The notes below the pieces were generated by a model. It was not told the origin of the DNA, did no database searches, and saw only the letters and a program-made list of their open reading frames with translations. A stretch of 37,810 nt of DNA from a virus: positions 1-37,810 of IMG/VR virus record IMGVR_UViG_3300043427_001081, one strand, 5' to 3'. Positions within the stretch are counted from its first letter, which is position 1. Every line of letters begins with the position of its first letter. Below, in pieces: positions 1-37,810 of this stretch. A program made the position numbers and the translations under genes.

Positions 1-871
1 TGGCATTAATGGTAAAAGTACCGGAGGTGTGGCTCGAGTAAATAGTTCCATACTGATTTCTGCCGTAAATAACATTCCCAGCTACGTTAAGTGTTACGCC
101 ATCATGTAGGGGACCGCTGATCCAAATCGGTGTGCCATTACTGTTATAATAATTGGTTCCCCCAGTGCCAATGATGCTAGAGCAGTTGATCTCGACCGAA
201 CTTCCAGCTAGTTGCGATCCAATGGCCACAGCATTGAGAAGCCATGCAGTAGAGCTGGCAGATGCCTGGGCATTATATCCATTATTTATAATGTTGCAAT
301 TTATCTCCGTGTATCCAGCGCTTCCGCTAACTAGGACAGCGCTTCTTTGTGGAAGTGGCTGGCCCCCAAACAGGCGGTACCCGATGATGTCACCAGCAAT
401 GTTTAAGATTGCGGTACCGGCTTGGTTGCAGTGTATAATTTCTGTTGATATAGTTGGGTTGGTCTCAGTGGTAGCTATGTTAAAGTAAAATACACTTCCC
501 GGTAAATTTAATGTAAACGTGGTTCCGGCAGGGTTTCTGATTCTGAACCAGGGCTTCTCCCTGAATTCAGTGTTGTTCGTCTGCATAGGCGTTGCACTGC
601 CGTTCCAGGATGAGACCGTTTGAGTAAATGTTATATTTTGCGAAACTGTGTCAGGTACTTCCATGCCTGACTCAGACCTGTTAGTGCTTGCGGTCCAGGT
701 AATGCCCTGGATAGTCCAGTCCTGCGTTAAATACCACGTCGTGGCTGTTGTTGATTGAAATACTACCGTGTCGTTCGGACCAGGGACAACGCCCCCGATC
801 CAGGTAGCCGTATCGTGTATATCATAAGTAGCGCCAACCGTTGTATTGTTAACGGACGTAATAGTAGCCAT
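1..871 (-). CDS. tail fibre / beta-structured virion protein, truncated by the window start
   Basis: An open frame starts at the ATG at 871 and runs without a stop to base 1, so the C-terminus is missing and 290 residues are visible. The start overlaps the stop of the upstream gene as TGATG, which fixes it. The translation begins MATITSVNNTTVGATYDI and is rich in Thr, Asn, Ser and Gly with few charged residues, typical of beta-helix or beta-sandwich fibre proteins. Residues about 23-36 read TWIGGVVPGPNDTVVF, loosely like the start of a G8-type beta-helix domain; I hold this only as a possibility. It is the last visible member of the fibre operon, so a receptor-binding or fibre-tip role is likely by position. 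No enzymatic motif is visible. Confidence 0.75.
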   Translation of the reverse strand, partial: MATITSVNNTTVGATYDIHDTATWIGGVVPGPNDTVVFQSTTATTWYLTQDWTIQGITWTASTNRSESGMEVPDTVSQNITFTQTVSSWNGSATPMQTNNTEFREKPWFRIRNPAGTTFTLNLPGSVFYFNIATTETNPTISTEIIHCNQAGTAILNIAGDIIGYRLFGGQPLPQRSAVLVSGSAGYTEINCNIINNGYNAQASASSTAWLLNAVAIGSQLAGSSVEINCSSIIGTGGTNYYNSNGTPIWISGPLHDGVTLNVAGNVIYGRNQYGTIYSSHTSGTFTINA

Positions 872-1146
872 CAGATGCCCTTTGCGATGATAAATGCTTG
901 CATAGCTTGGGCTACAGCATCTTCGAAAGCCTGTTCTTCCTCGCCAAGAGGACCACCCCCTCCCAGCATATAAAGCACTTTCCGGCCGCCATCTGCCTCG
1001 GTGACTGTGCCATCCTCTTGCTGCGTCATCAGTGGGGGCAGCGGGTCACCTATGAGTCGAAATCTAAATGAATGGCTACCGTTGCTTCTTGACAGGGTTA
1101 AACTTGCCTCGATCTGCTTGCCGCTACTGTCTTGCAGATTGAACAT
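871..1146 (-). CDS. small protein between two fibre genes, function unknown
   Basis: A 91-residue frame with tight coupling on both sides: its ATG overlaps the stop of the upstream collagen-like fibre gene (TAATG) and its stop overlaps the next ATG (TGATG). The N-terminal half looks beta-rich (MFNLQDSSGKQIEASLTLSR). A short glycine stretch (LGGGGPLGEEE) follows at about residues 61-71, then an amphipathic helix of about 20 residues. I do not recognise the family. Position and coupling suggest a small fibre-associated protein or fibre chaperone; that is inference. Confidence 0.65.
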   Translation of the reverse strand: MFNLQDSSGKQIEASLTLSRSNGSHSFRFRLIGDPLPPLMTQQEDGTVTEADGGRKVLYMLGGGGPLGEEEQAFEDAVAQAMQAFIIAKGI

Positions 1147-3818
1147 TAGCCATACGTTGCCGCAACCCTATTATTCCAACTATCAGTAGCAGTAAGTGTA
1201 ATCGCATCTCCATTATCCAGCACTTGTATCCTGGTGAGCTGCCAGGTGCTCGATGCTTCATTATTTGTAGCATAATTCAGTCCCATGTAGCTATATCCAC
1301 CAGCATAAGAGAATCTTCTGGAGCCCCCTGGGGACGATGGATATAGAGGAGTGCTGGTATATGTTGCTGATGTTCTGTCGGTCCAGCTTCCTATAGCATA
1401 GGTCGTTACCGCGTCGCCATCGTCCAATGTTTGAATACGAGTAAGAACCCACACGGGATCGCTGTCCAATGTTCCCTCGTCCGCGCTGCCATTGTAGCTA
1501 TATGGGAAAGTGTAACTATGCCGTCTTATTCTTGCCTGCCCAAATCCTCCGGCACCCGGAGGTCCTTGTGCTCCCGTGGGTCCAGTGGCTCCGACACCAG
1601 CAGGGCCCTGGGGGCCGCTTGGCCCAGTTGCCCCTCTCTCAGGTAGAATTTGACGCAAATAGACATTGGCATTTTTGTTATGGCTCGCTGCTGTTGTTCC
1701 AAGCTGAGCCCTAACAACAGTTAGCACCAGACTGGTGTTAGGCCCAGAAGTAGCGGTTACTTTAAACAGTTCATTGTCAATCAATACATTGTATTCGCCA
1801 ACGCTGGTTGGTATGAGTGGCCATTCCAAGCTTGCGGCAATTGTAAGGCTGGTGGTAGATGCGTTAATTGCAGCAGATAACCTGGCTGCAAGGATACCGC
1901 CACCAGCGGGCCCAACGTTACCCTGTGGACCTGCCACACCAGTAGCACCAGTAGCTCCGGCTCCACCAGCGGGGCCTGGAGCGCCTGCTACCCCGGAAGC
2001 CCCTTGAGGACCTTGTAGCGGTCCACCATTTGCCCAGGTGGTGCCGTTCCAGATGTAGATCGTATAGCCTTCGTCGGCAACGGTATAGGCATCGCCATCA
2101 GTTGCGTTATTGGGCAGTAAGCTAAAAGTGCTTACGGAACCCTGGAAGTTAATGTTTGGTCCAGGCGGCCCCACCGGACCAGCCTGTCCATCCAGGCCAG
2201 CGACGCCGGTAGCCCCAATGCCGCCAGCAGGCCCAGTAGCGCCGGTTGCGCCAATCTCGCCAACACCTTGGGGGCCTGTTGCACCATCAAAGCCCTGAGG
2301 ACCTTGTGCTCCAGTAGCACCCTGGGCTCCCTGAGCAGCAATAGTTGTCCAGGCATCATTTGTGCCCGGTGTTTCGTTTGTTGTACTTCTTGTGGATATC
2401 CAAATACTGTTGTTGTAGCTTACACTTTCAAAAGCTAGATATGCAGTGGCACTATTGTAAACACCTTGATAATTCAGATCGAAAGCATCGCCCTGCGGGC
2501 CGGTTGCTCCGATGTCTCCTGTGTCACCCTTGGGGCCACTAGCGCCAGAATTGCCTTCGGCACCTGTTGCTCCAACAGCGCCAGTCGCCCCAGTCTCGCC
2601 AAAGCTTCCGCTAACCCCAGTAGCACCGATGGGACCGGTCGCACCGATAGCGGTTGATACCACTGCGGCAGAGCCAATATATCTTAGGTCTTCTACAAAT
2701 CGAATCCTGGCGGATACGCTATTGCCGTAATTACCTACTTGATAAAGTACGCGATACAGTGGCCTGAATTCAGTTGACGGAAAACCAGTTAAAATTAGGT
2801 CTGTAAAAGCAACGGCTTCTGCGTCCGCCTTGTTCGTATATTGATCTTGGCCCATCACAGCCAAGACTGGATAGTTTAAGTTATTGCTTGCAATTATAAA
2901 AGATAAAATATATTTATTTGCGTCTGCCTCTACCAGGCTCCAGGCGCTACCAGAATATGAATTATAATATGGATGAATGGTTCCCATCTTCAGCGGGAAG
3001 TCGGTCGGCCCATCAGTTATCCAACCATTGCCGTTTAAATACAGAACCGGTATACGAGCAGGTCCGTTTAAATCCTGCTGCCAGGTAAATGCCGCTGGTG
3101 TTGGCGTAGAAACGACATCAACCTGTAAGTCTTCATCAAAGAATGTCCCTCCAGCAATATCTAATTGTGCATCAGAATCAAGCGCACCAGTCCCGTCAAT
3201 TGTAAAATTGCTAATCGCAAATCCATTAGCGATGGCCGCGCCCCTGGTGCGATGCAGGTATTCATGCGTTTGCCAGTCAAGAACAATACCATGTCGTTCG
3301 TCGCCAATATACTCAGCACTTGACGTGCTTGCATTCCAATAAATATAAGCCGTAGGCGCATCATTTGGCCAATCAAAATAACTCGTTCTGTAAGATAGGA
3401 CACCGTTTTCATTGAAGTAAATATAATAAAATCCAGTAACATCGGGAAGTATTACAGTTTCTTGACCAGTGAATGTGTACTTGATTCCCTTGCACCAGAC
3501 CTCAAAGGACCCAGAGGTTGGCGTTATCGTGAATATTCTCGTTACTGAGTTGAAGTTAATTACACTTTGCGCCCTGTTCGTATGCCCCATGGGCTCACTG
3601 GTCTCATTCGTTCCAGTGATTTCTCTGATGTAATCAGCAAGCCCACTAGAGAAGTCAGCCTCAATAGGTTGCAGTACGCCGTTCTCTACAATATATAAAG
3701 AATTGCTGTCCTTCGCAAAGCAAAGCTCGCCTTCTTCGAGATCGCCGACGCTAGAAAGTAGATTAGAATACAGACCACGAGCAATCTGTAGCTTTATGCG
3801 AGGGCTAGGGGTCGGCAT
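1146..3818 (-). CDS. collagen-like tail fibre protein (890 aa)
   Basis: A large fibre protein of modular build. Residues about 5-55 (RIKLQIARG...GDLEEGELCFAKDSNSLYIVENG) resemble the N-terminal domain of phage fibres related to Mtd. A long beta-rich region follows to about 390. Gly-X-Y collagen-like segments lie at about 391-443, 496-553, 602-640 and 723-755. Between them sit a short carbohydrate-binding-like module at about 446-495 (aromatic, with a WTTIAAQG end) and a module ending YIWNGTTWANGG at about 560-600. The last 130 residues hold two diverged copies of a W-x-LTRIQ-x-LD-x-GDA-(V/I)T motif, about 60-70 residues apart. Known phage collagen-like segments form trimeric shafts, so this is probably a trimeric host-recognition fibre. 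The 3818 ATG follows a 33-bp gap after the upstream gene. Confidence 0.85.
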   Translation of the reverse strand: MPTPSPRIKLQIARGLYSNLLSSVGDLEEGELCFAKDSNSLYIVENGVLQPIEADFSSGLADYIREITGTNETSEPMGHTNRAQSVINFNSVTRIFTITPTSGSFEVWCKGIKYTFTGQETVILPDVTGFYYIYFNENGVLSYRTSYFDWPNDAPTAYIYWNASTSSAEYIGDERHGIVLDWQTHEYLHRTRGAAIANGFAISNFTIDGTGALDSDAQLDIAGGTFFDEDLQVDVVSTPTPAAFTWQQDLNGPARIPVLYLNGNGWITDGPTDFPLKMGTIHPYYNSYSGSAWSLVEADANKYILSFIIASNNLNYPVLAVMGQDQYTNKADAEAVAFTDLILTGFPSTEFRPLYRVLYQVGNYGNSVSARIRFVEDLRYIGSAAVVSTAIGATGPIGATGVSGSFGETGATGAVGATGAEGNSGASGPKGDTGDIGATGPQGDAFDLNYQGVYNSATAYLAFESVSYNNSIWISTRSTTNETPGTNDAWTTIAAQGAQGATGAQGPQGFDGATGPQGVGEIGATGATGPAGGIGATGVAGLDGQAGPVGPPGPNINFQGSVSTFSLLPNNATDGDAYTVADEGYTIYIWNGTTWANGGPLQGPQGASGVAGAPGPAGGAGATGATGVAGPQGNVGPAGGGILAARLSAAINASTTSLTIAASLEWPLIPTSVGEYNVLIDNELFKVTATSGPNTSLVLTVVRAQLGTTAASHNKNANVYLRQILPERGATGPSGPQGPAGVGATGPTGAQGPPGAGGFGQARIRRHSYTFPYSYNGSADEGTLDSDPVWVLTRIQTLDDGDAVTTYAIGSWTDRTSATYTSTPLYPSSPGGSRRFSYAGGYSYMGLNYATNNEASSTWQLTRIQVLDNGDAITLTATDSWNNRVAATYG

Positions 3819-3851
3819 CTTATATCGCTAAGCATTCCTAGTATTCCCGCA

Positions 3852-4637
3852 TCAGGGATTATCGAAATCGCCAGCATCCAGATTTAGGGCTTGAATTGCT
3901 GTCAGCAAGTCTACCCATTCACCACCAGTTGGCCCTATAGTTCTGACATAATATTTGCCATCATCGGGTGGTTCCGGCATGGTCCCACCACCGCCACTGG
4001 AGCCGCCGCCGCCACTCTTGAAAACTTTTTGAACACTTTTGGGGATCCAATCAGTACCGTCAAACGTTAAGACATTGCCAACTTTTGCATCTTGAACAAA
4101 TACATCCTTTAAATCATCTAGCCTTGCTTCGGTTGCAACAACATCAATGCCATCCCTGCCGTCACGTCCGTCGCGGCCATCCTTGCCAGGCCCTCCGTCC
4201 TTCCCAGGGCGACCAGGGCCGACCAGAAGCATCCTGTCTTCTATTGACTGCTTAAGATCCTCGAACTTTTCCAGGACGGTCGCTAGTATTTTGTCTCCAA
4301 CGTTTTCCTTTGGTTTTTCTTTGATTTCAGTTTTCGATGACAACAGTTCAGTTGTCCTTGCTTTTACGATTGATTTATTTTCGATTATTTCAAACCTGGG
4401 TAATAGCTTGCGTACTTGCGCTATTACTATGTCAAGCGGTTCGTTGTCATAATCAACAATCCATATATCCCACGCCGCTTCGAATTCAGATATCTTTGGA
4501 TACTTTTGTATATATACGATTACACCATCCGATGCCTCCAGAGGCGGGCGACCTTCTACTATCTTTACCCTTGCCAAGGCCGCCAGAATGGGGTCTCTTA
4601 CAAGTAAAGAATAAATATCTGTTGAAGATAAGATCAC
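3852..4637 (-). CDS. fibre-associated protein with short collagen-like segment
   Basis: 261 residues, apparently starting at GTG 4637. An alpha/beta N-terminal domain of about 85 residues (MILSSTDIYSLLVRDPILAA...) is followed by a Lys/Glu-rich helical stretch at about 95-135. Next come a compact Gly-X-Y run at about 141-163 (repeated GRDGRDG triplets) and a Gly/Ser linker at about 208-219. The C-terminus contains GNVLTFDGTDWIPKSV, echoing the short W-rich modules in the neighbouring fibres. The N-terminus superficially resembles the first residues of dCTP deaminases, but no deaminase active-site motif is visible, so I do not assign that function. It lies between the glycosyltransferase and a fibre gene and is probably a virion connector or fibre component. 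Confidence 0.7.
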   Translation of the reverse strand: MILSSTDIYSLLVRDPILAALARVKIVEGRPPLEASDGVIVYIQKYPKISEFEAAWDIWIVDYDNEPLDIVIAQVRKLLPRFEIIENKSIVKARTTELLSSKTEIKEKPKENVGDKILATVLEKFEDLKQSIEDRMLLVGPGRPGKDGGPGKDGRDGRDGRDGIDVVATEARLDDLKDVFVQDAKVGNVLTFDGTDWIPKSVQKVFKSGGGGSSGGGGTMPEPPDDGKYYVRTIGPTGGEWVDLLTAIQALNLDAGDFDNP

Positions 4638-4674
4638 GCCATTTTGGCCCGCCTGCCTAGGATTCCCAGAACCG

Positions 4675-6279
4675 TTATTTTCTGAATATCATTGCGTTTT
4701 GGATGAACCATCCCATGTGATAGCCGTTTGATATGTGGCTAATCATTTGATTTTCAAGTTCTCGATCACGGGCTAGCCCGTTTGATTGCAGCAACCCGTG
4801 CCAGAATTCTTTAGGTTGGCAATTGATGTGACCTGTACCACCTTGACCCGGATGGGCGGCGCTCCAGATCAAAATACCACCCGGCAGTACGGTCTCTGCA
4901 ACCGACTTGGCGACAGATTCTGACAGTTCTGGATCAATGTGCTCCGCCACCTCAAGGCATACGGCCAGCCCCGACTTCTCTTCGGTATCAAATAAGCTTT
5001 CGTGCTTCAGATAATCTTTACCTATGATTCTTGGATCATTGTCAATACCGATTGCTTCAATGCCACATTCGCGCATTGCGTTCACATAGGTTCCAGGGCC
5101 ACAGCCAACATCAAGAACAGTTTCAGGCTTGATGTTTTCGGCAATCCATTCAGCCAAACGCTTGGCAAATGGCCCCTCTTCATGTTCGATTTGATTAAAG
5201 CTGATTTCTCGCATTTGGTACCAGCCACCACTATATAAATCATTCAACTGCTGGAAGATCTTGTTGTAGCGCCTGCCACAGGCGCCCAGAGACCACTCGT
5301 TACGAGCAATGTCAGCAATGGTCCGACGATCTAAGTCGCCTACAGCGTTAATACCGTCAACCCAGTCCTGTAGGGTGTGGCAGCGGAAGCCACTAACTCC
5401 TTCGATCACAGTTTCGGTCATAGCGCCGTAGTCGACTGCTACTACCGGAGTACCGCACAGCATCGCCTCTACGGCCATCCCACAGAACGGTTCGGTAAAG
5501 ACTGTAGGCGCTAGCAAGGCACGGGCATTGCGGAGGAATTCAGAGCGCTTGCGGCCAGCAATAGGCCCACGGTATTCGATGTTGGGATGAGCCCACGGGG
5601 ATGGATCGCCTTGACCGTGCAGAATAATCGGCCAGGGACTATGATCGGCAATCGCCTTAATCGTGTCGATACCTTTGAGCGGAGTAATACGCCCCAAAAA
5701 TGCCAGGTATTGTCCAGGCTCATAATTCGGTTCCCAGTCGTCCAGATCATAATAATTAGGTACAACCCATTCATAGTTTTTGCCATTGCGACCTTCCTTT
5801 CCTTGATGGTAATGCATCCAGGCATAGGACTCAAAGATGCGGAAACTATTGGGCATCAATGTTGGATATCCAATACCAGTTTCGACGTGTTGATTGTCGG
5901 GGAACAAGTCCATTAGTGTTTGATGAGCATGTCCAAATGGATGGCAGATTATGTCCCTGGGTTTGATTCTTTTTTTGATTTCAGGAATTAATTTTGCTTC
6001 AAACAATCGATGTCCGTCACTGCCGATTGTCGCATCGTTACCATGAAAGTCGGTGTCCTTACGCTCGCCGTAAAGTCCGTCAAATTCCTTTTGGCTGAGT
6101 ATTTCTACCTGCTCGTCAGCGCCAGATTCGGAACCAGCGTTACTGTATTCAATTACTTCATATCCATAGGCCTGCATCATTTTGGGAAAACGCAGAGCTT
6201 TTCCCGTGAACGCGCAATGGCTAAACGATGCCTTGTGTTGCGTATGAAATATGCCAACGAGATGTAATGTCGGCTTCAT
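4675..6279 (-). CDS. glycosyltransferase (GT4-like) fused to SAM-dependent methyltransferase
   Basis: A bifunctional enzyme of 534 residues if started at ATG 6279; the same frame also opens at TTG 6288, three codons upstream. The N-terminal 350 residues are a GT-B glycosyltransferase of the GT4 type. They show FLGRITPLKGIDTI at about 194-207, and the donor-site E-x7-E with its usual context (TEPFCGMAVEAMLCGTPVVA) at about 262-281. The C-terminal 170 residues are a class I methyltransferase with motif I VLDVGCGPG at about 388-396, an acidic IGIDND at 410-415, and EVAEH in the motif IV region. It probably transfers a sugar and methylates it or its acceptor. It lies within fibre genes and is preceded by an extended -10 promoter, which fits modification of fibre proteins. 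Host surface glycan modification is the alternative. Confidence 0.88.
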   Translation of the reverse strand: MKPTLHLVGIFHTQHKASFSHCAFTGKALRFPKMMQAYGYEVIEYSNAGSESGADEQVEILSQKEFDGLYGERKDTDFHGNDATIGSDGHRLFEAKLIPEIKKRIKPRDIICHPFGHAHQTLMDLFPDNQHVETGIGYPTLMPNSFRIFESYAWMHYHQGKEGRNGKNYEWVVPNYYDLDDWEPNYEPGQYLAFLGRITPLKGIDTIKAIADHSPWPIILHGQGDPSPWAHPNIEYRGPIAGRKRSEFLRNARALLAPTVFTEPFCGMAVEAMLCGTPVVAVDYGAMTETVIEGVSGFRCHTLQDWVDGINAVGDLDRRTIADIARNEWSLGACGRRYNKIFQQLNDLYSGGWYQMREISFNQIEHEEGPFAKRLAEWIAENIKPETVLDVGCGPGTYVNAMRECGIEAIGIDNDPRIIGKDYLKHESLFDTEEKSGLAVCLEVAEHIDPELSESVAKSVAETVLPGGILIWSAAHPGQGGTGHINCQPKEFWHGLLQSNGLARDRELENQMISHISNGYHMGWFIQNAMIFRK

Positions 6280-6303
6280 TAATATCAACAGCTAGATATT
6301 AAT

Positions 6304-6312
6304 ATTATAACA
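6304..6312 (-). promoter_or_regulatory. extended -10 promoter for the glycosyltransferase gene
   Basis: The minus strand reads TG-T-TATAAT, a perfect extended -10 element, about 25 nt upstream of ATG 6279. No good -35 box is present, as expected for extended -10 promoters. A 10-bp palindrome ATATTAATAT at 6296-6305 overlaps its downstream edge. It allows the enzyme gene to be transcribed separately from the fibre operon. Confidence 0.55.
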
Positions 6313-6320
6313 TGTTTTTA

Positions 6321-6998
6321 TCAAGAGCAGACTATCACGCGTCTTGGGTTGATTTCCCTGATGGCAAGATGGACGGCGGCACGGTCATCAGTAGCAGAGT
6401 TGAATCCGACGTTTCTGGGACCTTGGCCACCAGTCGTTTCTCTCACCATTGCGGCACCATAGTTGCCAATGTCAATGCTATTTAGTATAACGTTACCAGT
6501 CCCAGCAACCGGAGGCGCCTGTAGACCGCTGTACGCCCCTGCGTATCGCAGACTAAATGACCCAGGCCAGTCGTCCGTGACGCTCTGGACCGGCAGCGTA
6601 CCATCGTTTGCCAAAGTGACTATTCCATCAGGATTCACTTCTGTATCATATAGTGCCCTCACTGTGGCGGCAGTTGCATACATAACAATTGCACTGTTGG
6701 TCCGGTTGACGGTAATCGTTTGGTTGCCACTGCCAAGGCCTGATCCAACGAAGAAGGTATCAATTCTGCCTGGTTCGCCAGCGGTGTCGGTAACACTACC
6801 TGCGGCAATACCAGGAACGTTTACACCTCCATAAGTAACGGTGCTGACTAGGTCGGTTGTTGAGTTAAAAGTATAAACAAATACCAATACACCTTGCGGA
6901 GTACCTGTCTGTGTATGTGTCCACGAAAACGCTGCTTGGTTTGTTGAACCAGTTGTACCGGTATGCGATTCACTTGCAGCGCTATGTGTTACTGCCAT
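6321..6998 (-). CDS. virion protein, beta-rich, function unknown
   Basis: 225 residues, with the ATG overlapping the stop of the giant collagen-like gene (TGATG), so the two are probably co-translated. It is Thr, Gly, Ser and Val rich with alternating hydrophobics throughout (for example GVLVFVYTFNSTTDLVSTVTYGGV), which indicates a beta-sandwich. There is no signal peptide or membrane segment. Proteins of this sort occur beside phage fibres as decoration or fibre-binding subunits. I assign a structural role by position and composition only. Confidence 0.65.
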   Translation of the reverse strand: MAVTHSAASESHTGTTGSTNQAAFSWTHTQTGTPQGVLVFVYTFNSTTDLVSTVTYGGVNVPGIAAGSVTDTAGEPGRIDTFFVGSGLGSGNQTITVNRTNSAIVMYATAATVRALYDTEVNPDGIVTLANDGTLPVQSVTDDWPGSFSLRYAGAYSGLQAPPVAGTGNVILNSIDIGNYGAAMVRETTGGQGPRNVGFNSATDDRAAVHLAIREINPRRVIVCS

Positions 6999-9900
6999 CA
7001 GAATTTAAGAGATGCATGTAGCTGAGTTACCGTACCACTGGAGGCTGTCGTAGTCAGCCATACGAAGCTATTTGCAGCGACCGAGGCATTGTTGAACGAT
7101 GTAATTGTCTGACCGGTTGATGTGCTTGTTACAACCGTACCACTCGTGACCACCTCCGTTCCAGCAGCGCTAAAATCAGATCCGTGCCTAATGGAAACGG
7201 TCACGCTGGGAGTCGTGCCAGCAACGACGTACTCGAGTTCAGTTATTGTAATAGCACTTGTGGTATAGAAAATTGCAATCTTTTCAGCATTCGTTGGGAA
7301 CAAGACAGTAATTGCCTTCGGTGCCGCAGGTCCAATTACCCCAGTAGCCCCGGTAACGCCCGTCGCGCCTGCGTCGCCAGCGACGCCAGTTGCGCCAGTT
7401 GCGCCAGTCGGACCATCGATCCCGTTAACTCCAGTTGCTCCAGTGACACCAGTTGCTCCGGTTGCACCGGACACACCTACGACTCCAGTCGCGCCAGTGA
7501 CGCCGGCTACGCCAGTTGCTCCTGTTGCGCCGTCTACTCCCACACCAGTAGCGCCAGTTGCTCCAGAAATGCCAATGACACCCGTCGCACCTGTAGTGCC
7601 GACACCCGTAGCGCCAGTTGCGCCAGATACCCCGACAACACCCGTAGCCCCTGTTGGACCTATGACACCAGTGGCGCCAGTCGCGCCAGTAACCCCTATA
7701 ACACCAGTCGCGCCTGTGGGCCCCTCGACTCCTGTACTTCCTTGGATGCCAGTTGCACCAGATACCCCAATAACACCAGTGGCGCCTGTCGGACCGGTAA
7801 CTCCGATAACCCCCGTCGCCCCCGACACGCCAATAACCCCGGTCGCTCCAGTAGGGCCGGTAACTCCAGTTGCCCCTGTCGCACCAGAGACACCAATAGC
7901 ACCAGTAGCGCCAGAGACACCGATGACGCCCGTCGCACCAGTGGCACCTTTTTCTGCGATTAACGTCCAGAATGTTCCTTCGCTTGGCGTGTCGCCAACG
8001 TTGCCGCCATTCGAATTTATGCGATACCACGTTTCTCCATTAAACGTAGCGACATCACCAACTGCGTAAGAAGCCCCGCCGCTATATGCGCCAGTGAAAT
8101 TCCACAGGGCATCGGCGCCCGTGGCACCAGTAGCGCCAGACACCCCGATAACACCAGTCGCACCAGTGGCACCACTTGCCCCAATAGCGCCAGTCGCCCC
8201 AGAGACACCGATAACACCAGTTGCACCTGTAACACCTGTGGCACCAGTAACGCCAGCAACACCGGTTGCCCCAGTGACGCCAACAACACCGCTTGCTCCA
8301 GCGGGGCCCGCGACACCTGTTGCCCCAGTTGCTCCGGAAACACCTATGACACCAGTAGCGCCCGCGACACCGGTAGCACCAGTAGCGCCAACAACGTTTG
8401 GACCACTCAGCGTTCCGATTATCGTTACATTGCCATCAAGTGTTATCGTGTCATTGGTTGGCGAAATTGTTATGCCGCCGGATGTTGTCGAAATAGTGTC
8501 ACTGGAAACGCGAACAGTCCCAACTGTTGCCGAGGTTGGCGTAATAGTAGAAGTGTTCGTGCCATCTGTTATCTCAAGGTTTGACAGGCTGGAAATATTA
8601 AAGTCTTGGGAACCGAAAACTACGGCGCCATTTTCTTCATCAACGTAGAAGAGGTTCCCTACGCGGAAGTTGCCAGACTGGTCACTAGACACATAGAAGC
8701 ATCTACCGCCATTGACCTCGATTACTTCGTTGTCCGGCAGCACCAGAGACTCGTCCTGCGAGAAGTCTTTACCGGAACCAATGTGTCCAAAGTTGTAAGC
8801 AAATAGTCTAATCTTTACGCCAAGCCCGTCACAGCGAACACCTTCTGTTCCGAATACCGATGCAGAGCCGATAGAGCGCATATCGGCGCCAAATTCTGCG
8901 TAATCAGCAAGGGTTATCTGTGAAGATGTAATAAGAGAGGTTCCGCTGGAGGTAGCAAATCTGACATCCTGTACAGCGGTTGAATCATCCTTGATGATTA
9001 CACTATTATTGCCTCCATCGAAATGAAGCAGTAACTTAGTATTGCTATCATTAAGTGCAGCAAAGGTTGGAACGGTGCTGGTGGCACTACCCTGATTCTT
9101 GATGACAATATCATCGATATTACCAGCCAAGAAAGAAGCATTTGTAATGCTTCCACCAATACGAACCGGCTTAGCGGTACCGTAGTTATTTGAATCCGCA
9201 TAGTTAGACCCCTCTTGTGTTCCATTCAGGAACAGACGAGTAGTCCCGGAGACGCGGGATACGTAGAAGTAGTACCAAGAATTTGCGGCTAGTGTTGTTG
9301 TACCCGTAATTCGGTCAGATCCATCCGTGTAGTAAGCGAGTACATTACTGGGAGTTACACGAATAACTGGAGCAATATCGGTAGTGAGTCCATTGCGAAG
9401 ATCTATGAAGGTTTGACCGATGCCAAGTTGAGTTAAGTAAATGAAGCCACCGATACTGAAATCACCAGTACCAAAGCCAAAATTAGTATTGGATTCTACT
9501 TCTGCGTAATCACCTACTCCATCCAGCGCAAGAGAAGCGCTGCCAAATTTTGACCTTGAGGTATCAAGGGCAGCGTCGCCATATACGGCAACCGTATTGT
9601 TTTGCTGGGATGCGGCAGTTACGAATGTCCCTATTCCTTTGTTGTTCAGCAGAACCGTGCCAGAGGAGTAAGAAGAAATAGTGCCGTAAGCGAGTGCCTC
9701 CTTGAAGGAGACATTGCCTGACGTAGAACCGGAGACTGAATCGGTAACAAAGAAATTATCAGGACCAGTTACATTTACTGAATAGTAATTATCAGTTGCG
9801 GTTCCCGAGGTAAAATCGGCATAGATCTTGTCATTTGTCGTAAGCCCGTGATTAGTTGAGGTGACGTTAATAGTCAGTCCCGTACGGGAATACGTGCCAC

Positions 9901-12184
9901 TTTGAGTGATGTTATTCAGGTAATAAATAATATCACCACTGGTCGGCGTCGTACCAGCGCTAATGTTGGCAACCTTGATCTTTGTCTTGCCCGCTCCAGA
10001 CCTACCACTTGCGCCTTCTTTTGCGTCAATGCCTCGGCTAGCAAAATAGGTAAAGCAATTAACCCATTCGGCTCTCGCCCCATTCGTCATCTCTAGGGCG
10101 ACGTTATTAGGCGTAATGAAAGTGCATTCGTTAAATAGTATTGCTGCCTGAAGGCTTGCAGCATTCACAAGCGACCCATCAATCTTAGCCCCGCGCCCTG
10201 CTTTAAATGTGGAGCCGCCAGGGTTATGTATGGTATCAAAACCATATGGGTCGGTTGCGGTTATTTCACTCCCCCTGTTAAGTACGGTAACACGCTGAAC
10301 ATATGGAGAACGCAGGCTGGTAGTGGAATTGGTAGCGAAGCTAATACCAATTCCCGGCTCGTAAAAATTGCCTATCGTTAAATCTTGTATTCCGCAATCG
10401 CCATTAAGTAGGAAGCCATTATTCTGTTTTGTTCCAGCAGTTGGCTGGATAAAGGTCGAACGAAGACCTGCCCCATTAACCGCAACTCCACCAGGAATCG
10501 TGAGGGGGAATGTTTCAGAATAAGTTCCGGGGCCGATTCGAACCGTATCACCACTGGTAGCAATGCTTAAAGCAAACGCAACAGTCGCAAATGGTTGGTT
10601 GAATGACAGCCCATCATTCGCGTTTGATCCGTCCGTGGAAACGTAGTAGGTATTACCCTCGGACGCAGGCAAGGAGGCACCAGTTGCGCCTTGTGGTCCT
10701 GTCGCTCCAGTTGCGCCATCAATGCCCGCCACGCCCGTCGCGCCAGTCGCGCCATTACTTCCGGCGGGACCAGTAGCTCCAGTTACGCCGGTTGCGCCAT
10801 CTATTCCGCTGGGGCCGGTTGCTCCGGTGACGCCAGCAACACCGGTTGCCCCAATATCTCCCGCATCACCGGTACGGAAAAAGCTAAGAGCTAGTCCAAT
10901 GCTATTAGCAGGAAGCGTTCCGGAAATGTAAGTGACACCAATTTTGCGGTAGCCTGTGGCGACGGTGACGCTATTGACCTGGAATAAATTAGTGACGTTC
11001 GAGGTGCTAAGAGAAGCTTGGATTAGCAGATAGCCATCAATCAGACTGGTGGAATCGTCCCAAGTCGCGTACCATGCAGTTTGGTTGGCACTGGCTGCGT
11101 CTAGATCATCAATAAAGATTTGGGTAACAGAGGAGATCGTTGCACTGTTGTAACGCACTGTGCCGGTACCCGGGTCGGCATCGGTTACAGTTGTGCTAAA
11201 GGTGTAACGAACGCCACTCCGGACTCCGGTGGCGCCAGAGACCCCAATTACTCCAGTCGCGCCGGTAACGCCAGCGACGCCAGTTGCGCCGGTTGCACCA
11301 GTGGCACCCGTGCCTCCGGAAACGCCAGTAGAGCCCTGTATTCCAGTGGCTCCAGTCGCGCCCTCTACACCGGTAGCTCCCTGCACACCTGTAGCCCCAG
11401 TCACGCCACTTGGGCCGGTTGGCCCTTCAACGCCCGTGCTGCCGACCGGGCCCGTGGCACCGGAAACACCGGTCACTCCAGTGGCTCCAGTGGCTCCTGT
11501 TATACCAATAGGGCCAGTGCTTCCTTGGATGCCCGTCACACCAGTAGCGCCAGTAGCACCGGTAACACCAGCACCTGTTGCGCCGGTTATGCCAATTGGA
11601 CCGCTGACTCCAGTGGCGCCAGTAGGGCCAGCGATTCCAGTGGGTCCCGTCGCGCCACTAATGCCAATAACGCCAGAAGGGCCTGTCGGGCCTTCTGCTC
11701 CCGTCGCGCCAGTTACTCCAGTCGCGCCAGCAATATTTCCAGCACTAATCCAATCATTGCCATCATAGCTCCAAATATCGCCTTGAGTTTCGTCTATTAC
11801 AGCATTGCCGACTACCGCTCCCGGAAACGCTGTATTCAGTGTCGTTTCTGGGTCGATGCCTACCGTCGGAACTGATCCAATGATTAACGCAGGGTTGCCG
11901 GTCACGCCAGTCGCACCCGTTGGCCCTTGGATACCCGTAGCGCCCGTCGCCCCGCCGGGGTCACCCTGCGGTCCAGTTGCGCCAGTGATACCTACACCAA
12001 TAGGTCCAGTGGGGCCAGTTGGGCCAATTGGCCCGGTGGAACCAGTGGCGCCATCGTCACCAAGGATACCATCGGTACCGGCAGGTCCCTGAGGGCCGAC
12101 GATGCCAACACTGACGGTTTCTACATTGCCGTCATCAATAATAGTAACAACTGATTCAGTTGTTATGTTTACGATATCGGTCAT
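6998..12184 (-). CDS. giant collagen-like tail fibre with beta-helix and LamG domains (1728 aa)
   Basis: A very large modular fibre. Approximate residues: 1-29 N-terminal beta segment; 30-98 first Gly-X-Y run; 100-150 a W-rich module (IIGSVPTVG...[12 protein letters not shown]); 153-322 second Gly-X-Y run; 323-435 globular domain; 440-505 third run; 510-900 right-handed beta-helix of the DUF1565/pectate-lyase type, opening [20 protein letters not shown]; 915-1100 LamG/concanavalin-like domain; 1265-1360 fourth run; 1365-1415 carbohydrate-binding-like module ([19 protein letters not shown]); 1416-1625 fifth run; 1626-1728 C-terminal beta domain. The triplets are unusually Thr-rich (GAT, GPT, GVT) with almost no Lys or Arg. 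The start ATG overlaps the upstream stop by 4 nt (ATGA). It probably forms a long trimeric fibre with glycan-binding knobs. Confidence 0.88.
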
Positions 12185-12507
12185 GCGTCCTCCTTGGCGG
12201 TCAGGCCGGGATCAATGGTGACAGCGCCCTCTAGCCAATAGTCTCTAGTATCGTCATTGTAAACGACCATCAGGTCCCAAAATGCTGGCTTCTTGAGTGG
12301 CGTAGTATCTTGCCAATCTATCGTTAATCGAATATGGCCATCTACAGCGTCTATTACAGTAACCTCAAAATCTGCCACCTTATTTCTGCGCTTTTCGTCC
12401 CAAATTTGCGCGAATACTTCATGACCAGTTATATCAATCGGAAGGATGACATCCTTAGTAAAGGTTGCCCTTTGATAGATAGTTATGTCGTATCTTCCAG
12501 GAACCAC
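12181..12507 (-). CDS. BppU-like N-terminal-domain protein, fibre or baseplate connector
   Basis: 108 residues from a GTG start. The pattern [18 protein letters not shown][12 protein letters not shown]...G-x-I-x-LTIDW...YWLEGAV-x-IDPGLT matches a widespread small phage beta-sandwich family related to the N-terminal domain of baseplate upper protein BppU. Members usually sit beside tail-fibre genes and link fibre to tail. Here its TGA overlaps the ATG of the giant collagen-like fibre by 4 nt, consistent with a partner protein made in step with that fibre. It is the first gene after the capsid terminator at 12547-12570. Confidence 0.72.
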
Positions 12508-12546
12508 TGATAATTTAGTCGCTAGAATAGTTTACCCGTAGACAAT

Positions 12547-12570
12547 AAAAAAGGAGGTCCGAAGACCTCC
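12547..12570 (-). terminator. intrinsic terminator after the major capsid gene
   Basis: On the minus strand, GGAGGTC-TTCG-GACCTCC is a perfect 7-bp stem with the very stable UUCG tetraloop, followed by six T. It lies 22 nt after the capsid stop codon. Confidence 0.95.
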
Positions 12571-12591
12571 AATTTCAAGTTGTTTCCGTGA

Positions 12592-13485
12592 TCAGGAAAC
12601 AGTGGCGGTTGCGTCCACGCCAGCCAGACGACTAGCGGCGCGACCATTGATCAGAGCCATGCCACAGTACCACTCAACCCGGGTCACCAGGGTCGGGGAA
12701 TCGGTAGCTTCACCCAGATCGCGGACCTGAGGGCCACCGTTCTGCAGGCCGGTCAGCAGGTCATTACCGAAGGCAACAACGTAGATCGACTGGCTGCTAG
12801 GGGTGCCATCAAGGATAGCAACGTTCTGATGGTCGCGGTCAATCTCCAGGACGGGCACACCGCCGTAGAAGAGTTGCTGATAACCGAAATCGTTGCGCTC
12901 GATGTCGATCTGACCGTTGGCACGGGCCACCTTGCTCAGGTGACGACGAGCAGACTTGGACATAACCAGATACTTCTGGCCGCCTTGGGCGTCCACAGCA
13001 TCCAGAGCCTCGTCAAGCTTGCCGGTATCGAGGGCGCCACCACCGTTGTTGATGTACTGGCTGGAACCGGAAGGCAGGCGAGCGGCCAGGCCGTCGAACT
13101 CAGCAGCGTTGCTGTCAGAGTCACCGTTGATAAACAGACCCTCGAAGGCCAGACGCATTGCGCGAGTCTTGGCTTGGATCTGATAGGCACGAGCTTCGGG
13201 GCCTTCGAGGTCCACGATAGCGCGGTCAACCTTGATATCGCCACCGAAGAGCTTCAGAGCCTCGCTCTGTTGCTTGACGGTAGCATAGCTCTCGGCATAG
13301 CCATCGTTGAAGGCACGGAAGCCTACATCACCGAGAGACTCCTCGCGCTTCCAGAACAGGCCATTGCCTTGCACTTCACGGAAGGGCAGGTTCTGCAGAA
13401 GGGGACCGGCGGCGAGTTCGGTGATGATCGCCAGTTCCTGGGGGTTGGTCGAGTGCTTCTTGGCCTCGACGAGAGTAAGTGCCAT
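12592..13485 (-). CDS. major capsid protein, HK97-fold type
   Basis: 297 residues opening MALTLVEAKKHSTNPQELAI, followed by LLQNLPFREVQGNGLFWKRE at about 30-49 and a GFRAFNDGYAES segment. This pattern is typical of a family of short phage major capsid proteins (N-arm, then a conserved 'LPF-x-x-V-x-GN' strand). The C-terminal half contains a YLVMSKSARRHL stretch and the VPVLEIDRD strand expected of the P-domain. SD AGGAA lies 6 nt before the ATG. The gene is visibly more GC-rich than its neighbours, consistent with codon selection for high expression. It is bracketed by intrinsic terminators, so its mRNA is probably monocistronic. Confidence 0.88.
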   Translation of the reverse strand: MALTLVEAKKHSTNPQELAIITELAAGPLLQNLPFREVQGNGLFWKREESLGDVGFRAFNDGYAESYATVKQQSEALKLFGGDIKVDRAIVDLEGPEARAYQIQAKTRAMRLAFEGLFINGDSDSNAAEFDGLAARLPSGSSQYINNGGGALDTGKLDEALDAVDAQGGQKYLVMSKSARRHLSKVARANGQIDIERNDFGYQQLFYGGVPVLEIDRDHQNVAILDGTPSSQSIYVVAFGNDLLTGLQNGGPQVRDLGEATDSPTLVTRVEWYCGMALINGRAASRLAGVDATATVS

Positions 13486-13625
13486 GATGTTTCCTAAGTT
13501 GGATGAATGTGGGTAGGAAAGGTAAATCGCCTCTAGAACGTCACGTTCCGATTGCGCTAGACCCTCCCCGCTAGGTCATCACAACCAGGCCAGGGCTGGG
13601 TACTTCACCATAGAGTACCGAACAT
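13486..13625 (-). promoter_or_regulatory. capsid gene leader with palindrome
   Basis: 140 bp between the upstream terminator and the capsid ATG. They must hold the capsid promoter if the terminator works. The clearest element is the 13-bp palindrome GAACGTCACGTTC at 13536-13548. A weak -35/-10 pair on the minus strand (TTGTGA, 17 nt, TCTAGC) is the best promoter match I see and is not convincing. Confidence 0.4.
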
Positions 13626-13654
13626 AAAAAAAGGACCGGTTTTTTTGCCGGCCC
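13626..13654 (-). terminator. intrinsic terminator between scaffold and capsid genes
   Basis: The minus strand reads GGGCCGG, loop CAAAAAAA, CCGGTCC, then seven T; the 7-bp stem has one G-U pair. It lies 18 nt after the scaffold stop codon. Confidence 0.88.
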
Positions 13655-13672
13655 AGTGCTCCGCTATTAGCA

Positions 13673-14410
13673 TCAGCCAAAGGCTCGCTGGAATAGTTCT
13701 TCTCGGCTCAGTGACGACAGATCCTCGCTAGTGACGCCGTTGGCATCAGTGCCGCCGTAGCCAATGCCAGCGCCAGAGCCTTTGTTACCTTTAAAGAAGG
13801 TCCCGTAAATTGGATGGTTTTTGAACTGACCCAGATAGTCCTCTGGGTTGATCCGACGACCAGAATCCTTGTCCAAGATCGGATCACCGGCACTATCTAC
13901 TACGGTGACATTGCCGTCGACCTCAAGACGGAACTGACTACCGATCTGATTGGCAAGCATGTCAAAAAAAGACACGCCATCGGCAGCATCGGTGCGTCCG
14001 CCAGCGGCGAAGAACACCTTCTCGAGGGCATAACGCTTTCGAAACTCCTGCAACTCGCGATTAGCCGCTTCCGCTTTCTTGGTAGCCTCGGCGGCCTGGG
14101 AACCGTACTTTTCTTCAAGTAATCCAGTACGTTCGTCCGCTGCAGCTTTTTCACGTGCGGCGATAGCGGCTTCCTCTTGGAGCTTTCGATATTCGTCAGG
14201 ATTAATCTGCGCAAACTTTTCTAGTTGCGCAGCTTTTTCCTTTACTTCTTTTTCATAAATTTTACGAGCTTCGCGTTCCGACTTTAGGGCCTTTAACAGG
14301 TTCTGGACTTCATCTTCGCTGTAAGCTTTACCTTCAGCGATTTCGGCACTGTCGGTGCCGGTATTAGACATCGCGCTCATCTCAAGCGCTTGTGCGTTGT
14401 CTTCGGGCAT
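13673..14410 (-). CDS. capsid scaffolding protein
   Basis: 245 residues from ATG 14410; the frame also opens at TTG 14452, but a hairpin lies in between, so I prefer the ATG. It is highly charged and predicted helical. A Glu/Lys/Ala coiled coil spans roughly residues 35-130 (for example LKALKSEREARKIYEKEVKE). A compact C-terminal part follows, ending SLSREELFQRAFG. A coiled-coil acidic protein immediately upstream of the major capsid gene is the usual layout of a phage scaffolding protein, which directs procapsid assembly and then leaves. No protease catalytic motif is visible. Confidence 0.78.
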   Translation of the reverse strand: MPEDNAQALEMSAMSNTGTDSAEIAEGKAYSEDEVQNLLKALKSEREARKIYEKEVKEKAAQLEKFAQINPDEYRKLQEEAAIAAREKAAADERTGLLEEKYGSQAAEATKKAEAANRELQEFRKRYALEKVFFAAGGRTDAADGVSFFDMLANQIGSQFRLEVDGNVTVVDSAGDPILDKDSGRRINPEDYLGQFKNHPIYGTFFKGNKGSGAGIGYGGTDANGVTSEDLSSLSREELFQRAFG

Positions 14411-14419
14411 TTTATTAGG

Positions 14420-14442
14420 CGTCTCGCCTATGGGGCGAGATA
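14420..14442 (-). promoter_or_regulatory. 5' leader hairpin upstream of the scaffold gene
   Basis: On the minus strand TCTCGCC and GGCGAGA form a perfect 7-bp stem around a CCATA loop, about 12 nt before ATG 14410. There is no T-run after it, so it is more likely a translational or RNA-stability element than a terminator. Confidence 0.4.
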
Positions 14443-14453
14443 GTATGCCCAAT

Positions 14454-14467
14454 TAATTGATCAATTA
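14454..14467. promoter_or_regulatory. 14-bp perfect palindrome, possible operator
   Basis: TAATTGATCAATTA is fully self-complementary. It sits on the stop codon of the 38-residue small frame and upstream of the scaffold leader, a position suited to a regulator binding site. There is no direct evidence of function. Confidence 0.3.
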
Positions 14468-14581
14468 TTTGTTGACAATTTTTTTCACTAATTTTTCATC
14501 TTTTTCACGGCGCAACAAGCTATTACGCGCCACGGCTTGCAGTAGTTTGGCGTATTGCGACAGGCTTGATTCTTTTGACAT
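14465..14581 (-). CDS. 38-residue small protein upstream of scaffold, function unknown
   Basis: A short frame from ATG 14581 to TAA 14465-14467 in the 200-bp gap before the scaffold gene. It reads MSKESSLSQYAKLLQAVARN, then a Lys/Arg/Glu-rich amphipathic helix ending KKIVNK. The composition is protein-like and the frame fills most of the gap, but there is no clear Shine-Dalgarno sequence. It could be a capsid-assembly accessory peptide or a chance frame. Confidence 0.38.
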   Translation of the reverse strand: MSKESSLSQYAKLLQAVARNSLLRREKDEKLVKKIVNK

Positions 14582-14649
14582 TGCTAGATATGCTGCTTAC
14601 TAGCTTGCCATATGTTTTGTTGCCATGAAACATCACGAAGGCAAAAGGG

Positions 14650-16476
14650 TCATGGTTTCAAGTCGTCAGTAGAGAACCCAAGTGCAAGCAGCATCTGCCT
14701 GCAGTACTGCGGGTCGTTCCAGTCATTTACAACAATAAATGATTCGTTTATGTATTCTTTATAGCCGAATGTTTCCACGTACCAGGGGATCCCTGGGCGG
14801 GCAACGGCCCGTGGAGAAATAGCGATCTTTGGCTTAATGTTGGTTACCGGCGGATAGGGATTAACGTCCCCACCCCAGCAGTCCGAGTCGCCGTAGGCGT
14901 AATCTGGATAAGGGTATTCTGCGTTTGCGTTCCAATAAGCATACGAGAACGTCGCCCCTTGCTTGTAGTAGTCTTCGTATATGTAGCCAGTAGCTGTGCC
15001 ACCATAAGGAGGACACCACTCATCACTATTTACTGACTTAAATGTTCCGTCAATGTTCCAGTCTTCAAGAATATACTTTTGCGTAGCTGGAAATGACTTT
15101 ATATTTGCCGGATCAGTAAATTGATATTGATTATTCATCATTGCGTAAACGGCCGGCGTAAACGGCTCTTCGTTATACGGCTCAATACCCTCGCCATTGC
15201 CGTTTCCGTAATAAAACTGAAGCTGAACAGATTGACTTGGATACTTGGTTTGCACGTACAAGTATCCATCAGGACTTGGTCCCTCTGGGCCGTTTACCTT
15301 GCTCCTAATCCTAGTCTCAAATTCTATTGTCTGCGAGTTTGTCGACTCATCAGTTACTTCATCTATCCAATGCTGCATCCTTGCAGGCACGGCTATTTCG
15401 CGTATCGCAGTATTGCTGACAACAAATGCTTTTGTTGTTTTTTGCCTTCCATAATTTGAAGTTATGCTTACTAACCCTCTATCAAAAGCATTAAACTGAG
15501 AAAGAGGAGGATTACCTGAAAGAGGATACGGCTTTGCCCACCCAGAGAAACTATAGGCCGTTTCTCCCCAGTACTCAACCCTGTACTCAGGAGGATAGTA
15601 AAACCAAGAATATGTGTTGTTGAAAGAATTGTAAAACCATAGGCCATTAGGGTAAAAATTAGATCCGTTTAAAAACCACGGCGGCCCATCTGGCCATATA
15701 AAACTTTCAGAGGATGTTTTTTCAAAATGATAGTAGAGGCCAGTCACCTCGACGTAGTCGTACGTCGCTACGCCATAAAAGATTATAATGTGATTATCTT
15801 TTCCGGCAGGCAATACTAGCCAGTCGTAACTAAGGCTACTGTTTTCAAGGTGCGCTGTAGTGCATTCACTAATTGTCAATGTTCCGAACTTCGCCGTTTC
15901 TCCAGTTGTAAGAAGCCTATAGTCATCCTGCACAAGCAGGTCAGTAAAGCCTTGAGATATTGCACTATAATCAACACCAGTTAGACCAAAATCAAAACTT
16001 ACCCACTGGCTACCATCGCCACATCCAAATTGCACTGGAGTCTTTCTGTTGCAGCTATAAGAGTCATTTGGGCCGGCAAAAGCTACGTTAAACGTATTCC
16101 AAGAACCCTGATACCGTTCGTTAATATATTTTGAGGTATTTCCCCCGGAAACATAACCGTCGTATGTATCGCCATAGTAATACTGCTCCCCGCCTTCGGC
16201 GAACCAGGAAAGTCCTATAGAACCACGGGACGGAATGCGAAACGCTGCTGGTCTGCGCTCAGCAAAAGGCACAACGGTAGGCACGCCATAAAGCGAGGTG
16301 CCATCCGGTGCCTGGCCGTTGGCGGCGAGCCTGGCGTTGCGCTGCTCAGTGCCATCCGCCTCGATCTGGGCCGTGCGTTCCTTCTCTAGTTGTGCCTGGC
16401 GGGCAGCCGCTTGCAGTTGCTTGGCCTTGTCACTGAGGCCGCCCGATCCAACCGTGACATTGATCTGGGTGCTCAC
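14650..16476 (-). CDS. tail-tip or fibre-associated virion protein (608 aa), function unknown
   Basis: It starts at GTG 16476, 3 nt after the upstream stop. Residues 1-55 are helical and charged (SDKAKQLQAAARQAQLEKER). They lead into a linker rich in Pro and Gly (NGQAPDGTSLYGVPTVVPF). The remaining 530 residues are very rich in Tyr, Trp, Asn and Gly with little charge, the composition of beta-structured, glycan-binding virion proteins. There are no catalytic motifs I can identify. It lies between two small paralogous structural genes and the scaffold gene, so it belongs to the distal tail group. Confidence 0.68.
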   Translation of the reverse strand: MSTQINVTVGSGGLSDKAKQLQAAARQAQLEKERTAQIEADGTEQRNARLAANGQAPDGTSLYGVPTVVPFAERRPAAFRIPSRGSIGLSWFAEGGEQYYYGDTYDGYVSGGNTSKYINERYQGSWNTFNVAFAGPNDSYSCNRKTPVQFGCGDGSQWVSFDFGLTGVDYSAISQGFTDLLVQDDYRLLTTGETAKFGTLTISECTTAHLENSSLSYDWLVLPAGKDNHIIIFYGVATYDYVEVTGLYYHFEKTSSESFIWPDGPPWFLNGSNFYPNGLWFYNSFNNTYSWFYYPPEYRVEYWGETAYSFSGWAKPYPLSGNPPLSQFNAFDRGLVSITSNYGRQKTTKAFVVSNTAIREIAVPARMQHWIDEVTDESTNSQTIEFETRIRSKVNGPEGPSPDGYLYVQTKYPSQSVQLQFYYGNGNGEGIEPYNEEPFTPAVYAMMNNQYQFTDPANIKSFPATQKYILEDWNIDGTFKSVNSDEWCPPYGGTATGYIYEDYYKQGATFSYAYWNANAEYPYPDYAYGDSDCWGGDVNPYPPVTNIKPKIAISPRAVARPGIPWYVETFGYKEYINESFIVVNDWNDPQYCRQMLLALGFSTDDLKP

Positions 16477-16479
16477 GTC

Positions 16480-16884
16480 TTAATCATCGCAAACCAATGC
16501 GATCCTGTAGGTCTGCGTCTGACCGGGGGCTAGCGCAATGTTTGGATTTTCAACTATTAAACTATGAATATAAGTTTCACCCTCAATATAGATGATTACG
16601 TGATCATAAATATATCCTGCACCAGTGGCTGTAAAAGCGGCATCGATTGTCGGAACCTCATAGCGGGCGTCAGTCGCATCGTAGGCTCCCGTGGCAATAA
16701 CTTCGGAATAGCGGACATAGCCATTGCCGCTCTTCTCAACGCTCTGCCACTGAGCAACTGTACTTTCTGCTGTAAAGCCAGAAGCCCCGACGGACGCCAA
16801 CAAGACTTTCAGCGTTTCGCCTTCGTAGGCCAGGCCTGCCACCCGTTTCAACTCTTTCTGACTAATGGTGGTTGTTAGTGCCAT
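16480..16884 (-). CDS. small virion protein, paralogue of the next upstream gene
   Basis: 134 residues, beta-rich. Its middle (GNGYVRYSEVIATGAYD...) aligns by eye with the middle of the neighbouring 144-residue product (GNGYTATGATLAG...). In both, this is followed by a strand pair and an AY-x-(I/V)-I-(Y/L)-(I/Y) segment. The pair therefore looks like an old tandem duplication. The family occurs widely near phage tail fibres, with no function that I can name. It is spaced 1 nt from the upstream stop codon. Confidence 0.62.
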   Translation of the reverse strand: MALTTTISQKELKRVAGLAYEGETLKVLLASVGASGFTAESTVAQWQSVEKSGNGYVRYSEVIATGAYDATDARYEVPTIDAAFTATGAGYIYDHVIIYIEGETYIHSLIVENPNIALAPGQTQTYRIALVCDD

Positions 16885-16885
16885 A

Positions 16886-17320
16886 TTAAGTTACTGTAAA
16901 AGTTATAATACCAGAGGCATTCCAGATGATCTGGAAGATGCCGCCGTCCGTAGTGGTTATCGTTTCCCCGAAATCAATAAATATTACCGGAGGGTCGTTG
17001 GTGTCGGTGTCGTTGTAGAGGATGGCGTAGGCGGCGGCCAGGCTTCCCCCAGCCGGGACAGTCCAACTCACGTCATTGGCATCAAATTTTGCGTCGTTCG
17101 TTGTAACTTGTGTGATTGCTACGCCGGCTAACGTGGCACCAGTAGCAGTGTAGCCGTTACCAGCAGCCACTTCAGTTTTTGTCACACCCGCCAATGTGGT
17201 TGCTGAGGCCAAGTAAGTGGCACTGGTATAAAGTGCTACTTTGTATACGTCTGCGGCTACATTAGCACCAGACGCAAAGCGCTGAGCCGTGTGATCAAAT
17301 GTCGAGACAGTGACAGGCAT
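16886..17320 (-). CDS. small virion protein of a common tail-associated phage family
   Basis: 144 residues. The core pattern GNGYTATGATLAGVAITQV...DANDVSWTVPAGGSLAAAYAIL and the end GGIFQIIWNASGIITF match a recurrent small phage structural family (a single beta domain), usually coded between tail-tip and fibre genes. Its paralogue follows directly downstream. A role in fibre attachment or virion decoration is likely, but its location in the virion cannot be read from sequence. Confidence 0.68.
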   Translation of the reverse strand: MPVTVSTFDHTAQRFASGANVAADVYKVALYTSATYLASATTLAGVTKTEVAAGNGYTATGATLAGVAITQVTTNDAKFDANDVSWTVPAGGSLAAAYAILYNDTDTNDPPVIFIDFGETITTTDGGIFQIIWNASGIITFTVT

Positions 17321-17355
17321 AAGGTGATCCGCGTTTGCTAATAGGATGCCAGCTT

Positions 17356-18738
17356 CTACGGGATTGCAGCGGCAATATCATTGACGAGCGTCGTGACGCG
17401 GGAGTCAAGCAGGGCCAGGTCGAGAGATCCGCCGATGGAGTAGAAAGCGAGGCGGCTATTGCCAGCCCCGCCGAACGGAGTGCTAAAAATCCTAAATAAA
17501 CCAGATTTTACGGCACTACTTGCTTGCGTTACAGTGGTACTGCCGAGGTTGGGAGTTCTAAGAATGAAATTAGAGCTGTTACTTCTTGAAGCTCCATATA
17601 AACCAGTGCCGCCAAATGAACTTGAAAGTTGCGTATTGCTACTGCCCATGCAGCAAGTATTAAATGCACTTGTGCTTCCCTGCCTGATAAAATAACGAGA
17701 TCCATTGAAGGAAGTGTCGCCTCCTCCTAAAAGAGTTTCATCGGCACCGGTTCCCAATGCAGTTACATGCGCAGACATGTGTGCATTGTTTTGCGAATCT
17801 TGATTGTTGTCGTAAGTTAAATCTAATCTCTTCGTGGAACCACTTCCTTGGAGCCCTGTCTTGCGGTCGTAGTCAGAAGCAGCCCCTGGATGGGTTTGTG
17901 TCGGTGGCGTGAAGTTGGCGGTGTAGCGGGCTACGCCCTTGGTGATACGGAAGTCGTCAATGTAGCCGTTAAAACTTTCATCAGCACTAAATAGGTTTGC
18001 ATTGTTACCGACTCCCACTCCCACAGGTGTAAATGCAGGCGCGGTGAAAGTTACAGTAGACCCGACTTGAGTTCCATTGATAAACGCCATTGCGGAGCCA
18101 GCACTAACACTAAGTGCAACATGTTGCCACGTATTTAGGGCTAATGTGCCTCCGGATGTGTCCACAGAGGCAATGCCCGAGCCAGTGTCATGCCTTGTGC
18201 CCCAAGCCAGCGAAGATCCGTTATGACCTATATAGATAATACCAAAAAAAACTACAGCAGACGCAGAAACAGAGCTGATAATGTTAAACCCAGTTAGCTC
18301 AACCGGATAAATCCAAGCCTCAAATGTATAAGTATTAGAGCTGAATGAAAATGCTCCTCCCGTATTCGGCGCGGTGAGAGCATCGCCATTCCCGTCAAAA
18401 ACCGTACTTGCCCCGCCAAACTTGCTTTGCGTTGTACTTATCTGGGCGTTGCCCGCTCTTGTAACTGTTAGTGCGTTGTTGCTGCTATCCGTAAACGTCG
18501 TGCTACCATTTGCGCCGTTCATGCGCAGTAACAGTGATACATTTGCCCAGTGAGGGTCGGCGGGACCCCAGAAGTTGAAGTTGGTGGGCGCGGTACCAAC
18601 CAGGGGAGTCAACGCTCCATCCAAATTGTTCCAGCCAGCCATTATACAGCTTGACTTAATGCTATTCCAGGTGCCATCAGCTTTGCAGCCTCTGATGAAC
18701 GCGTCGAATGCATTAACGAGTTCTAGAGTTTGTGTCAT
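17356..18738 (-). CDS. LamG-domain tail protein, product of tandem duplication
   Basis: 460 residues containing a LamG/concanavalin A-like domain at about residues 60-265 (SLLLRMNGANGSTTFTDSS opens it). A beta-rich C-terminus ends in AFYSIGGSLDLALLDSRV. It is clearly homologous to the last ~490 residues of the upstream hub gene, sharing GALTPLVGTAPTNFNFWG and many long identical stretches even at DNA level. The ATG overlaps the hub stop by 4 nt (ATGA), and SD GGAGG lies 9 nt before it. LamG domains bind carbohydrate, so a receptor-binding role at the tail tip is probable. Confidence 0.82.
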   Translation of the reverse strand: MTQTLELVNAFDAFIRGCKADGTWNSIKSSCIMAGWNNLDGALTPLVGTAPTNFNFWGPADPHWANVSLLLRMNGANGSTTFTDSSNNALTVTRAGNAQISTTQSKFGGASTVFDGNGDALTAPNTGGAFSFSSNTYTFEAWIYPVELTGFNIISSVSASAVVFFGIIYIGHNGSSLAWGTRHDTGSGIASVDTSGGTLALNTWQHVALSVSAGSAMAFINGTQVGSTVTFTAPAFTPVGVGVGNNANLFSADESFNGYIDDFRITKGVARYTANFTPPTQTHPGAASDYDRKTGLQGSGSTKRLDLTYDNNQDSQNNAHMSAHVTALGTGADETLLGGGDTSFNGSRYFIRQGSTSAFNTCCMGSSNTQLSSSFGGTGLYGASRSNSSNFILRTPNLGSTTVTQASSAVKSGLFRIFSTPFGGAGNSRLAFYSIGGSLDLALLDSRVTTLVNDIAAAIP

Positions 18739-21700
18739 GATAAGGTGCCTCCAGCGGCGTAACCCGCATTGACGTATTTCAAGGTATCGATGTCATATGT
18801 GCTTCCATCGAGACCTGTATTAATGGCAAAAGCCATCTCGGCTACCAGTCTGTCTACCCTGGTGTCAAGCAGGGCGAGGTCGAGGGATTCACCGATGGAG
18901 TAGAAGGCTAGGCGAGCGTCTGAATACGTTGCGTCTATGCCTGCTTGGGTGGTGCCGTCCATCTCCCTAAATACTCCGTATCTAGCGTTAGCAGGAGCTT
19001 CAGATATCTGTGTTAGCGTTGAGCTGTTACCACTGTGGCGAACTACATAGGATCCGCTCGCGCTACGGCTGGTTCCCATAAATGCCGTTGCACTACCGGC
19101 ATTAGCAACTGATTGGAAGTCCGAGTTGACATTCCTACTGTATAAGGCGGAACTGTTGTTGTCCAATCTTCCAATACCCGTCGCTCCATCAGCATTACCT
19201 CCCGCCGATACATGAGCGGGAAAACGACCAACTGCTGAAGTCGGCGCAGCCGAAACCCATGCTGATAAGTGTCTGTTATCCTGCGGATCAGCATTGTTGT
19301 TCCTATTGCTGTTCAGGTATTTCGTACTTCCATCTCCGACTAGCCCTGTCTTTCGGTTGTAATCAGAGGCAACTCCTGGATGGGTTTGTGTGGGTGGCGT
19401 GAAGTTGGCGGTGTAACGGGCGACCCCCTTGGTGATGCGGAAGTCGTCCATGTGGCCTTGGAACGGTGTCAGCGGGCTAGCGGGGCCATCGGAGCCAATT
19501 GTCAATTGAGATGTAAAATCAAACAGCGCAGCCGATGAAGTTGTTGATGTACCTGCAATTCCGTTTAGGTAAGGCGTAAAAACATTGCCATTTCGCACAA
19601 GGGCAACATGTTGCCATGTATTCAATGTGGATGTTCCTATTGATACGCCAGACGCAATGTCCCAAGTGCTGCCGCCAGCCGAACTGAGGTAATAGAGCAG
19701 CGACGAGCCGCTTGTGATAATCGCGTATGAGGTATTGCTGCCGTCATCTGGATTGATGTGCTGCTTGACGCCCGTAAGGCTAGTGGGGTAGAACCAGTAC
19801 TCAATGGTGAAATTGCCGCTGCCAAACTTGAAAGCAGCGTTGTTTGCTACCTTGCACCAATCGCCATTCCCATCAAACAATCCACTAGACCCGCCAAACT
19901 TGCTCTGTGTGGTACTGATCTGTGCGTTGCCGAATGTTGTAACGGCAAATGCATTCTGGCTGCTATCAGCAAAAGTAGTACTGGCATTTGCGCCATTCAT
20001 GCGCAGCAGCAGTGACACATTTGCCCAGTTCGGGTCCGCGGCTCCCCAGAAATTGAAGTTGGTTGGCGCAGTACCAACCAGCGGCGTCAACGCACCACTC
20101 AGCGTGCGAGCACCGGCCAGAATGCAAGCCGCTTTAATTGCACTCCATGTTCCATCCGTCTTACAACCTAGTACGAAGTTATTAATAGCAGTCTTGACGA
20201 CTGTTTCCAGAGATTGGCCATCAGCGCTTTCCACGGCAGCGATATAAGTCAACGCATCCACGTCTAAGCCGGTGGATGGAGTAGTTGTTGGAGCGATAGC
20301 TTCGACAGCTATCGAAGCAACAGGCGCCAGAACGGAGACATTCTGAGGACTAGTTGACTCCACTGCCGGGACGAAAGCGTCGACAGCTATCGAGGAAACG
20401 GGTACGAATAGCGAGACAGCTTGAGGTGTGCTCGACTGAATCGTCAAGGCAGGAGCTTCAACGGTAATACTAACAACAGGATTCAAGATGAACGAGCCAA
20501 CAGCCCTTCCTACCGTTGGCAATGGCGATGCGACAGCGACATTCGTGACTGGCACCCGTGCGATGTAAGAGCCGACAAACGGCACGACAGGAGCGATGGC
20601 AATTAAAACGGGAGTTGCAATCACCGCGCTGCCGATTTCTGTACCGACCAGGGGTACGGCGGCCTGTATCGACATGTCAATAGCACTAACACGAACATTG
20701 ACACTATTGGCCAATATTGGCACGTTGCCTGCTATTGCAATGCTTGAAAATGGCATTCCGATCGAGAATGTCCTTTCGACCACCGATTCGGTCGAGATTT
20801 TTAGTGCTGGTACTACAGTGAAAAGCTCCAGTGTATAGTCAAACTTTCTTACAACAGTTCCGACGCGTAATCGCCCTGTGTAAATCGCAATTTCGTTGTA
20901 GGGTGGTACAATAGTACTGGCTGTCGTGGTTAATCCTGGGGTAGGGCCTACATTGGTCCAAGTTGTACCGTTGTATGTCCAGAAGTTTCCTGTTACTTCA
21001 TCTTGGACGCCGTCTCCTGTATCTGCATCAGGAAAAGCTGTATTCAGGATTGACTGAGGTGTAGACCCTACCGTTTCAACTGATCCCACTACCTGCGTCG
21101 GCGCCGTATTCACCACCACTGGACTTTCGGGCAGACTCACAATGCCAGGAGCGACAGGGAACCAGAATTCTCCAGTTGTGCCACCAACCGCCGCCCAGAA
21201 TAAAGCATCCGTACTTGCTACGATACCGCTACTGTCAAAAGCCCAGCTTGCGCCATTCACACGATACAGCGCCGTGAGACCATTGGCTTCAACATAGATT
21301 GGTCCGAATGGCACCGTCGGCAATCTTTCTGGAGAAAGTTGCAGGCTAATACCGCTGCGGTTGCCGAGCAATAGTCGATTCTGCACTCTGCCATATTGCA
21401 TCGCCTTCTGTTCAGCGGCACTTCTGAAAGCAAAGAATGGCCCGCCCGATGGGCCCACAAATATATCGTCAGGTGCGTATGGCAGGGAGAACTCGATGCG
21501 GCGCTCTGCGGCAGCACTACCCAAGGCAAGCACTAACTCGCTTTTGCTTTCAGTGCTCCAGCCGTTGTTTGGATCACTTTCGCCTTCGCCGCCCGAGGCT
21601 GAAGAGGTAGCATTGTTGGCGCCAGCTTCTTTTTCTTCTTTCGTTGGCGATCCCTTTGCGTAATTTGCATTTATGCGTTCAGATTGCGGGGGCCTTGATT

Positions 21701-23651
21701 GACTAGTAGTAATACCCTTACGGGAAACTGTTACCTCGGTATTTTCATGAACCAACTCGCTGTCTATTACATAATTAATAATATTAATACTATCAGGAAT
21801 AGTTGGACTATCTTCGGTAGCTTTTGCAATTTGTTGTTGTCCATTTTGCGTAAATGCATACTTTTTATAAGTAGAAGTGACGTCTTTTGTGTACGAATCT
21901 ACGGTTTCGTTAGATGTAATTATAGTCTCGGTAGGTAGAGTGGCACTTTCGAAATAGTTATCATAAACAATGAAAACATCACCGTCGGCCCAGTTGAGCG
22001 ATACCGACGCTAGAACGCCTAGTTGAGATTGTCGCTTTTCTACCTTGCTGCCTGTTTGATTTCCGAAAGCATCGTAAGTAAAGGTTTCGGTTGTTTCGCT
22101 TATTGTTATTTCTTCGTTGAAAAAATTATAACCATTTGAAAGGTAATCCTGAGCGACAGACGAGGCAACAGATATCAGGGGCCCCCTTTCTGTACTTACC
22201 TTGAGTATTGGAACATCTCTTTTTTCAACGGCCGGAGGTTCTGGTGTCTCAGGATTTGACTCCTCGTCTTGTTTTTCCCATCCCCCTGATCCAGAGCTAA
22301 TCCATTTTATAGTGCCGTCCGATACATAATCGTATGGTTTTGCTGTTGGAAAGAATTCGCTTAGTACTGATTCCGGCTCCGTCTCAAACCTTTCCTGAAT
22401 TGTCGGCGGATTCAGCTCCCATCCGGAGTCCAAGTACACCCAATCATCAAAACCGTCGGCTACGCGATCATATTTTTCAGCATCGGGCCACACTTCCTCT
22501 AGCACGCTTTCCGGATTGCTTTCAAAATCTATCTGCTGCTGCTCAGTGAATGACGCTGTGTTTCCAATGAGAGAGTAACTCGGAAACACGGCCGGACCAA
22601 TGAAAAACAAGCTCGCCTGAATAGCCTCTTCTTCGGATTCCTCTTCTGGCTCTTCTTTTTTTATTTCAATTGTCTTGTACTTTGTTCTAATTTCGCTGGA
22701 AGTAGCGCCCGAATATCGTTGCACTAAATCATACTCCACTCCGTCTATGGTGCGCTTAAATGGTACATAGTAATTTTGTGGAGAGTTGAAAGTTTTTACA
22801 AGTTCCCAATTGAGTCTCTCTATTTCTTCTGCCAGCTCCTCGGCCTCTTCTTCGGTTAGATCGGGATCCGAAGGGTCGACGACACCTCCAGGCGGATCCT
22901 CCTCTGGGGGTGTAGCCCCACCGTCTGCGGCTTCCGCTTCTTCAAGTGTCGGGACCTTTAGCTTTAGCGTGCTATAGCTGACGGTTACGGCCTCACCAGG
23001 TAATTGTCCTACACCGATCGAGCCAAGATCAATGATATCAGACGATGTATATACAGGTCCGCTGCCGCTCTCCTGATCCAGGCTTTCAATTTGCAATACC
23101 TCATTTTTATCTAAATAACCGAAATAGCTCTCGGAGACCAGTAAATTACTAAGTATATCAACATATCCACTACTGAAGTCAAACTCAGCGATGCTGAACG
23201 AATTAGTCAAAGGCATTGAACTCGAAATGATTCCAATCTTTGCAAGGCATTTTTTCGCAATACTAGCGGCGCGAATCGGTAATGTTACGATTGCAGAATC
23301 GTCTTCCGTGTATTCTGCGTTCAATGGATCATTAAATGCGCTCCACTTTATTGGTTCCTTCAGGTCTGACACGTAGGTAAGTTTACATCCAAGCTCAACC
23401 TGTGTTGTACGCCTAAACGGGTCAGCGAAACTACTTAATACACGTAATTTTCGTGGTATGTTTCGGGTAATTCCTTGTTTTGTGTAATCAAAAGTGACGA
23501 CCGTCCCCATCGACGGGGTGATCAACCCTGAAATTAACACCGACCCCTGGGTTTTAATTAAACCACTGCCCTGCAGGTAATCGTCACCGATGTTCCCGCT
23601 GATTATCGTACCCAGCGAACATGATACATCAGCCCGAATATCAATAGCCAT
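18735..23651 (-). CDS. tail tip hub / baseplate protein with C-terminal LamG domain (1638 aa)
   Basis: The N-terminal ~235 residues look like a tail hub (Tal/gp27-type) beta domain, by position directly after the distal tail gene. They lead to an acidic Pro/Glu linker at about 236-282. A long beta region continues to about 850, then a W-rich module at 850-902 (NTAFPDADTGDG...FWTYNGTTW). About 955-1125 holds seven ~28-residue repeats of a VP...IAVxAxxP type. The last ~500 residues carry a LamG domain (about 1205-1400) and an end reading AFYSIGESLDLALLDTRV. The start ATG overlaps the stop of the distal tail gene (TAATG). It likely caps the tail tube and presents glycan-binding domains. Confidence 0.75.
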   Translation of the reverse strand: MAIDIRADVSCSLGTIISGNIGDDYLQGSGLIKTQGSVLISGLITPSMGTVVTFDYTKQGITRNIPRKLRVLSSFADPFRRTTQVELGCKLTYVSDLKEPIKWSAFNDPLNAEYTEDDSAIVTLPIRAASIAKKCLAKIGIISSSMPLTNSFSIAEFDFSSGYVDILSNLLVSESYFGYLDKNEVLQIESLDQESGSGPVYTSSDIIDLGSIGVGQLPGEAVTVSYSTLKLKVPTLEEAEAADGGATPPEEDPPGGVVDPSDPDLTEEEAEELAEEIERLNWELVKTFNSPQNYYVPFKRTIDGVEYDLVQRYSGATSSEIRTKYKTIEIKKEEPEEESEEEAIQASLFFIGPAVFPSYSLIGNTASFTEQQQIDFESNPESVLEEVWPDAEKYDRVADGFDDWVYLDSGWELNPPTIQERFETEPESVLSEFFPTAKPYDYVSDGTIKWISSGSGGWEKQDEESNPETPEPPAVEKRDVPILKVSTERGPLISVASSVAQDYLSNGYNFFNEEITISETTETFTYDAFGNQTGSKVEKRQSQLGVLASVSLNWADGDVFIVYDNYFESATLPTETIITSNETVDSYTKDVTSTYKKYAFTQNGQQQIAKATEDSPTIPDSINIINYVIDSELVHENTEVTVSRKGITTSQSRPPQSERINANYAKGSPTKEEKEAGANNATSSASGGEGESDPNNGWSTESKSELVLALGSAAAERRIEFSLPYAPDDIFVGPSGGPFFAFRSAAEQKAMQYGRVQNRLLLGNRSGISLQLSPERLPTVPFGPIYVEANGLTALYRVNGASWAFDSSGIVASTDALFWAAVGGTTGEFWFPVAPGIVSLPESPVVVNTAPTQVVGSVETVGSTPQSILNTAFPDADTGDGVQDEVTGNFWTYNGTTWTNVGPTPGLTTTASTIVPPYNEIAIYTGRLRVGTVVRKFDYTLELFTVVPALKISTESVVERTFSIGMPFSSIAIAGNVPILANSVNVRVSAIDMSIQAAVPLVGTEIGSAVIATPVLIAIAPVVPFVGSYIARVPVTNVAVASPLPTVGRAVGSFILNPVVSITVEAPALTIQSSTPQAVSLFVPVSSIAVDAFVPAVESTSPQNVSVLAPVASIAVEAIAPTTTPSTGLDVDALTYIAAVESADGQSLETVVKTAINNFVLGCKTDGTWSAIKAACILAGARTLSGALTPLVGTAPTNFNFWGAADPNWANVSLLLRMNGANASTTFADSSQNAFAVTTFGNAQISTTQSKFGGSSGLFDGNGDWCKVANNAAFKFGSGNFTIEYWFYPTSLTGVKQHINPDDGSNTSYAIITSGSSLLYYLSSAGGSTWDIASGVSIGTSTLNTWQHVALVRNGNVFTPYLNGIAGTSTTSSAALFDFTSQLTIGSDGPASPLTPFQGHMDDFRITKGVARYTANFTPPTQTHPGVASDYNRKTGLVGDGSTKYLNSNRNNNADPQDNRHLSAWVSAAPTSAVGRFPAHVSAGGNADGATGIGRLDNNSSALYSRNVNSDFQSVANAGSATAFMGTSRSASGSYVVRHSGNSSTLTQISEAPANARYGVFREMDGTTQAGIDATYSDARLAFYSIGESLDLALLDTRVDRLVAEMAFAINTGLDGSTYDIDTLKYVNAGYAAGGTLS

Positions 23652-24397
23652 TATAAAACTAACCCCAATTGAATAGAAACAGTATACTGGACAGTTGCTG
23701 TACCGCCTACAACTTTGTTTGTCGCCGATGCACTAGGAGCAGTGATTGGGAAATAACTCCCGACAGACGGAACTGCATCAATCTGATTCTCGTACCAGGC
23801 TCGAATAGCGTTCCAGCCACTGAGGTTAGTCGTACCTTCTACGTCTTTGATATTATAAGGAACAAGGGCTCCCTGGATGTAATGTGTTCCCGTCGCCGTC
23901 AGCTCCATTGTTGGCGACGTTGCATATGCGTCCACCGGCTTCAGCAATGTTAGAGTAGTAGTCCCGATCGTAATCGTACCCAAGTTCGGCAAGTCTTCAT
24001 CTGCCGCTTCATCTTCTTTGGTCTTTAACAGGACCGCTAATGCTTCGTTTGCATCGACCAACTCTACACTTGCTGATAAATAGGCTCCAGACTGCTCTGC
24101 GTTGGGCGCTGTTATGAACCAGCAAGGTACATTGGTCCATGATTGACCGCCGGGACCATCACCGCTAAAGTTGATAGTTGTACCAACGACACCAGAAGTC
24201 TCGGTTGGCTCATCTTCTATCCTTAGATCACGCCACGCGTCGTATTCATCAAGCAAGTCGAGCCATTCAGAGGGTTTCAGAAACCCTGAAATCAACCATT
24301 TTCTTGCAGTCTGACCCGCTCTTGTATTGGTCTCATCGTAGCCAAACGGTTGGGCATTCAGGTTGGGAAAACTGGTACTTCCAATCGTAATGGCCAT
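23651..24397 (-). CDS. distal tail protein candidate (Dit-like)
   Basis: 248 residues, with the start overlapping the tape measure stop (TAATG) and the stop overlapping the hub start. The position between tape measure and hub is that of the distal tail protein in siphoviruses, which forms the hexameric ring at the tail tip. The sequence has two beta-rich halves, separated by an acidic helical segment (LLKTKEDEAADEDLP) at about 122-136. The motif identity is weak, so the call rests mainly on gene order. Confidence 0.62.
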   Translation of the reverse strand: MAITIGSTSFPNLNAQPFGYDETNTRAGQTARKWLISGFLKPSEWLDLLDEYDAWRDLRIEDEPTETSGVVGTTINFSGDGPGGQSWTNVPCWFITAPNAEQSGAYLSASVELVDANEALAVLLKTKEDEAADEDLPNLGTITIGTTTLTLLKPVDAYATSPTMELTATGTHYIQGALVPYNIKDVEGTTNLSGWNAIRAWYENQIDAVPSVGSYFPITAPSASATNKVVGGTATVQYTVSIQLGLVL

Positions 24398-27300
24398 TAC
24401 ATTCTGCGATTTAATGCATCAAGGTAAGCAGTACCGCCAGTGTTCCGGACTCCAACGTTTACGTTCCAGTCCTTGTCTGCCAGCTTAGTCACTGCGCGGC
24501 TTAGTTTTCCGATCTGTATTGCTTGATGAGCTTGCACTGCCGCCATTTCTTGTAAACCGGAATCCGGTTTATTCGTTTGAGACAGTGCCGCCTGGATGGC
24601 ACGAGCCACTTTGGCTAGACCATTGCCGCCAGAGCCAGTGGCAGAAGGACGCACTCCAGTGGACACACGGCCCGTGGGGATATCAAGGGTGGACATGATA
24701 TGCGCGGGTATCACCATGCCCTTACCGGGAGCCTTCCAGAGGGCGTTGCGGGGCTTGTTAATGGGACTAAGCGTGCCACTAGAAGACAAGAAGCCCTCCT
24801 GTCCCAGTTCGTTGATCCTATAGGTCTTGCCGCCGACCGTTGGCCCGCCGGTCCACAAACCTGGCTGGCCTACATAATTTACGTTTACATTTACAGTTCT
24901 ACCATCAATGCTGTCCAAGGCATTGCTAATGCCTTCCGCTGCAGTCTTCCCATCTTGCAGAGAGCTTCCCAGTCCGTCAGCCGCACTCGCACCGGTGGCC
25001 AGGTCCGTTGCTGCATTATCGAAAGAATCCTCGGCATTCGATGAAGCATCGTCAAGACCCTCCAGGCCCTTACTGGTATCCAGCCTATCAATGACAGTGC
25101 CAACCCCCAGAACACTGTCTCTTGCATTTTCATAGGCCTCCTGTAGTGTTTTAGGCCCACCGATGTCTATAATCGTGCCAGCAGCCACTACGGAGTTTAT
25201 ATCAATTCCAAGCTCTCTCGCGGACTCCGCTGCTAAATCATAGCCTTGCTTTGCTTGCTCTGCTTCAAATTTGGCTGCATCAAGAGCAGCATTAGAATTT
25301 TCAACTGCTCCGGCAAGCGTCAAGAGATCCCCTCCCGCTCCTGCTAGGGCATTGCTATATGCATCCTGAGCGGTTTTAGCTTCTTGAGTTGTCAGCTTCA
25401 ACATGTCGAGAGATGTGCGATACCTATCACTGGCATTTTGTATGCTACTAAGCACCCTTGGAGGGAGTAGATTGCCTTCAGCGATCGTATTACTAAAGGT
25501 TTTAAGCCAATCCCCACCGGCTCTACGGGCAGCGTCGATGACAGATTTTGTTGTTGTCGGATCAATCCCTATTTTGTTCCCCACCTGAACAGCCTGGGGA
25601 CCTGCATTTGCAATTTCCTCTCGCTGTTTTCTTTGGAATTCACCAGTCGCAGCTTTTGCAGTGCTAATACTTATGCCAAGTGCTTTGTATGATGCCGACA
25701 AATTGTTCACAATGCCTTGTTGTCTTAATTGTGCTGCTGTTAATTGTTCCACTTTGCCAGTGAACTGATCCTCGACAAGGAACAACTCTTCGCCGGCGGC
25801 AGACAAAGTGCCAATTACCTCCTTGGATGAACTAGCAACACCAGTAAGGGCGGTTGCCGCTGTATCAGCCTGATCTATCATCGCGCCAAGCCCCGCGCTA
25901 CCAGCCTCACCCAGGGCTCTTCCGGCCTTCGCTGCGTCATATTCTTTTTTTGTCAGCCAGACGATTGCACCTGTTGCTTTTTCTGTTGTCATTATCATTT
26001 CGATACCACCCATCACCGCTGTGCCCATCACGTCACCATAGGCCTTGGCGGCTTGATTGGCTGCGCTACCTATGCCAGTAATAGCTTTCTGCGCGGAATA
26101 TGCATTCTGTTCAAGCTTTTTGGGATCAATGTTGCCGTAAGCATCTCCTTTTAATTTATTCAATTCATCAAGGCTTATTCCACTAATCCTGCCAAGCACT
26201 TTCGCAAGGAAATCCAGGACTTTGCTGAGATTTTTAATCGTATTTTTCAGGTCATCTGCTGCCTTCCTCGTGTCTACGAATTCTTTCTTTTGCTTGAGTA
26301 TCTCTTCATAGGTTTTACCAGTAAGCTTTGGCCCCCAACTCCAATCTCCAGTATCAGCCCTAACCTTTTCAAGTGCAGTCGTAAAATCTTTCTCAATTTG
26401 TTCTGCATTTTTTCTGATCTCGCCAGGGGTGAAGAATTCTGGCTTACCGAGCAGCAAGTCTTGATATGCGCTTTTGGCCGAGTCTAATTGTTTTTTAAAC
26501 TCCCTGCCAGCCTCTATTATAGCTGCCTTTGCCTTGAGCGAACTGTTAACGAGCGCCAGACCCGCTTCTTCCAGGAGTCGCTTCTGGGTCTGGGCATTAA
26601 TCGTTCCTTCTTCAAAAGCTTTTTGAATATAGCTAGTGCTTTGAGAGAAGGTAGTCTGAGCATCTTTGAAATCATTTGTAATTTGACTCACTTGTAGTGC
26701 TGCATCTCTAAGAGGCCCGGCCTCGAGGTCAATTTTAAGTTTAGACTCGGTAATCTCCTGCTGTAAATTTCTTAGTTCAACTTCAATTTCTATTTTAGTT
26801 CTTGATAATTTCGCTGCAATGAATTCAAATGCTTTAATTTTGGTCAGTGCTTCATCAAGTTGGTCTAGGCCTGTGGGGCTGAAAATATTAAGATTTTGAA
26901 CTTGATTTTGCAGTAGCTTAATCTCATCCTGTATTTCTTTAATACTATTTACGCCATCCTCCTCGCCAAGTGCAAACCCTATAGATAATCTTCTTTCATT
27001 ATTTACTTCAATCAGTCTTCTGATTTCTTTTTCGGTTAGCTTTGCGGCAGCGGCTGCTTCTAGTAATTTATCCCGGTAAGTAACAACTCCGGCTTCAGCA
27101 CGCTGCAGCGATATTTCGTTCTGCCTGATACTCCTGTCAAGCTGTAGTACTGCTTTGCCAGCTTTTTGATATGTTGGGTCAAACGTTCCCCTTGCCTTGA
27201 GGGCGTCGTCCCTTATTTTTGCTTGCTTGTTTCTTTCGGCCGTCAGGCGTATTATTTCATTTTTATAATCAGCGACGGCTTTTTGCGCAGCCCTGTAGTC

Positions 27301-30087
27301 ATTTAATGCTGAATTTTGCAAACCTTTTTGCGTAGCATAAATCCGCTGCAATTCCTGAATCGCGGACTTCTCTTGCTCAAGACCCTGAATAAAAGCCTCC
27401 CTATCGGAGCTTCCAATTTCGCTAATCTTGCCGGTTTTTCCTAGTCGATCCAGTTCGCGACCGAGTTCCGCGGTTAGTGGTACTATTTCCGCGAAAGATT
27501 TACCCAGCGCCTCAGCGGATTTTGCGGTTTGTCTTGCCTGCTGCTCGGCAGCATTGCCGGTCAATGCATAGGCGGCCAGTCCAACCGTCACAGCGCCGAT
27601 TGCAGCAGTTAGCGGCGCGAATGGCCCTCCTACAGCAGCGCCAGTAAATCCGCCGGCAACTGCCGCACCTAGGACAATTGCAAGTCGAGAAGCAAGACCA
27701 TCTGCGCCCTTGGTAACGCTCTGTAATCCTTTCGCAAGGTTATCCAAAAGACCGGATACAGAATTCACAACATCGGTAATCACGTTACCAAAGGTCAGCC
27801 ACGCCAGAGCCAGACCGGTGACCGGCTTCTCGCTCTCTTTCGCTCCACCTTTGAGATCCTCGATTGCCTTCTTTAATACTTCGATTCTTTCCTTGGATTC
27901 CTGTAAAATTGCGCTCGATTCAGAATTGGCTGATTGAAATGCGCCGACGGCAGCTCCAATTGCTATGAATGCAACGCCAAGTGGACCCAATGTACTAAGA
28001 AGTCCCCGCACACCGGCTACGGTAGCCCCCAGGGCGCTCCTCACCCCTTTAAGTGAACGTTGGAGTATAGTAGTATTCGCCGCCACTATTTTCTTTCGTG
28101 CAGCAACTCGCTCCAGGCTCGCAGTGTAATTCTGCATATTTCGCTCGGCCAGCTTGATTGTATCTTCCGATGCTCGAATCTTCTGGGTTAAATTTTCAAC
28201 TTCCCTATCCTGAGAAGGACTCAAAGTTTTAGTTGCTTTTATCTGATTAAGAGACTCAAGCCTTTGTTGATATTTTGCTAGATTTTTTGATGCCAAATCA
28301 AAGGCCTGGCTTGATTTTGCAAAATCAGCGTTTAAAGAAAGTTGTTGTTGGCCAAGCCTCTCCATTTCCTGCTTGGCAGACAAGCTGCCGGTGACCAGAT
28401 CGCGTAGCGTGATACTCAGTCCATTGTTGGAGTACGACCGCTGAACTGCTTGTCCAAATTTGTTTATTGGAGTAATTAAATTATTCTGAATAGCTGTTTT
28501 GAAATTCTCGAATGTAGTCAAGGACCTTATGGCACCAAGGAACCCGGTCGCCCCTTCCGAGCCCTTTAAAAAATTATCCTTCAATACTTGAAGTGGTCCT
28601 ATTATCTTTGAGGCTAGGGCTACTGCAATTAATTGCGCAACCCCGGGAATTTGAATCAGCGGACCAATGAATTTATTTACAGCATCAATAACAACGATAA
28701 AACCTTCCGCAACATTTAGCAGCCCGCCAACTAGAGCCCCTGCCTGCGAGGCGACTGCGCCAAGGATTGCAGCGATGCTCTTGACGACTTCAAGCTCAGA
28801 GACCCTGCTGATAAAATCAGTAATTGAGGCTCCGATTTGAATGAATACATACAAAACCGGCTCTATCGTCTTTGCCAGCTTTTCCAGACTGAGCTGATTA
28901 ATTGCATTTATTTTGTTCTTTACCTGGTCAATTGTTACGGCGCCATTCCTTAACTCTATCGCAGCCTCGGAAGCACTGCTCCCAAGCTTGCCATATAGCA
29001 ATATGCTCTTGCTCAGCTTTGGCAGATTTTCCAACAATACCTTGCCAGTCACTTCGCCGGCCTTAACCATTTCTTCAAGCTTAGAAGTGGTTACACTAAG
29101 AGCCTTAGCTAGGTCAGTCTTGAATGCTGGGTCTGCTTCGGATATCTGCTGGGTCAATTCTTCTGCCATCAACTTGCCTTTCGCGAAGGCTTGGATGACG
29201 CCATTCGTTACCCTGCGGGCCCTGTCTCCACTGATGCCAAATGCCGCAAAGCGGCTGGACAATGTCTCCACAACACTGGAGACATCTTTAATCGTTCCTC
29301 CAGTATTCAGAATAACTGGAGACAGTTGCTGGAAACCAGTTCTAACGGTATTCAGGTCGACGCCAAGATTCAGGGCAATTCGTGAGCTTTCGGCTAATGC
29401 TTGCGCACCTCCGGCTGCTCCAGCACCAATTGACTCAAAGGCTAGGCTGAAAGATTGCAGGTTCGCAAGTGCTCCCACTACAGCGTTAATCGAAGCAGTT
29501 ACCTGGCCTACTACAATTGACAAAGACTGGAAAATGTTGACAAATTCAGTTATCTGTCTACCGGCACTGGATAGCCCTCTTAAGCCATATTCAGCCGTTA
29601 ACCGTTCCCAGATATTAGAGGAAGAGGCAATATCAAGTTGTCTCTTAAACTCTTGAGCTTTTTGGTTTAGCCCAACCCATCTTCCGCTCAATCCTTCGAT
29701 TTTATTTCCAACCTGGTCAAATGTAACGGCATATTTTGATACCGCATCCCTGGCTTGCTTTGCCTCGTTGAATTGTTGACGCAGGCTCGTTATACTATTT
29801 TTTTGTGGTTCTTTTTCTATCTGCCTGATTTTATTAAGCAGTCCACCATATTGCTTACTTACTTCAACTAATTCAGCCTTTGCTACCTTCGTACCAGAAT
29901 CGCTAAATTCACTGCGGATGACGATCTTGAAATCAGTCTGCCCTTTTGCGTCTCTCTCTAGTTCTTCTCTAAATGCTATTACACTCCCTCTAGAACTTGC
30001 AAGCGCAGCATTTAACTTACCAAGCTCTCTTTGGAGATCGGAGAAATCCGCCTCGCTTCCAACTTTATATACAAACTCGTTAGCCAC
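24397..30087 (-). CDS. tail tape measure protein (1896 aa)
   Basis: The longest gene in the window, starting at GTG 30087. Residues about 1-170 are helical coiled coil. About 175-390 match the phage tape-measure N-terminal domain (AESSRIALNLGVDLNTVRTG, AFAKGKLMAEELTQQISEAD, and a TSKLEEMVKAGEVTGK segment). Hydrophobic segments occur at about 425-500 and 700-870 (GVAFIAIGAAVGAF, LGAAVAGGFTGAAVGGPF). Long coiled coils follow to about 1300, and the C-terminus is Gly/Pro-rich. The family sets tail length and is ejected into the host. At about 0.15 nm per residue the tail would be near 280 nm. Confidence 0.95.
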   Translation of the reverse strand: MANEFVYKVGSEADFSDLQRELGKLNAALASSRGSVIAFREELERDAKGQTDFKIVIRSEFSDSGTKVAKAELVEVSKQYGGLLNKIRQIEKEPQKNSITSLRQQFNEAKQARDAVSKYAVTFDQVGNKIEGLSGRWVGLNQKAQEFKRQLDIASSSNIWERLTAEYGLRGLSSAGRQITEFVNIFQSLSIVVGQVTASINAVVGALANLQSFSLAFESIGAGAAGGAQALAESSRIALNLGVDLNTVRTGFQQLSPVILNTGGTIKDVSSVVETLSSRFAAFGISGDRARRVTNGVIQAFAKGKLMAEELTQQISEADPAFKTDLAKALSVTTSKLEEMVKAGEVTGKVLLENLPKLSKSILLYGKLGSSASEAAIELRNGAVTIDQVKNKINAINQLSLEKLAKTIEPVLYVFIQIGASITDFISRVSELEVVKSIAAILGAVASQAGALVGGLLNVAEGFIVVIDAVNKFIGPLIQIPGVAQLIAVALASKIIGPLQVLKDNFLKGSEGATGFLGAIRSLTTFENFKTAIQNNLITPINKFGQAVQRSYSNNGLSITLRDLVTGSLSAKQEMERLGQQQLSLNADFAKSSQAFDLASKNLAKYQQRLESLNQIKATKTLSPSQDREVENLTQKIRASEDTIKLAERNMQNYTASLERVAARKKIVAANTTILQRSLKGVRSALGATVAGVRGLLSTLGPLGVAFIAIGAAVGAFQSANSESSAILQESKERIEVLKKAIEDLKGGAKESEKPVTGLALAWLTFGNVITDVVNSVSGLLDNLAKGLQSVTKGADGLASRLAIVLGAAVAGGFTGAAVGGPFAPLTAAIGAVTVGLAAYALTGNAAEQQARQTAKSAEALGKSFAEIVPLTAELGRELDRLGKTGKISEIGSSDREAFIQGLEQEKSAIQELQRIYATQKGLQNSALNDYRAAQKAVADYKNEIIRLTAERNKQAKIRDDALKARGTFDPTYQKAGKAVLQLDRSIRQNEISLQRAEAGVVTYRDKLLEAAAAAKLTEKEIRRLIEVNNERRLSIGFALGEEDGVNSIKEIQDEIKLLQNQVQNLNIFSPTGLDQLDEALTKIKAFEFIAAKLSRTKIEIEVELRNLQQEITESKLKIDLEAGPLRDAALQVSQITNDFKDAQTTFSQSTSYIQKAFEEGTINAQTQKRLLEEAGLALVNSSLKAKAAIIEAGREFKKQLDSAKSAYQDLLLGKPEFFTPGEIRKNAEQIEKDFTTALEKVRADTGDWSWGPKLTGKTYEEILKQKKEFVDTRKAADDLKNTIKNLSKVLDFLAKVLGRISGISLDELNKLKGDAYGNIDPKKLEQNAYSAQKAITGIGSAANQAAKAYGDVMGTAVMGGIEMIMTTEKATGAIVWLTKKEYDAAKAGRALGEAGSAGLGAMIDQADTAATALTGVASSSKEVIGTLSAAGEELFLVEDQFTGKVEQLTAAQLRQQGIVNNLSASYKALGISISTAKAATGEFQRKQREEIANAGPQAVQVGNKIGIDPTTTKSVIDAARRAGGDWLKTFSNTIAEGNLLPPRVLSSIQNASDRYRTSLDMLKLTTQEAKTAQDAYSNALAGAGGDLLTLAGAVENSNAALDAAKFEAEQAKQGYDLAAESARELGIDINSVVAAGTIIDIGGPKTLQEAYENARDSVLGVGTVIDRLDTSKGLEGLDDASSNAEDSFDNAATDLATGASAADGLGSSLQDGKTAAEGISNALDSIDGRTVNVNVNYVGQPGLWTGGPTVGGKTYRINELGQEGFLSSSGTLSPINKPRNALWKAPGKGMVIPAHIMSTLDIPTGRVSTGVRPSATGSGGNGLAKVARAIQAALSQTNKPDSGLQEMAAVQAHQAIQIGKLSRAVTKLADKDWNVNVGVRNTGGTAYLDALNRRM

Positions 30088-30130
30088 GGGCGAGCTATAG
30101 ACTTCTTTCTATGTTGCCTAGAAAATCAAT

Positions 30131-30157
30131 AAAAAAGGGCCCCTTTCGGAGCCCCCG
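30131..30157 (-). terminator. intrinsic terminator after the major tail protein gene
   Basis: The minus strand reads GGGCTCC-GAAA-GGGGCCC, a 7-bp stem (one G-U pair) with a GNRA loop, then six T. It lies 18 nt after the major tail protein stop and 44 nt before the tape measure start. It would lower read-through into the tape measure gene. Confidence 0.9.
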
Positions 30158-30175
30158 TATGATGACTAGCTATTC

Positions 30176-30802
30176 TCAGGGGGAAGGAGCAGCGTTGGCG
30201 TCGATATCAATTCGATAAGCCCCATAGCCCTGGAGGGTAGCTTCCCACGAGACGATAGAGCCGGCCTCGATGGCCTCAGTGTAGCCCGTGAGGGTGCCAT
30301 AGCCATAGACGCACTCGTCGGTCCCTGTGGGGCCCACGCGGGCGAACTTCACGCGCAATGCATCGGCAACGGTGTTCTGTTCAGTCAGGCGCAGGATTTG
30401 ATAGCCAGCATCCTTAAAATCAGCCACGCCACCCAGGGAAATGCTCCAAGATTTAGAAGTGGGCAGGCTCAGATTGAAACCCTTAGTGTCCGAATCGTAG
30501 GTGATGACGTCTTCGGAGTTGGTATCCGTTTCAAGAGCTGCATTAGTCAGGCCATACAGGCGGGTAACCTTGTCGAGCCCGTCCATATCGAAAGCGGCGC
30601 CAGCAACCGTAAAGATGCCACCCGTGTAGGAGACCGAAGCAGACGCGCTCAGAACGTTAGCATTGGCCGAGCCAAGGTTAACAAAAGCACTAGAGGACGA
30701 TCCGACACCCGTAGTGATACTAGTAAAGGCAGTGTCGACCTCGGCCGCAGCCAAGGGAATAATGTAAACGTCGTAGCCAAATGCAGTTGAAATGTTTGCC
30801 AT
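30176..30802 (-). CDS. major tail (tube) protein
   Basis: 208 residues, beta-rich throughout, directly upstream of the tape measure gene where the tube protein of siphoviruses is coded. The C-terminal pattern GSIVSWEATLQGYGAYRIDI matches the closing strands of many major tail proteins (a 'W-x-x-x-L-x-G-x-G' signature). The gene is more GC-rich than its neighbours, and its transcript ends at a strong terminator. Both fit a protein needed in hundreds of copies per virion. Confidence 0.8.
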   Translation of the reverse strand: MANISTAFGYDVYIIPLAAAEVDTAFTSITTGVGSSSSAFVNLGSANANVLSASASVSYTGGIFTVAGAAFDMDGLDKVTRLYGLTNAALETDTNSEDVITYDSDTKGFNLSLPTSKSWSISLGGVADFKDAGYQILRLTEQNTVADALRVKFARVGPTGTDECVYGYGTLTGYTEAIEAGSIVSWEATLQGYGAYRIDIDANAAPSP

Positions 30803-30834
30803 GATGAGCTAGGTAGGTTTTAGCGAGACAGCAG

Positions 30835-30860
30835 AAATAGCAGGTACCTACCTGCCATTT
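30835..30860. repeat. inverted repeat in the major tail protein leader
   Basis: AAATAGCAGGTA and TACCTGCCATTT are 12-base arms around CC, with one mismatch. The central 16 bp, GCAGGTA-CC-TACCTGC, are perfect. It lies 33 nt upstream of the major tail protein ATG. No T-run follows on either strand, so an operator or mRNA-stabilising hairpin is more likely than a terminator. Confidence 0.45.
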
Positions 30861-30894
30861 TTAGGTTTCCAAATGCTCAACTAATAGTCTGCCG

Positions 30895-31329
30895 TTAAGT
30901 CATGATCGCAGCATTGCTTGGAATCAGCACAAGACTTTGGACAAGGGCTCCTATTTCGTTGGGAGTTGCAACTATTTCAACAGCCGTGGAATTACTAAAT
31001 ATTTGAATCATTCTGGAAGCTGCTTCCGCGACTGTCGACCCGGTAGCCGGTGGCCAAGCGATTAAATATACTTTCCACGTAGTGACAGGCACGCTCGCAT
31101 CTGTTAAATAATCCATACGAGTGACCTGTCCAACGTCATGGATGATGACCTCTAACCCGCTTTGACTGGAAAGTTGCGGCAGATTCTCATTCGGTGAAAG
31201 AATTGTGATTGAATCAACTTCCGAAGTTTGACCGATGAATTTATAACTGCCAACCAGGCTCAAAAATTGTTCGTCCTCAGTCAATGTGTCATAAATGACC
31301 TCTGGCGAATCGGCCTTTTGTTGGGCCAT
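30895..31329 (-). CDS. tail terminator / tail completion protein candidate
   Basis: 144 residues, alpha/beta. The central part (VTTWKVYLIAWPPATGSTVAEAASRMIQIF) looks like a strand followed by a helix, as in the small tail-terminator fold of siphoviruses. It stands immediately before the major tail protein, the usual place for this gene. No sequence signature is decisive. It is separated from the chaperone gene by the inserted plus-strand HNH gene. Confidence 0.5.
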   Translation of the reverse strand: MAQQKADSPEVIYDTLTEDEQFLSLVGSYKFIGQTSEVDSITILSPNENLPQLSSQSGLEVIIHDVGQVTRMDYLTDASVPVTTWKVYLIAWPPATGSTVAEAASRMIQIFSNSTAVEIVATPNEIGALVQSLVLIPSNAAIMT

Positions 31330-31505
31330 TTTGTTAAATAATAACTGCCATAGACTGCCTAGATTGGCTACTTCGCAGGAATCCTAGTTCGAGCAATCAC
31401 TAAAATGCAATGATTAAGCCTACTTGCATATCTTTAGAGACGACTGCTCAAAAAAATACACAATAATCAACCCAGACATCGATGATTTCGGGGAATTCTC
31501 TACCG

Positions 31506-31847
31506 ATGTACGAACACGTCTACGATTATTTGTGGAACATGGAAGCCCTAACACACAAGGAAGCAAAACGAAAGTGGAGACAATCCATTAAGGACATATG
31601 GAATAACGAGTGCGCATATTGCGGAAAGCCGCCTATCGACGATTCTAGCTTGACGCTTGACCACGTCAGGGCACGCTGTAGGGGTGGCGAAGACTTGAGT
31701 GCGAACATTGTGCCAGCCGACAGGGAATGCAATGCCTCCAAGGGCTCACAGGACTGGAGAGAATGGTTCAGGATGCAAGAATTTTACGAAGAATGGAGGG
31801 AGGAGAGAATCAACTACTGGCTCAAGTATGGTCAACTTCCGGGGTAA
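31506..31847 (+). CDS. HNH homing endonuclease, free-standing
   Basis: 113 residues from ATG 31506; ATG 31482 would add eight residues. It contains the CAYC knuckle at residues 36-39, the core LTLDHVRARCRGGEDLSANI at 49-68 with catalytic His 53, and the closing ADRECNASKG. Many relatives have CxxC at this last position. Here the first Cys is replaced by Asp (D72-R-E-C75), so the zinc site may be altered. The N-terminal HKEAKRKWRQSIKD helix resembles cyanophage HNH enzymes as I recall them. It is coded against the direction of the surrounding structural genes and ends 1 nt from the chaperone stop codon, the usual signature of a mobile homing gene. Confidence 0.9.
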   Translation: MYEHVYDYLWNMEALTHKEAKRKWRQSIKDIWNNECAYCGKPPIDDSSLTLDHVRARCRGGEDLSANIVPADRECNASKGSQDWREWFRMQEFYEEWREERINYWLKYGQLPG

Positions 31848-31848
31848 A

Positions 31849-33026
31849 TCAATAAACGACATCAAGATGACAATTTTCCTTGGCAATTACCTTTGAATCA
31901 ATATTCGGCATTCTTATCCTTATTGTTTTTCCGCAAGGTGATCTCATCTCGAGGACATTCAAGCTTGCTGATTCCAGCGCAATAAGCATTCCCTTGCACG
32001 TACCATCGTCAATCTGCGGAGCGAGAATGATAGCAGAATCACACTGGTAACAAAGTAATTGTGGTGGAATTGACTCTTTCGCACGCTCTGACAGTTCCTT
32101 GTATGCAAACAATGCCCAGAATGGAAACAATCCACGCTCGATTAATGCTACCGCAGCGGCACCATAGATTGCATCTATTCTATCTGTATTTTCTTTTGAA
32201 TTATATAGATAAAAATCTTCTAATTCAAATGGTTTCCTTCTCTTGTTGCGATCCCTGTTGATCTCTGCCTGTTGCGTGGCGAGTATCGCGATCGGCCTTT
32301 CATATTCATGTAGTTCCCTTGTTCTGAGTTTCGTCAGATATACTACTGCTGATATTACGTAGTCATAAGGAAGAAGCCAGAAATTCTCACGGGAGAATTC
32401 GCTATCTCCAGGAAAACCACGTTTTAGCTGCCAATAATATTCCTCAAAAGGAATTAGGTCTTCGCTACGCCCCTGGGACTCAACTTTTTTGCCACCTTCT
32501 CGAGACTCACGGACTCTTTCGCTTCGTCAATGGCCAATCTTTCAATCACCTTATTGTCCTCGTCACGATATAATGCAGCTAGGCCGCTGATAATGTCAGG
32601 GTGCAATGCCATCACTTCACTCATGCCGATTTCAGGATCGATACGATAACGAAGTAAGCATGCTGCCATCAGTAATTCGTCACTCGCCTGGCCATTTGCT
32701 AAATCTTGAATCACTCCGGCCAGATCTTCAGCAAATTCTTCCTCAATCTTGAGGTCGGTTTCATCTTTTGCGCCACCAGAGAGCACACGGATGATGGCGT
32801 CATACGCCTTTGACATCTCAAGTCCATGAATCCTGGAAACTTTCCTGGAAAGCCCAATTAATTTAGACGTTCCCTGGTCGCTTTGCTTGACTTGCTGGAA
32901 AAATGCTTTCTCGCCAGAAGTCAGGTATCCGCGACGTTCGATTTCAATCTGGCCAGACTCCTCGGATCCTACTTTTATTACAATCGGCTTCACCCGAGGC
33001 TCTACCACGAAGGGAAGTTTTGCCAT
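31849..33026 (-). CDS. tail assembly chaperone, -1 frameshift fusion (GT-type, 392 aa)
   Basis: The product joins codons 1-181 of the short chaperone (33026 to 32484) to 211 codons in the -1 frame (32484 to 31852, stop TGA). The slip site is A AAA AAG at plus positions 32490-32484, in the correct phase. A purine-rich AGAAGG lies 4 nt upstream. From the slip to 32131 the second frame has no ATG, GTG or TTG, so it cannot easily start by itself. The new segment contains ILATQQAEINRDRNKRRKPF followed by ELEDF, the 'N-R-x(n)-PF-x-x-x-DF' pattern common in T domains of lambda-like GT chaperones. That pattern, the -1 direction and the location among tail genes before the tape measure all agree. At 211 residues the extension is long for this family. 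Confidence 0.85.
32454..33026 (-). CDS. tail assembly chaperone, short (G-type) product
   Basis: 190 residues from ATG 33026. Predicted mainly helical and acidic (LKIEEEFAEDLAGVIQDLAN), with an N-terminal beta segment (KPIVIKVGSEESGQIEIERR) as seen in lambda G-like chaperones. It ends nine codons after the slip site, so ribosomes that do not shift make this form. The known role of the family is to bind the tape measure and recruit tail tube subunits, with the ratio of short to fused product being critical. Confidence 0.78.
   Translation of the reverse strand: MAKLPFVVEPRVKPIVIKVGSEESGQIEIERRGYLTSGEKAFFQQVKQSDQGTSKLIGLSRKVSRIHGLEMSKAYDAIIRVLSGGAKDETDLKIEEEFAEDLAGVIQDLANGQASDELLMAACLLRYRIDPEIGMSEVMALHPDIISGLAALYRDEDNKVIERLAIDEAKESVSLEKVAKKLSPRGVAKT
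32484..32490 (-). promoter_or_regulatory. -1 ribosomal frameshift slippery site A AAA AAG
   Basis: The minus strand reads GC-A-AAA-AAG-TTG with the zero-frame codons GCA AAA AAG. This is the same heptamer used by E. coli dnaX. Zero-frame translation ends nine codons later; the -1 frame continues for 211 codons. I found no unmistakable strong downstream hairpin; a short AATTCC/GGAAT stem lies about 27 nt downstream. Confidence 0.88.
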
Positions 33027-33056
33027 TTAAAGTTAGTTGAGTGTGCTAGTATACCT

Positions 33057-33599
33057 TTATTGGCGATATTTTGCGCTAACTTTTTCAAAAGCTTCCTCGA
33101 ATATGGCTTCAAAGTCAATACTGGGTCCGGGACCGGTGCCATTCAGGACGCTGTCAATCCAAGGTCTTGCTGGATAATAAAATTTTTCAGCGTTTGGATT
33201 GCCATATGGATACTGTATGTAGCCGCCATAGTGTACTATCGCCGCGTAAGGCTGGCTGTAAGAAATTGTAAATCCATTTCCGGCTTTTTGAATCTTCAAA
33301 GAATCCCTGAGTGCTCCGGTGTCAACGATATCTCTCGCCCCATCCCTCCATTTCCATATTGCCGTACTGATTGCAACATCCAGCGCTTCCGTTATTCTCT
33401 GAATCACAATATCTACCGCCTTATTAACTTCTTTTCGCAAGTCCGAAGGGAGATCTCTGATTCCAGCTTCATATTCCTCAAACGATACTCTTCCCCTGCC
33501 CTTGAACTTTACGTTTACTCTGGCGTCCAGCACTTTCTCTTCTATCTTTTGACCGATTTTAATGTCAGTTGACTTGAAATTTATTAAATCTTTTGTCAT
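33057..33599 (-). CDS. HK97-gp10-like tail completion / neck protein
   Basis: 180 residues. The segment DIVDTGALRDSLKIQKAGNGFTISYSQPYAAIVHYGG, with a following ARPWIDSVL, is the hallmark of the HK97 gp10-like family: DTGxLRxS, then a YAxxVHxG strand, then RPWI. Family members join the head connector to the tail. The ATG overlaps the upstream stop by 4 nt (ATGA). Length is somewhat above the common 120-150 residues because of an N-terminal extension of about 35 residues. Confidence 0.85.
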   Translation of the reverse strand: MTKDLINFKSTDIKIGQKIEEKVLDARVNVKFKGRGRVSFEEYEAGIRDLPSDLRKEVNKAVDIVIQRITEALDVAISTAIWKWRDGARDIVDTGALRDSLKIQKAGNGFTISYSQPYAAIVHYGGYIQYPYGNPNAEKFYYPARPWIDSVLNGTGPGPSIDFEAIFEEAFEKVSAKYRQ

Positions 33600-34099
33600 C
33601 TTATCAGTTCTCCGCCAATGACCTGAATCTCCACTCCACCGATTTCACTATAAATAATATTATCAATGCCGATACCGCCATAGACACCAGAAGATCTTTC
33701 GATTTGAGCTCTCATTAGCCTATCATCACCGAAACGCAAGCTTCCAACCTGCCCTGGTGCCATCCAGTTGTATTGCCTTGATATATTTTGATAAACTAAA
33801 CCCAGTTCAGAACTGGATCCCAGAATAAAAGTTGACGGGACAACTGCATACTGTAGAGCATAGCCACGATACAGGAAGAATTCCCCAGAGCCACCAGGCA
33901 TCGAATCACCCGAGTTAGCACGAAGCGGAACTTTTGTCGCCCCAGTCTCCGTTCCTGTAGATTGCTCCCTTTTCAGGAATGCCTTAATTAAATAGTACGG
34001 TCCCGCAGCACTACTGATTCGACCATTTGCTACCGTAACAGCTCCCTGCGATCTAATTAATATCGCGGAGTTTGCATACGGCAGCAACGGAGAGGTCAT
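33596..34099 (-). CDS. head-tail connector / neck protein candidate
   Basis: 167 residues from ATG 34099; the frame also opens at GTG 34105. It is rich in Gly, Ser and Tyr with many short strands (GEFFLYRGYALQYAVVPSTF, IYSEIGGVEIQVIGGELIR). It is coupled by a 4-nt overlap to the gp10-like gene. Head-closure (stopper) proteins are coded at this position and have beta-barrel folds, so that is the likely role; there is no motif-level proof. Confidence 0.6.
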   Translation of the reverse strand: MTSPLLPYANSAILIRSQGAVTVANGRISSAAGPYYLIKAFLKREQSTGTETGATKVPLRANSGDSMPGGSGEFFLYRGYALQYAVVPSTFILGSSSELGLVYQNISRQYNWMAPGQVGSLRFGDDRLMRAQIERSSGVYGGIGIDNIIYSEIGGVEIQVIGGELIR

Positions 34100-34184
34100 G
34101 TCCACATTTTTAAATAGTTTTCCTTTTGGTTTTTGTTATCTTTTCTTAAGATTTAACAGTAAAAGCCACCAGTAACCTATTGTA

Positions 34185-34360
34185 TTGACAAAATTATCAT
34201 GGATAACGACTTCACCCGCTTGAAACGCTGGGAAACCCCGCGAACGGGCCCTGCAAGACCCCAGAAGGGTCGAAAGAAACCCCAAGCAATACGCCAACGC
34301 CGAAAAGCCAGAAAGGCCTTCATGGCCCACTTAAACGCCGGTCAGAAAGACCGGTTTTTT
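34185..34360 (+). ncRNA. candidate plus-strand small RNA or short basic-protein mRNA ending at a terminator
   Basis: A strong plus-strand intrinsic terminator lies here although the neighbouring structural genes run the other way. Upstream of it are several short stems (for example GACCC-CAGAA-GGGTC at about 34257-34271). A frame from ATG 34199 encodes a very basic peptide (MDNDFTRLKRWETPRTG..., then RQRRKARKAF). That frame runs straight through the terminator hairpin and on across the oppositely coded zinc-ribbon gene, so it is not a normal gene ending. A TTGACA stands at 34185, but no fitting -10 follows. I cannot decide between an RNA gene and a decayed or small basic gene. Confidence 0.4.
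34338..34360 (+). terminator. intrinsic terminator on the plus strand
   Basis: CCGGTC-AGAAA-GACCGG, a perfect 6-bp GC-rich stem, followed by six T on the plus strand. On the minus strand the sequence after the hairpin is not T-rich, so the plus direction is intended. Confidence 0.85.
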
Positions 34361-34547
34361 ATTGCCCAAACATCTCATCTCGACAAAATCTACACGATTG
34401 TAAACCAATTTCTTGTACATACGGCGCATAAACCGCATTCATCTTCCGCTCCATCTTACATCCATGACACCAAACCGGCACCATCTCCGAATTCTCCACC
34501 GCAGATATCATTGAATTTATCTCATTGGAGTTCTCTGGATGAACCAT
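34359..34547 (-). CDS. zinc-ribbon small protein
   Basis: 62 residues with two CxxC knuckles, C27-H-G-C30 and C52-R-F-C55, separated by 21 residues. That is the spacing of a zinc ribbon able to bind one Zn. The N-terminal 20 residues are acidic and Asn/Ser-rich. SD GGAG is 8 nt before the ATG, and a strong sigma70 promoter lies just upstream. An 11-bp inverted repeat encloses the start codon. Such proteins are often nucleic-acid or RNA polymerase binding regulators, so it may control the late operon; this is inference from motif and position. Confidence 0.7.
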   Translation of the reverse strand: MVHPENSNEINSMISAVENSEMVPVWCHGCKMERKMNAVYAPYVQEIGLQSCRFCRDEMFGQ

Positions 34548-34563
34548 AGCGTAACTCCAATGA
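34522..34563. repeat. 11-bp perfect inverted repeat enclosing the zinc-ribbon start codon
   Basis: TCATTGGAGTT at 34522-34532 and AACTCCAATGA at 34553-34563 are exact reverse complements around a 20-nt loop. On the mRNA the Shine-Dalgarno GGAG is within the 5' arm and the AUG lies in the loop, so folding would hide the ribosome site. It could equally be a two-half-site operator. Confidence 0.75.
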
Positions 34564-34577
34564 ATTCATTTATTATA

Positions 34578-34607
34578 ATTATACCCGTTCCATAAAAACT
34601 GTATCAA
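34578..34607 (-). promoter_or_regulatory. sigma70-type promoter for the zinc-ribbon gene and late operon
   Basis: The minus strand reads TTGATA, 18 nt, TATAAT; a second TATAAT follows immediately (34577-34572). It is about 30 nt upstream of ATG 34547 and points into the structural genes. Confidence 0.72.
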
Positions 34608-34667
34608 AAATTACTTAAAATTTTTCTATGCCGCTATAAATGCACTCATTTTAGAATCACCACCTAC

Positions 34668-35063
34668 TTACGAACGCACTAATCCCGTATTTGCTTGGTA
34701 CCCGCCAACATAAAGCGGACATGACCCGAAATATTGGTACAACAACCCCCGAATTCTAGAAATCTCACGCTCTGGTGAATACGTTGCTCCCGCACTGGCA
34801 GCCTCCCACTCCAATACGTCCGCCTTTACTAATGTCTTGCCATTACCTGACGCATTTAAACCACTCATATTGCCCTGTGCTTCCTCAAATTGATCCATTA
34901 AATCCTGTACTGCTCCTACCGCATCCGTTGATATCGCCCCTAGTTCATTCATGCATAAAATGACCTGGTCCTTTTGATACCCGCTAACTGATAATCCACT
35001 CGCAATTAATAACCGTATCTCATCACCACTCCCCCATCCGTAAGTCGTATTTAACGTTGCCAT
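34668..35063 (-). CDS. head-tail adaptor candidate
   Basis: 131 residues, mostly helical. The N-terminus (GSGDEIRLLIASGLSVSGYQKDQVILCMNEL) is followed by an acidic helix and a C-terminal helix ending SRIRGLLYQYFGSC. Head-tail adaptors of the HK97 gp6 type are short helical proteins coded at the start of the neck gene block. Position and predicted fold agree, but I see no signature motif. A TATATT -10-like box lies on the minus strand at 35089-35084, about 20 nt before the ATG. Confidence 0.5.
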   Translation of the reverse strand: MATLNTTYGWGSGDEIRLLIASGLSVSGYQKDQVILCMNELGAISTDAVGAVQDLMDQFEEAQGNMSGLNASGNGKTLVKADVLEWEAASAGATYSPEREISRIRGLLYQYFGSCPLYVGGYQANTGLVRS

Positions 35064-35111
35064 TGGTACACATCATCCTATCTAATATACTTCCGTTACA
35101 ATATACTATCG

Positions 35112-35309
35112 ATGCTAATTCCTACCCATATGTTGTTTGCCGCATTGTCAATCATACTCGCAGTTAAAGATCGCTCTGATATTGCTACTCGTCAATTGCT
35201 ACGCGATATCGAATCACATAACCTTGAATCCTATGGTAAATCACTCATGCTCAAAATCTTGCCACTATTATCCCCGCAGGATCGGGATTGGATGAGGGGC
35301 CTGTACTGA
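35112..35309 (+). CDS. small protein with N-terminal hydrophobic segment, function unknown
   Basis: 65 residues, divergent from the structural operon. The first 18 residues (MLIPTHMLFAALSIILAV) form a hydrophobic segment that could be a signal anchor. The rest is a charged helix ending SPQDRDWMRGLY. Base composition resembles the AT-richer structural region rather than the GC-rich genes to its right. A TATACT box lies only a few bases before the ATG. A single diverged DnaA-box-like TATCCACA follows the stop at 35313-35320. Confidence 0.5.
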   Translation: MLIPTHMLFAALSIILAVKDRSDIATRQLLRDIESHNLESYGKSLMLKILPLLSPQDRDWMRGLY

Positions 35310-35424
35310 AAATATCCACAGATTTGTAAGGGGGGCTATCTGGGCCGCCGACGCCGGGAATCGGGGTGGGAGTACGTTTGTACTGCTCGACCGCCTCGAT
35401 GGGCTGATGGTGCGGGTGTATCAC

Positions 35425-35442
35425 GTTGCGAGTTGTGACGAT
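35425..35442 (+). promoter_or_regulatory. HLR1-like paired box, copy 1
   Basis: GTTGCGAG-TT-GTGACGAT, two imperfect 8-mers separated by TT, 68 nt before the start codon at 35510. It is the most diverged of four such sites. Confidence 0.35.
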
Positions 35443-35509
35443 CCGACTCGCCGGCATCCGCTTGGACGACCGATGGTGCAGACTGACAGGGTCAACACGG
35501 GATGACCCC

Positions 35510-35797
35510 ATGACCGCCGCGCCCTATCTGCCAACTGAGCTGATCATGCAGCCTTGCGAGATCAGCGACCCGGATACCCGCATGCTGGCCCTTGAAGTGG
35601 GCATGGCCCGCGATGCCGTCTACGACGCTTTACAGGCCTACGCTGACGCCGTCTACCGCGAACTGGTAGAGGGCAACCACCATGCCCGTGGCCTGCGGTT
35701 TACCGACGCTGAAGCCGACCTGATTGCTCGGGGGATGCTTGACGAGATTGGCACCATGATGGCGCATGACTGGGCCTATGGGCCCACGGCCCCCTAG
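35510..35797 (+). CDS. small protein, function unknown
   Basis: 95 residues from ATG 35510. The frame is open upstream to 35426, but the conserved leader (GTCAACACGGGATGACCCC just before the ATG) fixes this start. Mostly helical and acidic, Ala/Met/Asp-rich (RDAVYDALQAYADAVYRELV), with no Cys-pair or catalytic motif; soluble. An intrinsic terminator and an HLR1-like box follow the stop. Family not recognised. Confidence 0.65.
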   Translation: MTAAPYLPTELIMQPCEISDPDTRMLALEVGMARDAVYDALQAYADAVYRELVEGNHHARGLRFTDAEADLIARGMLDEIGTMMAHDWAYGPTAP

Positions 35798-35815
35798 GTT
35801 ACGAATTGTGACAAG
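35798..35815 (+). promoter_or_regulatory. HLR1-like paired box, copy 2
   Basis: GTTACGAA-TT-GTGACAAG immediately after the stop of the upstream gene. A TAAAAT -10-like box at 35842-35847 follows after 26 nt, and the next gene starts at 35874. Confidence 0.45.
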
Positions 35816-35842
35816 GCCCCCGATTTGGGGGCCACCTCTTTT
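35815..35842 (+). terminator. intrinsic terminator after the 95-residue gene
   Basis: GGCCCCC-GATTT-GGGGGCC is a perfect 7-bp stem, followed by ACCTCTTTT. It begins 18 nt after the stop codon. Confidence 0.82.
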
Positions 35843-35873
35843 AAAATTAAACAGTCAACACGGGATAAACCCC

Positions 35874-36110
35874 ATGACCCGCACTGCCGACCTCGCCCGC
35901 CTCACCCTGACCTCCAACGTCGTCGACGTGTGGAAGGCTGCCACGCAATGCTTCGAGTTCGCTGAGTACATCGCCCAGCGCGATGGCTTCGACATCTCTG
36001 TGCTGGGCTCCTACCATGCGCTGCTGGCCGTCCGCCCTTGGGCCACTGTCGGGGTGGAAGCCGCCCCTTGGCGCGTCATCAGGGCAGCCATGGCCCGACT
36101 GGGGTACTGA
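35874..36110 (+). CDS. small protein, function unknown
   Basis: 78 residues from ATG 35874, chosen because the shared leader GTCAACACGGGATAAACCCC stands directly before it. Predicted helical (TSNVVDVWKAATQCFEFAEY), with a C-terminal basic amphipathic helix (APWRVIRAAMARLGY). The upstream part of the same open frame lacks a leader and overlaps the terminator, so it is excluded. Family not recognised. Confidence 0.6.
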   Translation: MTRTADLARLTLTSNVVDVWKAATQCFEFAEYIAQRDGFDISVLGSYHALLAVRPWATVGVEAAPWRVIRAAMARLGY

Positions 36111-36221
36111 TCAGCAACGCTGATACATCAGGGCTCCTTATCCGGGGCCCTCTCCCATCGACAATCCCGATACATCAGCAATCCTGATCGGTCAGCCAGG
36201 GATCCATCAGCATTCTTTGTG

Positions 36222-36239
36222 TTACGAATTGTTACAATC
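36222..36239 (+). promoter_or_regulatory. HLR1-like paired box, copy 3 (best match)
   Basis: GTTACGAA-TT-GTTACAAT. It departs from the HLR1 consensus (G/T)TTACA(T/A)(T/A)-N2-(G/T)TTACA(T/A)(T/A) at a single base. The second half is also an 11-bp palindrome, ATTGT-T-ACAAT. Confidence 0.5.
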
Positions 36240-36330
36240 CCTTGCGCCCAGTACAGGGCGTGATAGTGGGGTGGTGGGCGGGTGAACGGGGCGTTCACGA
36301 TCGCCTCACCTTGCCCATGCTTCGGCAAAT

Positions 36331-36369
36331 GGAACCTGCGAACGGCCCGCTGGTCGGATCGCAGGTGCC
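36331..36369 (+). repeat. hairpin repeat family, copy 1 (short form)
   Basis: GGAACCTGCGAA, inner stem CGGCC-CGCT-GGTCG, then GATCGCAGGTGCC. The 39-bp short form; the outer arms pair only partly. Confidence 0.75.
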
Positions 36370-36379
36370 CCGCGCGCGT

Positions 36380-36397
36380 GTTAAGAGTTGTTACCGG
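36380..36397 (+). promoter_or_regulatory. HLR1-like paired box, copy 4
   Basis: GTTAAGAG-TT-GTTACCGG. A TAGAAT -10-like box at 36425-36430 follows after 27 nt, and the gene at 36456 begins shortly after, closely matching the geometry at copy 2. Confidence 0.4.
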
Positions 36398-36455
36398 ACC
36401 GGCGGCTCGGGTCCGTCGATCGACTAGAATTCAGAGGTACCAAGGAAGGAATCCA

Positions 36456-36620
36456 ATGCTTTACTCCATCCGCTGCAAGCTGTCCGCCGTGAAGCATGGC
36501 CTGGCCTGGGTTCAGACCGAGCGACGCGAGTACCTGACGGGTGACCCACTGCCCGCCGTCTTCGCCGCTGGGTTCGCCTACCGCGAGTACTCCCTCGCCA
36601 AGGGGTGGGAAGTGCTCTGA
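36456..36620 (+). CDS. 54-residue small protein, function unknown
   Basis: It starts at ATG 36456 behind the strongest SD in this region, AAGGAAGGA, 5 nt upstream. Mixed strand/helix (MLYSIRCKLSAVKHGLAWVQ), with a pattern of aromatic residues near the C-terminus (AGFAYREYSLAKGWEVL). No Cys pairs or membrane segment. It is followed after 12 nt by repeat copy 2. Family not recognised. Confidence 0.6.
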   Translation: MLYSIRCKLSAVKHGLAWVQTERREYLTGDPLPAVFAAGFAYREYSLAKGWEVL

Positions 36621-36632
36621 TCTGAGGCACGG

Positions 36633-36678
36633 GGAACCTGCGAACGGCCCGCTGGTCGGAATGAAATTCGCAGGTACC
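36633..36678 (+). repeat. hairpin repeat family, copy 2 (long form)
   Basis: 46 bp. Outer arms GGAACCTGCGAA and TTCGCAGGTACC pair at 11 of 12 positions. The inner stem is CGGCC-CGCT-GGTCG, and the right side carries an extra GAATGAAA not found in the short form. Confidence 0.82.
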
Positions 36679-36696
36679 TAATTCCTAGCCTGCTGC

Positions 36697-36725
36697 TTGA
36701 CACCTTGGCAGCTAACGTCTAAGAT
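36697..36725 (+). promoter_or_regulatory. sigma70-type promoter
   Basis: Consensus TTGACA, 17 nt, TAAGAT, 26 nt before ATG 36751. It lies 19 nt after repeat copy 2. Confidence 0.75.
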
Positions 36726-36750
36726 ACACTCATCCAACAGGGACAAACCC

Positions 36751-36963
36751 ATGACCAACACCCCAGTCGCACCCTTCGCAGCAGTGGCCATTGGCACCAT
36801 CGCCGGATTCGCCATGCTGGTACCCTTCGGCGGGCTTCGCCTGGGGCAGCCCAGTGGCCCTGTTGTTCGCTGCAGCGTGATGAGATGCGAGACCGTCAAG
36901 ATCAAAATGGAACCTGCGAACGGCCCCTCGGTCGGATCGCATGTGCCATCTCAAGGGAGTTAG
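36751..36963 (+). CDS. small membrane protein candidate (70 aa)
   Basis: It starts at ATG 36751 behind the shared leader TCCAACAGGGACAAACCC. Residues 8-30 (PFAAVAIGTIAGFAMLVPFG) form one hydrophobic segment long enough to cross a membrane. The C-terminal part is basic. The last 18 residues are encoded by repeat copy 3, reading MEPANGPSVGSHVP near the end, so the repeat either was inserted into the gene's 3' end or extended it. A short membrane protein in an early phage region could act on host membrane functions; no family is recognised. Confidence 0.55.
   Translation: MTNTPVAPFAAVAIGTIAGFAMLVPFGGLRLGQPSGPVVRCSVMRCETVKIKMEPANGPSVGSHVPSQGS
36909..36947 (+). repeat. hairpin repeat family, copy 3 (short form, inside a coding frame)
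   Basis: GGAACCTGCGAA, inner stem CGGCC-CCTC-GGTCG, then GATCGCATGTGCC. It has the same length as copy 1. The GCATG in the right arm breaks the outer pairing. Confidence 0.75.
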
Positions 36964-37014
36964 TTATATTTAGTGGAAGCTTGATTTATACTTTTACAAT
37001 CCTAAATATAATGC

Positions 37015-37045
37015 TTGACAGGTGGCCGCTGGCCATGGTTAGAAT
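37015..37045 (+). promoter_or_regulatory. sigma70-type promoter
   Basis: Consensus TTGACA at 37015-37020, then TTAGAAT at 37039-37045, giving an 18-19 nt spacer. It lies 26 nt before ATG 37071. Confidence 0.6.
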
Positions 37046-37070
37046 GGAGGAGTCCAAAAGGGAACGTCCC

Positions 37071-37382
37071 ATGCCTCTGCTCTTCAGCGAGAACCGCCGC
37101 CGCGCCGACCACCGCAAGCCCTCGGTCTTCACCTGGTACGTGGAATGGACCATCGATGAGATCCGCAGCGAGGCGATCGCGTGGCTCATGTACGACGCCA
37201 AGGTGCCAGCCCTGCTCTGTACTGAGATCAGCTACATCCGTGAATGCGCTCCGCCGACTCTGCTGAGCATCGTATGCGACCCGGTGGACGCTTGTCTCCG
37301 CCCCATCGATGGCTGGGGTTGGTTCGAGTGCCTCGCCGAGCTTGAGCGGTGGGCGCTGGACTTCAACGAAGTCGACAGGTGA
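37071..37382 (+). CDS. 103-residue soluble protein, function unknown
   Basis: It starts at ATG 37071 behind the leader TCCAAAAGGGAACGTCCC, in which GGGA and TCCC can pair right up to the start codon. The N-terminus is basic (SENRRRADHRKP), followed by an aromatic helix-rich core (FTWYVEWTIDEIRSEAIAWL). Four Cys residues are scattered without a zinc-knuckle spacing. The C-terminus is acidic with Trp clusters (GWGWFECLAELERW). A perfect terminator follows within 20 nt, so the gene is its own transcription unit. Family not recognised. Confidence 0.68.
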   Translation: MPLLFSENRRRADHRKPSVFTWYVEWTIDEIRSEAIAWLMYDAKVPALLCTEISYIRECAPPTLLSIVCDPVDACLRPIDGWGWFECLAELERWALDFNEVDR

Positions 37383-37401
37383 CCCCTAAAAAATACCTTA
37401 C

Positions 37402-37427
37402 TCGCCCCACACCGGGGCGATTTTTTT
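37402..37427 (+). terminator. intrinsic terminator after the 103-residue gene
   Basis: TCGCCCC-ACACC-GGGGCGA is a perfect 7-bp stem, followed by seven T. Confidence 0.93.
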
Positions 37428-37429
37428 CG

Positions 37430-37456
37430 TACATGCAGAATTTAGTTTTGCATGTA
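37430..37456. repeat. inverted repeat next to repeat copy 4
   Basis: TACATGCA and TGCATGTA are perfect 8-bp arms around an 11-nt AT-rich loop. The right arm abuts repeat copy 4 directly. Confidence 0.6.
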
Positions 37457-37502
37457 GGAACATGCGAACGGCCCTGAGGTCGGAATGAAATTCGCAGGTG
37501 CC
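37457..37502 (+). repeat. hairpin repeat family, copy 4 (long form)
   Basis: 46 bp. GGAACATGCGAA, inner stem CGGCC-CTGA-GGTCG, the GAATGAAA insert, then TTCGCAGGTGCC. It ends 2 nt before the stop codon of the convergent minus-strand gene. Confidence 0.8.
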
Positions 37503-37504
37503 GT

Positions 37505-37774
37505 TCACTTCAGCGTTTTCCGCCCTCCCTCTCCATTCCTTGCGCGGTTCTTGCTGCGATGCTCCAGCACCAGTCCGCCATCCTTGGTGTGGCTCATGTC
37601 CCGGTTGCCCATCTTGCCTTCGAGGCCGCGAGCTCGGCGGGCTCTCCTTCTTTCGTTGTACCGCTCCCGCTCCCTGTCAGTCTTTCTCCGGGTAGCCTCG
37701 TACTCAATTTTTTTCTGATACGCCTCTGGATTCTTGCGATAGTAATCCATAGTGTTTCTTTTCTTTTCGGCCAT
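37505..37774 (-). CDS. small, very basic phage protein with a DMSHTKDGGLV motif
   Basis: 89 residues from ATG 37774. The N-terminal 50 residues are a Lys/Arg/Glu/Tyr-rich helix (TMDYYRKNPEAYQKKIEYEA). The C-terminus, about residues 59-80, holds DMSHTKDGGLVLEHRSKNRA. A small basic protein with an 'SHTKDG-x-LV...S-x-NRARNG' ending is, as I recall, recurrent in cyanophages and other tailed phages, usually of unknown function. A nucleic-acid-binding role is plausible from the charge. There is no HNH catalytic core, so I do not call it a nuclease. Confidence 0.7.
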   Translation of the reverse strand: MAEKKRNTMDYYRKNPEAYQKKIEYEATRRKTDRERERYNERRRARRARGLEGKMGNRDMSHTKDGGLVLEHRSKNRARNGEGGRKTLK

Positions 37775-37810
37775 CAGATAAAAAAGAATCTAGGATAGGC
37801 TGCCGTTGAT

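Follow-up and report, generated by a model that had tools for sequence, protein, structure and literature searches.

A strand-favoured hairpin repeat at the borders of individual small genes in viruses of Synechococcus-type cyanobacteria

It is an open question how the many small phage genes of unknown function are gained and lost; for the 'ORFanage' of cyanophage S-PM2, shuffling was left without a mechanism (PMC4503421). Here we ask what a hairpin repeat does that stands four times among small genes near the end of a viral contig. The window, by which we mean the whole 37,810-nt stretch of IMG/VR record IMGVR_UViG_3300043427_001081, comes from an S-CBS2-like cyanosiphovirus, its major capsid protein being 72% identical to that of the siphovirus Synechococcus phage S-CBS2. 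A preliminary description had listed four hairpin copies of 39, 46, 39 and 46 bp, and re-reading and a pattern scan found all of them in place. The exact pattern matches the 37.8-kb record four times forward and never in reverse, and the reversed control pattern has no match; the four-copy repeat is far beyond chance. As had also been read, the copies share GGAAC(C/A)TGCGAA and an invariant CGGCC/GGTCG stem, differ in their loops (CGCT, CGCT, CCTC and CTGA) and form two length classes. Copy 4 lies 308 bp from the window's end. The features of the locus are these, with arm types and relatives (G001, L107 and so on) described below:

35326..35375, + strand: G-rich leader, conserved, ahead of the array, GGGGGGCTATCT...GGGAATCGGGGTGGGAGTAC
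36282..36302, + strand: degenerate site GTGAACGGGGCGTTCACGATC with a type B right arm
36331..36369, + strand: element 1, 39-bp form, type A arms (re-reading, pattern; RNA MFE -23.0 on the + strand vs -20.5 on the - strand)
36456..36620, + strand: cassette 1 ORF, 54 aa
36633..36678, + strand: element 2, 46-bp form, with the loop of element 1 (re-reading, repeat family D13, pattern)
36697..36725, + strand: sigma-70-like promoter, TTGACA-17-TAAGAT, after element 2
36751..36963, + strand: cassette 2 ORF, 70 aa, running through element 3; family B, with homologues between elements in G001, G002 and L116
36909..36947, + strand: element 3, 39-bp form (re-reading, repeat family D13, pattern)
37071..37382, + strand: cassette 3 ORF, 103 aa; family G, with a homologue in the L107 array
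37402..37420, + strand: separate intrinsic terminator before element 4
37457..37502, + strand: element 4, 46-bp form, between convergent genes, with equivalents in the same position in G001 and G002
37505..37774, - strand: 89-aa gene, phrog_6437 (unknown), family H, its stop codon 3 bp from element 4

The three + strand cassette ORFs lack PHROG matches, and two further small genes separate the G-rich leader from element 1. Sites similar to the degenerate GTGAACGGGGCGTTCACGATC site also lie ahead of the L109 and L115 arrays. A conserved non-coding block precedes the first element both in the window (36110-36330) and in L115 (6580-6800); it combines recurring ATCAGCAATCCTGAT motifs with a -10-like box (TTACAAT) and a degenerate half-site that ends in GTTCACGATC. 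Elsewhere in the window, adjacent structural genes at 17396-18914 and 18382-20097 share segments of 80-85% identity, offset by ~1.48 kb (families D9, D12 and D14), which suggests a duplicated segment. Two tail genes contain long collagen-like (Gly-X-Y) coding repeats (1555-2640 and 7332-12062), and an HNH endonuclease gene (phrog_2214, 31482-31847) lies on the strand opposite to the structural genes around it; the matching neighbourhood of phage S-CRES1 has an annotated HNH gene.

Related phages carry the element, as pattern scans of viral contigs revealed. The core pattern, run against 2.9 million viral contigs, hit one genuine relative, G001 (93 kb), plus a chance match, L005, which lies in apparently coding sequence and was rejected. 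A search with the 89-aa protein yielded a second close relative, G002 (59.6 kb). In both, many elements adjoin the 89-aa gene, which lies reversed between elements there, and a second arm type became visible. Patterns for this type B matched at least 15 stretches, 12 of them on new contigs, and further patterns added L120 and L121. With near-identical contigs left out, we parsed 83 elements (82 distinct) from the window and at least about 15 other IMG/VR contigs; apart from the isolates, the contigs all come from metagenomes, many of them as fragments, and the choice of ORF was mechanical unless fixed by homology. The arrays hold 4-17 copies in related contigs, so that the earlier statement that the repeat is confined to 1.2 kb stands for the window but not for the family. 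A search for further arrays with a cassette protein returned already known contigs only.

Among known phages, the pattern scan found a solitary type B element in the isolates S-CRES1 and S-CRES2, where it adjoins syntenic neck and tail genes and sits at a reversed gene's 3' end, and none in S-CBS2 or S-CRES3. BLASTn of the window region against known phages gave no match, BLASTn of a single type A element gave chance matches only, and the GTDB genomes scanned with both types of pattern contained no element. The preliminary description named no known element as a match, and an Rfam covariance-model search returned only three weak matches, with E up to 5 and far below gathering scores. The repeat has not been described before; in viruses of Synechococcus-type cyanobacteria it stands at the borders of individual small genes.

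Shortly ahead of the first element, most contigs have a conserved leader (GAGGGGGTNRTCT, about 20-26 nt, AATCGGGGGTGGGGG), which is also present in two relatives without detected elements, S-CRES3 and L143. The leader (GAGGGGG...AATCGGGGGTGGGGG) separates the structural operon from the small-gene arrays in the window, L107, L108, G001, G002, S-CRES1 and S-CRES3; it is possibly a late promoter, an origin or a packaging site. Contigs also repeatedly break off near elements: in 8/16 the end is no more than 120 bp away from one, and L138 and L142 stop at their first element or just short of it. The distance is at most about 40 bp in G001, G004, G009, G013-G015, L138 and L142, and L106, L118 and L142, from different samples, end at the same first element. 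Such breaks may reflect alternative cassettes in the population, or simply the repeat.

The parsed elements have a common anatomy. Type A arms, those of the window, read GGNAC(C/T)TGCGAACGGYCC..GGTC..TCGCAGGTNCC, and type B arms TGATCG(C/T)GA(A/G)CGGYCC..GGYC..TTGNTCACGATCA. Within an array all elements have the same orientation, with one imperfect opposite match; outside the array, G005 carries one element-like hairpin in the opposite orientation (6452-6487, GATCGTGAACGCCCAACGGGCGGTCGCCCACGATCA), its inner stem compensated. Intervals mostly measure about 225-600 bp and hold roughly one small ORF each, and the arrays usually lie beside the G-rich leader. Stop codons are often at or inside the element: TGA occurs in the left arm of 70/83 elements and, on the other strand, in the right arm of 67/83. 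Consequently, genes of either direction can end at an element. At the start codons, as in G002 51264-51740, common short leaders precede the ATG (ATCAAACCA...GGAGCCAATCCATG, or GGG...CCCATG) and look like a second conserved module.

We then asked on which strand the hairpin folds. RNAalifold on the mixed alignment gave a weak result because the linker misaligns between subfamilies, and inner-stem pairs were counted directly instead. In 30 of the 34 unique inner-stem/loop variants the inner stem is GGCC/GGTC or GGTC/GGCC, so that the array strand has one G-U pair where the other strand has an A-C mismatch. The array strand folds more stably than its complement in 58 vs 21 comparisons as RNA (p 6e-6) and in 69 vs 12 as DNA (p 5e-12). 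It is thus the array strand, with its one conserved G-U pair, that forms the better hairpin, and the earlier proposal of a selected RNA or DNA hairpin holds as a real hairpin family with one strand favoured. The outer-arm changes of copies 3 and 4 are uncompensated, as first read, and this is general: within an array, arms of the same element match no better than arms from different elements.

What the preliminary description got right was the hairpin family; what it missed was that the element is a border between one-gene cassettes that show signs of shuffling. The 70 cassettes fall into 15 gene families common to arrays, plus singletons, and their order differs from array to array (L112, F-A-M-.-N-O; L114, A-O-.; L107, A-F; L109, F-A-E; L115, E-A). 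Cassettes shared by L112 and L114 are 91-93% identical, whereas their neighbours across the elements are 48-59% identical against a null of about 50%, and junction alignments show similarity falling to about chance outside the bounding elements. Families A and I occur in both gene orientations between like-oriented elements; among homology-checked cassettes, 8/42 have the gene reversed and the element not. These comparisons show that elements delimit intervals of about one gene and keep one orientation in each array, and that the genes recur in new order and neighbourhood with the change of sequence at the element; among related viruses, the same genes have apparently been reordered, gained, lost and flipped exactly at the hairpins. 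Family D corresponds to Kyano_Gp96 (PF23790), homologues of which occur in hundreds of cyanophage records, and the arrays therefore share genes with a wider cyanophage pool.

The element itself behaves differently from the gene. Core similarity is 0.83 for adjacent elements vs 0.70 for non-adjacent ones (0/5000 permutations) and falls with distance along the array from 0.82 to 0.65, while cores beside the same gene are 0.65-0.66 alike vs 0.62 for all pairs. This pattern looks like local duplication or conversion combined with gene exchange, in which the core would stay mainly with the genome and array position, and the gene and its adjoining arm would move.

How is the exchange carried out? 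In a direct scan, G001 codes for an exonuclease VIII-like protein and a Sak single-strand annealing protein, and Sak homologues occur in G001, G002, G005 and the isolates S-CBS2, S-CRES1 and S-CRES3; the window contig is without the Exo/Sak region. Tyrosine (PF00589), serine (PF00239) and Y1 (PF01797) recombinases were absent from the records searched, several of which are fragments, and so were the ERF and RecT families in our search. Given that tyrosine, serine and Y1 recombinases are missing from those records, that G001 has the Exo/Sak pair and that short, diverged sequences are exchanged by Rad52-like phage recombinases (PMC3945230), the most likely route appears to be exchange by homology or annealing at the repeated border. 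We consider it fairly probable that the repeat is a cassette-boundary hairpin, acting in the array-strand transcript and doubling as homology for Exo/Sak gene shuffling. Its primary job would probably lie in the array-strand RNA, as an inter-cistronic element that may stabilise 3' ends, direct processing or insulate neighbouring genes. Because each gene border carries the same ~40 bp, the exonuclease VIII-like/Sak pair that the phage itself encodes, to judge from its presence, could recombine phages there; whole genes would be gained, lost, reordered and occasionally flipped, with reading frames unbroken. Against this reading, outer arms do not covary within an element beyond the level of the array, and 39-46 bp is short for homologous recombination. 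A per-gene role at RNA 3' ends also does not fit, because of the 8/42 cassettes with only the gene reversed, and because some genes are reversed we keep an integron-like or DNA-level role under consideration.

At the DNA level, the element could be an operator or promoter: a phage regulator or sigma factor would bind its dyad and thereby switch the gene that follows. The arms are near-palindromic (TGATCGTGA/TCACGATCA), promoter-like sequences follow some elements and G001 encodes two sigma-factor-like proteins. However, element 4 lies between convergent genes with no promoter after it, many cassettes have only a short leader from element to ATG, and a bound duplex would not be expected to show the hairpin's strand asymmetry; we judge this reading unlikely. 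The position of the stem-loop at or overlapping stop codons, and its better fold on the array strand, would also suit a transcription terminator or attenuator at each gene end. Yet an intrinsic terminator is a GC stem followed by a U-tract, and a U-tract follows only 1/83 elements; the element is therefore not a classical terminator. Element 4, moreover, is not the terminator of the cassette 3 gene, because a separate, true-looking terminator precedes it, and reversed genes further weaken an explanation that we regard as very unlikely. It would be more surprising still if the repeat were a selfish REP/MITE-like sequence inserted between genes. Its copies are short, repeated, intergenic and alike within a genome, but they keep to one locus and one orientation instead of being dispersed, the records searched lack a Y1 (RAYT) transposase, the REP transposase family, and the GTDB genomes scanned lack a copy.

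The layout of the arrays calls integrons to mind. Integron arrays have one ORF per cassette, a strand-specific imperfect hairpin at the gene end and a uniform site orientation, tolerate reversed ORFs and adjoin a leader. The cyanophage arrays share this layout: about one ORF per interval with the site at the gene's 3' end, a one-strand hairpin with asymmetric loops, constant site orientation though some genes are reversed, and an adjoining leader. The folded array strand could then be an attC-like single-stranded site where single-gene cassettes are cut out and put in by some recombinase of phage or host. Such a phage-borne system would resemble an integron, lack a known integrase and work beside a fixed leader. 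We find this distinctly unlikely. Unlike attC sites, the elements are shorter, come without an integrase in the records searched, have the RYYYAAC/GTTRRRY core boxes in 0/83 cases, and possess a core that stays with the genome and hardly travels with the gene. Nor do arms clearly match from one side of a cassette to the other (type A, p 0.05; types B, none). A match between each right arm and the next left arm, which integron cassettes require because they form circles, was hinted at by window copies 3 and 4 and was not significant overall.

Several phage repeat systems also offer comparisons. The promoter early stem-loops (PeSLs) of T4-like myoviruses (Arbiol 2010, Comeau 2014), for which modular gene shuffling between related phages was proposed (cited in PMC4503421 and PMC3950731), are likewise repeated intergenic stem-loops between small accessory genes, and comparative evidence gives the cyanophage arrays the shuffling too. 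As PeSLs are presented in these citing papers, the cyanophage element differs in occurring in a siphovirus group, in lacking an early promoter (promoter-like sites lie outside it, after some copies only), and in having about one gene per interval, stops in both arms and an orientation that follows the array and not the gene. The element works like the T4 PeSLs but falls outside the definitions of both the PeSL and the integron attC site. In Cluster K mycobacteriophages, ESAS stand before start codons beside the 13-bp SAS (PMC3203893); they too are genome-specific imperfect inverted repeats by small non-structural genes, mostly in one orientation, but the cyanophage elements lie at gene ends and have no SAS, the SAS GGGATAGGAGCCC matching the window once with two mismatches, located elsewhere and at chance level. 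The 17-bp palindromes of Cluster O mycobacteriophages (Corndog palindromes) also occur at many small genes, with deletions attributed to recombination between copies (PMC4351075), but they are perfect palindromes of unrelated sequence, also lie inside genes and have no fixed orientation. The intergenic repeats of halovirus HF2 (PMC8707807) resemble ours as repeated units conserved in related viruses; they differ in being promoters by reporter assay, and no hairpin cassette arrays are described for HF2.

In these arrays the joints between exchanged genes are visible: a ~40-bp hairpin bounds each gene, permits gene ends from either direction and marks where arrays differ. Visible joints make the question of small-gene gain and loss testable in isolates, with S-CRES1 and S-CRES2 carrying a solitary element and S-CRES3 the leader without one. 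The cassettes are, in addition, a ready list of exchanged accessory genes and candidates for functions in host interaction.
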